From Humidesulfovibrio sp. (lineage in GTDB: Bacteria; Desulfobacterota; Desulfovibrionia; Desulfovibrionales; Desulfovibrionaceae), in the NCBI RefSeq assembly GCF_031082295.1, contig NZ_JAVHLD010000007.1:62001-126000 (forward strand): a stretch of 64,000 nucleotides of DNA, written 5' to 3'. Shown here one piece after another: positions 1 to 64,000 of the stretch. The first letter of the stretch is position 1. Each line of letters opens with the position of its first letter. The notes beneath the pieces are model-generated. The model had not been told where the DNA came from. It saw only the letters and a list, made by a program, of their open reading frames with translations, and ran no database searches. A program made the position numbers and the translations under genes.

Positions 1-410
1 CAGTCCTCGGCACACAGGGGGCTCTCCGGCAGGGCCAGCATGAACTGCTCCCAGAGATAGCCGCTCGCGTCGAGATCGAGCACGCCCTTGGCGCGCCGGA
101 TGCGACACTCGTCCAGGGGGTCGTCGTCCTTGGAGCGGGGCTCCTCGAAACTGTCGAACTCGCCGGACAGCGGAATCTCGAATTCCTCGGCGCAGCGGCC
201 GCAGGCGGCCATGACCGACCCGGAAAAGCTCCCGGACACGAGAAAGCCGTCATCCTGCGGGGTGATGAACATGCTGGCCTCGAAATCCTTGCCGGGTTTG
301 ACCGGAAGGCCGAGCTCGCGCATCGGGCCGGTCCACAGGGACTGGTCCGTGAAATGAAATTCCCGGCCCTCGGCCGGGATGTCCTTCAGCGCTATCCAGA
401 GTTCAAACAT
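1..410 (-). CDS. DUF177/YceD family protein (3' end outside window)
   Basis: Reads from an ATG at 410, preceded by a GCGAGGCGAT ribosome site, and runs off the left edge, so only about 136 codons are visible. The translation starts MFELWIALKDIP and has the family's hallmark late segment, a short acidic stretch (DLDASGYLWEQFMLALPESPLC) that ends in a conserved cysteine. Proteins of this family usually sit just upstream of rpmF and are linked to 23S rRNA processing or accumulation. A cysteine pair around residue 70 (AACGRCAEEF) fits the family. It is divergent from rpmB. What follows it, typically rpmF and plsX, is off the window. Family assignment is firm; molecular function is inferred. Confidence 0.8.
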   Translation of the reverse strand, partial: MFELWIALKDIPAEGREFHFTDQSLWTGPMRELGLPVKPGKDFEASMFITPQDDGFLVSGSFSGSVMAACGRCAEEFEIPLSGEFDSFEEPRSKDDDPLDECRIRRAKGVLDLDASGYLWEQFMLALPESPLCAED

Positions 411-469
411 ATCGCCTCGCAGGCCGCATCTCTATCCGCATGGGTTTTTGTTTGTCAAGAAAAAAGCAC

Positions 470-498
470 TTGCGTTTTTCCGTGGTCGGGGCTACAAG
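470..498 (+). promoter_or_regulatory. candidate sigma70 promoter of rpmB
   Basis: A TTGCGT box (470-475), a 17-bp spacer and a TACAAG box (493-498) lie about 90 bp upstream of rpmB. Four of six bases match at each box. The spacer and position suit a housekeeping promoter. The predicted leader holds a small GCGCG/CGCGC hairpin at about 539-553 of unknown role. Confidence 0.4.
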
Positions 499-589
499 TC
501 CTCTTCCCTGATGCCGGGGAGCCCGGTTTCAGGCCTGCGCGGCTTTTTCGCGCACTGACAGAGCCAGTTAGTTTCAGGAGGATTCCAAT

Positions 590-805
590 ATGTCCCAGAC
601 CTGCGATATCTGCGGTAAGCACCCCAGCTCCGGCAACAACGTGAGCCACGCCAACAACCGCACCAGAAGGCGTTTCCTGCCGAACCTGCAGCGCGTCCGC
701 GCCCTGCTGCCCTCCGGTGAAGTCCGCGCCCTGCGCGCCTGCACCCGCTGCATCCGCAGCGGCGCCGTGGTCAAGCCTCCCGTTCGCGTCATCCCTGCCG
801 CTTAG
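590..805 (+). CDS. rpmB: 50S ribosomal protein L28
   Basis: A 71-residue basic protein of the large ribosomal subunit. The start [10 protein letters not shown], the [19 protein letters not shown] block and the C-terminal ACTRCIRSG are all L28 signatures. The CxxC pair near the N-terminus (C5, C8) plus the later CxxC mark the zinc-binding (C+) form of the protein. A strong AGGAGG ribosome site lies 9 bp before the ATG. The gene is monocistronic: it has its own promoter candidate and a strong terminator just downstream. It diverges from the DUF177 gene. Confidence 0.97.
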
Positions 806-852
806 GCCCAACGCCTCAGCTTGCCGAGCCAGGCCGACGGCCTGCGAAAGAG

Positions 853-880
853 CCCCGGAGAGATCCGGGGTTCTTTTTTC
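853..880 (+). terminator. rho-independent terminator of rpmB
   Basis: A perfect 7-bp stem CCCCGGA/TCCGGGG with a GAGA tetraloop (853-870) is followed by TTCTTTTTT. It starts 47 bp after the rpmB stop codon. Confidence 0.92.
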
Positions 881-1041
881 GCGTCCGCCACCCTGCCCTC
901 CCCGCCCTTCCTGTCGGTCATCAGGAATTCTGAACGCCTCCTTCCGAAGTCGCCATTGGACCTTGGCCCGCGTCTCTGGCATATGCAAGACGTGGACGCA
1001 GGGCGCTGCATGGGCGGCGCCTATTAGATAAGGAGGGGGAC

Positions 1042-2208
1042 ATGTCGAGCCAAGAATATTTCGCCCAGGTGGCCGGAGACTGGGACCGGCTGCGCGCAGG
1101 ATTCTTTCCTGAGGCCGTGCGCGTGCGCGCGCTTGAACTCGCCGGAATCGGGGCCGAGGCGGCGCACGGCCGCCAGCCGGTCGTACGCACCGCCGCCGAT
1201 CTGGGCGCGGGCACCGGCTTTCTCACCGAGGCCCTGCTCGGCGCCGGTTTGTCCGTGGTCGCCATCGACCAGTCGCCGCAGATGCTCGCCGAGCTGCGCG
1301 CGAAGTTTTCCGCCAGTGGGCGCGTCACCCTTCTGGAAGGCAAGGCCGAGGCCCTGCCCCTGCCGGACGCCTCGGTGGACTATGTTTTCTCCAACATGTT
1401 CCTGCACCACGTGGACGACCCGGCCAGGGCCATCGCCGAGATGGCGAGGGTGGTGCGGCCCGGCGGGCGCGTGGTCATCACCGACCTGGACAGCCACACC
1501 TTCGACTTCCTGCTCACCGAGCACCACGACCGCTGGCCCGGCTTCGCCCGCGCCGACGTGGAGGCCTGGCTGCGCGCCGCCGGTCTGGCCGAGGCCAAGG
1601 TGGACTGCCTGGGCGAGAACTGCTGCGCCAGCTCCTGCGCCGACCCCTGCGGGGAAAATTCCCAGGCGCAGGTCTCCATCTTCGTCGCCCACGCCCGCAG
1701 GCCTCTGGTCCGGGCGTCCGGCCTGGCCGATCCTTCCGCCGTGGGCGCGCGGGCGCGGTCCTTCTTCGCGGATGCCGCGCCGCTGCTGTGCGCCGAGTCC
1801 GTGCTTCTGGCCGTGAGCGAGGCCCTGGGCGTGTCCTCGCCGTTGATTCCACGCCTGGCCACGGGCTTTTGCAGCGGGCTTGCGCGCACCTCCGGGCCGT
1901 GCGGGGCGCTTTCCGGCGGGGTCATGGCCCTTGGGCTGGCCCTGGGGCGCGGCTCGGGCCGCGAATCCCTGGACCCGGCCTACGCGGCTGTGCAGGAATA
2001 TCTGGAGTATTTCCGCGCCACCTTCCCGGCGGAGGACTGCCTGGGCCTCACGGGCTGTGATCTCGGCACGCCCGAGGGCCAGCGCTGCTTCCGCGACACC
2101 GAGGCCAAGCAGCGGGTCTGCCTGCCTGTGGTGGAGGCCGCGGCGGCGCAGGTGGCGCGCATGCTGGCGGAGCATCCGGCCCTGGCGGAGACGCACCGGA
2201 GCAGCTGA
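1042..2208 (+). CDS. SAM methyltransferase fused to C_GCAxxG_C_C-type cysteine domain
   Basis: 388 residues in two domains. Residues about 1-215 are a class I SAM-dependent methyltransferase: motif I DLGAGTGF (53-60), the acidic SAM-ribose residue in VVAIDQSP (72-79), and SNMFLHHVDDP followed by VVRPGGRVVITD. The region around GFARADVEAWLRAAGL resembles methyltransferases fused to ArsR regulators. A cysteine-rich linker follows (C189, C194, C195, C199, C203). Residues about 225-370 look like the C_GCAxxG_C_C redox-type family, with C250, C277, C287 (SGPCGALSGG), C333, C339, C349 and C360. AAGGAGGGGG before the ATG fixes the start. pabBC follows one base after the stop codon, so they are probably co-transcribed. 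The substrate is unknown; thiol, metalloid or another acceptor are all possible. Confidence 0.75.
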   Translation: MSSQEYFAQVAGDWDRLRAGFFPEAVRVRALELAGIGAEAAHGRQPVVRTAADLGAGTGFLTEALLGAGLSVVAIDQSPQMLAELRAKFSASGRVTLLEGKAEALPLPDASVDYVFSNMFLHHVDDPARAIAEMARVVRPGGRVVITDLDSHTFDFLLTEHHDRWPGFARADVEAWLRAAGLAEAKVDCLGENCCASSCADPCGENSQAQVSIFVAHARRPLVRASGLADPSAVGARARSFFADAAPLLCAESVLLAVSEALGVSSPLIPRLATGFCSGLARTSGPCGALSGGVMALGLALGRGSGRESLDPAYAAVQEYLEYFRATFPAEDCLGLTGCDLGTPEGQRCFRDTEAKQRVCLPVVEAAAAQVARMLAEHPALAETHRSS

Positions 2209-2209
2209 C

Positions 2210-4066
2210 ATGGAAGGCCGCGCCATATTCCTCGACGCCACGCCAGACGGGAGCGGCTGGGGCGCAAGCCTGCGCTTCGGCGCGCCCATCGCCGTGCGCC
2301 GGGCAGAGACCCTGGACGGGGTGCTCGGCGTGGTGGACTGGGCCGAGGAACAGTCACGCGCGGGATGCTGGGTGGTGCTGGCCCTGGCCTACGAGGCAGC
2401 CCCGGCCTTTGACGCGGCCCTCTCGGTCCACCCGCCGGAGCCCGGCTCGCCCCTGGTCTGGGCCGCCAGCCACGAGGGCCCGTGGCCGCTGGAGGCAGGG
2501 CGGAAGGCCGAGCCCGGCGCGTACACCCCCGGTCCGTGGCGCGCGCTGATCGAGCCCCGGTCCTATGCCGAGAGCTTCGCCCGGCTCAAGCGCGAGATCG
2601 CGGACGGCGAGACCTACCAGGCCAACTACACCATGCCCTTTGAGTGCGGCTTCGCCGGCCTGGAAGGGGATGCCGACGCAAGGGGCGACGCTGGCGGGGA
2701 CGGCGACCGCGCCTGGTTCGCCGAGCTCGCGCGGGCCCAGGCCGGTGGCTTCTGCGCCTGGCTGGACATGGGCAGGCACCGGGTGCTGTCGCTCTCGCCG
2801 GAGCTGTTTTTCCGCGTCACCCCCGGCGCTCGCGGGCGCGAGGCCTTGACCCGGCCCATGAAGGGCACCGCCCCGCGCGGGGCGACGAAGGCGGAGGACG
2901 CGGCCCTGCGCAAGGCCCTGGCCGAGAGCCCCAAAAACCGCGCCGAGAACGTCATGATCGTGGACCTGCTGCGCAGCGACCTGGGCCGCGTGGCCAAGCC
3001 CGGCAGCGTGCGCACGCCCCGGCTGTTCCACGTGGAGGAGTACCCCACGCTGTTCCAGATGACCTCGGACGTGCGGGCCACCCTGAAGGAGGGCGTCGGC
3101 CTGGCCGAGCTGCTTGCCGCGCTGTTCCCCTGCGGGTCCGTCACCGGCGCGCCCAAGGTGCGCACCATGCAGCTCCTGCGCGAGCTGGAGCCCTACCCGC
3201 GCGGGTTCTACTGCGGGGCCATAGGCCTGCTGGAGCCGGGCAGCCCGTCTTCCGAAGGGCGCATGGCCTTCAGCGTGCCCATCCGCACCCTGGTGCTCAA
3301 CCGCGCCACCGGCCTGGCCCGCTTCGGGGTCGGGGGCGGCGTGACGCATGATTCCGAGGCCGCCTCGGAGTACGCCGAGTGCCTGACCAAGATGCGCTTT
3401 CTGATTCCGCCGGAGAGCGATTTCGAGCTGCTGGAATCCCTGCTTCTGGTGCGCGGCCGCTACCCGCTGCTGGAATCACATCTGGCGCGGCTGAAGCGCT
3501 CGGCGGCGCATTTCGGCTTCGCCCTGGACGAGGCGGCGGCGCGCGAGACCCTGATGGCCCTGGCCCGCTCCCATCCGCCGCAGAACTCCCTGTCCGGCCG
3601 CTACAAGGCCCGGCTCACCTGCGCCCGCGATGGCCTGCTCATGGCCGAGGCCGCCCCCATAGCGGGCGGCCGAGCGCCCCGGTTGCGCCTGGGCTTCGCC
3701 CGCGAGGCCGTGGACTCCGGCGACGAGCTGCTGCGCCACAAGACGACGCGCCGGGAACTTTACGACCGCGCGCTCAAGTCCGCCTGCTCCGGCCCAGGCG
3801 GGCCGGGCTGCGACGACGCGCTCCTGGTCAACGAGCGCGGCGAGGTCACGGAGTCCACGCGGGCGAACCTGGTGCTGAAGCTTCAGGAAGGGTTGGTGAC
3901 GCCGCCGGTGTCCAGCGGGCTGCTGCCGGGGGTGTTCCGCGAGCGCCTGCTCGCGCGCGGGGTGGTGCGGGAGCGGGTCGTCACCCCCGCCGACGTGCTG
4001 CGGGCGGAGCGCATCTGGCTGGTGAACTCGGTGCGCGGGTGGATGGAGTGCGAGGTGGCGGGGTAG
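2210..4066 (+). CDS. pabB: aminodeoxychorismate synthase I / 4-amino-4-deoxychorismate lyase fusion
   Basis: A 618-residue fusion that makes p-aminobenzoate for folate. The first about 400 residues are PabB: LKREIADGETYQANYT, then TRPMKGTAPRG, where the lysine of the P-K-G-T motif separates PabB from TrpE, then NVMIVDLLRSDLGR and GSVTGAPKVRTM. The last about 200 residues are a class IV PLP aminotransferase-fold lyase (PabC type), with the likely PLP lysine in LRHKTTRRELYD and a C-terminal NERGEVTESTRANL block. The ATG at 2210 lies just after the upstream TGA, which suggests translational coupling. The frame is open further upstream, but only within the preceding gene. The glutamine amidotransferase partner (pabA) is not in the window. 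Confidence 0.92.
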   Translation: MEGRAIFLDATPDGSGWGASLRFGAPIAVRRAETLDGVLGVVDWAEEQSRAGCWVVLALAYEAAPAFDAALSVHPPEPGSPLVWAASHEGPWPLEAGRKAEPGAYTPGPWRALIEPRSYAESFARLKREIADGETYQANYTMPFECGFAGLEGDADARGDAGGDGDRAWFAELARAQAGGFCAWLDMGRHRVLSLSPELFFRVTPGARGREALTRPMKGTAPRGATKAEDAALRKALAESPKNRAENVMIVDLLRSDLGRVAKPGSVRTPRLFHVEEYPTLFQMTSDVRATLKEGVGLAELLAALFPCGSVTGAPKVRTMQLLRELEPYPRGFYCGAIGLLEPGSPSSEGRMAFSVPIRTLVLNRATGLARFGVGGGVTHDSEAASEYAECLTKMRFLIPPESDFELLESLLLVRGRYPLLESHLARLKRSAAHFGFALDEAAARETLMALARSHPPQNSLSGRYKARLTCARDGLLMAEAAPIAGGRAPRLRLGFAREAVDSGDELLRHKTTRRELYDRALKSACSGPGGPGCDDALLVNERGEVTESTRANLVLKLQEGLVTPPVSSGLLPGVFRERLLARGVVRERVVTPADVLRAERIWLVNSVRGWMECEVAG

Positions 4067-4115
4067 GTCGACGTGGAGGTGAACTATGCTTTACGTTAAG
4101 CGATGCTGTGACGGT

Positions 4116-4589
4116 TTATGAGGAATGATCTCTAATGATTTGCAGGAGCAGTCCAAATGCTGCTAACCAGATGCCACAGTATTTAGTAATACGACTTGAT
4201 ATTAGAGTATAAACTTCAGGGTTGTGAGCTTTGCTCGAATTACTGTCATTGAAGAGATTGGAGTCAGTTAGGAAGAATAGGATAGTCCCGAAAAATCCGA
4301 GCACTGAACCATATTCTTTTAACGTCAACGTTGGCATTTTGTTTATTGAATAAAGAATGTCGAATGGAAGGCGTACAGTTAATGCAAAAATAGCCAGCAA
4401 AATGCATATAAATATTTTTTCTGAGAGGGATGTTTTGTCTATGTTATAAACATCTGCTTTTGAATATACATTGAAAAGGATAGTAAGATTAATCCAGCAC
4501 CCCATAAAAATGACCAAAACAAAAAGCGCTAAGTATCCGATGATCTGAAAAATACCCATAAATTGTTCCCATTCTTGACTGCAATTCAC
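4116..4589 (-). CDS. hypothetical four-helix membrane protein, AT-rich
   Basis: About 157 residues with four predicted membrane segments: near residues 12-38, 57-82, 92-108 and 137-152. No family recognised. The listed start is a GTG 6 bp after the stop codon of the diguanylate cyclase gene. An ATG ten codons later (4559), behind a GGGA, is as likely. Base use is clearly different from the neighbours, with many A/T-ending codons, rare here, and Asn/Ile/Lys/Phe-rich sequence. That suggests recent acquisition. It lies at the end of the minus-strand run from the histidine kinase at 10067, converging on pabBC. Function unknown. Confidence 0.6.
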   Translation of the reverse strand: MNCSQEWEQFMGIFQIIGYLALFVLVIFMGCWINLTILFNVYSKADVYNIDKTSLSEKIFICILLAIFALTVRLPFDILYSINKMPTLTLKEYGSVLGFFGTILFFLTDSNLFNDSNSSKAHNPEVYTLISSRITKYCGIWLAAFGLLLQIIRDHSS

Positions 4590-4594
4590 ACGTA

Positions 4595-6079
4595 TCAGCC
4601 CAGCCGCACGCAGTCGCGCCCGGCGTCCTTGGCCGCGTACATGGCCGCATCGGCCCTGCCCACCAGCGTCTCCGCGGATTCCTTGGGCTGAAGCTCGGCC
4701 ACGCCCAGGCTCATCGTCACCTGGCCCGTGGTCCGCTCAGCCAGGTCGAGGTTGTCGGCGATGGCCTTGCGCAGCTTTTCGGCCAGCAGCAGGGCCGCGG
4801 TGGCGTCGCAGTCCTGCACGATCATCAGGAATTCCTCGCCGCCCCAGCGGCACACCGTGTCCGACTCGCGCAGGTGCTCGCGCAGGTTCGCGGCCACGCG
4901 CCTCAAGACCTCGTCGCCCACCAGATGTCCGTAGGTGTCGTTGATGGACTTGAAATGGTCCACGTCGGCCAGCAGCACTGACAGCGGAGTGCCTGCGCGC
5001 CGGGCGCGGGTAATGGCCTGGTGCAGCAGCACGTCCAGCGACTGGCGGTTCAGCAGGCCGGTGAGCTTGTCCGTGGTGGCCAGCTCCTCCATGCGCACCT
5101 GGTAGCGGCTCAGGACCAGCCCGGTGATGCCCACCACCAGCAGGGTCACGAAGGCGCACACGGCCAGGTTCACGTACAGGGTGTGGCGGATGCCCGCCAG
5201 GGCCTCGCCCTCGGTCTTCTCCACGAACAAAAACCACTTGAGTTCCGGGATGAAGCGCACGTTGAGCAGGTGCGTGTCGCCGTTGCGGACATACTGGTAG
5301 CTGCCAGCGCCCTGGGCCAGGATCAGGCGGGCCTGGTCGCGCAGGCCGGGTACCTCGTCGATGTTTCCCGCTTCCATGCCCTCGCCGTTGCCGTAGAGCA
5401 CGATGCGCCCCGTTGTGTCCACGAAGCTGATGGTGCGGCCGAAGCGCTGCTGGTAGGCCCTGAGCGCGCTGCGCACGGAGTCCATGGCCAGCCCCACTCC
5501 GGCGACGCCCAGGAAGTTTCCCCGGTAGTCCAGCACCCGGTAGTTGATGAAGATGGTCAACAGGTTGCGGTTGGCCAGGTCAGGGTCGACGTTGATCTCG
5601 TAGGGCTCCATGAGCCTGCGCACGCGGAAGTACCAGGCGTCCAGCGGCTCGTCCTCGTGCACGGTCTTGAGCACCCCCGAGGGGTGGTAGTAGTTGCGCG
5701 TGGCCTCGGACACGAAGAAGCTGGTGAAGGCCCCGTAGCGGGCCATGATCTCCCGCAGGTAGCGGACCATCTCCGAGGGGTCGCGCTCGCCGCGCAGGGT
5801 CCAGTCGCGCAGGAAGGTGTCGCTGGCCATCATGGAGGAGATGAACACCGGCCGCACCAGGTCCTTCAGTATCTCGGAGTAGATGTTGTCCGAGGTCAGC
5901 GGCAGTTCCTGGGTCAGGATGGATTCGCGGATGGAGCTGCGCGAGACATGGTAGCTGATGAGGGTGGTGCTGAAGAAGCCCACGCACAAGAGCAGGCTCA
6001 ACCCCAGCAGCAGAACCCGCTTTCTGGGGATTGAGGCGTTCCGTGCTGAAGGCTTGGGACTCGGCATCCTGGTTTCCAT
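4595..6079 (-). CDS. membrane diguanylate cyclase with periplasmic Cache-type sensor
   Basis: 494 residues. A transmembrane helix near residues 22-45 is followed by an extracytoplasmic region of about 260 residues with dCache-like features (FFVSEATRNYYHPSG; GVAGVGLAMDSVRSAL), a second helix (VNLAVCAFVTLLVVGITGLVL) and a C-terminal GGDEF domain. The active site is GGEEF, and the inhibitory RxxD site (RESD) lies exactly five residues before it, so synthesis of c-di-GMP with product inhibition is expected. There is no EAL or HD-GYP domain. The ATG at 6079 is chosen because GGAG (inside the glmS tail) lies 11 bp upstream; a second ATG is at 6067. It follows glmS by 8 bp. Ligand of the sensor unknown. 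Confidence 0.88.
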   Translation of the reverse strand: METRMPSPKPSARNASIPRKRVLLLGLSLLLCVGFFSTTLISYHVSRSSIRESILTQELPLTSDNIYSEILKDLVRPVFISSMMASDTFLRDWTLRGERDPSEMVRYLREIMARYGAFTSFFVSEATRNYYHPSGVLKTVHEDEPLDAWYFRVRRLMEPYEINVDPDLANRNLLTIFINYRVLDYRGNFLGVAGVGLAMDSVRSALRAYQQRFGRTISFVDTTGRIVLYGNGEGMEAGNIDEVPGLRDQARLILAQGAGSYQYVRNGDTHLLNVRFIPELKWFLFVEKTEGEALAGIRHTLYVNLAVCAFVTLLVVGITGLVLSRYQVRMEELATTDKLTGLLNRQSLDVLLHQAITRARRAGTPLSVLLADVDHFKSINDTYGHLVGDEVLRRVAANLREHLRESDTVCRWGGEEFLMIVQDCDATAALLLAEKLRKAIADNLDLAERTTGQVTMSLGVAELQPKESAETLVGRADAAMYAAKDAGRDCVRLG

Positions 6080-6087
6080 CCTGGGCG

Positions 6088-7914
<1,827 letters not shown>

Positions 7915-7934
7915 GATTTGCTCCGTCGTATTGT

Positions 7935-8567
7935 TTAGGCCGAGGCCTTGGCCCAGAAGGCGGGCCAGTCATTCAAGAGGGCGCGCAGGGCCTGGCCCCG
8001 GTGCGAGCGCGCGTTCTTTTCGGCGGGGGCGAGCTCGGCAGCGCTTTTGCCCAGCTCCAGGTCCAGAAACAGGGGGTCGTAGCCGAAGCCGCCCGACCCG
8101 CGCGGGCGCTCCAGCACTCGGCCTTCCCAGCGGCCTTCGGCCAGCGCCTCGGCGCCGTTCGGCGCATGCGCCGCCACCACGCTGTGGAAGCGGCAGCCGC
8201 GCCCGCTCTCGGGCACGTCCTTCAGGGCGTCGAGCAGCTTGGCGTTGTTGGTGGCGTCGGTGGCGTTTTCGCCGGAATAGCGGGCGGAGTACACGCCGGG
8301 CGCGCCGGAAAGGGCGTCCACGGCCAGGCCGGAGTCGTCGGCCAGGGCCACAAGCCCGGTGGCCTGGGCCACGGTGCGGGCCTTGAGCCGCGCGTTCTCG
8401 GCGAAGGTGGTGCCGGTTTCCTCGATTTCGCCGATGTGGGCGAAGGCGTCCAGGCCGACGACGTGCAGGCCGTATCCGGCCAGCAGGGCCTCGAGTTCGG
8501 CGACCTTGCCCTTGTTTCTGGTGGCCAGGACTACGGTGTTGGCGGGGGGTGTGTGCTTCTCTGGCAT
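7935..8567 (-). CDS. rdgB: XTP/dITP diphosphatase (RdgB/HAM1)
   Basis: 210 residues. It cleans the nucleotide pool by hydrolysing non-canonical purine triphosphates (XTP, dITP) to monophosphates. Signatures are VVLATRNKGKVAELEALL at the N-terminus, ETGTTFAENARLKA, the metal/substrate motif LADDSGLAVDALSGAPGVYSARY, and GFGYDPLFLD followed by EKNARSHRGQAL. It starts 9 bp after the histidine kinase stop codon, and glmS follows after 20 bp, so the three are probably one operon. Confidence 0.95.
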   Translation of the reverse strand: MPEKHTPPANTVVLATRNKGKVAELEALLAGYGLHVVGLDAFAHIGEIEETGTTFAENARLKARTVAQATGLVALADDSGLAVDALSGAPGVYSARYSGENATDATNNAKLLDALKDVPESGRGCRFHSVVAAHAPNGAEALAEGRWEGRVLERPRGSGGFGYDPLFLDLELGKSAAELAPAEKNARSHRGQALRALLNDWPAFWAKASA

Positions 8568-8576
8568 GCCGGGAGT

Positions 8577-10067
8577 TTACCCGGTTGCCTCCGGTTTCGC
8601 AACCGCCAGATGCGGGGGCAGGAGCAGGGTCACGCGGGTGCCCTCTCCTGGGATGCTCGTCAGGTCGACCGTGCCGCCCATGTCGTCGAGGAACTTCTTG
8701 ATCATGGCCAGGCCCAGGCCGGAGCCCTTGCCCTTGGTGCTGAAGAAGGGGCTGAAGACCTTGTCGCGCAGCTCCGGGGGGATGCCCACGCCGGTGTCCT
8801 CCACCTCCAGGAACACGTGGGACGGCGCCAGGCCGGTGCGCACGATGAGAAGCCCGCCCGACGGCATGGCCTCCACCGCGTTCTTGACCAGGTTGATGAG
8901 GCCCTGCTTGATGAGCTCCGGGTCGGCCTTGACCAGGGGGATGTCCTCGGTCAGGGCCAGGATGGGCTCGATGCCCTGGTTCTCGCAGGCCATGCCCATG
9001 AGCTCCATGGTGCCGCGCACGATGTCGTTCACGTCGGCCAGGCCCGGCGCGGACTCCGTTGGGCGGGCGAAATTCAGGATGCTTTTCAGGATGCCGTCCA
9101 ACCGGCGCGACTCGGCCACGATGATGCCGAGCTTCTCCTTGCTCTTCTCGTCCGGGGCGTCGCGCAGGAGCTGGTTGGCGAAGCCGCTGATGGCGAAGAG
9201 CGGGTTTCTGATCTCGTGCGCGATGTAGGTGGACATCTCGCCGATGGAGGCCAGCCGCTCGGACTGCTGCAGGCGCAGCTCCATCTGGGTGCGGCTGGTG
9301 ATGTCGCGGCGGATGCACAACAGGCTCGCAAGGTTGCCGCCGTCATCCATGATGGGGTAGATGTATTCGCGCACGTAGTGCATGCGGCCGTCGTCATCCA
9401 CCTGGGCCAGGGTGGCCTCGGCCGTCTGGCGGGTGGCGATGGCCTCCTCAAGGGGCGACGGGGCGCTGGGCTCTCCGCCGCCGTTGCCGGTGACGGTCTC
9501 GGACGGGCTGAACAGCTCGCGCAGGTGCCGCCCGGCGATGCCGGCCTTGGAAAGGCCCGAGCGCTCCAGCACGGCCTTGTTGCAGTCCAGCACCAGGCCT
9601 GCCTGGTCGGTGAGGACGATCTCCTCCTTGAGCTGGTCGATGACGTTCTTCAGCAGGGTCTGGGTGTGCAGCAGGTCGATCTTGCAGGCCACCCACATCT
9701 GGTCGGAGGAGAGCAGGCGCAGGAAGAAGCTGGCCGCCGCGCGCTCCACCAGGGCCACGGCGTCCGGCAGGCCCAAGCGCAGCTCGTGGATCAGCTCGGC
9801 GCGGCCCGTGGTCTCGATGACCATGTTCAGCTCGGGGTGGGCCTTCAGCATCTCTTCCCAGCTCGCAAAGACGGGAAGGCCCAGGGTGGCGGAGAGCCGC
9901 TCGCCCGCGGGGGCCTGGTCGTGCAGGGCCAGGGCCATCAGGCCGAGATTGCCGAGGATGCGCTCGTTGCCCAGGTTGGCGAAAAGCTCCCAGAAAGGCA
10001 CCAGCGACGACTTGTCGCCGATGATGCCTATGCGGTATGGCTTCTCAGCCCGCAACGATTCGACCAT
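8577..10067 (-). CDS. soluble PAS histidine kinase with Rossmann-like N-terminal domain
   Basis: 496 residues with no membrane segment. The first about 120 residues begin YRIGIIGDKSSLVPFWELFANLG and continue with beta-alpha repeats (GLPVFASWEEML; LNMVIETTG), like the nucleotide-binding half of an NAD-dependent dehydrogenase, though the classical GxGxxG glycine pattern is not intact. A PAS domain (about 145-265, ending IRRDITSRTQ), a HisKA box (HEIRNPLFAISGF) and a HATPase domain (NLVKNAVEAM, DTGVGIPPELRDKVFSPFFSTK, GSGLGLAM) follow. The ATG at 10067 is preferred because AAGGAG lies 10 bp before it; an upstream TTG has no such site. No response regulator is adjacent. It heads the run to rdgB and glmS and diverges from rimO. 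Confidence 0.85.
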   Translation of the reverse strand: MVESLRAEKPYRIGIIGDKSSLVPFWELFANLGNERILGNLGLMALALHDQAPAGERLSATLGLPVFASWEEMLKAHPELNMVIETTGRAELIHELRLGLPDAVALVERAAASFFLRLLSSDQMWVACKIDLLHTQTLLKNVIDQLKEEIVLTDQAGLVLDCNKAVLERSGLSKAGIAGRHLRELFSPSETVTGNGGGEPSAPSPLEEAIATRQTAEATLAQVDDDGRMHYVREYIYPIMDDGGNLASLLCIRRDITSRTQMELRLQQSERLASIGEMSTYIAHEIRNPLFAISGFANQLLRDAPDEKSKEKLGIIVAESRRLDGILKSILNFARPTESAPGLADVNDIVRGTMELMGMACENQGIEPILALTEDIPLVKADPELIKQGLINLVKNAVEAMPSGGLLIVRTGLAPSHVFLEVEDTGVGIPPELRDKVFSPFFSTKGKGSGLGLAMIKKFLDDMGGTVDLTSIPGEGTRVTLLLPPHLAVAKPEATG

Positions 10068-10210
10068 GATGCTGTTGCTCCTTGCGCCGTGAGGGCGGCC
10101 TCGCAGCAAAGACGTAGGGCTATCCTACAGGAGTTTTTGCAAAGCGCAACACCTCGTTACTTCAATTTTTGTAATACACCGTAATCCCGCAGAAGCGCAA
10201 AGGAAACCAG

Positions 10211-11515
10211 ATGTCCAAAGTCCGCGTGCACACCATCAGCCTGGGCTGCCCGAAAAACCGCGTGGACACCGAGCGCCTGCTCGGGGTGCTGGGCCGCAAC
10301 TTCACCCCGGCCGAGGACGTCGCCGGTTCTGACCTCGTGCTCATCAACACCTGCGGGTTCATCCGTCCGGCGGTGGAGGAGTCCATCGAGACCATCCTGG
10401 CCGCCATCCGCGACGCCGCCGAGGCCGACCCGCGCCCCACCGTGGCCGTCGCCGGGTGCCTGGTCTCGCGCTATGGCCAGGCCGACCTCGCAGCCGACCT
10501 GCCCGAGGTGGACCTCTGGCTCTCCACCCGCGAGCTGGCCAGCTGGCCCGGCCTGGTGGGCGCCGCCCTGGGCAGGAAGAACCTCGAGGCGCTGGGGCCG
10601 CGCCGCCTGAGCACCGGCCCCGCCTACGCCTATCTCAAGGTCAGCGAGGGCTGCTCCCACAAGTGCGCCTTCTGCACCATTCCGAGCATCCGCGGCAAGC
10701 ATGTGAGCCGCCCCCTGGACGAGCTGGAGCGCGAGGCGCGGCTTTTGGTGGAGCAGGGCGGCGTGCGCGAGCTGGTCATCGTGGGACAGGACGTGACCTC
10801 CTACGGCCACGACCTGGGCCTGAAGGACGGCCTGAAGCACCTGCTGGACCGGCTCATGCCCATCAAGGGGCTCAAGTGGCTGCGGCTCATGTACCTGTAC
10901 CCGGCGGGCCTCACCGACGGGCTGCTCAAGCACATGGCGGGCCTGGGCCAGCCCCTTTTGCCCTATTTCGACATCCCCCTGCAGCACGCCCACCCGGACA
11001 TCCTGTCCGCCATGGGCCGCCCCTTCGCCAAGGACCCCTCCCTGGTCATCGAGCGCGTGCGCAAGCACTTCCCCGAGGCCGCCCTGCGCACCAGCCTCAT
11101 CGTGGGCTACCCCGGCGAGACCGACGCGCACTTCAAGGCCCTGAAAGCCTTTGTGCAGCGCACGCGGTTCGCGCACCTGGGCGTGTTTCCCTATCACCAG
11201 GAAGAGGGCACCCCGGCGGCGGCGCTTCCGGGCCAGGTGGCCCAGGGCGTCAAGACCCGGCGCAAGAACGCCCTCATGAAGCTGCAGGAGTCCATCAGCC
11301 GCGAGCGCCTGTCCGCCCTGGTGGGTTCCCGCCTGGAGGTGCTGGTGGAGGAGCCGAGCCCGGAGTGGCCGGGCCTGCACGTGGGTCGCGCGTGGTTCCA
11401 GGCCCCGGAGGTGGACGGCGTGACATACGTGAGCGGCCCCAAGGTCAAGCCCGGCAAGATGGTCCTGGCCGACATCGAGCAGGCCCAGAGCTACGACCTG
11501 GTGGCGCTGGCGTAA
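10211..11515 (+). CDS. rimO: ribosomal protein S12 methylthiotransferase
   Basis: 434 residues. RimO adds a methylthio group to the conserved aspartate of ribosomal protein S12, using two iron-sulfur clusters. The N-terminal UPF0004 domain has its three cysteines (SLGCPKNRVD, INTCGFI, VAGCLV). The radical-SAM CxxxCxxC motif appears as CSHKCAFC, with SEGCS before and IPSIRGKHVSRP after. DIPLQHAHPDIL and RTSLIVGYPGETD are typical of RimO rather than MiaB. A C-terminal TRAM-like region ends the protein. AAAGGA lies upstream of the ATG. It stands alone, divergent from the kinase run. Confidence 0.96.
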   Translation: MSKVRVHTISLGCPKNRVDTERLLGVLGRNFTPAEDVAGSDLVLINTCGFIRPAVEESIETILAAIRDAAEADPRPTVAVAGCLVSRYGQADLAADLPEVDLWLSTRELASWPGLVGAALGRKNLEALGPRRLSTGPAYAYLKVSEGCSHKCAFCTIPSIRGKHVSRPLDELEREARLLVEQGGVRELVIVGQDVTSYGHDLGLKDGLKHLLDRLMPIKGLKWLRLMYLYPAGLTDGLLKHMAGLGQPLLPYFDIPLQHAHPDILSAMGRPFAKDPSLVIERVRKHFPEAALRTSLIVGYPGETDAHFKALKAFVQRTRFAHLGVFPYHQEEGTPAAALPGQVAQGVKTRRKNALMKLQESISRERLSALVGSRLEVLVEEPSPEWPGLHVGRAWFQAPEVDGVTYVSGPKVKPGKMVLADIEQAQSYDLVALA

Positions 11516-11653
11516 GGCGGGAGACGTTCCGCTGACCGCACCCGGCAAAATTTTCCAGATAATTTCTAGACTGTCCGCCGCGTGCGCAAGAATTGCCGGG
11601 TGGCCTGCCGCGCCGCCGCCAGGGGGAGCAGCCTGTGCCCCCCGCGATGTGAG

Positions 11654-11692
11654 GAAAGGGCTGGATCGGGGGGAACCTGATCCAGCCCTTTC
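11654..11692. terminator. strong hairpin, likely bidirectional terminator
   Basis: A perfect 14-bp inverted repeat, GAAAGGGCTGGATC (11654-11667) and its complement (11679-11692), lies between the convergent rimO and the DUF2892 gene. There is no T-run, so it may act with Rho or as an mRNA 3' stabiliser. Confidence 0.6.
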
Positions 11693-11705
11693 GGCGTGTG
11701 CGGGC

Positions 11706-11912
11706 CTATTTCGTCGGGCAGGTGCTGATGCCGAGCAGGGTGTAGAGCATGCAGTGGCCCATGAGGCCCGTGGCCAGCGGCGCGATGCCGATGAGTCCCC
11801 ACCACCACAGCCCGTCCTCGGTTTTCAGGACGAAGACGAGGGAGAGCAGGACGACCCCGGCGACAATGCGCAAGATCTTGTCGATTCCACCAACGTTCGG
11901 CTTCATGCCCAC
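11706..11912 (-). CDS. DUF2892/YgaP-like small membrane protein
   Basis: 68 residues. An N-terminal MGMKPNVGGIDKILRIVAGV leads into two membrane helices separated by a short DGLWWWG turn, ending in CMLYTLLGISTC. This is the inner-membrane domain seen alone or fused to rhodanese in YgaP-like proteins (DUF2892). The two C-terminal cysteines are typical of this family. GGAGGT lies 6 bp before the ATG. No rhodanese partner is adjacent. The precise role is unknown; a link to sulfur handling is only suggested by the family. Confidence 0.85.
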   Translation of the reverse strand: MGMKPNVGGIDKILRIVAGVVLLSLVFVLKTEDGLWWWGLIGIAPLATGLMGHCMLYTLLGISTCPTK

Positions 11913-12058
11913 CTCCAGCGGTTACAGGGTTGGGGCGACTTCCCGCCATGCGACACAGCCTCTTGAAAATTGGGCAACCCCGCGCGCATTGCCGACGCCC
12001 GGCCAAGGCTTCCGCCTTCGTCGCCGCGGCCCAGGCCCCGCGGGGTTTCCAACGGGCC

Positions 12059-15000
12059 TCAGGTCCTTTGGCCGCCGGGGGCCTCTTCTCCCCCGGCAGG
12101 GTGCTCGTGCCGGTACTGGTCCAGGTAGTACATCACCGGCACCACCATGCGCGAGAACAGCGTGGCGGCGATCTCTCCGGCCAAAAGCGAAATGGCCAGG
12201 CCCTGGAAGATGGGGTCGAACAGGATGACGAAGGCCCCGGCCACCACGGCCAGCGCGGTGAGCACCATGGGCCGGAAGCGCACGGCCCCGGCCTCGATGA
12301 CCGAGTCCTCCAGGCTGAACCCCTCGCCGCGCTTCAGGTTGATGAAGTCCACCAGGATGATGGAGTTGCGCACCACGATGCCCGCCCCGGCGATGAAGCC
12401 GATCATGCTGGTGGCGGTGAAGAACGAGCCGGAGAGGGCGTGCGCCGGGATGATGCCGATGAGCGAGAGCGGGATGGGCGACATGATGGCGATGGGCGTG
12501 GTGTAGGAGCCGAACCAGCCCACCACCAGGATGTAGATGAGGATCATGACCACGCCGAAGGCCAGGCCCATGTCGCGGAAGACCTCGTAGGTGATCTGCC
12601 ACTCGCCGTCCCACTTCATGCTGAAGTCGGCGCTGGAAAAGGGCATGCCGGTGCGCAGGCGCGGCAGCTCGCGCCTGTCGGAGGCCGAGGTCTGCCACGC
12701 GCCCTGGCCCTTGGCGGCCAGCTCGTCCAGGGCCGTGTCCATGCGCGCCATGCCGTACACCGGGCTTTCCTCGCGTCCGGCCATGTCGCCGGTGACGTAG
12801 ACCACGGGCAGCATGTTCTTGTGGTAGATGTTCCCGGGCGTGACGGCCTGCTCCAGCGTGGCTAGCTGCCCCAGCGAGACGACCGCCGCGCCCCCGCCGG
12901 AGAGCGAGCCGCGCACCGGGATGGCCGCCAGCTCCGCCACCGAGGCCCGGCGCGAAACCGGCAGGCGCACCACGATGGGCACGTCCTCGCGGGAATTCAC
13001 GTCGTGCAGCAGCCCGGCCCGCTCCCCGCCGATGGAGGCGGCGATGACGCGCCGCGCGCGCTCCGGGTCCACCCCGTTCTTGAGGGCCTTGTCCGTCTGC
13101 ACGTTGATGCGCGTCTCGGTCCTGGGGTCGTTCACCAGCCAGTCCACGTCCACCACGCTCTTGGTGGAGGCGAAGACCTGCTTCACCTGCCGGGCCACGG
13201 CCTCGCGCCCGGCCTGGGTGGGGCCGTAGATCTCGGCCACCAGGGTCTGGAGCACCGGCGGTCCGGGCGGCACCTCCACCACCTTGATGCGCGCGCCCAG
13301 CTTCTCGGCGATGGGCAGCATGGCCTGGCGGGTGCGCCCGGCGATCTGGTGGCTGGAGGCGCTGCGCTTGCCGCGGTCCGTCAGGTTGACCTGGATTTCG
13401 GCCACGCCTGGTCCCTGGCGCAGATAGTAGTGGCGCACCAGGCCGTTGAAGGAGAAGGGCGCGGCGGTGCCTGCGTAAATCTGGGCGTCGGTGACCTCGG
13501 GCTGGTCGAGGATGACGCGTGAGAGCTGCTCGGCGGCGCTGGCCGTGGCTTCCAGCGGCGTGCCGTCGGGCATGTCGATGACCACCTCGAACTCGCTCTT
13601 GTTGTCGAAGGGCAGCATCTTCACCAGCACGGCCTTGAGCGGGAACAACGCGATGGAGGCCACGAGCAGCCCGCCCACGGAGAGCAGGAAGCGCCTGCGG
13701 TAGCCCGGCTCGGTGATGAGCCGGCGCATGATTTTGCGGTAGAGTTGGGTGAAGCGGTCGTCGTGCTTCTCGTGCTCGTGGGCCTCGGCGGGCTTGAGCA
13801 GCCGAAGCGAGGTCCAGGGGGTGATGACGAAGGCCACGGCCATGGACAGCAGCATGGCCACGCTTGCGCCCACGGGCATGGGCCGCATGTACGGCCCCAT
13901 GAGTCCGCCCACGAAGCCCATGGGCATGATGGCCGCGATGACCGTGAAGGTGGCCAGCACCAGGGGGGCGCGCACCTCGTTCACGGCCTCGATGATGATG
14001 CGCGCGAACGGCCTGCCCTGGGAGCCGGGCAGCCGCGTGTGGCGCACGATGTTCTCCACGTCCACGATGGGGTCGTCCACCAGGATGCCGATGCAGAAGA
14101 TGAGCGCGAAGAGCGTCACGCGGTTCAGGGTGTAGCCCAGGAACCAGTAGGTGGCCAGCGTCACCGCCAGCGTCACCGGCACGGCCACCATGATGACCCA
14201 GCTGGCGCGCAGGCCCAGGAACAGCGCCACGATGGCCCCCACCGAGATGGCCGCCAGGAGCAGGTGCTGGAGCAGCTCGTCGCTCTTGTGCTTGGCTGTC
14301 TGGCCGTAGTCGCGCACCACGGTGGTGTGCAGGCTGGCCGGGATGACGCGGCCGCGCAGGGTTTCGATCTTTTTCAGGGCGTCGTCGCAGAGCTGCGTGG
14401 CGTTGACCCCGGCGCGCTTGGCCACGCTCAAGGTCACCGAGGGCAACAGCCGCCCCGGCGACTCCTTGATGCCCTTGGCCGCGGCCTTGGCCCCGGGCGC
14501 GAAGAACACGTAGTCCGTGGGCTCCAGGAAGCCGTCGCGCACTTTTGCCACGTCGCCCAGGTACACGGGCCTGCCCTGGCGCATGGACACCACCACGCGG
14601 CCCACGTCGTCCGGGGTCTTGAGGAAGCTGTCCAGCCGCACGCCGAAGCTCTCGCCGCCGCTGGTGAAGGCCCCGCTCTGGGCGGCCTGGTTCTGGGCGC
14701 GCAGGGCGTCGGCCACGTCCAGGGCGTCGAGCCCCAGCGCCCGCAGGCGGTCCGGGTCGGCGTCCACCGTGACGCTGCGGGTGCGACCGCCGGTGAGGGT
14801 GACCTCGCTGACGCCGGGCAGGGTGCGCACGGCCTCGGCGGCCTCGGCGGCCACCTGGCGCAGGGCGCGGCCGTCGAAGCCGTCGCCGTGGAAGCTCACG
14901 GCCAGCACCGGCACGTCGTCGATGCTGCGCGGCTTCAGGATGGGCTGGGAGCAGCCGGGCGGGATCCAGTCCAGGTGCTGGTAGAGCTTGGCGTAGGTCT

Positions 15001-15355
15001 TGACCACGCTCTTCTCGGTGTCCTGGCCCACGTAGAAGCGCACGATGGTCAGCGCCTTGCCGTCCATGGCCGTGGAGTAGACGTACTCCACGCCGGGGAT
15101 TTCCCAGAGCAGCTTCTCCATGGGGCCGACGACGCGGGTCTCGATCTCCTTGGGCGTGGCGCCGGGCATCTCCACCATGACGTCGATCATGGGCACGATG
15201 ATCTGCGGCTCCTCCTCGCTCGGGGTGCGCAGCACGGCGAACACGCCCAGGAGCAGCGAGCCCAGGATGATGAGCGGCACGAGCTTGGAGCTCACGAAGC
15301 TTGCGGTGATGCGGGAGATCAGGCCCTCGTCCGGGCTTTCGCCGGGTGCGTTCAT
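12059..15355 (-). CDS. RND efflux transporter, inner-membrane pump subunit
   Basis: 1098 residues, the length expected of an RND permease. It has an N-terminal helix, a large periplasmic region, helices 2-6, a second periplasmic region and a terminal helix bundle. Helix 4 keeps the proton-relay aspartate pair (GILVDDPIVDVENI, near residues 428-429). The early motif EEEPQIIVPMIDVMVEMPGATPKEIE is typical of hydrophobe/amphiphile-type rather than metal-type pumps. It starts 9 bp after its adaptor gene, so the pair is an operon. No outer-membrane TolC partner is encoded nearby. Substrate not predictable. Confidence 0.93.
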   Translation of the reverse strand: MNAPGESPDEGLISRITASFVSSKLVPLIILGSLLLGVFAVLRTPSEEEPQIIVPMIDVMVEMPGATPKEIETRVVGPMEKLLWEIPGVEYVYSTAMDGKALTIVRFYVGQDTEKSVVKTYAKLYQHLDWIPPGCSQPILKPRSIDDVPVLAVSFHGDGFDGRALRQVAAEAAEAVRTLPGVSEVTLTGGRTRSVTVDADPDRLRALGLDALDVADALRAQNQAAQSGAFTSGGESFGVRLDSFLKTPDDVGRVVVSMRQGRPVYLGDVAKVRDGFLEPTDYVFFAPGAKAAAKGIKESPGRLLPSVTLSVAKRAGVNATQLCDDALKKIETLRGRVIPASLHTTVVRDYGQTAKHKSDELLQHLLLAAISVGAIVALFLGLRASWVIMVAVPVTLAVTLATYWFLGYTLNRVTLFALIFCIGILVDDPIVDVENIVRHTRLPGSQGRPFARIIIEAVNEVRAPLVLATFTVIAAIMPMGFVGGLMGPYMRPMPVGASVAMLLSMAVAFVITPWTSLRLLKPAEAHEHEKHDDRFTQLYRKIMRRLITEPGYRRRFLLSVGGLLVASIALFPLKAVLVKMLPFDNKSEFEVVIDMPDGTPLEATASAAEQLSRVILDQPEVTDAQIYAGTAAPFSFNGLVRHYYLRQGPGVAEIQVNLTDRGKRSASSHQIAGRTRQAMLPIAEKLGARIKVVEVPPGPPVLQTLVAEIYGPTQAGREAVARQVKQVFASTKSVVDVDWLVNDPRTETRINVQTDKALKNGVDPERARRVIAASIGGERAGLLHDVNSREDVPIVVRLPVSRRASVAELAAIPVRGSLSGGGAAVVSLGQLATLEQAVTPGNIYHKNMLPVVYVTGDMAGREESPVYGMARMDTALDELAAKGQGAWQTSASDRRELPRLRTGMPFSSADFSMKWDGEWQITYEVFRDMGLAFGVVMILIYILVVGWFGSYTTPIAIMSPIPLSLIGIIPAHALSGSFFTATSMIGFIAGAGIVVRNSIILVDFINLKRGEGFSLEDSVIEAGAVRFRPMVLTALAVVAGAFVILFDPIFQGLAISLLAGEIAATLFSRMVVPVMYYLDQYRHEHPAGGEEAPGGQRT

Positions 15356-15364
15356 GGCCCGGTC

Positions 15365-16669
15365 CTAGCGCTTGGCCGCGAGGCGGTCGCCTTCGCGCAG
15401 GGTTGCCGGGCCGCCCACGACCACGGTTTCGCCTTCCACAAGGCCGGAGAGCACCTCCACCATGGTGCCGGAGACGTCCGCGGCGTTCGCCTGGCTGCCG
15501 CTTTCCGGCAGCGCCTCGGTCTGGGCCTGCACGATGTAGCTCTGGCCGTCCAGCTCGGCCTTGAGGTAGGCTCCGCCGAGCTTCACCAGCCGCAGGCGCA
15601 GCACGCCCTTCTCGTCCACCACCAGCGCCGTGGTCAGCTCGCCCTGCTGGCGGATGACGCCCGCCGGGACAAGCAGCTTCTTGGCGCGGGCCACGGGCAC
15701 GCAGACCTTGCCGAACATGCCCGCCCGGGGCCGGATGTTCCGGCCGGAGTCCTGCGTCGCGTCGGCCTGGGTGGCGTTGTCTTGAGGAGTGTCCGCCGGG
15801 GCGGGCGCGGGGGCCTTGTAGTCGGCGCGGAGCTTGAAGGTGCGGGTGGCCGGGTCCACGCGGCCCACGACGGTGGTCAGCCGTGTGACGAAGGGCGCGT
15901 GCGAGAGCGAGGGCACCAGCCCCAGCACCTGCATGCCCACGCTGACCATCGGCAGCATGCTCTCGTCGGCCTGGGCCTCGATCTCGTAGCCGCCCTGGGC
16001 GTCGCCGCCGGGGGCCATCTCGTCCACGGAGGCCAGGGGCGCGCCCGCGTTCACAAAGGCCCCCTGGTCCACGAAGCGGCGCGAAAGCACGCCCCTGAAG
16101 GGAGCGGTGATGAGGCTGTAGCCCAGCAGGCTCTTGGCCTCGGCCCCCATGTGCCCGGCGGAGGCCGCGCTGGCGGCCAGGGCCTGTTCCTGCTTCTTCA
16201 GGGCCTGATGCTCCGTGCGCGCGCGGTCCAGCTCGTCCTGGCTGATGGCCTGCTGGGCGAAGAGCTTCTGCATGCGCTCCAGGTTGACCTTGGCCAGGGC
16301 CGAGCGCGCGGTGAGCGCCTGGCGCTCCAGCCCGGCCTGCTGGGCCGTGGACTGCACGGCCTGCACCCGCTGCTTGAGCTCGGTGTCGTCGATGCGCAGG
16401 ATGGGCTGGCCCTTCTCGACCACGGCGCCCTCGGCGGCCATGACCTCGACCACGGTGCCGGAGATTTTGCTGGAGAGCACCACGCTGTTCTGGGAGCGCA
16501 CCTCGCCGGGCAGGCTGCGGCACTCGCGGGCGTCGAACAGGGCCACGCGCGCGGTGGGCGCGCTGACGGTCTGGGGCTCTGGGGCTTTGTCACCGCCGCC
16601 GCAGGCCGAGGCCAGAAGCGCGGCGGCCAGGAGAAGGGCCGGGACGAAAATCTTCTTACGCTGGGGCAT
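15365..16669 (-). CDS. RND efflux periplasmic adaptor lipoprotein
   Basis: 434 residues from the ATG at 16669, which follows a GAGGAGG site; an earlier ATG at 16687 is less likely. A lipoprotein signal ends LLASAC, so the protein should be anchored in the periplasm. Membrane-fusion features follow: a biotinyl-lipoyl half motif (SKISGTVVEVMAAEGAVVEKGQPI), a coiled-coil hairpin (about residues 100-170), the second half motif (ITAPFRGVLSRRFVDQGAFVNAG) and a beta-barrel region. An unusual Ala/Pro/Thr/Gln insert (DNATQADATQ) interrupts the barrel near residue 300; the same motif recurs in the exported protein at 18581. It is the first gene of the pump operon. Confidence 0.92.
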   Translation of the reverse strand: MPQRKKIFVPALLLAAALLASACGGGDKAPEPQTVSAPTARVALFDARECRSLPGEVRSQNSVVLSSKISGTVVEVMAAEGAVVEKGQPILRIDDTELKQRVQAVQSTAQQAGLERQALTARSALAKVNLERMQKLFAQQAISQDELDRARTEHQALKKQEQALAASAASAGHMGAEAKSLLGYSLITAPFRGVLSRRFVDQGAFVNAGAPLASVDEMAPGGDAQGGYEIEAQADESMLPMVSVGMQVLGLVPSLSHAPFVTRLTTVVGRVDPATRTFKLRADYKAPAPAPADTPQDNATQADATQDSGRNIRPRAGMFGKVCVPVARAKKLLVPAGVIRQQGELTTALVVDEKGVLRLRLVKLGGAYLKAELDGQSYIVQAQTEALPESGSQANAADVSGTMVEVLSGLVEGETVVVGGPATLREGDRLAAKR

Positions 16670-16872
16670 GGGCCCTCCTCGCTGCATGTTCGACGGCAGG
16701 CGCCAGGGCTGGGGAAGCTTACGTATTTCTACTCAGCAGGGGGGGGGGCGTCAAGGATGGGGCGGAAAATGACGTGATTGGTCGGAAATGGCGGGCGCCG
16801 GGAAGCTGCCGGGAAACGGCCCGGACCGCCACCCGTTGTTCGGATGCGCGGCCCGGGCCGGGAGGATTCAGG

Positions 16873-18375
16873 CTAGATCATGAACCAGGTGGCGATGAGC
16901 CCGGTGATGGTCATGGTCACCGTGTAGGGCAGGGCCAGCACCACCATGCGCCCGTAGGAGAGCCGGATCACCGGCGCCAGCGAGGAGGTCAGCAGGAACA
17001 GGAAGGCCGCCTGGCCGTTGGGCGTGGCCACGCTGGGGATGTTGGTGCCGGTGTTGATGGCCACGGCAAGGAGCTCGAACTGCTCGCGGGTCATGCCGGT
17101 GAGCCCGGCGTCGAAGACCTTCTTGGTCTCCGAGATGTACACCGTGGCCACGAACACGTTGTCGCTGATCATGGAGAGCAGCCCGTTGGCCAGGTAGTAG
17201 GCCGCAAGCTGGGTGCGGCCGCTCAAGGCCAGCACCATGTCGATGATGGGCTTGAACAGGTGCTGCTCGTGGATCACGGCCACCACGCCGAAGAACACCA
17301 CCAGCAGCGCGGTGAAGGGCAGGGCCTCCTTGAAGGCGTTGCCGATGCGGTGCTCGTCGGTGACGCCGTTGAGCGAGGTCAGCAGGATGATGACCGACAG
17401 GCCGATGAGGCCGACCTCGGCCAGGTGGAAGGCCAGGGCCACAACCAGCCAGATGCCCGCCGCGGCCTGAACCAGGAGGCTCATGCGGCCGCGGTCGTCG
17501 AGCTTGGCGTCGCGCTTGGCGGCCTCGTCGACCAGCACCTTGCGCACGTTGATGGGCATCTCCAAGCCGTAGCCGAAGAGCTTGAAGCGCTCCACCATCA
17601 CGCAGGTGCAGAGCCCAACGGCCAGCACCGGCAGCGACACCGGCGCCACGTGCCGGAAGAACTGCACGAAGTTCCAGCCCATCTCGCTGCCTATCAGCAG
17701 GTTCTGGGGCTCGCCCACCAGGGTGCACACTCCGCCGAGCGCCGTGCCCACCGCGCCGTGCATCATGATGTTGCGCAGGAAGCCGCGGAAGTTCTTCAGG
17801 TCGTCGCGCGCGGACTGGTTGAAGGCCTCCTCTTCGAGCAGGCAGCGCTTCTCGCCCGCGCCGGAGACGTGGCGGTGGTACAGGTCGTAGAAGCCGTAGG
17901 CCACGGTGATGATGACCGCCACCACGGTGAGGGCGTCGAGGAAGGCCGAGAGCACGGCCCCGGCCACGCAGAACATGAGCGAGATGAGGGTCTTGGAGCG
18001 CATGCGCACCAGGATCTTGGTGAACACGTAGCGCAGCATGTCCTGCATGAAGTAGATGCCCGCCACCATGAACATGAGCAGCAGGATCACCGGGAAGTTG
18101 TGCAGGGTCTCGTTGTAGACGGTCTGCGGGCTGGCCATGCCCAGGGCGACGGCCTCAATGGTCAGCAGGCCTCCCGCGGGCAGGGGGTAGCATTTTAGTG
18201 CCATGGCCAGGGTGAAGATGAACTCGAGGATGAGCGCCCAGCCGGCGATGAACGGCCCGGCGGTGTGGAGCAGAATCGGGTTCAGGACCAGAAAGCCCAG
18301 GATGGCGAGTTTGTACCAGCGTGGCGCGTTGCCGAGCAGGTTCGACTGGAAGGCCTGGGCCAAGTTGCGCTGCAT
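16873..18375 (-). CDS. nhaB: Na+/H+ antiporter NhaB
   Basis: 500 residues, matching NhaB, with about 12 hydrophobic segments. It exchanges cytoplasmic sodium for protons at the inner membrane. Recognised from the N-terminus ([24 protein letters not shown]), the [18 protein letters not shown] segment, [10 protein letters not shown], and the [14 protein letters not shown] and [20 protein letters not shown] blocks. GGAG precedes the ATG. It lies 203 bp upstream of the efflux adaptor and probably has its own transcript. Confidence 0.93.
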
Positions 18376-18580
18376 TGTTGTTCTCCGGGGGGGTTGGGTG
18401 TTGATATGCCCTGGCGGGAGGCTGCCCCGCCGGGGGCTTGGCGCTCACGTTTATAACTGGCTTTGTCGCGTTGCGCCAGTGGGTGCTTTTCAGGGAGAAC
18501 CGCTGGCGCGCAGCCCGATGGGCAGGCCGCGCGCCAGCGGCGGGGGATGAGGCAACCGCTCGTGCCGGCAAGCGGAGACC

Positions 18581-19650
<1,070 letters not shown>

Positions 19651-19651
<1 letters not shown>

Positions 19652-21882
19652 CAGCGCCCGGTCCCTGTTCGCGGGGTCTTGGGCAAAAGCACCGTGACCG
19701 TGGTCCGGCCGGGGGTGGAACAGTCGAGGCTGACGCCCCCGCCGTGGAATTCGGCGATGCGCCGGGCCGAGTAGGTGCCCAGGCCGGTGCCGTTCTCCTT
19801 CCCGGCGGTGACGAACTTGTCGAAGAAGCGGTCGCGGATGGACGCGGGCACCTCGCCCTGGTTGCGGATGGTGACGCGCACCGCGTCGTCGCCCGCTTCG
19901 GCCAGGTCCACCTCGACCACGCCGCCTTCGGGCGAGGCCTCCAGGGCGTTCTTCAGCAGGTTGCCGAGCATGGTGGAGCAGAGCGTCTCCTCGCAGGAGA
20001 GGGAAAGCCGCGCGTCCGGGGCCAGCTGCTCGCCGTTCAGGGTCAGCAGCACGTGCCTGTCCTTGAGCTGCGGCAGCAGCGCAATGTTTTCCTTGGCCTG
20101 GAGCGCCAGCTCAACGAGGTCGGCCTGCACCGGCTCCAGCGCAAGCCCGCCGCGCTCGATGCGCGAAAGCTTCAGGTAGGCGTCGATGATGCGCAGCATG
20201 TTCCCAGCTGCCGCGCCGAGCCGGGTGATCCAGCCGCGCTGCTCGTCGGTGAGGTTCTGCTGCGTGAGCAGCAGCCGGGGCAGGCTGCTGAAGCCCACCA
20301 GCGGGCTGCGCAGGTCGTGGCGCATGATGTGCTCCACGCTGTCCCTGGCCTGCTCGCGCTGGGTGCGCTCGGTGATGTCCTCCATGACCACGATGACCGC
20401 GCGCAGGTTGCTGTCCTCGTCGCGCAGGGGGATGGCGGCGCAGTGGACCACCGCGCGCCCGGTCCCGTCGGGCGATTGGATGTCGAGCACCTGCGTGGGG
20501 CCGGGCTCGGTTTCGCTGGCGGCCTCGCCGACGGACCAGTTGAGGGCCTGGGCCAGGACGAAGTCCTCGGCGCGCAGGGCCTCCCCCGTGTCATGGCGCC
20601 AGGCCCGGAGATCCCGGCTCAGGTCGGGCGTTCCCTGGCCGAAGCCCCAGATGCGGCGGCTGGCCTGGTTGGCGTACAGGATGCGCCCGCCGGGGTCGGA
20701 CATCCACACGCCCACGGGCAGCGCCTCCATGATCATGCGCAGCAGGGCCTCGCTCTTGCGCACCTCCACCTCGGCGGCCTCGCGCGCGGTGATGTCCTCG
20801 GACAAGGCCTCGGCCATGTCGTCCAGCGTCTTGGCCAGCAATGCCAGCTCGCCGAACTCTTCGGGCGCGCCGCTGCGGGCGTCCAGGTCGCCGCCGCCCA
20901 GGCGCCGGGCCACGGCGGCCAGCCGCTCCACGGGCCTGCTGATGACGACGCCGCCCACCACCCAGGCCACGAGCACGGCCAGCAGCGCCGCTCCGGCCAG
21001 GAAGGAGAGGTCGCGGTACAGGGTGTCGATGGCTCCCGCCAGGGCCTGGTGCTCGGGGATGCCGATGGTGATGTAGAGGTAGGGCTGGGCGTCGGGCTGG
21101 AGGCGCAGCTGCGTGTAGGCCACGATGCGGCGCACGCCGTCGGCGAAGTTCACGGTGGCCGTGCCCAGGTGCTTCGGCCCGCTGACCTCGTTCCAGAGCT
21201 CCATGACGATCTTCTGGCCCGGGGGGCTGGTGTCCTGCGAGGCGGGATAGCGGTAGAGGCGCGTGCCCGAGCTGTCGGCTATGGACAGCACCGAGCCCTG
21301 CGGCAGGGAGGCCACGCCGAAGATGCGCTCGAAGCGGTCGGGCCGGAGCGCCGTTGCCAGCAGGCCGAGCGTCTGGCCGTCGGCGCCGGTGATGGGATGG
21401 GCGAAGTGCAGCAGGGGGCCGGGGGGCGAGCCGGGCAGGCCGAGGGCGAAGTCGCCCACGGTGAACTCTCCGCTCTCCAGCGCGGCGCTGAATTGCGGGC
21501 CGGGCTTGAGGGTGGCGGGGCGCTCCAGGTGCAGGGCCGAGCCGAACACCCGGCCCTGGGCGTCTGCGGCCACGATGTTGGCGAAGACGGAGTTCTGCCT
21601 GCGCAGCCTGCGCAAAATCGAGCTTGTTGCGGGGCCGTCCAGGCTTTTGACCTGGGGCATCTGGGCCAGCAGGGAGAGCAGCTGTTCGGCGCGCACGGTG
21701 ATGAGCTGCTGCTCGCTGGCCAGGAACTGGGCGGCGCGCATGGCCTCGGCCTGGGCGTCCTTGAGGGCGCGGTCGCGGTTCTCCAGGCTTGAATGCAGAA
21801 TGACCCCCAGCGCCGGGAGCACGGCGATGAGCGACAGCGTGAGCAGGCTGTTGCGCAAGGAGCTGAAGAAGAGGTTCCGCAC
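19651..21882 (-). CDS. membrane sensor histidine kinase (Cache-HAMP-PAS-HisKA-HATPase)
   Basis: 743 residues. Two membrane helices (about 12-32 and about 295-315) frame a Cache-like periplasmic sensor (NSVFANIVAADAQGRVFGSAL; HFAHPITGADGQTLGLLA). A HAMP linker follows, then a PAS domain (ALPVGVWMSDPGGRILYANQ) ending in MEDITERTQREQ, a HisKA box HIMRHDLRSPLVGF with the phospho-accepting histidine, and a HATPase domain (LLKNALEASPEGG; NQGEVP; GTGLGTYSARRI). The DTGxG box is replaced by NQGEVPASIRDRFF, a known variant. The adjacent sigma54-activator regulator and Hpt protein are the obvious partners. The stop codon shares a base with the next start. Confidence 0.93.
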
Positions 21883-22080
21883 TATCGTTTCCTGGGCCGC
21901 TGCCGGTCTGTTGCTGGAGGTTGTGTCCGGGCGTCATGCCCGGCCGCTTGCCTGGTTATTGGAGGCCACGGGGCGAACCCCGTGGCCTCCGGTTGATGAT
22001 GGCGTCCGGCGTGCAGGATGGGCCTGCGGAGGGTCAGGGGAGTCACCACACCCCCCCTGCCTCGGGCCGGACGCGCTTGG

Positions 22081-23553
22081 TCACCGTCCTTGGGAGATTT
22101 TTTCGCCTCCGGGGCTGTCCTTTTGTCCCGTTTTCGTTCCGCCTTTCTGGCCGCACTTTCCGCCCAGGGAGCGGCCATGCTTGGACAGCAGGCCGTACAG
22201 GCGCGAGGGGCTTAAGCCCGAAATTTCCAGCGCGCGCCGCAGCTCTCCGCCGCTGAGGCTGATGAGCCCGTCCACGTAGGCCAGCTCGATGCGCTCCTGC
22301 TCCTGCTTCTTGTACTCGTTCCAGCTGCCCAGCGGGCCTGCGGGCTGCTCCGCCTGGAGGGCCGGGTCCGCATGTCCGGCGCGGCCCACGCGGGCGCGCA
22401 GCATCTGGATGCGCAGCTCCTGGGGCAGGTGCGCGGGCAGGAGCATCTCCTCGTCCGGGGCGCTGGCAACCATGGCCTCCAGCACGTGGATGAGCTCGCG
22501 CACGTTGCCTGGCCACGCGTACTCCTTGAGGAAGCTCTTGAGGTCGCAGGACAGGGTCTTCTGGCCGAGGCGGGAGTCGCGGCAGATGCGCTCCAGGTGG
22601 TGGTTGGCGATGACCACGATGTCGTCGCCCAGCTCGCGCAGGGGCGGCAGCTGCAGCACCGCCGCGCGGATGCGGTAGAACAGGTCCTCGCGGAAGGTGC
22701 CCGCGGCCACCATGTCGGCCAGGCTCTTGTTGCTGGCGCAGACCAGCCGGAAGTCCAGGCGCAGCTCGCGAGTGTCGCCCAGGGGGCGGAAGGTGCGCGT
22801 CTCCAGCAGGCGCAGGAAGCTCTTCTGGAGCTCCAGGGAAAGCTCGCTGATCTCGTCGAGGAACAGGGTGCCGCCGTCGGCGCGCTGGAGCACTCCGGCC
22901 TTGTCGGACACGGCCCCGGTGAAGGCGCCCTTGCGGTGGCCGAAGAGGTCGCTGCCCACGAGGGCTTCCTGCAGGGAGGCGCAGTCCACCACCACGTAGT
23001 TCTTGTTCCTGCGCGGGCTGTTGGCGTGGATGGCCCGGGCGAAGATCTCCTTGCCGGTGCCTGTCTCGCCCTGGATGAGCACGCTGGCCGAGCTGCGCGC
23101 GGCGGTGCTCATCTGCCGCAAGGCTTCCAGGATGCGCGGGCTCTCGCCCACGATGCCGCGCCGCTCCACGGGCTGCGCCGACTGCTTGTTGCGGCGGAAC
23201 TCGAGCGCCCGCTTGAAGGAGAGCTGCAGCCCCTCGGGGGAGCCTGTCTTCTGGATGTAGTCCCAGGCGCCGTTGCGGATGGCCAGCTCCGCCCCGTCGG
23301 GGTCGCCCAGGCCGGTCATGATGATGAGTTCCGGGGCCGAGGCCAGGTCCTTGATCCGGGGCGCCAGATCGAGCCCGCTGCCGTCGGGCAGGCGCACGTC
23401 GAGGAACACCACGTCGAAGTCCGACTCCGAGAGCAGGGCTTCGGCCTGGGCCAGGTCGCGGGCCACGGCGCAGTCCACCTCCGGGCCGGAGAGCAGCGAC
23501 GCCAGCAGGCGCCCGAAAAATTCGTCGTCGTCGATGATGCAGACCCTGGTCAC
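22081..23553 (-). CDS. sigma54-dependent response regulator (NtrC family)
   Basis: About 490 residues. The receiver domain has its acidic pair (CIIDDDEFF), phospho-acceptor aspartate (VVFLDVRLPDGSG) and lysine (YIQKTGSP). The AAA+ domain has GETGTGKE (Walker A), GAFTGA (sigma54 contact loop), DGGTLFLDEI (Walker B) and the R-finger region FREDLFYR. The C-terminus has a Fis-like helix-turn-helix (GELRRALEISGLSPSRLYGLLSKHG). A GTG start at 23553 is chosen because TGAGG lies 6 bp upstream; an ATG seven codons earlier (23574) has no clear site. It is likely the output of the downstream kinase and should activate sigma54 promoters. Confidence 0.93.
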   Translation of the reverse strand: MTRVCIIDDDEFFGRLLASLLSGPEVDCAVARDLAQAEALLSESDFDVVFLDVRLPDGSGLDLAPRIKDLASAPELIIMTGLGDPDGAELAIRNGAWDYIQKTGSPEGLQLSFKRALEFRRNKQSAQPVERRGIVGESPRILEALRQMSTAARSSASVLIQGETGTGKEIFARAIHANSPRRNKNYVVVDCASLQEALVGSDLFGHRKGAFTGAVSDKAGVLQRADGGTLFLDEISELSLELQKSFLRLLETRTFRPLGDTRELRLDFRLVCASNKSLADMVAAGTFREDLFYRIRAAVLQLPPLRELGDDIVVIANHHLERICRDSRLGQKTLSCDLKSFLKEYAWPGNVRELIHVLEAMVASAPDEEMLLPAHLPQELRIQMLRARVGRAGHADPALQAEQPAGPLGSWNEYKKQEQERIELAYVDGLISLSGGELRRALEISGLSPSRLYGLLSKHGRSLGGKCGQKGGTKTGQKDSPGGEKISQGR

Positions 23554-23647
23554 GAGTGGCCTCACAAGGTTCATGGGGTTGGTGTCGCAGCGGACAGGAG
23601 AATAACCTGCTGCCACCATACCCAAGGGGCCAGATTCAAGCAAATCG

Positions 23648-24016
23648 TCACGAAGCATTGGGCTCAAAGCCTTTGTCGCGCAGCTTGGCGAAGATCCAGC
23701 CCAGCACCAGCGACAGCCGCTCAAAGGCGTGCCCGGCCGAGGGCAGGTCGGCCTGGTCTCCGGCGGCGTAGATCTCCCGGGCGTAGGAGGCCAGCGCCTG
23801 CACCGGCACCAGCCCCGTCAGGCTGGCCAGGGAATGGGCCGCGTCCATGACCGCCTTGGCGTCGCCCGCGCCCATGGCTTGGCTGAGCTCGCCCAGGCGC
23901 TGCTCCCCGGCGGCCAGAAACAGGCCGCCCACCCGGGCGGGCAGGCGCTCCAAAGCCTTGTCGAAGTCCACGCCCCGGCATTCCGCGGGCACGGCGTCCA
24001 GTCCCTGCATGGTCAT
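23648..24016 (-). CDS. Hpt phosphotransfer domain protein
   Basis: 122 residues, all predicted helical. The box DAAHSLASLTGLV (histidine 61) fits a histidine phosphotransfer domain, although the usual lysine after the histidine (HxLKG) is replaced by alanine-serine. GAGGAG lies just before the ATG; a second ATG two codons in is possible. It lies 94 bp upstream of the NtrC-type regulator on the same strand and probably heads the phosphorelay operon. The kinase's own receiver domain is absent, so phosphate transfer may run between the regulator and this protein, or from another hybrid kinase. Confidence 0.75.
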   Translation of the reverse strand: MTMQGLDAVPAECRGVDFDKALERLPARVGGLFLAAGEQRLGELSQAMGAGDAKAVMDAAHSLASLTGLVPVQALASYAREIYAAGDQADLPSAGHAFERLSLVLGWIFAKLRDKGFEPNAS

Positions 24017-24071
24017 GCGCTCCTCATTCTAGATCAGGCGTGTGCACCGGCTTTGGGGGCGCCGGGAACAT

Positions 24072-24104
24072 GGCGCGCCGACGGAACGGGGCCGTCGGCG
24101 CGCC
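24072..24104. repeat. 13-bp perfect inverted repeat (hairpin)
   Basis: GGCGCGCCGACGG and its complement are separated by 7 bases in the intergenic region upstream of the Hpt gene. There is only TTT on one side, so terminator activity is uncertain. It could end minus-strand transcripts that enter from the inserted gene. Confidence 0.55.
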
Positions 24105-24300
24105 TTTCGTGCAGCGCCGGAAGTCGCCACACCCACTGCCCTATCAAAAAGCCTGCCAGGATTGCATGAAGCGTAACAGTTTGAAATTAAACAACGATTA
24201 ATTTTCTGCGGGACGCTGAGGGGAGATATTCCTAAAAATCAGGAGTTGCCGCGCAGGAGCGGCGCTGAAATCCGGTCTCTCGGAAACCCGCGGCGGCTTG

Positions 24301-24464
24301 CCAAAACGAACGAGCGGAGCGCGCCCGGCCTTCCGGTCACGCCCCGCTCGCGCAGGGGATCGCCATGCTGGCGGTGATGTGCGTACCCTATTTCGGCTCG
24401 ATGCGCTCCAGGCCCTTCATCTACGGCCGGAGCGCCTCGGGCAGCACCACGGAGCCGTCGGCCT
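24301..24464. repeat. 164-bp direct repeat, copy A (duplicated serS 3' end)
   Basis: Identical to 26071-26234 except one base (C at 24421, G at 26191). It holds the last 24 codons of serS plus 87 bp downstream. The single difference turns a Tyr codon into a TAG stop in this copy. Left of it the sequence continues as the old intergenic region towards the Hpt gene (24017-24300), which includes an AT-rich stretch at 24170-24240 and no gene. Confidence 0.95.
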
Positions 24465-25947
24465 AGTCTACCTTCTTCGTCGCCTTGGCCATTTCCGCAG
24501 TGGCCTTGGTCGTCTCGCGCAAGGTCTGCATCATCTCCTTCATTACCGTGCCCCACGGGGCCTGGGCGTCTGGATTGATGTTGGAGAACGCGTTGTCCGG
24601 GTTGGAATTCCAGTTGAAGGCCTTCTCCATCTCGTCGATGGACAGCCTGCCGCCGTTGAGATGCACGAACATGCGCCCCTGCCGCAGGGCGTGCCGCCTG
24701 TCCTTGATGCGTTCGGACTGGTCGATGAGCGCCTTGGACATGCGGTAGCAGTAGACCGCGATGAGTACGATGAGTCCGTAGAACGTAAAAGCCTTAATAA
24801 ACTTGCCGATCAGCTCAAACATGGCAATTGTGACAGCGCTACCTACAAGGCGCATAAGGATTGGTTCAATATTGTTTTCGTTAACCTTTTCCTTGAGGTG
24901 AGAATCGTTAATAATACTCGACAGTGTGGCATTAACGTTTTGGTACAATAAATGATTGTTATTTGTACCTGCCTTTATCGTCGTTATGTAAGGTATGGTC
25001 CAATCGTCTGTCAGATTCTCTGAAATAAAGAGTTTTGCGGACACAGCCACCGCCAGAAAGACGGCAAGCATTGCAATACCGAAGAAAAACTTCCCAGAAC
25101 GCTCATAGCCTCTGGCCTTCCTGCTCAGATAGGCCAGCGCCTTCTCGACGAAGAGGTCGGTGACGGCGAGGTTGTAGGCCCGAATGTCCGCCGGGAGGAA
25201 ATCGTGGGAGTGCCTGTGGTGGGCGCCGCCCGCTCCCTGCCCGCTGGCCGAGACCGTGGTCTCGGTCTCCAGCTCTGTCGGGCCGCCTTGCCCCGCTCCC
25301 CCGGATTGTGTTGCTGTCACCGTCGCGGTGGTGGAAGCCGGGGCGCCCCCCTGGGGCGGGGCAGGCGTTCCCTCCCAAAGCTTTGGATTCCAGAAAAGCC
25401 GGTGGACATCATGGCATTTCGTCAGGTGTTCAACCTGATTGAGGACTGCATGCCTGAGGTTGAGCCTGCGGAACACCTTCTTGGTTATGTCATCGTGGTG
25501 GGGGTCACTGTTTGGATACCAGAACTTGAAGAGGCGTCTATTGAGGATGGCCCATCCGTTTTTGTTGTCTTTAGTGAACTGTGTGTCAGGAAACGTATGG
25601 TCAAGGGCTTCCAAGCTCTCTTGTATGTCTTCGCAGCAGGGCTTTGGTCGGCTGCGGCGAGTTGTGCCGTTTTCCCCGGCCGTGCCACCATGGCTCAGGC
25701 CGGACTTGTCGCCGTCCTGGGTAGGTACGGCTGCCTGGTCTTCTGTATGGGGTCGAGTTGCGCCGCCTGCGTCGGGTTCGGGACAGGCGTTTTTCTGTGT
25801 ACCGCCATGGCTCAGGTCGGACTTGTCGCCGTCCTGGGTAGGTGCGGCTGCCTGGTCTTCTGTATGGGATCGAGTTGCGCCGCCTGCGTCGGGTTCGGGA
25901 CAGGCGTTTTCCTGTGTGTGCTTGGCGCTGGAGTCGTCATCTGCCAT
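24463..25947 (-). CDS. unrecognised membrane protein with N-terminal tandem repeat (inserted gene)
   Basis: 494 residues from the ATG at 25947; a TTG at 26010 would add 21. From the N-terminus: a disordered acidic region with two copies of a 39-residue repeat (NACPEPDAGGATR...; about 13-50 and 52-89), a Trp/His/Arg-rich soluble segment (about 110-192), a Gly/Ala/Thr linker, helices near 287-307 and 385-403 around an Asn-rich loop of about 60-80 residues, and a C-terminal cytosolic part (RRHALRQGRMF, then MEKAFNWN) ending in a helix. I cannot name the family. The C-terminal pattern resembles poorly described membrane proteins of accessory regions. The stop codon is formed at the junction with repeat copy A, and the frame continues in phase into the duplicated serS tail. 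Confidence 0.7.
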   Translation of the reverse strand: MADDDSSAKHTQENACPEPDAGGATRSHTEDQAAAPTQDGDKSDLSHGGTQKNACPEPDAGGATRPHTEDQAAVPTQDGDKSGLSHGGTAGENGTTRRSRPKPCCEDIQESLEALDHTFPDTQFTKDNKNGWAILNRRLFKFWYPNSDPHHDDITKKVFRRLNLRHAVLNQVEHLTKCHDVHRLFWNPKLWEGTPAPPQGGAPASTTATVTATQSGGAGQGGPTELETETTVSASGQGAGGAHHRHSHDFLPADIRAYNLAVTDLFVEKALAYLSRKARGYERSGKFFFGIAMLAVFLAVAVSAKLFISENLTDDWTIPYITTIKAGTNNNHLLYQNVNATLSSIINDSHLKEKVNENNIEPILMRLVGSAVTIAMFELIGKFIKAFTFYGLIVLIAVYCYRMSKALIDQSERIKDRRHALRQGRMFVHLNGGRLSIDEMEKAFNWNSNPDNAFSNINPDAQAPWGTVMKEMMQTLRETTKATAEMAKATKKVD

Positions 25948-26070
25948 GTCCGGCAATGCCCCCGTGCTGAAAGGATCAGCAGAGGTATACGCATCTGTAT
26001 TTTTCGTCAAGTATCTTGCGGTATTTTATCCCTTGTGCTCGCCGACTGGCGCTGTCCGCAAATATGGCCC
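24465..26070. mobile_element. inserted segment between duplicated serS ends
   Basis: About 1.6 kb lying between two near-identical serS 3' copies, holding one gene and its upstream region. The base composition of its core (24780-25080) is much more AT-rich than the surroundings. The layout is what a single crossover of a circular molecule carrying the serS end would leave, or a short excisable element with the repeats as att-like sites. No integrase or transposase is present, so the mechanism is inferred. Confidence 0.6.
25688..25921. repeat. 117-bp tandem repeat, two copies
   Basis: Units 25688-25804 and 25805-25921 are nearly identical and in frame (39 codons each). They code for the repeated N-terminal region of the inserted membrane protein. 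Confidence 0.92.
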
Positions 26071-26234
26071 CCAAAACGAACGAGCGGAGCGCGCCCGGCC
26101 TTCCGGTCACGCCCCGCTCGCGCAGGGGATCGCCATGCTGGCGGTGATGTGCGTACCCTATTTCGGCTCGATGCGCTCCAGGCCCTTCATGTACGGCCGG
26201 AGCGCCTCGGGCAGCACCACGGAGCCGTCGGCCT
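26071..26234. repeat. 164-bp direct repeat, copy B (intact serS 3' end)
   Basis: The partner of 24301-24464, at a distance of 1770 bp. This copy belongs to the functional serS gene and its first 87 downstream bases. Confidence 0.95.
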
Positions 26235-27435
26235 GCTGGCCGTTCTCCAGCACCGCCACCAGCGCGCGGCCCACGGCCAGGGCCGAGCCGTTCAGCGTGT
26301 GCAGGTATTCGCTCTTCTTCGCGCCCTTGGCCTTGAAGCGGATGTTCGCCCGGCGCGCCTGGAAGTCCAGGAAATTGGAGCAGGACGAGATCTCCCGGTA
26401 CTTGTTCTGCCCGGGCAGCCAGACCTCGATGTCGTAGGTCTTGGCCGAGGAGAAGCCCAGGTCGCCGCCGCACAGCGCGATGACGCGGTAGTGCAGGCCC
26501 AGGCGCTTCAATATCTTCTCCGCGTGGCTGGTCAAGAGCTCCAGGTCGGCCATGGACCTTTCGGGATGGCTGAAGCGCACCAGCTCGACCTTGTGGAACT
26601 GGTGCTGGCGGATGAGGCCCTTGGTGTCCTTGCCGTAGCTCCCGGCCTCGCTGCGGAAGCAGGGGGTCAGCGCGCAGTAGCCCAGGGGCAGCTGGTCCTC
26701 CTCGAGCACTTCGCCGGAGTGCAGGTTGGTCACCGGCACCTCGGCCGTGGGGATCAGGAAGTACTCCTGGCCCTCGATCTTGAACAGGTCCTCGGCGAAT
26801 TTCGGCAGCTGGCCGGTGCCGGTCATGGCCGCGCGGTTGACCATGAAGGGGGTCAGCACCTCGGTGTAGCCGTGCTCGGCCGCCACATCGAGCATGAACG
26901 CGCCAAGCGCGCGCTCCAGCTTTGCTGCCCAGCCGAAGCTGACGCAGAAGCGCGAGCCGGTGATCTTGCCCGCGCGCTCGAAGTCCAGCCCGCCCAGGGC
27001 CTGGCCCAGCTCCCAATGTTCCTTGGGCTGGAAATTCAGCACAGGCTTTTCGCCCACAACGCGGATCACCGGGTTGTCGTCCTCGGTGCAGCCGTCGGGG
27101 GTGGTCTCGTGGGGGATGTTCGGCACCTTGAGCAGCCAGTCGGACTCCTGCCCCTCGATGACCGCCAGCTCGGCGTCCAGCTCCTTGATGCGCTCGCCCA
27201 TCTTGGACATGGCGGCCATGAGCCCGCTCGCGTCCTGGCCGGAGCGCTTGAGCTTGGCCACCTCGGCCGAGCCCTGGTTGCGCTCGGCCTTCAGGCCCTC
27301 GGCCTCGCGGATCAGCGCGATGCGCGCCTCGTCCAGGCGGGCGAACTCGGCCACGTCCGGCTCGGTTTTGCAGCGCTTGGCCAGGCCCTGGCGCACGGCA
27401 TCCAGATTCTTCTGCACGAACTTCAGATCAAGCAT
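26158..27435 (-). CDS. serS: seryl-tRNA synthetase
   Basis: 425 residues, full length. It charges tRNA-Ser and, where present, tRNA-Sec. The N-terminal coiled-coil tRNA-binding arm (about 30-100) is followed by the class II catalytic core: motif 2 around [29 protein letters not shown] and motif 3 around [19 protein letters not shown]. The C-terminus [18 protein letters not shown] is standard. GGAGACG precedes the ATG. The 3' end is the target of the duplication described above, so a complete gene was retained. Confidence 0.97.
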
Positions 27436-27535
27436 GGTCGTCTCCTCGAAAGATCTGCCCGCGCCGCTGAACGCGACCAGGCTCCCCGCCGTGTACCCAA
27501 AGCCGGGGCGGGAAGGAAGCGGAAAAATGGGCGGG

Positions 27536-27994
27536 TCACGGCTGGATGCCGTCCTCCATGTTCTTGCGGCGCACGCGCAGCAGGTAGGCGGCCATGACCA
27601 CGATCCCGAGGGGCGCGAAGTCCCGTTCCCACAGCAGCCAGCCCGAGAGGGGCGCGCCCAGGACGAGGAAGGCGATCTGGCGCATCTTGCGGTTGTCCAG
27701 GGGGTGGGCCAGCCAGGCGCATTCCAGGCCGATGAGCCGTTCCACGCCGGGCAGCAGGCGCTTGAGCTCCGTCTGCTCCATGGGCGGCAGGGGCAGCTCC
27801 AGGCAGCCCGCGACGATGCCGAGGGCGGCTAGGGTGAGCAGGGCCATGCTGTGCAGCACGAGCCCGACGGGCAGCAGGGCGAGACCTGCCGTTTGCAGGC
27901 TCCAGTTCCAGGGCTGCCGGCGGCGCAGGCGCAGGCGCTGCACGATGTTCCAGGCCCGCTCGCGCAGGCCCCGGTTGGCTTGGCCGATATCCAT
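27536..27994 (-). CDS. hypothetical membrane protein
   Basis: 152 residues from an ATG at 27994. A basic N-terminal segment ([19 protein letters not shown]) is followed by a hydrophobic pair near 30-65 and another near 103-142, so probably four short helices. The C-terminus is basic ([13 protein letters not shown]). The frame stays open further upstream, but only antisense to pncC. It lies 100 bp upstream of serS and diverges from pncC. No family recognised; codon use is normal for the genome. Confidence 0.7.
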
Positions 27995-28060
27995 GCCCTG
28001 CAATTGCCACGGGCGGGGCCATCCTGTAAACAGTGGCGAACGAAAGCCGGGGGTGTGGGC

Positions 28061-28594
28061 ATGAAAAAGGTGGATTTCCAGCATCAGCTGGAGCACGAGG
28101 GCGCCGAACGCCTGGGGGCCCTGGCTTCCGAGGCCGCCCGGCACGTGCGTGGCCAGGGCTGGATGCTGGCCACGGCGGAGTCCTGCACGGGCGGGCTTCT
28201 GGCCCATACCCTGACCAACATGGACGGCAGCTCGGCCTGGTTTCACGGCGGGGTCGTCTGCTACGCCAATGAGCTCAAGACCGGGCTTCTTGGGGTGGCT
28301 CCGGCCATTCTGGCCGAGCACGGCGCCGTGAGCGAGGCCACGGTGCTGGCCATGGCCAGGGGGGCGCTTCTGCTGCCGGGCATGCCGGAGGGCCGTGGCG
28401 TGAGCGTGGCCGTTTCGGGCATTGCCGGTCCCACCGGCGGCACGCGGGAGAAGCCCGTGGGCACTGTCTGGATCGCCTGGGCCTGGCCCGGCGGGGAGCG
28501 CGCCGAGCAGTTCCTGTTCCGGGGGGCGCGTTCCGCCGTGAAGTCCCAGAGCGCCGCCGGGGCGCTGTTCGGCCTGTCGACCTTTACCCGCTAG
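28061..28594 (+). CDS. pncC: CinA C-terminal domain protein / NMN deamidase
   Basis: 177 residues comprising only the CinA C-terminal domain. It hydrolyses nicotinamide mononucleotide to nicotinate mononucleotide for NAD recycling. Motifs are ATAESCTGGLLAHTLTN, ANELKTGLLGV, HGAVSEATVLAMARGAL and AVSGIAGPTGGTREKPVGTVWIA. The ATG at 28061 follows GGGGGTGTGGG. thpR begins 8 bp after the stop codon, so both are probably one transcript. Confidence 0.93.
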   Translation: MKKVDFQHQLEHEGAERLGALASEAARHVRGQGWMLATAESCTGGLLAHTLTNMDGSSAWFHGGVVCYANELKTGLLGVAPAILAEHGAVSEATVLAMARGALLLPGMPEGRGVSVAVSGIAGPTGGTREKPVGTVWIAWAWPGGERAEQFLFRGARSAVKSQSAAGALFGLSTFTR

Positions 28595-28602
28595 GAGCTG
28601 CC

Positions 28603-29193
28603 GTGGCGGGCGTGCGCTGTTTCGTGGGCCTGCCCCTGCCGAAGGACGCGCAGGCCGGCCTTGAGCGCGTGGTGTTGCGGCTCTCCGGTCAGCTCGCCTC
28701 GCGCATCAGCTGGACGCGCCCGGGCAACTGGCACCTGACCCTGAAATTTCTTGGCGACGTGGCCGAGGAGCGCCTGCCCGGGCTGATCCAGGCCCTGGGA
28801 GGCGTTGCCTTCGCGCCCCTGCCCCTGGCCGTGGGCCGGGCGGGCTTCTTCCCGTCGGCCGGGCGTGGCGGTCCCAAAGGGCTTTGGGCGGAGCTCCGGC
28901 TGGGCGGGCCGGAGTGCGCGCGGCTGGCGGCGGCGGTGGAGCGGGCGCTTGAACCCCTGGGCTTTGCGCCGGAGAAGCGGCCCTTCGCACCGCACCTGAC
29001 CCTGGGCCGCGTGAAGGATGCGGCTCCGGGCGACGACTGGACGCTGGTGGACCGCGCCCTGGCCGCGGAGTCCTGGCCCGTGGGCGAGGTCGACCGCTTC
29101 GTGCTCTGGCGCAGCGCGCTCGGCCCCGGCGGCCCGCAGTACTTCAGGCTGGCGGAGTTCGGTGTCGGGCGCGGCGCGTCTGGGATCCTCTAA
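28603..29193 (+). CDS. thpR: RNA 2',3'-cyclic phosphodiesterase (2H family)
   Basis: 196 residues. The two HxTx catalytic motifs of the 2H phosphoesterase fold are present: HLTL at 44-47 (in NWHLTLKFLGDV) and HLTL at 131-134 (in FAPHLTLGRV). It opens 2',3'-cyclic phosphate ends of RNA. The start is GTG with AGGAG 5 bp upstream, eight bases after pncC. Length and order are normal for the family. Confidence 0.93.
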   Translation: MAGVRCFVGLPLPKDAQAGLERVVLRLSGQLASRISWTRPGNWHLTLKFLGDVAEERLPGLIQALGGVAFAPLPLAVGRAGFFPSAGRGGPKGLWAELRLGGPECARLAAAVERALEPLGFAPEKRPFAPHLTLGRVKDAAPGDDWTLVDRALAAESWPVGEVDRFVLWRSALGPGGPQYFRLAEFGVGRGASGIL

Positions 29194-29566
29194 GGTGCTT
29201 CCAGTGAACCAGGGCCAGCCGCCTGGCTGGGCACGTCTCGTCCTGTTCCGCATCTCCACCAAGTAGGCCTCTGCCTCTCAAGGAGAGACGTCGGCATCCG
29301 TTGCCGCGGGACATCGTCAGAATCTGAGCAATCGAGATTACTTTGTCTTCCCCCCTTGGCAGTATCGAATTCTTTGTCTATAGTTCTTTATTGTCCTTTC
29401 TGTTTCGCCGTCAGGGCGACGGGCGTTTTGATCACCTTTGTGCGCACCGGGTGTAATGTGCCGCACACTATCAACCGAAGACGCTCTACAGGGCATCCTG
29501 CCGCCTGACCAGTGGCCGGGAGGCTTCCTCACCAAATTGTGTTTGAAAATTGATTTTGGGGGAAAT
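29194..29566. other. gene-free interval before the chemoreceptor gene
   Basis: 373 bp with no plausible gene. It is more AT-rich in the middle (29330-29410) and ends in a GGGGGAAAT ribosome site for the chemoreceptor. It probably holds that gene's promoter, but no confident sigma70, sigma28 or sigma54 match was found. Confidence 0.6.
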
Positions 29567-31882
29567 ATGTTCCGCAAAAGCATCAGCAGCGTGCTCATCG
29601 CATCCGTGACGCTCGCCATCGCGGTGGCCGTGGTAGCGATCATCGTCTATGTCTCCAAGTCCTCGAACGACATGACCCTGGCCTTGCAGCAGCAGTCCAT
29701 GCAACATGTCTCCGAGAGCACGCAGGCTGCGCTGGACAGTTATCTCGACAACACCAGGACCATGGTGGAGACCCTGTCCGCGCAGAAAGCCATCCAGGAG
29801 GCCTTCGAAGGCGAGCCGAAGCGCGCCAAGGAGCGCCTGCTCAACTACATCAAGACCAACAAGGACTACTGGGCCATCTTCCTGTTCGACGCCAACGGCG
29901 TCATCCTTGCCGGCTACAACGCCAACGAGGCCGACCTTGCCGGGCAGAGCCGGGCAGAACGCGACTACGTCAAGGCCGTGCTCGGCGGGCAGGACATGTT
30001 TGTGGCCAAGGAGATTCTCAAGGCCAAGAGCGGCGAGGGGGAAATCTTCATCTTCTCGCTGGCCAAGGCCGTCAAGGACGGCAGCGGCAAGGTGCTGGGC
30101 GGTGTGGCCGCTTTCCCCCGGTGGGAGTCCTTCACCAAGGCCTTCATCGACCCGCCGCGCTTTGGCGCCCGGGGCTACGGCTTCATGCTGGACTCCAAGG
30201 GCCGCATCATCGCCCACGCCGTGGACAAGACGCTGATGCTCAAGGATTTGAGCGAGCACGAGTTCATCCGCAAGGCCCTGGCGCTTAAGAGCGGCAACAT
30301 GTTTTATGAGTGGAAAGGGGAGCAGAAGTACCTGACCGTTTCCACCGACGCGGATACGGGCTGGGTCGTGTGCATGAGCGCCTATGTCTCGGAGCTGACG
30401 GCCACGGCGACCATGCAGCGCAACATCCTCATAGGCATCGGGCTCGGCGTGATCCTGCTGCTGGTGGCGGTCATCAGCCTCATCGTCAAGCGCCTGGTGG
30501 TGCGGCCGCTCTCCGACATCGAGGCCTTCACGCACCGCATCGCCCAGGGCGACTTCAAGGCCGAACTGCGCACCGGGTTCAAGTTCGAGCTGGCGGACCT
30601 GGCCGACAACATCCGCGTCATGGTGGCCGAGATCAAGAACAAGCTCGCCTTCAGCCAAGGCGTGCTCCAGGGCATCCCCACCCCGTGCGGCATCGTCGGC
30701 CCGGACTTCAAGATGCTCTGGGTCAACCAGCAGGTCTGCGAGCTGCTCGAAAAGACCGACCCGCCCTCGGCCTATATCGGCCAGAAATCGGGCGAATTCT
30801 TCTGGAACGACCCCAACCGCGAAACCCGGTCCGACGTGGCCATCCGCAAAAATGCGAAGCAGACGGGGAAAACCGTCTGGACCGGCAAGAGCGGCAAGCA
30901 GGTCCACGTTGACGTGGTCACCACGCCCTTCTACGACATGGACGGCGCCATCCTCGGCTCCATCTCCTTCTGGATAGACATCACCGAAATAATGGACAAC
31001 CAGGCGCGCATCGAGCGGCAGAACGAGAAGATCGCCCGCGCCGCGGAAGCCGCCACCAACATCTCCGACCAGGTGGCCTCGGCGTCCGAGGAGCTCTCGG
31101 CCCAGATCGAGCAGTCCAGCCGCGGCACCGACGCCCAGCGCGCCCGCACCAGCGAGGCCGCCACGGCCATGGAGGAGATGAACGCCACGGTCATGGAGGT
31201 GGCCTCCAACGCCTCCGGCGCGGCGGAGCTGGCCGAGCAGGCCAAGCACAAGGCCCAGGACGGCGCGCGCCTGGTGGACGAGGTCGTTGCCAACATCAGC
31301 CAGATCAACACCCGGGCCGAGGCCCTGAAGGTGGACATGGGCGAGCTGGGCAAGCAGGCCGAGGGCATCGGCGCCATCATGAACGTCATCAGCGACATCG
31401 CCGACCAGACCAACCTGCTGGCGCTCAATGCCGCCATCGAGGCCGCGAGAGCGGGCGACGCCGGGCGCGGGTTCGCCGTGGTGGCCGACGAAGTCCGCAA
31501 GCTCGCAGAGAAGACCATGACCGCCACCAACGAGGTCGGCGCGTACATCAAGGCCGTGCAGGACAGCGCCAAGAAAAACATCGAGGGCACCGAGGCCACC
31601 ACCAGGGCCATCGTGGCCAGCACCGCCACGGCGGGCAAGTCCGGCGAGGCCCTGCGGGAGATCGTGGGCATGGTGGACCGCACGGCGGACCAGGTGCGCT
31701 CCATCGCCACGGCCAGCGAGCAGCAGTCCGCCGCCAGCGAGGAGATCAGCCACACCACCGACGACATCAACCGCATCGCCAGCGAGACCGCCGACGCCAT
31801 GAACCAGTCGGCGCATGCTGTGTCCGACCTGTCGCGCCTGGCCCAGGAGCTCAAGCGGATCATCCGCGACATGCAGCACTAG
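29567..31882 (+). CDS. methyl-accepting chemotaxis protein (Cache-HAMP-PAS-MCP)
   Basis: 771 residues. Helix 1 (about 7-28) and helix 2 (about 284-306) enclose a dCache periplasmic sensor ([36 protein letters not shown]). A HAMP domain, a PAS domain (about 362-480, with PDFKMLWVN and [11 protein letters not shown]) and a long signalling coil follow. The receptor tip is highly conserved ([33 protein letters not shown]). There is no C-terminal CheR-binding pentapeptide. The ATG at 29567 follows GGGGGAAAT; the frame is open 43 codons upstream but without a start site. Ligand unknown. Confidence 0.95.
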
Positions 31883-31902
31883 CGGAAGCGTAAAACGGAA
31901 AA

Positions 31903-31921
31903 GGCCCCGCCTTGCGGGGCC
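31903..31921. terminator. hairpin after chemoreceptor gene
   Basis: A perfect 8-bp stem GGCCCCGC/GCGGGGCC with a 3-base loop lies 20 bp after the stop codon, preceded by AAAACGGAAAA. No T-run follows on the plus strand. Confidence 0.5.
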
Positions 31922-31935
31922 GAGGCAAGAAATGG

Positions 31936-31966
31936 CAAAGGGCAGGAAGCGTCTTCCTGCCCTTTG
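31936..31966. terminator. 14-bp hairpin between convergent genes
   Basis: CAAAGGGCAGGAAG and its complement are separated by CGT. It is placed to stop both the chemoreceptor transcript and the minus-strand gene ending at 32000. T content is only moderate. Confidence 0.6.
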
Positions 31967-31999
31967 TCGCGTGGGATGGCTAGAGGTTAGCGGCGGGGT

Positions 32000-32497
32000 C
32001 TACGAGAGGTAGTCCCCACGGTTGAACTTGATGCGTTCCGTCACCGCCAGCACTTCCAGTTCAGAGACCACGCCTTGCAGAGTCGGGGACTGCTGCGCAA
32101 GGTTCGGGTTCTCGCCCTTGATCTGCTGCACGGTTCCGTCGATGTCCTGGAGAACGCCATAGGCCTTCTTGAGGTCCACCTGGCCGGAACTGCCTTGCAG
32201 GTTTTGGGCGTACTGGTCCCATTTGTCGAGCAGGTTCTCCACCTTTTCCATGATCGCTTTCTCCGCCTGTTGTGTCGGGGCCACGGATTCGACTGCATTG
32301 ACGCCCATGAGGGCGCTCAAGGCTCCGAGTCCGCCCGGCGGGGGCAGGAGGGCGCTGGTCTTGGCGGTGTCGGTGCCCGATTTGGCGACTTCCTGGGTCA
32401 GGAGATCGCCGAACGCGGTGCTGGCCGGCTTGGCCTTGTTCGTCTGCGACAAGCTGTCCGGACGAACTCCTTCCAACTGGTCAGGATGGATCTTCAT
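32000..32497 (-). CDS. conserved-looking hypothetical protein with sigma54-type promoter
   Basis: 165 residues, hydrophilic and mostly helical, with no signal or membrane segment. The N-terminal part is Ser/Thr/Ala-rich; the C-terminal half is alpha-helical (EKAIMEKVENLLDKWDQYAQNL; VVSELEVLAVTERIKFNRGDYL). GAGGAG lies 6 bp before the ATG. The promoter candidate at 32531-32547 puts it in a sigma54 regulon, which in Desulfovibrio-like bacteria often means flagellar genes. Its general look (FGDLLTQEV early, a coiled C-terminus) would suit a flagellar accessory or chaperone-like protein, but I do not recognise the family. Confidence 0.7.
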   Translation of the reverse strand: MKIHPDQLEGVRPDSLSQTNKAKPASTAFGDLLTQEVAKSGTDTAKTSALLPPPGGLGALSALMGVNAVESVAPTQQAEKAIMEKVENLLDKWDQYAQNLQGSSGQVDLKKAYGVLQDIDGTVQQIKGENPNLAQQSPTLQGVVSELEVLAVTERIKFNRGDYLS

Positions 32498-32530
32498 GGT
32501 TGCTCCTCATCCTGTGGTTTCTCTCTGATG

Positions 32531-32547
32531 TGCAGAGACCATGCCAA
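32531..32547 (-). promoter_or_regulatory. sigma54 (-24/-12) promoter candidate
   Basis: On the minus strand it reads TTGGCATGGTCTCTGCA. The invariant GG and GC are separated by exactly 10 bases, and the rest matches TGGCAY-N5-YTGCA closely. The predicted start of transcription is about 20-25 bases before the ATG at 32497, leaving just the GAGGAG site in the leader. Confidence 0.7.
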
Positions 32548-32684
32548 GGCGCTCTCGCCGTATTTGACCGCAATCATTCGTCTTTTATTGTTCAGGCAGG
32601 GGGAAAATCTTGCCCGCCCGCTCCGGAAGCGGCCCGTGCCGCGCCTTTCGGATATCCCATGGCCTGGTGCTTGTCCATGCCCGT

Positions 32685-32700
32685 GCGGATTATGATCCGC
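32685..32700. promoter_or_regulatory. palindrome GCGGAT-TATG-ATCCGC, operator-like
   Basis: A perfect 6-bp inverted repeat with a 4-base centre lies just upstream of the uspA promoter candidate, in the interval shared with the divergent sigma54-type gene. It could bind a dimeric regulator. Confidence 0.3.
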
Positions 32701-32727
32701 CAGCTGTCATTTCGGTTGGTTTTGCCC

Positions 32728-32756
32728 TTGCGTTAAGGATGCTAAGTGACTATTTT
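32728..32756 (+). promoter_or_regulatory. candidate sigma70 promoter of uspA
   Basis: TTGCGT, a 17-bp spacer and TATTTT lie 69 bp before the uspA start codon. Four of six bases match at each box. Confidence 0.4.
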
Positions 32757-32824
32757 CACATTGTTCCCTCATCCCCCTGGCCCCAAGGGGGGGCAACCGA
32801 AGTCGATCCTTGAGGAGGAGAGCC

Positions 32825-33268
32825 ATGGCCGAGATCAAGAAGATTCTTTGCGCAGTGGATTTTTCCGAGCACAGCCCGGCGGTGGCCGAGTACGCCAGGA
32901 TTATGGCCCAGGGGCTTGGCGCCAGTGTGGAGTGCCTGTACGTCGCGCCCTCGCTCAGCCAGTATGTCGGGTTCCATGTGCCGCCGAGCTCCATCGAGAA
33001 CTTCGTGGGCGAGATCGTCACCGGCGCCGAGGCCACCATGAGCGCCTTCCTGAGCGAGAACTTCCAGGGCGTTAAGGCAGTGGGACATGTGGTCACCGGC
33101 TATGCGGCCGAGGAGATCTTCGGCATGGCCATCAAGGAGGACGTGGACCTCATCATCATGGGCACCCACGGCCGCAAGGGCATCGACCGCATCCTGTTCG
33201 GCTCCGTGGCCGAGAAGGTGGTCAAGGGCGCCAAGTGCCCGGTGCTGACCATCCGCCCGAACAAGTAG
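32825..33268 (+). CDS. universal stress protein, UspA family
   Basis: 147 residues forming one Usp domain. The N-terminus KKILCAVDFSEHSPAVAEYA and the ATP-binding G-2x-G-9x-G-S pattern (GTHGRKGIDRILFGSVAEKVV) near residues 117-137 are intact, so it should bind ATP. The C-terminus is CPVLTIRP. TGAGGAGGAGAG before the ATG at 32825 fixes the start over the upstream in-frame ATG. The gene stands alone. The 215 bp to hisC contain an imperfect CCGGAA/TTCCGG hairpin near 33335 and nothing else. Confidence 0.95.
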   Translation: MAEIKKILCAVDFSEHSPAVAEYARIMAQGLGASVECLYVAPSLSQYVGFHVPPSSIENFVGEIVTGAEATMSAFLSENFQGVKAVGHVVTGYAAEEIFGMAIKEDVDLIIMGTHGRKGIDRILFGSVAEKVVKGAKCPVLTIRPNK

Positions 33269-33483
33269 CCGGGTCGCCCGGCGCGGCGGCACGTAATCGC
33301 GGGATTGCGTAGTCGGCCGGACACGCAGGCGCCCGGAAACGCAGGCGTTCCGGCGCGCCGTTGCCCGCTCCGTCGGTTGCGCCGGAGGCCAAGTCCGGCT
33401 ATAGGCATGGCAAATGGCTGCGCGCCGGGATAGCCTCGGGCTTTCTCGCGCGCGGTCGCGTCCAGATCAAGAAGGGGTGCGCC

Positions 33484-34584
33484 ATGCCGAGCCAGAGAGT
33501 CCGACCGGAGATCCTCACGTTCACGCCTTATGTCCCCGGCCTGACCATAGAAGAAATCAAGGAAAGATACGGGCTGTCCACGGTCATCAAGCTCGCCAGC
33601 AACGAGAACCCGCTGGGCGCTTCGCCCGTGGTCCAGCAGGTGCTCGCGCGCTCCCTGGGTCAGGTCTTCCGCTATCCCCAGAACCACAGCCCGCGCCTCT
33701 GCCAAGCCATCGCCAAGTCCATGGGCGTGCGGGCGGAGCAGGTGGTGGCGGGCAACGGCTCGGATGAGATCATCGACCTGCTCATGCGGGTGGTGGCCAA
33801 GCCCGGCCAGGACAACGTGGTCTGCTACGAGCATTCCTTCAGCATGTACGCCATGATGGCCCGGCTGTGCGGCGTCGAGTATCGCGAGGTGCCGCGCGGC
33901 GGAGACTTCCGCCTGCCGTTGGAGTCCCTGGCCGAGGCCGTGGACCACAACACGGCGCTGGTCTTCGTCACCAGCCCGGACAACCCCACGGGCCTGGCCG
34001 CCAAGGCAGAGGAACTCATGGTCCTCTCCGGCGTGCTGCCCGAGGGCGCGCTGCTGGTGGTGGACGAGGCCTACATGGACTTCACCTGGCCGCCGGAAGA
34101 ATATTCCATGATGAACACGCTGAGCGAGCTGGGCAACGTGGTGGTGCTGCGCACCTTCTCCAAGGCCTACGGCCTGGCCGGGCTGCGCCTGGGCTACGGG
34201 GTCATGCCCGAGTGGCTGGCCGACCACCTGCGCCGCGCCCGCCCGCCCTTCACCGTGAATCTGCTGGCCGAGGAGGCGGGCATCGCCGCCCTGGAGGACG
34301 ACAGCTTCTACAGCGCCACCCTGGAGGTGGTCTTCGCCGGGCGCGAGCGCCTGTTGAAGCGCCTGCCGGAGCTGGGCTGCAGGGTGTGGCCCTCCCAGGC
34401 CAACTTCGTCATGTTCAGCCCGCCCTATCCCGCCGGGCAGGTCTGCGAGGAATTGCTGAAGCGCGGCGTCATCGTCCGCCACCTGAAGAGCTTCGGCCTG
34501 TCGGACAACATCCGCGTCAACGTGGGCACAGGCCCGGAAACCGAGGTCTTCCTGAAGACCCTCGAGGAGATTCTCCATGCCTAG
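33484..34584 (+). CDS. hisC: histidinol-phosphate aminotransferase
   Basis: 366 residues, fold-type I PLP aminotransferase. It converts imidazole-acetol phosphate to histidinol phosphate. Motifs are KLASNENPLGASP, AGNGSDEIIDLLMRV, SPDNPTG, DEAYMDF and the PLP-lysine segment RTFSKAYGLAGLRLGYG, ending RVNVGTGPETEVFL. AAGGGG lies 8 bp before the ATG at 33484. The last 8 bases overlap cmk, so the two are translationally coupled. No other his genes are nearby. Confidence 0.94.
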   Translation: MPSQRVRPEILTFTPYVPGLTIEEIKERYGLSTVIKLASNENPLGASPVVQQVLARSLGQVFRYPQNHSPRLCQAIAKSMGVRAEQVVAGNGSDEIIDLLMRVVAKPGQDNVVCYEHSFSMYAMMARLCGVEYREVPRGGDFRLPLESLAEAVDHNTALVFVTSPDNPTGLAAKAEELMVLSGVLPEGALLVVDEAYMDFTWPPEEYSMMNTLSELGNVVVLRTFSKAYGLAGLRLGYGVMPEWLADHLRRARPPFTVNLLAEEAGIAALEDDSFYSATLEVVFAGRERLLKRLPELGCRVWPSQANFVMFSPPYPAGQVCEELLKRGVIVRHLKSFGLSDNIRVNVGTGPETEVFLKTLEEILHA

Positions 34585-35254
34585 CGCCCCCGCCGCCTCC
34601 CCCCTCATCGTCACCCTGGACGGTCCCGCCGGCGTGGGTAAAAGTTCCATCGCCTCGCGCCTGGCCGGGGAGCTGGGCATCGCCTTTCTCGACACCGGGG
34701 CCATGTTCCGCGCCGCGGCCTACACCCTGGGCGAGGGCTCCTGGGACTGGACCCAGGGCATCCTGCAGCAGAAGCTGGGCGACTTCGAGTTCACCCTGCG
34801 CGGCAGCGGCAAGGACACCGAGCTCCTGCTGAACGGCCAGCCCCTGCCGGGCGACATCCGCTCCGAGCAGACCGGCCTGTGGGCCTCGCAGCTGGCCGTG
34901 GTGCCCTCGGTGCGCGCCTACATGAAGATGGCCCAGATCTTCCTCGGCCAGACCACCTCCCTGGTGGCCGAGGGCCGCGACATGGGCACCGTGGTCTTCC
35001 CCGGCGCGCAGTTCAAGTTCTTCCTCGACGCCGACCCGGCGGAGCGCGCCCGCAGGCGCTTCCTCCAGCTGCAGGCCCAGGGCAAGCCCGCCGATCTCGA
35101 CGCCATCCTGGCGAGCATCACCCAGCGCGACGACCAGGACCGCAACCGCAGCATCGCCCCCATGAAGCCCGCCCAGGGCGCGGTGGTCATCGACACCACG
35201 CACATCAGCGAGGGCGAGGTGCTGGCGCAGGTGCTCGGCACCGTGCGCCAGTAG
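34577..35254 (+). CDS. cmk: cytidylate kinase
   Basis: 225 residues. It phosphorylates CMP and dCMP using ATP. The P-loop TLDGPAGVGKSSIASRLA, DTGAMFRAAA, LVAEGRDMGTVVFP and the CMP-specific insert (ITQRDDQDRNRSIAPMKPA) are present. The start overlaps hisC by 8 bp. The stop TAG forms the first bases of the palindromic element at 35252, so the 3' end of the gene may have been altered by that element's insertion. Confidence 0.95.
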   Translation: MPSAPAASPLIVTLDGPAGVGKSSIASRLAGELGIAFLDTGAMFRAAAYTLGEGSWDWTQGILQQKLGDFEFTLRGSGKDTELLLNGQPLPGDIRSEQTGLWASQLAVVPSVRAYMKMAQIFLGQTTSLVAEGRDMGTVVFPGAQFKFFLDADPAERARRRFLQLQAQGKPADLDAILASITQRDDQDRNRSIAPMKPAQGAVVIDTTHISEGEVLAQVLGTVRQ

Positions 35255-35399
35255 GCCTGCCTCTAAAAGTGTCTTTTGTCCCCTGGCATCGTCGGGATCC
35301 GATTTTGAGCCAGGGCTGTACCATTGGAGTACTATCCCTGGCTCCTAATCGGCTCTCTCCTCGCCAGGAAACAACATCCATCTTTTGGAGACAGGCCTA
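35252..35399. mobile_element. 148-bp palindromic element, MITE-like
   Basis: The outer arms TAGGCCTGCCTCTAAAAG and (reverse complement) TAGGCCTGTCTCCAAAAG match at 16 of 18 bases. An inner pair, around 35300-35317 and 35334-35352 (CCGATT-tt-GAGCCAGGG), is also inverted. The whole would fold into one long interrupted hairpin. Both ends carry TA, as left by Tc1/mariner or IS630-type insertions. There is no coding capacity. Confidence 0.65.
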
Positions 35400-35421
35400 A
35401 TATCTTTGCCGACACAACAAG

Positions 35422-35460
35422 AACGCCCGCCCCGGCAAATTTACCGGAGCGGGCGTTTTC
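35422..35460. terminator. bidirectional rho-independent terminator
   Basis: Stem AACGCCCGC + CCGG paired with CCGG + GCGGGCGTT (one bulged base on each side) with an AT-rich loop, followed by TTTTC on the plus strand. It separates the convergent cmk and cobT. Confidence 0.88.
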
Positions 35461-35481
35461 TCGCGTGGGCGTCGGCTCGAA

Positions 35482-36549
35482 CTAGTGGGACTCGCTGACC
35501 CCGGCGGAGGCGAAGGAGGCCATCTCGTTGAAGATGGCGGCGGCGCTGCGCAGCAGGAACATGGCGATGGCCGCGCCGGTGCCCTCGCCCAGGCGCAGGC
35601 CCAGGTGCAGCAGCGGGGCCTTGCCCATCTTCTCCACCGCGAACTTGTGGCCGGGCTCGGCCGAGGCGTGGGCCAGCACGGTGTAGTCCGCCGTGGCTGG
35701 GCAGAGCTTCCAGGCCGCCACGCAGGCCGCCGTGGAGATGAAGCCGTCCACGCAGACCAGCTGGCGGTTCTTGGCCCCGCCCAGGATCAGGCCCGCCAGG
35801 CAGGCGATTTCAAAGCCGCCCAGGGCCGCCAGGATGGAGAGCGCGTCGCCCGAGGCGACCGTCGCGGCATTGGCCGCGAGCCCGCGCTTGATGACCTCGG
35901 TCTTGTGGCTCACGCCCTTGCTGTCCAGTCCGGTGCCGGGGCCGGTCATGTTGGCGGGATCAAGCCCCAGGTAGGCGCAATAGAGCGCGGTGGAGGGCGT
36001 GGTGTTGCCGATGCCCATGTCGCCGGTGCCGAGCACGCGCACCCCGTCGGCGTGGGCGCGGTCGGCCAGGCTCACGCCCAGCATGAGGGCCTGCTCGCAC
36101 TGCTCGATGGTCATGGCCGGGCCCTGGGCCAGGTTGGCCGTGCCGGGGGCCACCTTGCCCTGGATGAGGTTCGGGTGCTCGTCGAAGGCTCCGCCCAGGC
36201 AGCCCGCGTCGACCACGAACAGCTCGGCTCCGGTGGTGCGCGCCAGCACGTTGATGCCCGCGCCGCCGCCCACGAAGTTCAGCACCATCTGGCGGGTGAC
36301 CTCCTGGGGGAACAGGCTCACGCCCTCGGCCACCACGCCGTGGTCGCCTGCCACGGTGTACACGCGGCAGGGATCGGCCTGGGGCTTCGCGCCGCCCTGG
36401 ACGAGGTACATCTGCAGGGCCAGCTCTTCCAGGCGGCCCAGGCTCCCCTGGGGCTTGGTCAGCATGTCCAGGTGGGCCTGGCCCGCTGCGGTGAGGGAGC
36501 GGTCCACCGGGGCAATGGCCTGCAGCACGGCGCTAAGGGATGCGTTCAT
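35482..36549 (-). CDS. cobT: nicotinate-nucleotide--dimethylbenzimidazole phosphoribosyltransferase
   Basis: 355 residues. It activates the lower base of cobalamin by making alpha-ribazole phosphate from nicotinate mononucleotide and dimethylbenzimidazole. Motifs are LTKPQGSLGRLEELALQ, TVAGDHGVVAEGVS, LNFVGGGAGINVLAR, GTGDMGIGNTTPSTA, and LRLGEGTGAAIA, which holds the catalytic glutamate. It is monocistronic, controlled by a cobalamin riboswitch and terminator upstream, and ends at the bidirectional terminator shared with cmk. Confidence 0.97.
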   Translation of the reverse strand: MNASLSAVLQAIAPVDRSLTAAGQAHLDMLTKPQGSLGRLEELALQMYLVQGGAKPQADPCRVYTVAGDHGVVAEGVSLFPQEVTRQMVLNFVGGGAGINVLARTTGAELFVVDAGCLGGAFDEHPNLIQGKVAPGTANLAQGPAMTIEQCEQALMLGVSLADRAHADGVRVLGTGDMGIGNTTPSTALYCAYLGLDPANMTGPGTGLDSKGVSHKTEVIKRGLAANAATVASGDALSILAALGGFEIACLAGLILGGAKNRQLVCVDGFISTAACVAAWKLCPATADYTVLAHASAEPGHKFAVEKMGKAPLLHLGLRLGEGTGAAIAMFLLRSAAAIFNEMASFASAGVSESH

Positions 36550-36599
36550 ATGAATTCCTTTTTTTTAAGTTCTTGCGCGGGGTGGTCCGCCCCGCGGGG

Positions 36600-36648
36600 C
36601 AATAAAAAAGGGTTCCGGCAGACGCGCCAACGCCCGCCGGAACCCTTT
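36600..36648 (-). terminator. riboswitch-controlled intrinsic terminator upstream of cobT
   Basis: On the minus strand a 13-bp stem AAAGGGTTCCGGC/GCCGGAACCCTTT is followed by TTTTTTATTG. It lies between the aptamer and the cobT start, so ligand binding probably ends transcription here. Confidence 0.9.
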
Positions 36649-36670
36649 GCCATCACGTTCCAGAGTCAGG

Positions 36671-36840
36671 CCGACGCGGACAGGTCTTCCGGCTTCCAGA
36701 TCACTCGGGGGAGACGGCCTTCCCGGCGGGGTGAACCCCGGCAGTGGCTGGGCTGACGCGCCCTGTGTCTCTCCCCGTCCCTGGTTACGGCGGCGGGACC
36801 GCCACGGAATCGCACCGTGTTCCGAGATGTCCGCTCGGTC
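36671..36840 (-). promoter_or_regulatory. cobalamin riboswitch aptamer
   Basis: On the minus strand the conserved B12-riboswitch blocks occur in order: CGGAACACGGTGCGATTCC, GGCGGTCCCGCCGCCGTAACC, AGCCCAGCCACTGCC, CCGGGAAGGC and GAAGCCGGAAGACCTGTCC. The closing P1 stem pairs 36828-36834 with 36676-36682 (GCGGACA/TGTCCGC) and extends outward through CCGA/TCGG. It fits control of cobT by adenosylcobalamin or a related cobamide. Confidence 0.92.
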
Positions 36841-36879
36841 TACTTCCACTTCTCTCTACATTCAACATGCGGGAATCAT

Positions 36880-36892
36880 TAGCCTTAGGCTA
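36880..36892. promoter_or_regulatory. palindrome TAGCCTTAGGCTA upstream of the riboswitch
   Basis: A 6-bp perfect inverted repeat in the promoter area of cobT, next to a run of eight C. It may be an operator, or it may be fortuitous. Confidence 0.2.
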
Positions 36893-37154
36893 GCTGCCCC
36901 CCCCGTTGGTGTACCAGCAAAAACTACCACCCTTGGTACATCAGGTCAACGAGGATAACTCCCCGCAGACCGGTGAGTCTGACCATTCATCTGCTGCCCT
37001 GAAGCCTCTTGCCCAAGGTGGCAAGGGGGGGGCCTGTTCTCTGCTTCATATCTCTTGCAGGCTTGCTGCAACCTGGATAGTGTCAGGCATCAAAATGGCT
37101 CGGACGTCTGGCGCTTTCGCAATCCGACTGTGCCGTGAACCCGTCCGGGGAGCC

Positions 37155-37823
37155 ATGCCCATAGACCACTGGCTAGACACGTTGCCGCAGAATAACCATG
37201 GTTTCGTTGATGGCGATCTGGCGGCGCTGACCGCGCCGCATCCGTTTCTCAGCGATCAGAGCGCCAGCAATCAGATTGAGCGCCTGAGCAGCCACCTCGG
37301 CGGACTGAAGAGCCCGGTGCGCCGCATGATCATTTCCTACTCCCTCTACATCCGGCAACTGGACATAATCCTTGATGCAGGGCCGCGCAACCTATGCGCA
37401 GGAGACTGCCCACGGCCTCCTGTCGGCTGTTGCGTCAATGACTACTTCGTCATCCTGAGATTCATGGACCTCATGAACGCGCAGCAATCCCCCGTGGCGC
37501 TGCAAATGGCACATGTCATAGGCCTGCTGCAGAAGAACGAGTCAGCACACAATCTGGCCCAGGGGCGCAGACTCCAGAACGGCTATTGCAAGTGCCTGGC
37601 CGAGGACGGCTGCACCCTGCGCCTGTTCAAGTCGCCACGTTGCGCACACTATCTCTGCGAGGGTGTCGAGCAAGCCATGCAGGACTTCCACAAGGGGCAA
37701 GCCACAGCATTTCTTGCGGCCATGCACTTAACCGTGAGCAGCTCCATCTCCTCGCCCAGCGACTTCATGAACGCTGATTGCCTCACCGAAGCGATGCCGC
37801 TGTTCGGAGCGCTTCTGGCCTAG
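37155..37823 (+). CDS. cysteine-rich protein, YkgJ-like (putative metal-binding)
   Basis: 222 residues from the ATG at 37155 (GGGGAG 3 bp upstream); the frame is open to 36906, with another ATG at 37093. It has two cysteine clusters: C81, C85, C92 and C93, then C145, C147, C153, C163 and C168. The spacing, with CC closing the first cluster and EDGCTLRLFKSPRC in the second, resembles the YkgJ family of putative zinc/iron-chelating proteins, which ends in a GCxIYxxRPxxCRxY pattern. The match is partial. The region before it (36900-37150) is less GC-rich than the genome. Neighbours (cobT divergent, surface-sugar genes downstream) give no functional hint. Confidence 0.6.
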   Translation: MPIDHWLDTLPQNNHGFVDGDLAALTAPHPFLSDQSASNQIERLSSHLGGLKSPVRRMIISYSLYIRQLDIILDAGPRNLCAGDCPRPPVGCCVNDYFVILRFMDLMNAQQSPVALQMAHVIGLLQKNESAHNLAQGRRLQNGYCKCLAEDGCTLRLFKSPRCAHYLCEGVEQAMQDFHKGQATAFLAAMHLTVSSSISSPSDFMNADCLTEAMPLFGALLA

Positions 37824-37965
37824 TGTCGCGTCCTCGAAAGTCGTCCACGCTACTGGCTGGGCGAGGTCGCATAGGGCCACGGCTCCTGACCTGTCCCGCA
37901 TTTCAAGAAAGGGTGGGGACCTGCCGCTGGGGCTGTTCCGGCACGGGCATTGCAACGCCTTTCGC

Positions 37966-38814
37966 GTGGACAAGCGCACAGCCATCCTGCACGCCAACTG
38001 CCAGGGCGAACCCCTGGCCGCGCATCTCCTGGCCAGCCCGGAGTTCGCCCGGGCCTATGCCCCGCGCGTGTACCTGAACTATGCCCGGGAGGCCCTGCCC
38101 GAGGCCGAGCTCTCGTCCTGCGGCCTGTTTATGTACCAGCACCTCGGCCCGGAATGGGGCGAGCTGTCCTCGGCGGCGCTGCTGGCAAAACTCCCGGCGG
38201 ACTGCCCCCGGTTGTGCATCCCCAACATGTTTTTCCGGGGGCCGTGGCCGCTGTGGTCCGGCGCGCCCGGCTTCGACTACCGCGACGTCTTCCTCGACCG
38301 GCTGCTCGACATGGGCCTGCCCGGGGCGGAGATTCTGCGCGTGTACCTGACCATGCCGCTGGAGCGGAAGTTCGACCTGGACGCGCTGCTGGCCGAGACC
38401 GTGGCCCGCGAGGCCGAGCGCCAGGCCCACACCCCGGTCAAGTACCTGGACTTCGTGGTGGAGCACTGGCGAAGCCGCCCGCTGTTCCTGTCGGTGAACC
38501 ACCCCGGCCCGGAGCTGCTGCGGCTGGCCGCGGCGGGCATTCTGCGCGAGCTGGGCCTCGCGCCGCCGGATTATTCGAAACAGGCGGACCCCGGCCTGCT
38601 GCCCGGCGCCATTGACCTGGGCGAGGGCTACGCGGATTTCGAGCTGCCGGTGCACCCGCAGGTTGCCGCCTTCTACGGGCTGGGTTACGGCGGGGAAGGG
38701 CGCGCGTACAACGTCTACGGCAAGGCCAAGTCCTCCGCCCAGTATGCGGCGGCCTACGTGGAATGCCGCCTGGCGGGCATCGACGACTTCATCGGCTACC
38801 TGCACGTGAGGTGA
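37966..38814 (+). CDS. WcbI-like polysaccharide biosynthesis putative acetyltransferase
   Basis: 282 residues. The N-terminus AILHANCQGEPLAAHLLASP carries the NCQG motif of WcbI-type proteins (an SGNH-like fold implicated in capsule acetylation). A FRGPWPLW segment and a C-terminal half with VNHPGPELLRLAAAGIL, also family-like, follow. The start is a GTG without a clear ribosome site; no better upstream start exists in this frame. The next gene begins 8 bp after the stop codon, so the two are co-expressed. It probably modifies a surface or secreted glycan; substrate unknown. Confidence 0.75.
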   Translation: MDKRTAILHANCQGEPLAAHLLASPEFARAYAPRVYLNYAREALPEAELSSCGLFMYQHLGPEWGELSSAALLAKLPADCPRLCIPNMFFRGPWPLWSGAPGFDYRDVFLDRLLDMGLPGAEILRVYLTMPLERKFDLDALLAETVAREAERQAHTPVKYLDFVVEHWRSRPLFLSVNHPGPELLRLAAAGILRELGLAPPDYSKQADPGLLPGAIDLGEGYADFELPVHPQVAAFYGLGYGGEGRAYNVYGKAKSSAQYAAAYVECRLAGIDDFIGYLHVR

Positions 38815-38822
38815 GCGAGGGC

Positions 38823-39875
38823 ATGGGCGAGAACGGAACATTGCTGGCCTGGGTGGGCGGCGAGTTCTTCATGCACCACATGGAGGCCGAGGGGTTCCGC
38901 GTGGTGCGCCTGCCGCTGACCAGGCCCGGCGCCTTCTCCTGGGAGGAGATCTGCGAGCGCTGCGGGGCCGCCCCGGACGCCGTGGTCTACACCGACCGCA
39001 GCCTGCCGCCGCCGCTGCTCGGCCTGGAGCGCTACCCGTGCCTCACGGCCTTCTACTGCATCGACTCGCACATCCACGGCTGGTACCCGCTCTACGCCGG
39101 GGCCTTCGACCTCTGCGCCGTGAGCCTCAAGGGCGATGTGGAGCGCTTCCGCGCGGAGCTGCCGACGGGCCATGCGCCTGAGCGCGTGCTCTGGCTGCCG
39201 CCCTTTGCCGAGGACCGCTACCGGCCCAGGCCTGCCGGGGATCAGGCCGTCGCCAAGGACTTCGACCTCCTGTTCGTGGGCACGGTGGACCCGGAGACAA
39301 CCCCGCAACGGCACGACTTCCTGGCCCGCCTGGGACGCGAGTTCCCGGCCCTGGCCGTGCGCCGGGGCGACTTCGCCGAGCTGTTGCCCCGCGCCAAGGT
39401 GGCCCTGAACATCGCCGAGCGCGGCGACCTGAATTTCCGGGTGTTCGAGGCCCTGGCCTGCGGGGCCTGCCTGCTCACGCCGAGGATCGCCAACGGGCAG
39501 GACGAGCTCTTCGAGGACGGGGTGCATTTCGTCACCTATGAGGCCGACAACGAGACCGACTGCGCCGTCAAGGCCCGCGGGCTGCTAGCCGACGGTCATC
39601 CGGCTGGCGACGACCGGCGCGAGGCCTACGCCCGGGCCGGGTTCGCCCGTGTGGACGCGGCCCACCGGCCCCGGCACCGGGCGGCGGCGCTGGCCGCGCT
39701 CTTGCGCCAAGGTTTTGACGAAGGCCTGCCCTCCTGGCGCCTGTCAAACCCGGACCGCGCCAGAATTTCCACCCTGCGGCTGTTGTTTCTGCATTGGGCC
39801 GAGCACTGCGGCGAGGCCGACCTGTCCGCACTCTATCTCGCGGAGGCCCGCAGGCTCTCGCTTTCCGGGCTTTAG
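38823..39875 (+). CDS. glycosyltransferase, CgeB-like / GT-B type
   Basis: 350 residues from an ATG at 38823 (GAGG 11 bp upstream). The N-terminal part shows VVYTDRSLPPPLLGLERYPCLTAFYCIDSHIHG, then DFDLLFVGTVDPETTPQRHDFLARLGREFP. The C-terminal nucleotide-sugar region is RAKVALNIAERGDLNFRVFEALACGACLLTPR plus DELFEDGVHFVTYE, the signature of the Glyco_trans_1_2 group used in CgeB/flagellin-glycosylation-type enzymes. It forms a two-gene unit with the WcbI-like gene. Sugar donor and acceptor cannot be read from sequence. Confidence 0.82.
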   Translation: MGENGTLLAWVGGEFFMHHMEAEGFRVVRLPLTRPGAFSWEEICERCGAAPDAVVYTDRSLPPPLLGLERYPCLTAFYCIDSHIHGWYPLYAGAFDLCAVSLKGDVERFRAELPTGHAPERVLWLPPFAEDRYRPRPAGDQAVAKDFDLLFVGTVDPETTPQRHDFLARLGREFPALAVRRGDFAELLPRAKVALNIAERGDLNFRVFEALACGACLLTPRIANGQDELFEDGVHFVTYEADNETDCAVKARGLLADGHPAGDDRREAYARAGFARVDAAHRPRHRAAALAALLRQGFDEGLPSWRLSNPDRARISTLRLLFLHWAEHCGEADLSALYLAEARRLSLSGL

Positions 39876-39904
39876 TAAGAATAATTATCGCCAGCCTGCT
39901 GACT

Positions 39905-39922
39905 TTGGCACAGGACATGCTT
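39905..39922 (+). promoter_or_regulatory. sigma54 (-24/-12) promoter candidate
   Basis: TTGGCACAGGACATGCTT: the TGGCAC block is perfect, and GG and GC are separated by 10 bases. The predicted start is near 39932. The downstream 120 bp hold GGGCAGTG (39993-40000) with its complement (40025-40032) and TTTTTT at 40047-40052 before mltC. It may drive mltC or a short RNA. Confidence 0.55.
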
Positions 39923-40099
39923 ATCTTCAAAGTACCCTGGACGACAGGTGAGAGCCAGAACGGCATCGGGAACCAACATTACAAGAAGTGAAGGGCAGTG
40001 CCCATTATCACAAAGGTTCCGATCCACTGCCCACGGTCAACTGGGGTTTTTTAATGCCCGGCGTCCGGCCGCAAGGCCAGGAACGCAAGGAGGCCGCCC

Positions 40100-41311
40100 A
40101 TGCCCGCATCACCGCCCAGTCCCCCTTTCCGACATACAGCCCGCTTGCGCCCGCTTCCTTGTGCCCTCTGCGTGCTCGGCCTGGCCCTGCTGGTGGCCTC
40201 CTGCTCCGTCAGCGACGCCGTGAGCATCGCCCGGGTTGCCAGCGGCGACACCAGCGCCGCCGTCAGCATGGCGCGCAACAAGGCCATCCACTACGCCACA
40301 CACCCCAGCGCCATCGAGGCCGACTACAAGCGCTTCAAGAGCCTGGTGGCCAGTTTTCGCCGCGCCGTGGGCGGCACCTGGGGCGAACGCGATGTGCGCG
40401 AACCGGAACCCAAGAAGTACGTCAAGTACACCCAGAACTACCTGTCCCGCGCCAGCGTGGACTTCGAGCGCGGCCTGATCCTGGTGGAGACGCTCGACCA
40501 GGACACCCCGCATGCCAGCCTTCGCGCGGCCATCGCCACCATGCTCCTGACTCCGTACGACCCGCGCGCGGTGGACCTCTATTCCGCCGGGCCGGTGCGC
40601 CTTGGCGGCAAGCCTTTCCTGCTGGGCGAGGTCAAGGACTCGCGCGGGCGCGACATCGCGAGCGAAGCCCAGGCCGAGGAGTTCGCCCGCGACGTCGTGG
40701 AGCGCAGCGTGCAAAGGCGCGCCTCCGAGAACGCGGGCAAGACCGTCAGTTTCGTGGTCATCCCCATGATCAACGACCACATGCAGGTGCGCGCGGCCAA
40801 GTTCCGCCCGCAGGTGGAGCAGGCCGCGGCCCGTTTCCACGTCAGCCGCAACCTCATCTACGCCATCATCCGCGTGGAGAGCGACTTCAACCCCTACGCC
40901 ATCAACTCCATCCCCGCGGTGGGGCTCATGCAGGTGGTGCCGCAGACCGCCGGGGCCGACGTGCAGGAGTACCTCACGGGCAGGCCCGGCGAGCCGAGCA
41001 AGAGCTACCTGTTCGAGCCCGCGCACAACATCACCTACGGCACCGCCTACCTGCGCCTGCTGGCCACCCGCATGCTTTCCGACGTGGGCGACGAGCTCTC
41101 CCGCGAGTACTGCGTCATCGCCTCCTACAACGGCGGCGCGGGCGCGCTGCTGAAGACCTTCAGCCGCGACAAGCGCCAGGCGTTCAGGCTCATCAACGCC
41201 CGCCCCCCCATGGCAGTTTACGACACCATCGTGGAGCGCCACGCCGCGCAGGAGACGCGCGACTACCTGAAGAAGGTGCTGGCCGCCAAGAAGGAGTTCG
41301 TGGGCATGTAG
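40100..41311 (+). CDS. mltC: membrane-bound lytic murein transglycosylase C
   Basis: 403 residues. A lipoprotein signal ends LLVASC (cysteine near 35). An MltC-type N-terminal domain follows (about 60-230; KKYVKYTQNYLSRASVDFERGLILVETLD). The SLT catalytic domain then has YAIIRVESDFNPYAINSIPAVGLMQVVP, with the catalytic glutamate in RVESDFNP, and SYNGGAG. It cleaves glycan strands of peptidoglycan to 1,6-anhydro products at the outer membrane. GGAGG precedes the ATG by 9 bp. Confidence 0.93.
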   Translation: MPASPPSPPFRHTARLRPLPCALCVLGLALLVASCSVSDAVSIARVASGDTSAAVSMARNKAIHYATHPSAIEADYKRFKSLVASFRRAVGGTWGERDVREPEPKKYVKYTQNYLSRASVDFERGLILVETLDQDTPHASLRAAIATMLLTPYDPRAVDLYSAGPVRLGGKPFLLGEVKDSRGRDIASEAQAEEFARDVVERSVQRRASENAGKTVSFVVIPMINDHMQVRAAKFRPQVEQAAARFHVSRNLIYAIIRVESDFNPYAINSIPAVGLMQVVPQTAGADVQEYLTGRPGEPSKSYLFEPAHNITYGTAYLRLLATRMLSDVGDELSREYCVIASYNGGAGALLKTFSRDKRQAFRLINARPPMAVYDTIVERHAAQETRDYLKKVLAAKKEFVGM

Positions 41312-41416
41312 CCCGCGCATTTCCGCAGACCCTTGCAAGCCGCGCGCGCCTGTTGTAGTGGCGAAATCAGGAAGCTCCCCCCGCAGAGACAACGCATGAC
41401 CTCTTGGAGGTGCCGC

Positions 41417-41653
41417 ATGCGCAGGGTGTTCACGACATTCGTGGCGTGTCTGTGTCTGTTGCTGGCCGTTCCCGCCCCGCTCCAGGCCGGCATCGGCAGC
41501 AAGGTCAAGGGCAAGGCCAAGTCGATCGCCGGCCAGGGCAAGAAGATGGCGGAGAAGGCCGAGGACTCCGCCCCGAAACCGGTTCAGAACGCGGCGGAAC
41601 GGGCCAAAAGCGGCGCGAAGAAGGGAGTTGAGAAGGTCAAGCCCAAGGCCTAG
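41417..41653 (+). CDS. small exported Lys/Ala-rich protein, possibly truncated
   Basis: 78 residues: a signal peptide (cleavage near APLQAG) and a very basic, Lys/Ala/Gly-rich mature part (KVKGKAKSIAGQGKKMAEKAEDSAPKP). TTGGAGG lies 7 bp before the ATG. The frame stays open after the TAG for 20 more codons of the same composition (QGKAKANQLGDVVEKL) and then meets TAG at 41714. The protein was therefore probably 99 residues before a point mutation, or the TAG is sometimes read through. No family recognised. Confidence 0.65.
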   Translation: MRRVFTTFVACLCLLLAVPAPLQAGIGSKVKGKAKSIAGQGKKMAEKAEDSAPKPVQNAAERAKSGAKKGVEKVKPKA

Positions 41654-41871
41654 GAGGCGGGTCGGCAGGGCAAGGCAAAGGCCAACCAGCTGGGGGATGT
41701 CGTCGAGAAGCTCTAGGCGGTACCCGGCCTAGCGCCACTCCTCCCCGCTCATGAGCCGCCAGGCGTTCCTGAAGGCGATGGCCCGGCCACGGGCCTGTTG
41801 AGGCGCGCCAGCACAAGCCCCAATGGGGACAACAGAGGGGCACGCCAGTCTGGTCGCGGAGCGCGGGGGGG

Positions 41872-42366
41872 CTAGTCGTCCGGGGCAACGTCCACGAAGG
41901 TGCAGGTGAGAGCGCCGTCGTCGGCCACGTCGATGTAGGCCATGGAGCCTTCGGCCAGGCTGCCGGGGTTGAGCAGGTGCGCGCCTTGGTGCTCGGTCCA
42001 GGCGCGGCGGTGGGTGTGGCCGAAGCAGATCAGGTCGTGCGCGGGGAAGGTGTCGGCCACGCGTTGCCAGACGGTGGAGCGTTCGCCCCAGCCGTGGGCC
42101 ATGCCGATGCGCAGCTTCCGGCCAGAGGCCAGGGGCAGCTCGGCGCTCAGCGTCTGCGGCAGGTCGTGGTCGAGCAAGAAGTGGTCGCAGTTGCCGCGCA
42201 CGGCCAGCAGGCGCGGATGGCGGCACAGGGAGTGGTAGAGCGCGGCGCTGACCATGTCGCCGCAATGCAAGAGCGCGTCTGCGCCGGAGAGGTACCGGTC
42301 GTAGACGCGCTCGAAGCGGTCATCAGGAATGGACAGGTGCGAATCGGAGATGACGGCCAGTCGCAT
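41872..42366 (-). CDS. YfcE-type metallophosphodiesterase
   Basis: 164 residues, calcineurin-like phosphoesterase fold. Metal ligands are visible in order: MRLAVISDSHL (D, H), HCGDMV (GD), VRGNCDHF (GNCD), MAHGW (GH-like) and CFGHTHR (GHTH), with LLNPGSLAEG typical of the YfcE/MJ0936 group. It hydrolyses phosphodiesters in vitro in that family; the in vivo substrate is unknown. It lies 26 bp downstream of mlaA on the same strand and could share its transcript. Confidence 0.92.
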   Translation of the reverse strand: MRLAVISDSHLSIPDDRFERVYDRYLSGADALLHCGDMVSAALYHSLCRHPRLLAVRGNCDHFLLDHDLPQTLSAELPLASGRKLRIGMAHGWGERSTVWQRVADTFPAHDLICFGHTHRRAWTEHQGAHLLNPGSLAEGSMAYIDVADDGALTCTFVDVAPDD

Positions 42367-42392
42367 GGTGTGGAAACTGGCCGCGGCCTGTC

Positions 42393-43250
42393 CTAGTCGT
42401 TGATCTTCTTGTAGCGGTTGCGCAGGTAGGCGTCGCGCACGGCCTCGTACGGGTCGATGGACGCTTCCTTCAGGGTCTCGTAGTCGCCGATGCGCATGGA
42501 GACCTCGTTGATCTTGTCATAGCCCTTGGTGGCGATGGACCAGTACCAGGGGTGGATGTAGGAGATCGGGGTCAGGAAGTAGTCTCCCGCATAGCCCACG
42601 GTGTCGCGCGCGGAGGAGGGGCCGATGAAGGGCCACACCAGGTACATGCCGTTGCCCGCGCCCCAGTAGCCGAAGGTCAGGCCCAGGTCCTTTTCGGTGG
42701 AACCGATGGGCTTGTAGGGCTTGCTGTCGGCGGTGACGTCGGCGAAGCCGCCCAGGCCGAAGGCCGTGTTGCCGATGAAGCGCGAGGTCTCCACGGCGGC
42801 GGCGTCGGGCTTGCCCTGGAGCATGAGGCTGACGAAGCGCACCGGGAACATGAGGTTGTGGAAGAAGTTGCCCACCCAGATGCGGGGACGCTCGGGGATC
42901 ACGGCTCCGTAGCCCTGGGCCACGGGCTTCAAGGCCCAGAAGTACAGCTTGTCGTTGAAGCCGAACCACATGCGGTTCCAGCCCTCAAGGGGGTCCGGGG
43001 TCTGGGCGGCGATGTCCGACTTGGTCAGCTTGTCGCCGTTGGCGGGTTTCTTGATGATCTGGCCGGTCTCGTCCCAGATGTCCACGTCGCCATAGGCCAG
43101 GAGCATGTTCGTCGCGGGCTTCTCGGCCAGGCTTGCCGGGCCGGTGGGGGCGGTGGCGGCCAGAGCCACCACGCAGGAGAGCAGCGTCAGGGCAACGGTT
43201 GCCAAGAGAACTCGGGTCAATCTGTGCATGCGTACCGCCTTGTGACTCAT
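42393..43250 (-). CDS. mlaA: outer-membrane lipid asymmetry lipoprotein MlaA (VacJ)
   Basis: 285 residues from 43250; an ATG seven codons in (43229) follows AAGGCGG and may be the true start. A lipoprotein-like signal ends LLSC. The VacJ domain is clear: DPLEGWNRMWFGFNDKLYFWALKPVAQGY, VGNFFHNLMFPVRFVSLMLQGK, TSRFIGNTAFGLGG, TFGYWGAGNGMYLVWPFIGPSSARD. It removes phospholipids from the outer leaflet of the outer membrane and hands them to MlaC. It is the last gene of the Mla operon, 10 bp after mlaC. Confidence 0.95.
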   Translation of the reverse strand: MSHKAVRMHRLTRVLLATVALTLLSCVVALAATAPTGPASLAEKPATNMLLAYGDVDIWDETGQIIKKPANGDKLTKSDIAAQTPDPLEGWNRMWFGFNDKLYFWALKPVAQGYGAVIPERPRIWVGNFFHNLMFPVRFVSLMLQGKPDAAAVETSRFIGNTAFGLGGFADVTADSKPYKPIGSTEKDLGLTFGYWGAGNGMYLVWPFIGPSSARDTVGYAGDYFLTPISYIHPWYWSIATKGYDKINEVSMRIGDYETLKEASIDPYEAVRDAYLRNRYKKIND

Positions 43251-43260
43251 CGGCGTTGTG

Positions 43261-43884
43261 CTAGCTGGCCACGTCGTCGACGTTCTTGCCCGCGTCCAAT
43301 GCCGCGATCTTGTCCTTGATGCGCTGGATGAGCGTGTCCGGGGTTTCCCTGGACAGAATCTTGGCGAACTGGGTGCGGTAGTTCTTGACCAGGCTCACGC
43401 CCTCGACCACCACGTCGTAGACCATCCACTGGTCATGCTTGATCATGACGTAGTTGATGGGGATGGTCTTGTCCTTCATGGCGACCTGGGTCTTGAGGAA
43501 GGCCTGGTTGTCGGCGATCTGCTCGCCAAGATAGTTGACCTTTTCGTTGTTGTACTTCTCAAGCTTGCGCACGTACGTCTTCTGCAGCAGCTCCGAGAAG
43601 CTGGTCACGAAGTCGTCCTGCTGCTTGGGGGTGAACTTCTTCCAGCCCTCGGCCGCGGCGCGGCGAGAAAGCTCGCGCCAATCGAAGAAGCCGTCGGCCA
43701 CGGTGCGCAATTTGTCCTGACGTTCGGCGCGCTTGGCGGGACCCTTCATGGCCGGGTCGGACAAAATCGCGATGACCTTGTCGATGCCGGATTTCAAACG
43801 GTCCTGCGGCTCGCCAGCCAGCGCGGCGGAACAGAAACAGGCCAGGATGGCCAATGTGGTAAGGATAATTGAGATTTTTTTCAT
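43261..43884 (-). CDS. mlaC: periplasmic phospholipid-binding protein MlaC
   Basis: 207 residues from the ATG at 43884; a TTG upstream is less likely. A signal peptide ends ACFCSAALAG. The Tol-Tol-ABC/MlaC fold follows: VADGFFDWRELSRRAAAEGWKKFTPKQQDDFVTSFSELLQKTYVRKLEKY and WMVYDVVVEGVSLVKNYRTQFAKIL. It ferries phospholipids between MlaA and MlaD. The gene lies between mlaD and mlaA in the operon. Confidence 0.95.
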   Translation of the reverse strand: MKKISIILTTLAILACFCSAALAGEPQDRLKSGIDKVIAILSDPAMKGPAKRAERQDKLRTVADGFFDWRELSRRAAAEGWKKFTPKQQDDFVTSFSELLQKTYVRKLEKYNNEKVNYLGEQIADNQAFLKTQVAMKDKTIPINYVMIKHDQWMVYDVVVEGVSLVKNYRTQFAKILSRETPDTLIQRIKDKIAALDAGKNVDDVAS

Positions 43885-43922
43885 CTTCAAAAGTACCGCC
43901 AATGGGTTATGGGCCGCGTTAT

Positions 43923-44366
43923 TTACACGCCGCCGAAAACATACTTACTGATTAATTCCTCAAGGTCAATAGCCGATTCCGTATCCCGCAGGATGGCTCC
44001 GGCCTTGATGGTGTCGCCCCCGCCGCGCGAGAGTTTCACGTACTTGTCGCCGATGAGGCCGCTGGTCTTCACCGAGGCGATGGTGTCGTCAGTCAGCTGG
44101 ATGTCCTTGCGGATGCGCAGGGTCACCGAGGACATGCCCGTGTCCTGGTCGATGCCGATCTTCTCCACGAAGCCCATCTCCACGCCGTACATCTGCACCG
44201 GCGCGTTCAGCTTCAGGCCCGTCACGTCGTTGAACTTGGCGACGATGGGGTAGTAGTTGTCGGAGAACAGGTGCACGTTCCCGAGCTTGATGCTCATGTA
44301 GGCGATGGCCATGAACCCCAGCAGCACGAAAATGCCCACCTGGGTTTCCTTCGAATATTTGTTCAT
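43923..44366 (-). CDS. mlaD: MCE-domain lipid transport protein MlaD
   Basis: 147 residues. An N-terminal anchor helix (ETQVGIFVLLGFMAIAYMSIKLG) is followed by one MCE domain (YYPIVAKFNDVTGLKLNAPVQMYGVEMGFVEKI; IASVKTSGLIGDKYVKLSRG). It forms the inner-membrane hexamer that works with MlaE and MlaF. It starts 86 bp after mlaF; a CGCGTCG/CGACGCG stem-loop directly after the mlaF stop codon (44427-44452) lies in that gap. Confidence 0.95.
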   Translation of the reverse strand: MNKYSKETQVGIFVLLGFMAIAYMSIKLGNVHLFSDNYYPIVAKFNDVTGLKLNAPVQMYGVEMGFVEKIGIDQDTGMSSVTLRIRKDIQLTDDTIASVKTSGLIGDKYVKLSRGGGDTIKAGAILRDTESAIDLEELISKYVFGGV

Positions 44367-44452
44367 CTTGCACCTCCCGTGGCCTGGCTGCAGGTCCGTC
44401 GATACCCTTGGACCCAGCCCATGTGACGCGTCGGCCTTTGCCTGTCGACGCG

Positions 44453-45286
44453 CTAGCCTTCTTCCAGATATTTGGAACAGTCGCGTTTCATGACCTTGAA
44501 GTCGAGCGCGGGCATGGTCAGCCTGGGGCTGGTGCGCGCCTGCGCCTGGCGGTCGAGGAAGCGCCGCAGATACTCGTCCGTGGTGGCCTCAAGCCCTTTC
44601 AGGTCGCCGTTGTAGAGCACCCGGCCCTCGCCCAGCACCATCACGTGGTCGGCGATGGTGCGCATGCTGTTCAGGTCGTGGCTGACCACCACCATGGTCA
44701 TGTCAAAGCTCTTCTTGAGTTCCAGCAGCAGCTGGTCCAGCTCGGCCGCCGTCACCGGGTCGAGTCCGCTGGTGGGCTCGTCGCAGAACAAGAGCGGCGG
44801 GTCCATGACCATGCCGCGGGCCAGCCCGGCGCGCTTGCGCATGCCGCCGGAGAGCTCGTTGGGGTAGTAGTCGTAGAAATCCTCCAGCCCCACCAGGGCC
44901 AGCTTGGCCAGCACGCGCTCGCGGATTGTCTTCTCGTCGAGCCTGGTGTGTTCCCTCAGGGGCAGGGCCACGTTGTCGCCCAGGGTAAGCGAGCCGAGCA
45001 TGGCGCCGTCCTGGAAGAGCACGCCCATGCGCTGGCGCAGGCAGTGCATGCCCCTGCGGTCCAGCTCGGCAAGGTCGTGCGCGCCGATCATGATGCGCCC
45101 GCCAAGCGCCGGCTGGAGCATGAGGATGTGCTTGAGCAGGGTGGACTTGCCGCAGCCAGAGCCTCCCAGGATCACCGAAATCTTGCCGCCGGGCAGCACC
45201 GCGTTGATGTCGCTGACCACGGCGGTTTTGCCGTAGCCGATGGTGAGCCCTTCGAGGCGGATGTCCGGGGTGATTTCCTGCGTCAT
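44453..45286 (-). CDS. mlaF: phospholipid ABC transporter ATP-binding protein MlaF
   Basis: 277 residues. A full ABC ATPase: Walker A GGSGCGKST, signature LSGGMRKRAGLARG, Walker B LLFCDEPTSGLD and the H-loop VVSHD. LQPALGGRIMIGAHDLAEL is typical of the Mla/Ttg2A group. The C-terminus extends by about 30 residues (FLDRQAQARTSPRLTMP...), longer than minimal family members. It powers lipid movement by MlaE. It starts 10 bp after mlaE. Confidence 0.95.
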   Translation of the reverse strand: MTQEITPDIRLEGLTIGYGKTAVVSDINAVLPGGKISVILGGSGCGKSTLLKHILMLQPALGGRIMIGAHDLAELDRRGMHCLRQRMGVLFQDGAMLGSLTLGDNVALPLREHTRLDEKTIRERVLAKLALVGLEDFYDYYPNELSGGMRKRAGLARGMVMDPPLLFCDEPTSGLDPVTAAELDQLLLELKKSFDMTMVVVSHDLNSMRTIADHVMVLGEGRVLYNGDLKGLEATTDEYLRRFLDRQAQARTSPRLTMPALDFKVMKRDCSKYLEEG

Positions 45287-45296
45287 TTCGTGCCGC

Positions 45297-46103
45297 CTAG
45301 AACAGAAGCGAGGTCATGATGTAGTCGGACAAAAGGATCAGGATGCAGGACGTCACCACCCCGGCGGTGGTGGCCTGGCTCACGGCCTCCGGGCCGACGG
45401 CGTCGCGCCGGGTGTGGGTGTAGTAGCCCATGAAGCAGCACACGGTGCACACAACGATGGCGAAGACCAGGGACTTGTAGAAGCCGCCGGTGACGTCGCT
45501 TAGCTTCATGTAGGCCTGGATGCGGTAGAAGTACACGCCGCTGTTGCCGCCCAGGAGCAGCACGCCGGTGAGGTAGCCGCCGGCCATGCCCACCAGGTCG
45601 AAGAAGGCGGTGAGGATGGGGAAGCAGAGGATGCTGGCCGCCAGCTTGGGGCTGACCAGGTAGCCCACGGGATTGATGTCCATGACGCGCAGGGCGTCGA
45701 CCTGCTCGCTGATGCGCATGACGCCGATCTCGGCGGTCATGGACGACCCGGCCCGGCCGGTGATCATGATGGCGGTGAGCACGGGGCCGAGCTCGCGCAC
45801 AAGCGACAGGGCCACGGCCGCGCCCAGGAAGCCCTCGGCCCCGAACTTGGCCAGGGCGTAGTGCATCTGCAGGCCGATGACCATGCCCGTGAACAGGCCG
45901 ATGAGCGTGATGACGCTTAGGCTTTTGACGCCGATGAAGTAGATCTGGCGGACGGTCTTTTGGAACTGGCCGAGGGAGGAGAAGATGCGGGCGGTGGATT
46001 CCAGCAGGAACAGGAACATGGCCCCCGTGTCGCCCACAAAGCGCAAGGTGGCGTCGCCCAGGTGGGCGATGGGCGAAAGCTGCGGGCGTCTGCCGTGTAT
46101 CAT
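45297..46103 (-). CDS. mlaE: phospholipid ABC transporter permease MlaE
   Basis: 268 residues with five or six hydrophobic segments. MlaE family motifs are QIYFIGVKSLSVITLIGLFTGMVIGLQ, ALSLVRELGPVLTAIMITGRAGSSMTAEIGVMRISEQVDALRVM and GGFYKSLVFAIVVCTVCCFMGYYT. It is the first gene of mlaEFDCA. The STAS protein MlaB that binds MlaF in enterobacteria is absent from the cluster. The 189-bp upstream interval holds the likely promoter but no clear match. Confidence 0.95.
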   Translation of the reverse strand: MIHGRRPQLSPIAHLGDATLRFVGDTGAMFLFLLESTARIFSSLGQFQKTVRQIYFIGVKSLSVITLIGLFTGMVIGLQMHYALAKFGAEGFLGAAVALSLVRELGPVLTAIMITGRAGSSMTAEIGVMRISEQVDALRVMDINPVGYLVSPKLAASILCFPILTAFFDLVGMAGGYLTGVLLLGGNSGVYFYRIQAYMKLSDVTGGFYKSLVFAIVVCTVCCFMGYYTHTRRDAVGPEAVSQATTAGVVTSCILILLSDYIMTSLLF

Positions 46104-46292
46104 TGCTGCGGAGTCCCCCTCTCAAGCCGTGCCAAGCCAAGCCTGCCAAGGCTCCCCTCTGTGTCCGCAAAATGACGCCGCCGGGCGCACGCTGCCCCCC
46201 TGGCGACCCGCATTGACTAGCACAAGGCCGGGCTCCGCGCAATCCCCAGGGGCGGGAGGCCCGGCATTTAAAACAAAAACGTGATTCCGGGG

Positions 46293-46973
46293 CTACTGGC
46301 CGTCCTCGTCCCCGCTGTCCTCCGCCTCGGGGGCGGCTTGGCAGTGGGGCGAAATCTTTGGCAGATCCTTGCGCGAGCCGTTCTTCTTCTCCCACCAGGA
46401 CTCGTCCGGCCCCAGGAACCACCAGTCCGTGTGGTCGGTCTCCATGACGGCCTTGGCGAGCTTCTTGCCCTCGGGCGTGCGGATGCGCTTCACCGCGGCG
46501 CTGAGCCACTTGTCGGCGTAGGCGTTGCCCAGGTCCGACTGCTCCTTCAGGTTCACGATGAGGTCCAGCTGGTCCGCGTCCTGGGCCAGGCGCGCCTCCA
46601 CGCTCTCGGTCTCCTCCAGCTCGCGCCACAGGGGCATGAGGTCGTCGTCCAGGCCGGTGCCGGAAAGCGCGTCGGCCAGGGCGCGGGTGCGCTGGCTGGC
46701 GTTGTACATGTGGGCCACGTAGTTGAAGTCGCCGGTGCGCGCCTCGTGCAGGTCGTGGAACAGGCACATCATGGCCGTGCGCTCCTTGTTGGCCCCGGCC
46801 ATCTGGGCCAGCACGAAGCCGATGACCGCCGTGCGGAAGGAGTGCTCGGCCACGTTTTCCGCGCCGGTGCCCAGGAACTGGTAGCCGGTGCGCGGGGTCT
46901 TTCTGAGCATGCCGCACTCGAACAGGAAGTCGGCCAGGCGCGTGAGGCGAGAACGTTTTTTCAGGCGGGACAT
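46293..46973 (-). CDS. HD-domain hydrolase (YfbR/HDDC2-like 5'-deoxynucleotidase)
   Basis: 226 residues from an ATG at 46973. HD motifs are AEHSFRTAVIGFVLAQ and MMCLFHDLHEARTGDFNYV, with DADQLDLIVNLKEQ later, the layout of bacterial 5'-deoxynucleotidases related to YfbR and human HDDC2. It would dephosphorylate deoxynucleoside monophosphates in the cytoplasm. The C-terminal 40 residues (WWEKKNGSRKDLPKISPHCQ...) are acidic and variable. It follows argJ by 20 bp and is probably co-transcribed. Confidence 0.87.
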   Translation of the reverse strand: MSRLKKRSRLTRLADFLFECGMLRKTPRTGYQFLGTGAENVAEHSFRTAVIGFVLAQMAGANKERTAMMCLFHDLHEARTGDFNYVAHMYNASQRTRALADALSGTGLDDDLMPLWRELEETESVEARLAQDADQLDLIVNLKEQSDLGNAYADKWLSAAVKRIRTPEGKKLAKAVMETDHTDWWFLGPDESWWEKKNGSRKDLPKISPHCQAAPEAEDSGDEDGQ

Positions 46974-46993
46974 GGGGGTGCGTGCCTCCCGCC

Positions 46994-48178
46994 TTAGGTC
47001 CGGTAGTCCGCGTTGATCTCGACGTAGCGCTTGGTCAGGTCCGAGGCCAGCAGCGTGAACTCGCCGTTGCCCGGCCCGATGCACAGCTCGATCTTCACGT
47101 CCTGGTGGCGCATGCACGGCGCGAGCAGGGCGTCCAAATCTTCGGGCGAGGGCTGGCCCTTCTCGAACACCAGGATCCCGCCGATCTTGAGCACCACGTC
47201 CATGGGGTTGAAGTCCGCGCCGCTGCGGCCCAGCGCCGCCACGATGCGCCCCCAGTTGGGGTCGCAGCCGAAGAGCGCGGTCTTGACCAGGGGCGAGTTG
47301 CCGATGGCCCGGGCGGCCAGTTCCGCCTGGGGGTGGCTCTTGGCGCCCGTCACCGCGATGTGCGCCACCTTGGTGCCGCCCTCGGCGTCCTGGACGATGC
47401 GGTAGGAGAGCTCCTGGCAGACCTCGAGCATGCAGGCGCGCAGCAGCGCCAGGTCGGCCTTGGACTCCGCCCGCACGCGGGAGGCGCCGTTGGCCAGGGC
47501 GATGACCGTGTCGTTGGTGCTGGTGTCGCCGTCAACCGTCAGCGCGTTGAAGGAGCGGTCGGCGCAAAAGGAGAGCATCTCGCGCCAGGCCTTGGGCTCC
47601 ACGTCCACGTCGCAGATGACGAAGCCGAGCATGGTGGCCATGGTCGGGCAGATCATGCCCGCGCCCTTGCACATGCCGAGCAGCCGCACCTCGCCGCCTT
47701 CGAGCTGCACGCTCCGGGTCGAGAGCTTGGGGAAGGAGTCGGTGGTCATCATGGCCTTGGCCACGTCCATGGCCGTGGCGCGGCCCAGGCTCCCGCCGAG
47801 CTTGAGGGCGGCGGATGCCCAGAGGTCCATCTTGAGCTGCGCGCCGATGACGCCGGTGGAGGCCGGGAGGATCTCCTCGGGCCGCACGCGGGCGAACTCG
47901 GAGACGATCTCCAGCGTGGCGCGGCAGTTGGCCAGGCCCTCGTCGCCGGTGCAGGCGTTGGCCTGGCCGGAGTTGACCACGATGGCGCGGGCCACGGGGC
48001 TCTCGGCCAAAAGCTCCTTGCACACCAGCACGGGCGCGGCCTGGAAGCGGTTGGTGGTGAACACGCCCGCGGCAACAGCCGGGCCGATGCTCAGGATGAG
48101 CCCCAGGTCGTTGCGGTCAGCCTTTTTGAAGCCTGCGGCGGCCACGCCGAAGCGGTAGCCCTTGGGCACGATGGTCAT
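46994..48178 (-). CDS. argJ: bifunctional ornithine acetyltransferase / N-acetylglutamate synthase
   Basis: 394 residues. ArgJ cleaves itself at a conserved threonine (CKGAGMICPTMATMLGFV, the nucleophile in MATML), giving alpha and beta chains. Other motifs are AAGVFTTNRFQAAPV, VVNSGQANACTGDEG, STGVIGAQLKMD, TVDGDTSTNDTV and DPNWGRIVAALGRSG. It runs the acetyl cycle of arginine synthesis. The start MTIVPKGYRFG is standard. No other arg genes are adjacent. Confidence 0.96.
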   Translation of the reverse strand: MTIVPKGYRFGVAAAGFKKADRNDLGLILSIGPAVAAGVFTTNRFQAAPVLVCKELLAESPVARAIVVNSGQANACTGDEGLANCRATLEIVSEFARVRPEEILPASTGVIGAQLKMDLWASAALKLGGSLGRATAMDVAKAMMTTDSFPKLSTRSVQLEGGEVRLLGMCKGAGMICPTMATMLGFVICDVDVEPKAWREMLSFCADRSFNALTVDGDTSTNDTVIALANGASRVRAESKADLALLRACMLEVCQELSYRIVQDAEGGTKVAHIAVTGAKSHPQAELAARAIGNSPLVKTALFGCDPNWGRIVAALGRSGADFNPMDVVLKIGGILVFEKGQPSPEDLDALLAPCMRHQDVKIELCIGPGNGEFTLLASDLTKRYVEINADYRT

Positions 48179-48294
48179 AGGCGCACCTCGCGAAACATCG
48201 TCGCGGCCAGCGTGTGGGCTGCCCGCGCAGGTGAACTACTTAGCACAGGCCGTGCCGGGATTCAAAGGGTGATTTGGGGGATGGCGGGCGCCTG

Positions 48295-48978
48295 TCATTT
48301 ACAGATTGTTGGTGCGGGCAAGAGACACTCCACCGTCTCAGGGGCGATCACTTCGATACGTCCGGTTCGCGTATTCACCCCCCAGGCGAGTTTGATTTGT
48401 CGGGTTGTGTGCTCACAATCTTCATTTCCTACTTCTGGTTTCCCCAGCGCAACTATGGCGTCGTATCTGTCCATGGAACTCGTCGAAGTGGTTTGCTTAC
48501 AGATATCAAAGACATCGTTGAGCCCCTTCCCCCACTGAAGCTTGCCATCCACGAGCTGCATGTTCAGGTGCTCGGCAGGGAGAACCTCAATATTCAGAAT
48601 CTCCCTTTCTCGCATGGGGGTAAGTTTCAAGACGACAAAGGCAGGCGTCTGACCGATGAAGCCAATGTCGACCACACCTGAAGAGACTTGAAAGAAATTA
48701 GGTATATGTCCTAGCATCAGGCGCTTGCTGGTTTCAATTATCCCCGTTGCCTTGTTGCGTACGTTCACTGACCGCATTTCTTGTGGAATTTTAAGACCAA
48801 TGAGCGCTTGAATTTCCGGCGGTAGCTGGTTCTTGGCGAAGGGACCAGTTTGTGGACGATCAACGGTTGCTCTCATGGAGTAGGTGCCTGCCGCCACAGA
48901 GATTCCCCCGAAGGCCGTAAGGAGGGACATCGCAGCAACAGCCGTAAACCAACGCCTGATCCCTTTGAACAGTGGCAT
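48295..48978 (-). CDS. hypothetical secreted protein
   Basis: 227 residues from the ATG at 48978 (GAGGG just upstream); the frame is open to 49083. A signal peptide (RRWFTAVAAMSLLTAFGGISVAAG) precedes a hydrophilic domain with a possible cysteine pair (DICKQ, NEDCEHT) and a third cysteine pair near the end (ECLLPAPTIC). GC is lower than the neighbours and codon use differs, so it may be acquired. No family recognised. It stands alone between argJ and a terminator. Confidence 0.65.
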   Translation of the reverse strand: MPLFKGIRRWFTAVAAMSLLTAFGGISVAAGTYSMRATVDRPQTGPFAKNQLPPEIQALIGLKIPQEMRSVNVRNKATGIIETSKRLMLGHIPNFFQVSSGVVDIGFIGQTPAFVVLKLTPMREREILNIEVLPAEHLNMQLVDGKLQWGKGLNDVFDICKQTTSTSSMDRYDAIVALGKPEVGNEDCEHTTRQIKLAWGVNTRTGRIEVIAPETVECLLPAPTICK

Positions 48979-49090
48979 AAGCCCTCTTGTAATTGTCTGC
49001 GCGAAATGTCGTGCGGTGGATACATGCCCCCCCGATACACGATCCCGCTGTTTCAAGAAGCCGCTAACGCATAAGCGTATCAACTCGCAA

Positions 49091-49124
49091 CAAAAAAGCC
49101 CCCGGCGTTTCCGCCAGGGGCTTT
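49091..49124 (-). terminator. rho-independent terminator of the REC-REC-GGDEF gene
   Basis: Read on the minus strand: AAAGCCCCTGGCGGAAACGCCGGGGGCTTTTTT, a stem of about 12 bp with one bulge, followed by TTTTTTG. It lies 20 bp after the stop codon at 49145. Confidence 0.9.
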
Positions 49125-49144
49125 CTCGTTCGGCGGGCGGGGCG

Positions 49145-50395
49145 CTACCTCCCCGCCAGGGTCACCCGGTTTCTGCCGTCGTTCTTGGACACGTACAGCG
49201 CGTCGTCCGCGGCCTTGATCATGGCCTCCAGCCCTTCCAGGGCGCTGGTGCACAGGCCGATGCTCACGGTGTAGGGGATGCTCTGCCCGCCGAAGCTCAC
49301 CGGGCTCGACTCGAAGCTCTGCCGCAAGTCCTCGAAGACCCTGCCGGCGTCGGCGGGGTTCATGTCGGTGGCCAGCACGCAGAACTCCTCGCCGCCGAAG
49401 CGCGCCACGATGTCCGAGGTGCGGAAGCGCGCGGTCAGCAGCGCGGACATCTGGCGCAGCACGGCATCGCCCGCGTCGTGGCCGAAGGTGTCGTTGATGC
49501 GCTTGAAGTGGTCGATGTCGAGCATGGCCAGCACCACGCCCTGGCCCCTGCGGGTCTGGGCGGCCATGAGCTTCGGCCCGGCGGCGAACATGTAGCGCCG
49601 GTTGTACAGCCGGGTCAGGTAGTCCTTCTCGGCCAGGTCCTTGATCTGCGCGATGTATTCCAGAAGCTCGATGTTCTGGGTCACGCGGGTGTAGAACTCC
49701 TCGGTGAGGAAGGGCTTGTGCAAAAAGTCGTTGGCCCCGCTCTTGATGAAACGGGCGGAGAGCCCGACCTTGTCCGCGCCGGAGATGCCGATGATGCCCA
49801 TCTGGTCCTTGGCGTGGTCGCGGCGGATGCTGCGCACCAGCTCGAACCCGTCCATGTTCGGCATGTTGTAGTCGGTTATGACCAGGCGCATGTCCGGGTG
49901 CTCGGCCAGCACGGCCAGGGCCGCAAGCCCGTCCTCGGCCTCCAGCACCTGGTAGCGGTGGGCGCGCAGGAGCTCGCCCACCACGAAGCGGGCGTTCTGG
50001 GAGTCGTCGACCACCAGCACCTTGATGGCGGGGTTGCGGTGCAGGCGCTCCACAAGGGAGAGCATGTAGGCCACGTTGTCCATGTTCTGCTTGAGGATGT
50101 AGTCCACGATGCGCTTGGCCCAGAACTGGTCGCGCAGCTCGTCGTCCAGCTCGCCGGTGAAGACGATGGAGGGGATGTTGCGGGCGAGCACGAGGTCCAC
50201 CACCTGGCCGGTGGGGGCGTCGGGCAGGTTCAGGTCAAGCAGGGCCACGAAGAAGTCGGTGTCCATGGCCAGGATGGCCTCGGCCTTGGCCATGGAGTTC
50301 GCCACCACCACCTGGTGGCCCATCTCCTCGGTGATGCGCCGCGAAAGCAGGGAGGAGAAGGTGCGGCTGTCTTCGACTACGAGTACTCTGGACAT
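49145..50395 (-). CDS. dual-receiver diguanylate cyclase (REC-REC-GGDEF)
   Basis: 416 residues. Receiver 1 (about 1-120): VLVVEDSRTF, ALLDLNLPD and FTGE. Receiver 2 (about 125-245): VLVVDDSQNAR, VITDYNMPNMDG and KPF, all key residues present. The GGDEF domain has GGEEF and an RxxD inhibitory site (RTSD) exactly five residues before it. The layout matches PleD, so phosphorylation probably drives dimerisation and c-di-GMP synthesis. It overlaps the upstream cyclase gene by 19 bp and is therefore co-translated with it. A good terminator follows. Confidence 0.94.
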   Translation of the reverse strand: MSRVLVVEDSRTFSSLLSRRITEEMGHQVVVANSMAKAEAILAMDTDFFVALLDLNLPDAPTGQVVDLVLARNIPSIVFTGELDDELRDQFWAKRIVDYILKQNMDNVAYMLSLVERLHRNPAIKVLVVDDSQNARFVVGELLRAHRYQVLEAEDGLAALAVLAEHPDMRLVITDYNMPNMDGFELVRSIRRDHAKDQMGIIGISGADKVGLSARFIKSGANDFLHKPFLTEEFYTRVTQNIELLEYIAQIKDLAEKDYLTRLYNRRYMFAAGPKLMAAQTRRGQGVVLAMLDIDHFKRINDTFGHDAGDAVLRQMSALLTARFRTSDIVARFGGEEFCVLATDMNPADAGRVFEDLRQSFESSPVSFGGQSIPYTVSIGLCTSALEGLEAMIKAADDALYVSKNDGRNRVTLAGR

Positions 50396-51846
50396 AAAGG
50401 CTCCTGTGTGCGCGCTGCTTGAGGGAGCAGCTGGAATACGGTTGTTGTTCCACCCACGCCCTTGAGGGTGGCCTGGTGCTCCTGGCTCGTCCAGCCAAGG
50501 GCCGAAAGCGCCTGCGCCGCGCCGGGCCAGGACATGAGACCGCCGCTGGCCCAGACTTCGCCGGATCCGGCCAAGCCTTGCACCCGCGCGGCCACGTTCA
50601 CGGTCTGGCCGAAGTAATCCAGGCTGCCGACGTTGTTGATGACCAGGGCCGGGCCTTCGTGCAGGCCGATCTTGAGGCCCACCTGCTGGCCCAGGCAGGC
50701 CGCGGCGTCAAGCATGCCGATGGCGGCGCGCAAGGCTTCCGTCGGGTCGGAGAAGGCGGCCATGACCGCGTCGCCCATGGTTTTGACCACGGACCCGCGG
50801 TGCTGGCGAACGACCCGGGCGAGGGCGTCGAAATGTTTCTGGATCAGGCTGTAGGCCGCCACGTCGCCGATCTTCTCGTACAGGGCGGTGGAGTCCTTCA
50901 GGTCGGTGAACAGAACGGTCAGGCTGCGCATGTTCAGGTTCAGGTTCGGCGCCAGGGTCTGGACGCGGAACAGCTCCCGGAACGTCTGGTTGGTGAGCAG
51001 CGACTTGCCGGTCAGGAAGGGGCGCACGGTGTTCCGGGCGCGGGCGATGATCTCATGCAGCCGGGTGTAGTCCACGGCGAAAAAGGACAGGCCGACGGGG
51101 TCGTCCAGCAGGTTGCGGGCGATGACGCGCACCGGGCCGGGCAGAAGCTCAGGGCCGGGGGAAACGCTGGCCTCGAAGCCGCGCCTGCTGAGGCTCAGGC
51201 GCAGGGTCTGCTCCGCTTCGGCGCGCCCGGCGCCCATGGGCACGGAGACGGCCTCGTGCACGGCGATGGAGACCACCCGGAAGCGCGGCTCGCTCCAGTC
51301 CGCAAAGAGCACCTCCCGCTCCTCACCCGGGCCGAGGCCGAGATAGCCCCGCAACACGGAGGAAACGTACGCCCACAATTCCGGGTCGAGGGTGACGTTG
51401 CCGGAAAAGTGCGCCGCCAGATAGCTTTGCAGGTCTGTGTGCGCCTGGATGTCCAGCTCCCGAACCGCCTGGCTCAAGGTGAAGCTGGTCTCCACGTGGT
51501 CGTCAAGGCTCTTTTGCACGTCAATGTCGCAGAGCACGCAGTGCTCCATTTCCGGCCCGGAAAGCTCGTCCAGGCTCCCGTTGCGGTTCAATATGCCGCC
51601 ACAGGCAGGACAGGTCAGGTTCCAGGACAGGTCGAACAGTCCCGCGCGGGTGGCGCATAAAAAGAAGTCCACCACCTTGTCTTCGGGCAGGCCGTGCTCC
51701 GAGGCGAAGCGCAGAGGGTTCACGCGCCGGACGGACCTGTCGTCCAGGCCGGGCAAAAGCTCGCCCATGCGGGCCACGACGGCCTCATCCGCCTGGGGAA
51801 AGGCGGCGAGGGCGGCGAGCTTCTGGTCAAGTCTGTCGGCTGTCAT
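50377..51846 (-). CDS. class III adenylate cyclase with DUF5939-type N-terminus
   Basis: 489 residues. The first about 290 residues resemble DUF5939: LRFASEHGLPEDKVVDFFLCATRAGLFDLSWNLTCPACGG with a CxxCxG/CxxC zinc-ribbon pair (C..C, then HCVLCD), then FAVDYTRL. The cyclase domain has both metal aspartates (VLFTDLKDSTALYE; MGDAVMAAF), a lysine before the second (KTMGD) and an aspartate in LDYFGQTVNVAARVQ. The lysine and aspartate are the adenine-selecting residues, so ATP is the likely substrate. The ATG at 51846 follows a GGAG. It ends 19 bp inside the diguanylate cyclase gene. Confidence 0.88.
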   Translation of the reverse strand: MTADRLDQKLAALAAFPQADEAVVARMGELLPGLDDRSVRRVNPLRFASEHGLPEDKVVDFFLCATRAGLFDLSWNLTCPACGGILNRNGSLDELSGPEMEHCVLCDIDVQKSLDDHVETSFTLSQAVRELDIQAHTDLQSYLAAHFSGNVTLDPELWAYVSSVLRGYLGLGPGEEREVLFADWSEPRFRVVSIAVHEAVSVPMGAGRAEAEQTLRLSLSRRGFEASVSPGPELLPGPVRVIARNLLDDPVGLSFFAVDYTRLHEIIARARNTVRPFLTGKSLLTNQTFRELFRVQTLAPNLNLNMRSLTVLFTDLKDSTALYEKIGDVAAYSLIQKHFDALARVVRQHRGSVVKTMGDAVMAAFSDPTEALRAAIGMLDAAACLGQQVGLKIGLHEGPALVINNVGSLDYFGQTVNVAARVQGLAGSGEVWASGGLMSWPGAAQALSALGWTSQEHQATLKGVGGTTTVFQLLPQAARTQEPLCPEYS

Positions 51847-51887
51847 GGCGCGCGAGGCTCCTGTTGCGTTGGGGCCCTTGCGATACG

Positions 51888-51935
51888 GCAAGGGCGGGGC
51901 GGTGAGCGTTCACTCTACCATGCCCCGCCCTTTGC
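51888..51935 (-). terminator. hairpin between secA and the cyclase gene
   Basis: GCAAGGGCGGGGC (51888-51900) pairs with GCCCCGCCCTTTGC (51922-51935). It lies about 40 bp after the secA stop codon. There is no T-run, so Rho or attenuation may be needed. Confidence 0.5.
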
Positions 51936-51975
51936 GGCAAGACCGCTGGCGATACTTGTTGGACGTTATGGTGGG

Positions 51976-54525
<2,550 letters not shown>

Positions 54526-54789
54526 GGGCTGAGGCTCCTCAAGCGGCCTGGGATCAAAGACCCGGCCAGCGGTATTTCGACATGTCGGGGCGGGCTTCGG
54601 AGCATGGCTCCCTGCGGCCCGGCGTCCCGGCGGGTTCTGACCGTCCCGGCGCGGTTTCGGCCCTTACGGCCTTGGCGCGCGCTGCGGTGTTCTCGGACAT
54701 TTCCGTGGCCGCGTCAAATCCCCTTGGGGGAGATAACGCGCGCTGGGCGTTCGTCAACCCGCCTTGGCGCAGAAATCCTTGCGGCGGGC

Positions 54790-56100
54790 TCATTTCGCCG
54801 CGATGACCTCCAGCCAGTGCCCGACGCGCGCCCCCTGCGGCGCGGTGGCGCAGAGCTGCATGACGCAGCCGGAGCAGTCGGTGAGCACATACGCGGGCGT
54901 GACCTCCGGCGCGGCGGAGAAGCCCAGCGCGCCGTCGAGCCCGTCCCAGCAGGCCGCGCCCACCCGGGCCGAGAGCTCCGGCGCGCCCAGCTGCATGATG
55001 CCGCCGAAGCCGCAGCAGCCCGCCTTGGCCGGGGTGCGCAGCCGCGCGCCCAGCAGGGCGCCCATGAGCTTGAAGTCGGAATCGGCGGGGCCAACTCCCA
55101 GGTCGGCATGGCAGGGCTTATGCCAGCCCACGATGGCCGGAGCGCCGCGCCCGGCCTTGGCCTGGGCCCCGGCCAGCAGGGCCGAGAGCGGGGTCACGCT
55201 GGCGGTCCAGGCGGCCTCCTCCTCGGCATCGGCGAACAGGCCCGCGCCCCCTTCCGGTCCGACATACTCGGCCAGGCCCTTGCGGCAGGTGGCGCAGTAG
55301 GTGACCACCAGCGGCCGCCCGGCCTTTCTCCAGGCTGCCACATTGGCGCGCCGCGCCGCGAGCTGGTCGCCGGGCAGCCCGGCCACGCCCAGGGTCGACC
55401 CGCAGCAGGAGAACCCTGCCTCGGCGAGGTTCGCGCCCAGGCCGCGGAGCAGCCGCCGCGCCGTGTCGGCCCAGACCTTCCGGGGGCCGGAGCCAACGCA
55501 GCCGTCGAACAGGACCACAGGTCGGTCGGCGTGCTTTTGGCGGTACGCTTCGGCCGGAAATTTCGTGATAGCCAGCCAGGGGCGCAGCCCAAGGCCTGGC
55601 CGAAGCCCGCGCAGGCCCTTCAGCGCCAGGCCGAGACCCGCCGGGGCGAGGGCGCTGGTCATCGACTCGGGCATGAGCGCCGCGCCCTTGGCCGCCAGCG
55701 ACCAGAACGGCTTAAGCCGGGTGATCCACTGCTTCCACAGCCACTGGCGGAAGTCCGGGTGCTCCGCTCGCAGGCGGGCGATGAGCCGGGGCACGCTGAC
55801 GCCCTGGGGACAAAGCTTTTCGCATTTGCCGCAGGCCAGGCACAGGCCCGCCAGCTCGGCCACGGCGGCTTCGTCCAGCGTTGCGGCGGCGAACTTCGAC
55901 GGCCCGGCGAGCAGGGCCTTGGCGCGCGGGGACAGCTCCTCGCGGCCCGTCGCCGCGAACAGCGGGCACTGCTCCAGGCAGCAGCCGCACAGGACGCAGT
56001 CGCGCTCCGTCTTGGCGCCGGACTTGTCGTTGAAGATGCCGTCTGACTTGTCGTTGAACTTGTCGTCGGAAGTGTCGCCGAACTTGTCGTTGACTTTCAT
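54790..56100 (-). CDS. glcF: glycolate/lactate oxidase iron-sulfur subunit (GlcF-like)
   Basis: 436 residues. Two 4Fe-4S ferredoxin motifs occur at the N-terminus (CVLCGCCLEQCP; CLACGKCEKLCP), followed by two CCG-type heterodisulfide-reductase-like domains (CCGSTLG, CCGFGG, DCSGCVMQL). It carries electrons from the FAD subunit encoded just upstream. The first about 30 residues are unusual: an Asp/Asn/Lys/Phe repeat coded by 56021-56100. A GTG at 56109 is an alternative start. 16 bp separate it from glcD, so the pair forms an operon. Specificity for glycolate versus D-lactate cannot be told from sequence. Confidence 0.88.
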   Translation of the reverse strand: MKVNDKFGDTSDDKFNDKSDGIFNDKSGAKTERDCVLCGCCLEQCPLFAATGREELSPRAKALLAGPSKFAAATLDEAAVAELAGLCLACGKCEKLCPQGVSVPRLIARLRAEHPDFRQWLWKQWITRLKPFWSLAAKGAALMPESMTSALAPAGLGLALKGLRGLRPGLGLRPWLAITKFPAEAYRQKHADRPVVLFDGCVGSGPRKVWADTARRLLRGLGANLAEAGFSCCGSTLGVAGLPGDQLAARRANVAAWRKAGRPLVVTYCATCRKGLAEYVGPEGGAGLFADAEEEAAWTASVTPLSALLAGAQAKAGRGAPAIVGWHKPCHADLGVGPADSDFKLMGALLGARLRTPAKAGCCGFGGIMQLGAPELSARVGAACWDGLDGALGFSAAPEVTPAYVLTDCSGCVMQLCATAPQGARVGHWLEVIAAK

Positions 56101-56115
56101 GCGGAGCACCAGGGC

Positions 56116-57513
56116 CTAAACCCAGCCCTTGCCCGGATTCAGGATGCCCGAGGGGTCGAAGACCTGCTTGATGCCCGCCATGAGGCTGCGCTCGGTCTCC
56201 GAGAGCTGCCAGGACACGTACGGACCCTTGGTGATGCCCGTGCCGTGCTCGCCGGAGATGGTGCCGCCCAGGGACAGGGTGAGCCGGAACACGGCCTCCT
56301 TGCAGGCCTTGGCCCGCGCCCGCTGGCCGTCGTCGCCCGCGTCGTAGATGATGTTGACGTGGATGTTGCCGTCGCCCAGGTGCCCGTAGCAGGCCACGTG
56401 CACGTCGTTCTCCGCGCCGATGGCCTGGAAGCCCTCCACGGCCTCCACGGTCTTGCCGCGCGGCACGGCCACGTCCTCGCCCAGCTTGTCCGGCCCGAGC
56501 TGGAAGGCAGCGGGGCTCACCAGCCGGCGGATCTCCCACAGCGGCTCCTCCTCGCCGGGGCCGAGGCCCTTCAGCAGGCACAGGGGGTTGGCCTGGGAGA
56601 GCGCGCGCGTGAGCCGGTCCAGGTCGCCTGGCAGGGCGCTGGCCGAACCGTCGATCTTGAGCAGCAGCACCGCCTGGGTCGTGTCCTTGGGCCAGGGCAC
56701 GTCCCTGATCTGCGCGATGCCCCGGCAGGCCACGGCGTCCATGAACTCCAGGGCCGTGGGCAGGATGCCCGCGCGAAATACGTTATGAGCCCCTTCGAGA
56801 GCCCCCCTGAGCGAGCCGAAGGCGGCAAGCACCGTGGCCGAGGACTCCGGCAGGGGCAGAAGCTTCAGCGTCAGCTTGGTGAAAATCCCCAGCGTCCCGC
56901 AGGAGCCCACGAACAGGCGCGTCAGGTCGAGCCCGACCACGTTCTTGTGGGTGCGGCCCCCGGCGTCGCAGATCTTCCCGCCCGGCAGCACCGCGCGCAC
57001 GCCGAGCACGTAGTCCCGCGTGACGCCGTATTTCACGGCGCGCATGCCGCCCGCGCAGGTGGACACGTTGCCGCCCAGGGTGGAAATCTTGAGGCTGGCC
57101 GGGTCCGGCGGGTAGAAGAGCTTCTGCTTTTGCGTCAGCGCCTGGAACTCCGCCGTGACCACGCCGGGCTCCACCTCGGCGCAGAAGTCGCTGGCGTCGA
57201 TGTCGATGACGCGGTTCAGCCACAGGGTGGACACGACCACGCCGCCAAAGGCTGGCACCGCGCCGCCGCTCATGCCCGTGCCGCGCAGGCGGGGAACGAG
57301 GGGCATCTTTTCGGCCTCGGCCCAGCGCAGCAGCTCCACGATCTGCTCTTCGCTCCTCGGCCGCACCACGGCCCAGGGCAGGGCCGAACGGCGGCTGGAG
57401 TCCGCGCCGAACACGGCCATCTCCTCGGGCCTGGTCACAAGGCCGTCGCCGGGGAACAGCGCTTCCAGGAGGCGCAGGTGGCTGGGGGTGAGGGCAGTGG
57501 CGAGTGCGGTCAT
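56116..57513 (-). CDS. glcD: FAD-linked glycolate/D-lactate oxidase subunit (GlcD-like)
   Basis: 465 residues. FAD_binding_4 domain: VVRPRSEEQIVELLRWAEAEKMPLVPRLRGTGMSGG, then DPASLKISTLGGNVSTCAGGMRAVKYGVTRDYVLG. The FAD-oxidase C-terminal domain has CYGHLGDGNIHVNI and TISGEHGTGITKGPYV, the metal and substrate histidines. It oxidises a 2-hydroxy acid and passes electrons to GlcF and the quinone pool. In sulfate reducers, similar pairs often serve lactate oxidation, so the glc symbols denote family only. Confidence 0.92.
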   Translation of the reverse strand: MTALATALTPSHLRLLEALFPGDGLVTRPEEMAVFGADSSRRSALPWAVVRPRSEEQIVELLRWAEAEKMPLVPRLRGTGMSGGAVPAFGGVVVSTLWLNRVIDIDASDFCAEVEPGVVTAEFQALTQKQKLFYPPDPASLKISTLGGNVSTCAGGMRAVKYGVTRDYVLGVRAVLPGGKICDAGGRTHKNVVGLDLTRLFVGSCGTLGIFTKLTLKLLPLPESSATVLAAFGSLRGALEGAHNVFRAGILPTALEFMDAVACRGIAQIRDVPWPKDTTQAVLLLKIDGSASALPGDLDRLTRALSQANPLCLLKGLGPGEEEPLWEIRRLVSPAAFQLGPDKLGEDVAVPRGKTVEAVEGFQAIGAENDVHVACYGHLGDGNIHVNIIYDAGDDGQRARAKACKEAVFRLTLSLGGTISGEHGTGITKGPYVSWQLSETERSLMAGIKQVFDPSGILNPGKGWV

Positions 57514-57552
57514 GTCGGATCCGGGGATGTGGCCGCCGGGTGGGGGCGGTTG

Positions 57553-58035
57553 CTAGCCGCGCTTGTAGTCGGCCAATTGGCGCGCGGTGTCGCGGTTCAG
57601 GTCGCGTTCCTTGATGTCGTCGCGGCGGTCGTGCACGTTCTTGCCCTTGCCCAGCGCGATTTCGAGCTTCACGCGGCCGTTCTTGAAGTACAGCCGCACC
57701 GGGATGACGGTCAGCCCCTTCTGCGAGGCCGAGGCCTGGAGCTTGGCGATCTCGCGGTTGTGCAACAGCAGCTTGCGCTCGCGGGTGGGCTCGTGCGGGT
57801 CCATGCCCGCGTTGGCATACGGCGCGATGTGCACCCCCGTGAGCCAGGCCTCGCCGTTTGCGAAGCGCACGTAGCCGTCCATGAAGTTCACGCGGCCCTC
57901 GCGCAGGCTTTTCAGTTCCGAGCCCATGAGCACGAGGCCCGCTTCCAGCACCTCGATGAACTCATAGAGCCTGCGCGCCTGCTTGTTGGTGGCGATGAGC
58001 TTCTCGCCCGCGTGGCGATTGGGATTTCCGGTCAT
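57553..58035 (-). CDS. smpB: SsrA-binding protein
   Basis: 160 residues. SmpB delivers tmRNA to stalled ribosomes. Motifs are [86 protein letters not shown] and the basic tail. It starts 3 bp after the ptsI stop codon. The tmRNA gene itself is not in the window. Confidence 0.97.
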
Positions 58036-58038
58036 GTG

Positions 58039-59823
58039 CTAGCCCCCGAGATCGTCGTTGTCCAGGAGCGAGGCAAAGAATGTGAGCTCTTCCGGGTACT
58101 TGTTGAAGATTGTGTCGCGCACGAGGCGGTTGATCTTGCCCACGGTGCGGCAGGCCAGCACCTCGCGCAGGAGCGCCTTGCACTCGCTCATGCGGGCCTG
58201 ACGGATGATGCGCTTGATGCCGGGAATGGCCTGGGGCGACAGGCTGATGCAGTCGATCTGCATGCCCATGAGGATGGGGACGCAGAAGGGGTCGCTCGCC
58301 ACTTCGCCGCAGAGGCTGGCCTCGATGCCGGCCTGGTGGGCGGCGTCCACCACGTGCTTGATGCTGCGCAGGATGGCCGGGTGCAGCGGCTGGTACAGGT
58401 AGGAGACGTGCGGGTTGGTGCGGTCGATGCCCACGCTGTACTGGATGAGGTCGTTGGTGCCGATGCTGAAGAAGTCGACTTCCTCCGCCAGGAGGTTAGC
58501 GATCATCACCGCGGCGGGCAGCTCGATCATGATGCCGATGGGCATGTCCTGGTTGAAGCGCTTGCCCTCGGTGCGCAGCTCTTCCTGGGCCTCGCGCAGC
58601 TTGGCCTTGGCCCGGCGCACCTCGCGCAGGCCGGAGATCATGGGGAACATGATGGACACGTTGCCGTAGGCGGACGCGCGGGCGATGGCCTTGAGCTGCG
58701 TCTTGAACAGCTCCGGGTGCTGCATGCAGAAGCGGATGGCGCGCAGGCCCATGGCCGGGTTGGCCTCCTCCAGCGCGCCGAAGCTGGCGATGGTCTTGTC
58801 CGCGCCGAGGTCCAGCGTGCGGAAGATGACCTTGCGCGGGCTCATGATGGCCGCGAGGTCGGAATACTTGTCGGCCAGCTCGTCCTCGCTGGGCAGCTCG
58901 GTGCGGTTCAGGTAGCTGTATTCCGTGCGGTACAGGCCGATGCCCTCGCCGCCGTTGTCCAGCACCGCCGCCACTTCCTCGATGAGCTCGATGTTGGCCA
59001 GCACCTGCACGCGGTAGCCGTCGATGGTCTCCGCCGGAAGCTGGCAGCCCCGGTAGATGCGGCGCTGGTAGTCCTCGAACTGGCTGGCCAGTTCGTTGAA
59101 CTCGGCCAGTTCGTCCTCGTCCGGGTCCACCAGGATGCGGCCGCCCACGCCGTCGATGATGACGAGGTCGCCGTCGCCCACCGCGTCCTCCAGGTCGGAG
59201 GCGCCAACCAGGGCCGGGATGCCCAGGGTGCGGGCCATGATGCCCGTGTGCGAGGTCTTGCCGCCCTGGGCCGTGGCAAAGCCCATGATCTTGGAGACCT
59301 CGAGCGCCACGGTGTCCGCCGGGGTCAGGTCGTGGGCCATGATGATGACCCGGCCCTCCACGGCCAGAAGCTCGGGCACGGTGCCCAGCAGCCGCGCCAT
59401 GACGCGGTCGCTCATGACGCGCACGTCCTGCAGGCGCTCGCGGATGTAGAGGTCGTCGAGGATGCCGAAGGCCTTCTCAAGCTCGGCCACGGCCTTCTCA
59501 AGGGCCCACTCGGCGTTGACGCGCAGCTCGCGGATCAGCTTGCCTGCGGCCCCGGCGAGCTTGGGGTCCTTCAAGATCATCAGGTGCGAGTCGAGGATGT
59601 GCTTGTGTTCCTTCAACTCGGCGGGGATGCGGTCGCGGGCGGCGGCGAGTTCGGCTTCCACGGCGGCGAAGGCGCCGCGCAGGCGGTCTTCCTCCTCGGC
59701 CACCAGGAAGGGCGGGATGGTCTGGCGCGGCAGCTCGGAACGGTGCCTGCGGTTGACGAACACGGCCTTGCCGATGGCGAAGCCCGTGGACACCGATATG
59801 CCGCGAACGATGACTCTTGCCAC
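58039..59823 (-). CDS. ptsI: PTS enzyme I (phosphoenolpyruvate-protein phosphotransferase)
   Basis: 594 residues. The phosphohistidine segment GGKTSHTGIMARTLGIPALVG, the PEP-site blocks GIGLYRTEYSYLNR, FRTLDLGADKTIASFG, MIELPAAVMIANLLAEEVDFFSIGTNDLIQYSVGIDRTN, and the cysteine of SLCGEVASD are all intact. The start is GTG, sharing the G of the HPr stop codon (TAGTG), so translation is coupled. It is slightly longer than the usual 575 residues, with a C-terminal VRDTIFNKYPEELTFFASLLD. Confidence 0.96.
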   Translation of the reverse strand: MARVIVRGISVSTGFAIGKAVFVNRRHRSELPRQTIPPFLVAEEEDRLRGAFAAVEAELAAARDRIPAELKEHKHILDSHLMILKDPKLAGAAGKLIRELRVNAEWALEKAVAELEKAFGILDDLYIRERLQDVRVMSDRVMARLLGTVPELLAVEGRVIIMAHDLTPADTVALEVSKIMGFATAQGGKTSHTGIMARTLGIPALVGASDLEDAVGDGDLVIIDGVGGRILVDPDEDELAEFNELASQFEDYQRRIYRGCQLPAETIDGYRVQVLANIELIEEVAAVLDNGGEGIGLYRTEYSYLNRTELPSEDELADKYSDLAAIMSPRKVIFRTLDLGADKTIASFGALEEANPAMGLRAIRFCMQHPELFKTQLKAIARASAYGNVSIMFPMISGLREVRRAKAKLREAQEELRTEGKRFNQDMPIGIMIELPAAVMIANLLAEEVDFFSIGTNDLIQYSVGIDRTNPHVSYLYQPLHPAILRSIKHVVDAAHQAGIEASLCGEVASDPFCVPILMGMQIDCISLSPQAIPGIKRIIRQARMSECKALLREVLACRTVGKINRLVRDTIFNKYPEELTFFASLLDNDDLGG

Positions 59824-60137
59824 TACTTCTCCCCGAACTTGGCGGCGAACAGCTCCGTGATGCGGTCCACGGCCTGGGCCGCGTCCGAGCCGCTGGCGCG
59901 GATCTCAAGGGTGCTGCCCTGGGCGGCGGAGAGCGTCAGGATGTCGAGGATGCTCTTGGCGTCCACGCTCTGTCCCTGGCCCTCGATGATGATCTTGGCG
60001 GCGAAGGCCTGGGCCTCCCGCGCGATCTGGCTGGCGGGGCGGGCGTGCAGGCCGAGCTGGTTGGTCACCAGCACCTGCCGCACGCACTGCTCTCCGGCAG
60101 CGTTTCCTGAATCCTTATGTGCACTCGTTTCCGACAT
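59823..60137 (-). CDS. ptsH: PTS phosphocarrier protein HPr
   Basis: 104 residues with an N-terminal extension of about 17. The active histidine is H31 in LGLHARPAS. The regulatory serine position (S62 in DAKSILDILTL) is kept, so HPr kinase control is possible. It overlaps ptsI by one base and follows the EIID gene by 33 bp. Confidence 0.94.
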   Translation of the reverse strand: MSETSAHKDSGNAAGEQCVRQVLVTNQLGLHARPASQIAREAQAFAAKIIIEGQGQSVDAKSILDILTLSAAQGSTLEIRASGSDAAQAVDRITELFAAKFGEK

Positions 60138-60170
60138 GATCCGACCGTGTTTCGTTGCGCCGGTGGCGCC

Positions 60171-60959
60171 TTAGGGAAAGCCCAGGGGCATGCCGCCGGT
60201 GGCGCGCTGCATGAGCCAGGGGATGGCGCAAAGCGCCCACAGGACGATTGCCGCCAACACCCACCTGGGCAGAACGGGCCTCAGGGTAAGCACCCCTGCC
60301 AGCCCAAGGGAGCCGATGCCCCAGGCCCAGGAGACGAAGTCCCTGGGCGGGAACAGCTGCACCCATAAATACAGGAGCAGCGCGGCGTTGAGGAACTTGA
60401 CGCGCCTGCCCCAGTTGATGAGGTCCCAGCTTTTGAGGGCGCCCAGGAAGCTGAAGCCTCTGCGCAGGCCCCCAAGAAAAGTGTACACACGAAAGACCTG
60501 CAATCCAAGAAAAAAGAAAATGCCGATTCCGAGGGGCAGCGCGCGGTGCCCAGCCAGCAGCAGGCAGGTGGTGGAAAGCGCCCAGAAGATGAGCAGGCTG
60601 CCCGCGAAAACCGAGTCGCCGATGGCCGACAGGGTGTAGCTGGTGGTGTTCTTGACCTTTTCCAGGGCCTCCGGCGGCAGGCGGCGGCCCGCGATGTCGG
60701 CCTCCACGGCCAGGAAGATGCCCACCAGGCAGGGCACCCAAAACGGGTGGGAGCTGAAGTGCTTGGCGTAGCGCTTGAGGGCCTGCTCCCGCGCGGCGGG
60801 CTCCTTGTGGATGATCCACAGTCCCGGCTGCATGGCGTAGAGGATGCCCACGCTCATGAGCCCGCGCGGGTTCATGGAGGCGCCCACGAGGTACGTGCGC
60901 AGGAAGCAGCGCAGGTAGGCCTTGCCGCGCTCGGTCCAGAAGCCTTGCAGCGACGGCAT
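60171..60959 (-). CDS. PTS mannose-family EIID component, without IIA/IIB/IIC nearby
   Basis: 262 residues. The N-terminal part (FWTERGKAYLRCFLRTYLVGASMNPRGLMSVGILYAMQPGLWIIHKEP), FLAVEADIAGR and TTSYTLSAIGDSVFAG are typical of mannose-type EIID (ManZ/AgaD). Helices are predicted near 110-165 and 200-260. It would be one half of the sugar-conducting membrane complex, but no EIIC, EIIB or EIIA gene is adjacent; those may lie elsewhere. It starts two bases after bioB ends, so bioB-EIID-ptsH-ptsI form one transcript. Confidence 0.88.
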   Translation of the reverse strand: MPSLQGFWTERGKAYLRCFLRTYLVGASMNPRGLMSVGILYAMQPGLWIIHKEPAAREQALKRYAKHFSSHPFWVPCLVGIFLAVEADIAGRRLPPEALEKVKNTTSYTLSAIGDSVFAGSLLIFWALSTTCLLLAGHRALPLGIGIFFFLGLQVFRVYTFLGGLRRGFSFLGALKSWDLINWGRRVKFLNAALLLYLWVQLFPPRDFVSWAWGIGSLGLAGVLTLRPVLPRWVLAAIVLWALCAIPWLMQRATGGMPLGFP

Positions 60960-60960
60960 G

Positions 60961-62034
60961 TCAGCGGTCCCTTGCGGGATTCGGGGTGGGCGTAGGGCTG
61001 AGTCCCAGCTCGCGCGCCAGGGCCAGGTCGGCCTCGATAGGCGAGCCGGAGGTCGTCAGGTAGTCGCCGATCATGAATCCGCTGGCGCCGGAGTTGAACA
61101 GGGCGCGCTGGCCGTCGCCGCCTTCTGGCTGCGGGCCCGCAGGGCCGAACACCGCGCTGCGCCCGCCGCACACGCGCAGGTTGGCCTTGGGCAGCATGAG
61201 CCGCAGCAGGGCAAGGATGCCCAGGGCCTCCTGCCGGGAGAGCACGCTGCGGTGTTCCAGGCGCGTGCCAGGGATGGGCGTCAGGAAATTCACGGGCACG
61301 TTCTGCACGCCAAGCTCAAGCAGCGTCTGGCCCAGCTCGGCGCGCTGCTCCCAGCTCTCGCCCAGGCCGAAGATGCCGCCGCAGCACACGAACAGGCCGG
61401 TGTTGAGCGCCAGGCGCACGGCCTCCACGTCGTCCTCGTAGTCGTGGGTGGTGCAGATCTGCGGGAAGAAGCTCTTGGCCGTCTCCAGGTTGTGGTGCAC
61501 GCCCGAGAGCCCGGCGTTCTTCAGCCGCATGAGCCGCGAGGGCGTGAGCAGGCCCACGGAGACGTCGGCGTAGAGCCCGGCCTGGCTCACCAGGTGGACG
61601 GCCTCCAGCAGGCGCTCGAAGTCCGCCTCGGACAGGCTGAGCCCGCTGGCCACGATGCCGAAGCGCGAGGCCCCGGCAGCGCGGGCGGCTTCCGCTGCTG
61701 CGGCGATCTCCAGGGGCTCCAGGAAGGCGTGGCGCGGGCTGGCGGTGTTGTGGCTGCCGGACTGGGCGCAGAAGGCGCAGTCCTCGGTGCAGTCGCCGCT
61801 CTTGGCGTTGACGATGGCGCAGAGGTGCAGGCTGTTGTCGAAGTGGCGGCGGCGCACGGCGCGCGCTCCCGCCAGCAGGCGCTCGAAGCTCACGTCAGCG
61901 TCTGCGCCGGACGAAAGCGTCCCGGCTCTCGCGGCGTCGAGCACGGCCTTGAGCGCCGCCCCGTCCAGGGGGCGCTCGTCCAGGGCCAAAACGATGGCCC
62001 GGTCCAGTTCAGCCGTTGTGCCCAAGGCGCTCAT
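60961..62034 (-). CDS. bioB: biotin synthase
   Basis: 357 residues. The radical-SAM CxxxCxxC motif is present as CTEDCAFC (in NAKSGDCTEDCAFCAQSG). The later cysteines for the sacrificial 2Fe-2S cluster are visible (HHNLETAKSFFPQICTTHDYEDD; CCGGIFGLGES). It inserts sulfur into dethiobiotin. The start MSALGTTAELDRA has an unusual Ala/Asp/Leu-rich N-terminal extension of about 55 residues. It overlaps rsmI by 26 bp. No other bio genes are in the window. Confidence 0.93.
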   Translation of the reverse strand: MSALGTTAELDRAIVLALDERPLDGAALKAVLDAARAGTLSSGADADVSFERLLAGARAVRRRHFDNSLHLCAIVNAKSGDCTEDCAFCAQSGSHNTASPRHAFLEPLEIAAAAEAARAAGASRFGIVASGLSLSEADFERLLEAVHLVSQAGLYADVSVGLLTPSRLMRLKNAGLSGVHHNLETAKSFFPQICTTHDYEDDVEAVRLALNTGLFVCCGGIFGLGESWEQRAELGQTLLELGVQNVPVNFLTPIPGTRLEHRSVLSRQEALGILALLRLMLPKANLRVCGGRSAVFGPAGPQPEGGDGQRALFNSGASGFMIGDYLTTSGSPIEADLALARELGLSPTPTPNPARDR

Positions 62035-62899
62035 AAATATCCTTCACGCTAAAGCCCGGCACGCGTTCCGCCACGCGCCTGGCCACTTCGCGGGGCTTGC
62101 CGCCGCGCGCCTTCTCCTCGGCCATGACCGCCTCAAGGCTGGTCTCCGCCTCGGCCCTGGCCCCGTCTCCGGTCAACACGCCGCCGCCCACGGGCTCCGG
62201 CCCGATCACCACGGTGATCTCGCCCAGCACGTCGAGCCTGGCCTCGTCGAGCCTGCCCAGCCGCCCCAGGATAAACTCCTCGTAAATCTTGGTCAATTCC
62301 CGGCACAGGGCGAATTCGCGGTCGCCCAGGACCTCCGCCGCCAGGGAAAGCGTGGCTGCGAGGCGGTCCTTGCGCTCGAAAAACACCAGGGTGGCGCCGG
62401 TGGCGGCGTGGCGGGCCAAAAGCTTCCTGGCCTGGCCCTTCTGCCGGGGCAGAAAGCCGAGGAACGTGTACGGCGCTGGCGGCAGGCCGCAGGCCGAGAG
62501 CGCCACCGCCGGGGCCGAGGGGCCGGGCACGGGGATGACCCGGAAGCCCGCCTCGCGGCAGGCGCGCGCCAGCCGGAAGCCGGGGTCGGAGAGCACCGGG
62601 GTCCCGGCGTCGCTGATGAGGGCCACGGCCTGGCCCTGCATGAGCATCTCCAGCACCTGGGGCACGCGGCCGATCTCGTTGTGCTCGTGCAGGCTGAAGA
62701 AGCCGGGGCGCGCGCGTTCGATCATGAGCCGCCGGAAGAACAGCCCGGCGCGGCGGGTGTCCTCGGCCAGCACGGCGTCGGCTTTGGTGAGCACGTCGCG
62801 GGCGCGGGGCGAGAGGTCGGCGTCGTTGCCGATGGGCGTGGCCACCACATACAGGCCGGGGGCCAGCGGGGCGGAGGCGGGGCTGTGGTCCGGGTTCAA
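62009..62899 (-). CDS. rsmI: 16S rRNA C1402 2'-O-methyltransferase
   Basis: 296 residues from a TTG at 62899, which overlaps the stop codon of the upstream HD gene (ATTGA). No ATG or GTG exists early enough to include LYVVATPIGN. Motifs are ATPIGNDADLSPRARDVLTKADAVLAEDTRRAG, ALISDAGTPVLSDPGFRLARACREAGFRVIPVPGPSAPAVALSACGLP and FFERKDRL. Tetrapyrrole-methylase-like fold. It is translationally coupled to both neighbours. Confidence 0.92.
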   Translation of the reverse strand: MNPDHSPASAPLAPGLYVVATPIGNDADLSPRARDVLTKADAVLAEDTRRAGLFFRRLMIERARPGFFSLHEHNEIGRVPQVLEMLMQGQAVALISDAGTPVLSDPGFRLARACREAGFRVIPVPGPSAPAVALSACGLPPAPYTFLGFLPRQKGQARKLLARHAATGATLVFFERKDRLAATLSLAAEVLGDREFALCRELTKIYEEFILGRLGRLDEARLDVLGEITVVIGPEPVGGGVLTGDGARAEAETSLEAVMAEEKARGGKPREVARRVAERVPGFSVKDIYERLGHNG

Positions 62900-63990
62900 T
62901 CGAAGTCCGCCAGCAGCGCGCCCACCTGGATGCCCATGACCTCGGGGCGGCTGTCGTAGAGATGCCGGATGCGCCAGCGGGCCTGGTGCAGCTGCTCGTT
63001 GTTGATGCCGTTCCGAAGCGCCGTGTCGGCCTCGATGAAGGCGGCGAGGTGGTCGCACATCTTGAGCAGCGGGCCGTCCTTGGGGTCCAGTTCGTCGCGG
63101 TTCATCCCGCCGCGCAGGTCCCCCTCGGTGACGTGGCGGACCTGCGGGCCGTCGTCGCCGTCCTCCACCACGGTGGCGATGAACTCCGAGCCCACGGCCA
63201 GCCCCAGCAGGTAGCTCAGCCGCTCGGAGAGGTCGGCGCAGCCGCCGTTGCGCAGGGGGGCCAGCAGGCGGTTCTCCAGCTCCTGGTTCTCGTACTGCTT
63301 GATGAGCTCGCCGATGGAGGCGTCGGAGGACTTCACCGGCGAGATGATGTCGCGGGTGAGCAGTTCCGGCAGGTCGTGGAACAGGCCGGTGAAGAAGTTG
63401 TTCTGGCGCCGGGCGCGACAGGCTTTCGCCTCCACGCTGAAGAACCAGGAATAGGCCGCCACCAGGAACATGTGGCCGAGCACCGTGGTCTCGGGCACGC
63501 GGGGGGTCTGCGACCAGCGCTTCTGGAAGCGGAGCTGGCCCGCGCGCGCGGCGAACCGGGCGAACTCGTTGTCGCCGGCCAAAAGCTCGCTCACCCCGGG
63601 GATGTCCGTCAGCCCCTTCAGGCGCGAGACGAAGCTCTCCTCGATCTCGGGCATCTCCTCGTCGTGGGCGTTGAAGGGCCGCAGCACCCGGAACTCCGAG
63701 TAGGAGGCGTAGAGGTGCGCGGCCATGAGGATGCGCCGGGCGAGGGTCTTCTCCTCGGGCTCCATGAGGGCGTCGGTCATGCGGGTCCAGAACTCGTCGC
63801 CCAGGGGGGCCAGCCGGGGCTTGAGCTGCGGCAGCACCCAGCGGGTGAGCTTCTGGTAGTCCTCGCGGTTGGCCTTTATCTTGTAGAATACCGGCGGCTT
63901 GATGTCGGTGATGACCAGGCGGTAGAAGTAGTCGAAGAGCCCGCCCTCGATGGTCTCGTCCACCAGGTCCAGGCGCATCGCCAGGGGCAT
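62896..63990 (-). CDS. HD-domain phosphohydrolase, possibly starting beyond the window
   Basis: At least 364 residues. HD motifs are TTVLGHMFLVAAYSWFF and FFTGLFHDLPELLTRDIISPV, with MCDHLAAFIEADTAL later, an arrangement like YfbR/PF13023-type HD nucleotidases but about twice as long because of an N-terminal region (TDIKPPVFYKIKANREDYQKLTRW). The first ATG visible is at 63990. The frame remains open to the window edge, so the true start may be upstream. The stop codon overlaps the rsmI start. Confidence 0.82.
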   Translation of the reverse strand: MPLAMRLDLVDETIEGGLFDYFYRLVITDIKPPVFYKIKANREDYQKLTRWVLPQLKPRLAPLGDEFWTRMTDALMEPEEKTLARRILMAAHLYASYSEFRVLRPFNAHDEEMPEIEESFVSRLKGLTDIPGVSELLAGDNEFARFAARAGQLRFQKRWSQTPRVPETTVLGHMFLVAAYSWFFSVEAKACRARRQNNFFTGLFHDLPELLTRDIISPVKSSDASIGELIKQYENQELENRLLAPLRNGGCADLSERLSYLLGLAVGSEFIATVVEDGDDGPQVRHVTEGDLRGGMNRDELDPKDGPLLKMCDHLAAFIEADTALRNGINNEQLHQARWRIRHLYDSRPEVMGIQVGALLADFD

Positions 63991-64000
63991 GTCACGGGTG

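Follow-up and report, generated by a model that had tools for sequence, protein, structure and literature searches.

One feature of the genome analysed here, from a sulfate-reducing Humidesulfovibrio, is a single gene lying between two nearly identical copies of the tail of serS, and the question is how it came to be there. The locus lies in a stretch of 64,000 nucleotides (the window) from a 134.5-kb contig. Sequence self-comparison bore out the first-pass annotation, which had described two 164-bp copies with a one-base difference around a 1.6-kb segment with one gene. The copies (24301-24464 and 26071-26234, minus strand) are direct repeats of 164 nt each, spaced 1770 bp from start to start, and they are identical at 163 of 164 positions, the sole mismatch being C at 24421 versus G at 26191. 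Each is composed of 77 nt of the serS 3' end and 87 nt of downstream DNA. No random flank pair matched the score of the 164-bp pair (0 of 999). With each fetched stretch compared with itself, over 452,550 bases in all (the window and 388,550 other bases, approximately 13% of the 3.45-Mb assembly), the only repeats of at least 60 bp and at least 90% identity were this pair and a 117-bp tandem repeat within the inserted gene.

The two copies have fared differently. The copy at 26071-26234 contributes its 77 nt of serS end (26158-26234) to an intact gene for seryl-tRNA synthetase, an essential tRNA-charging enzyme (26158-27435, minus strand; Pfam PF00587 and PF02403), so the claim that the copy adjoining serS completes the gene holds. 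The distal copy at 24301-24464 contains the displaced tail (24388-24464), which now lies behind the inserted gene. The nonsense change reported for this copy is present (base 24421 converts a Tyr codon, TAC, to TAG), and since Tyr is kept at this position in all 10 relatives for which serS tails were printed, the distal-copy base is the derived one. The distal copy has no start codon, and the change is probably ordinary decay.

The non-coding part of the repeat had escaped the first-pass annotation, and folding revealed that it forms a strong hairpin with a T-rich tail behind it. The hairpin has a predicted folding energy of -34.1 kcal/mol (z score of -4.19), and none of 200 shuffled sequences was as stable. 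A scan for terminator-like sites returned 6 sites versus 2.8 expected, with both repeat copies among them. We infer that the hairpin next to serS (26081-26120, minus strand) is the intrinsic terminator of that gene and that its second copy (24311-24350, minus strand) is placed to end the transcript of the inserted gene, such that the same terminator would end transcription behind both genes. The T-rich tail of the -34 kcal/mol hairpin reaches the end of the repeat, and it is there that boundary B falls. Elsewhere in the window, a cobalamin riboswitch (36661-36865, minus strand) was the only match at the Rfam gathering level.

The inserted segment (24465-26070, minus strand) is 1606 bp long and carries one gene (24463-26010, minus strand), hereafter the cargo gene, which encodes a predicted membrane protein of a patchily distributed family, 515 amino acids long from the first start or 494 from an alternative ATG at residue 22. 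As had been noted from the sequence, its stop codon (24463-24465) is created at the junction, with the insert supplying the T of TAG and the repeat its AG, in the reading phase of the serS tail. The AT-rich core described earlier is evident as a GC minimum of 35% at 24901-25000 versus a window mean of 66.9%, and the GC content at third codon positions is 0.68 for the cargo gene versus 0.89-0.95 for serS and the response regulator and Hpt genes. From its composition, the cargo gene looks foreign. Members of the cargo family have a common core flanked by two hydrophobic regions, and their ends agree to within a few residues; in a simple hydropathy scan the window protein had two hydrophobic regions and other members up to several more. 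Because the window protein stops at the usual family end, there is no sign that the junction stop codon truncated it. The cargo gene also has an in-frame tandem repeat (25682-25915, minus strand) in which two copies of 39 codons (117 bp) are 95% identical. This repeat is not present as such in aligned relatives and is possibly another recent duplication.

Searches for a function of the cargo protein yielded no usable lead. The Pfam search returned no match above the cut-off, and Moulting_cycle and similar weak matches (17.9 bits, with a cut-off of 22) were taken as chance. PADLOC likewise returned no match for the cargo, on which ground a role as a defence gene was rejected. One of the seven family members weakly matches each of the two-helix membrane families SLATT and DUF4231 (E-values of 0.069 and 0.077), but these matches fall short of any usable threshold, the window protein has none, and neither a structure nor a partner gene supports a SLATT-like membrane effector. 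A search of solved structures with the family profile found no match, and a structure model from the single sequence had a mean pLDDT of 45.6. A promoter scan of the insert found none; a TTGACG/TATACC pair with a 15-nt spacer was spotted by eye inside the first codons of the long cargo reading frame. The insert may be a reverse-transcribed copy or a self-contained expression unit.

Comparison with related genomes dates the arrangement. Within the genus, serS was found in 13 of 15 genomes, our own included. Three of the 12 other serS regions (L111 in G158, L112 in G156 and L113 in G165) are syntenic empty sites, in which a single serS tail and no insert lie next to the Hpt and sigma-54 response regulator genes. 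The remaining nine have different or undetermined neighbours and are not strict empty sites. A second serS tail was seen in none of the 12 regions, although L122 is unaligned over the tail and some contigs end nearby. In the sister species the native leader before the Hpt gene (24017-24300 in the window) directly follows the serS terminator. The region between serS and Hpt also varies among these species, as an extra PAS-like reading frame (L112, 6126-6804) separates the Hpt gene from the leader on the serS side in G156. The three empty sites point to an insertion confined to this lineage, with a long duplication of its target. Moreover, the 77-nt end of serS shares 82-86% identity with its counterparts in the same three sister species, versus 163 of 164 positions between our two copies, which makes the insertion younger than the species split. 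Judged from these comparisons, the insertion is recent and took place in the lineage of this genome, as the first-pass annotation had proposed. An old and fixed locus would be expected to show the same two copies around the same gene in distant relatives, and none of the genomes examined has this arrangement.

The cargo gene had been called an orphan, a description that has to be withdrawn in its strict form: of 287 further Desulfovibrionaceae genomes, 6 contain relatives (7 of 288 counting our own). In a phylum-wide sample of 395 genomes, the gene was found only in our genome and in one of those six, and no relatives were found in phage, plasmid or viral collections; nor was the terminator core found in viral contigs. 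The nearest relatives are 37-46% identical, too distant for microhomology at the junctions to be read against a donor. The neighbours of the cargo genes differ among family members, being serS, a hydrogenase gene, the ends of two convergent genes, and a peroxiredoxin gene. In G034, a gene for a DDE transposase (L123, 7082-8125) directly adjoins the cargo relative.

Two of these other sites can be compared with empty partners, and at neither is there a long duplication. As aligned by BLAST, which defines the gains and losses at all of these junctions (+164, -13 and -18 bp), G135 differs from its close relative G138 by 1496 bp (L125, 7743-9238) that contain the cargo gene alone and replace 13 bp. 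The insert lies at the facing 3' ends of two convergent genes and supplies the stop codons of both. G263 differs from G259 and G264 by 1644 bp that replace 18 bp directly behind a hydrogenase terminator. Since two further species, G265 and G266, also carry the cargo gene behind the same hydrogenase gene, this junction may represent one older event, and it is possible that the empty state of G259 and G264 arose through loss of the gene.

The last site to be considered is that of G136, in which a peroxiredoxin gene and a convergent gene border the cargo relative and for which no empty site was found. Repeats above background are absent from the flanks at five of the seven family loci, and the window and G136 are the two that stand out; a general rule of duplicated terminators around every member was therefore rejected. 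In G136, two terminators in the same orientation (L127, 8314-8357 and 9913-9957) flank the gene and have identical 15-nt arms. The arm occurs at 15 places in the genome with at most one mismatch, and both arms occur together only at the two flanking places. Among 30 hairpins in approximately 417 kb, the flanking pair shares 16 nt, none of 426 other pairs shares more than 11, and a second pair of neighbouring hairpins shares 11 nt; the score of the G136 flanks was reached by 3 of 996 random pairs. The loops of the two terminators differ, however, and the sequence beyond the hairpins is unrelated. The case cannot be polarised, as the genes on either side are not kept together in sister genomes, and the matching terminators are no more than a lead.

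The reading that we favour, and consider moderately probable, is that a foreign fragment of approximately 1.6 kb, carrying a single membrane-protein gene, entered the chromosome immediately behind serS in this lineage without a dedicated recombinase, and that this event itself duplicated 164 bp of the target, comprising the serS tail and terminator. Of the two likeliest routes, the first is capture of the fragment at a staggered break by end joining. Such joining would have to be of a kind other than Ku-dependent, which is not supported given that a search for Ku (PF02735) had no match in any of the 15 genus genomes, while its control detected Ku in 1 of 14 known genomes, that of Bacillus subtilis. 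Alternatively, replication may have switched template at the terminator hairpin and resumed 164 bp upstream. By either route serS would stay complete with its own terminator and the cargo gene would gain one, and thus the insertion could survive selection.

The comparison among sites bears on the choice of mechanism. A transposase is expected to leave a constant duplication and an integrase to use a constant target; the cargo family displays neither. A transposon with a fixed target duplication is not supported, given the gain of 164 bp here, whereas the two sites with empty partners show no duplication and have lost 13 or 18 bp to the insert. Because the junctions vary among family sites, the duplication is not a fixed signature of the cargo, and this speaks for illegitimate or replication-based integration rather than for the action of a site-specific recombinase. 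The matching terminators of G136 would fit a recurrent mechanism instead, but they are only suggestive.

Among the alternatives, an unlikely one is that the 3' end of serS serves as an attachment site, with the 1770-bp unit being a minimal element, or the remnant of a larger one, whose recombinase acted in trans or was lost. Islands driven by integrases at gene 3' ends rebuild the end of the gene and leave the displaced copy at the far side, as is observed here for serS, and 10 tyrosine-integrase matches on other contigs of the same genome could supply the activity in trans. The contig itself, in agreement with the earlier remark that no integrase is present, has no tyrosine integrase (PF00589) over its 134.5 kb, and among the 12 other genomes with serS, the contig that bears serS also encodes one in only 3, at a distance of approximately 29 kb in the nearest case, although several of these contigs are short. 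Unlike such islands, the insert has one gene only and its family uses unrelated sites with no common target; five of the seven loci have no flanking repeat above background, and phage, plasmid and viral collections gave no match. An element driven by an integrase of its own at a gene 3' end is not supported, as PF00589 is absent from the contig and family members lie behind unrelated genes. A literature search for serS as an attachment site found no closely matching paper.

We regard as quite unlikely a Campbell-type homologous integration of a circle that already held the serS tail, or the import of the finished allele from a conspecific. One crossover within 164 bp of homology would leave flanking direct repeats, and the product is formally identical to what is observed. 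The join between cargo and serS tail must still have arisen elsewhere first, however, and a plasmid or phage with either part was not found. Very unlikely is a history in two steps, in which the gene settled behind the serS terminator without duplication and a later tandem duplication and deletion left the second tail. G263 and its relatives, with their family gene behind a hydrogenase terminator and no long duplication, offer a parallel for the first step; the scheme needs two further events, though, and there is no trace of a second cargo copy, while a one-step insertion explains the sequence.

We give just as little credence to a broader proposal that the cargo family is made up of single-gene cassettes that, having no recombinase of their own, insert repeatedly at gene 3' ends, sometimes duplicating the host gene's terminator so that host gene and cargo would each have one, and that the 1770-bp unit can excise as a circle. 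The idea arises because insertion of the single gene is seen at two other sites that have empty partners, the neighbours in G135 take their stop codons from the insert, and the gene in G136 is flanked by the only two full copies of the terminator hairpin found in that genome by the arm search. Finally, an assembly fault at the 164-bp repeat is unlikely, and it is highly improbable that an empty chromosome and a separate molecule (e.g., a 1770-bp circle) were merged there, since despite a repeat of about read length with 120 bp identical between copies, the one-base difference separates the copies, both outer flanks are native, and the contig extends over 134.5 kb.

Returning to integration of a foreign fragment with duplication of its target, such a route had been thought unusual, but insertions of this kind have been described, at least as far as the citing accounts convey. 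Long and variable target duplications were reported in Helicobacter pylori by Nobusato et al. 2000 (cited in PMC1643837, PMC3031569 and PMC4978471), and these accounts give restriction-modification genes as frequent cargo without stating that they are required. As described there, a strain- or species-specific gene lies between long direct repeats of the target and is recognised through an empty site, and no dedicated recombinase is named. At serS, both an empty site in a close relative and long repeats copied from the target were found. Compared with the H. pylori cases as they are presented in those accounts, the cargo here is a putative membrane protein rather than a restriction-modification gene, the duplication covers the tail of a gene and its terminator, and relatives of this cargo have also inserted without a long duplication. 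The duplication was, we infer, made by the insertion event itself, and the serS insertion resembles the long-target-duplication kind already described, with another cargo. A more distant parallel is found in Arabidopsis, a eukaryote, in which non-transposon genes are flanked by direct repeats that are present at the orthologous empty site; a figure in that study proposes that circles form between the repeats and are reinserted by homology (PMC2869330).

The combination of one foreign gene, a long target copy and empty sites makes this locus useful for understanding how naked DNA fragments become part of a genome. Integrases, transposases and conjugation dominate most discussion of gene acquisition. 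Within one family of cargo genes, one site shows a duplication and two others show small replacements, which argues that the outcome is set by the joining event and not by the cargo. Inclusion of the terminator in the duplicated piece may be a simple explanation for why insertions of this kind persist.
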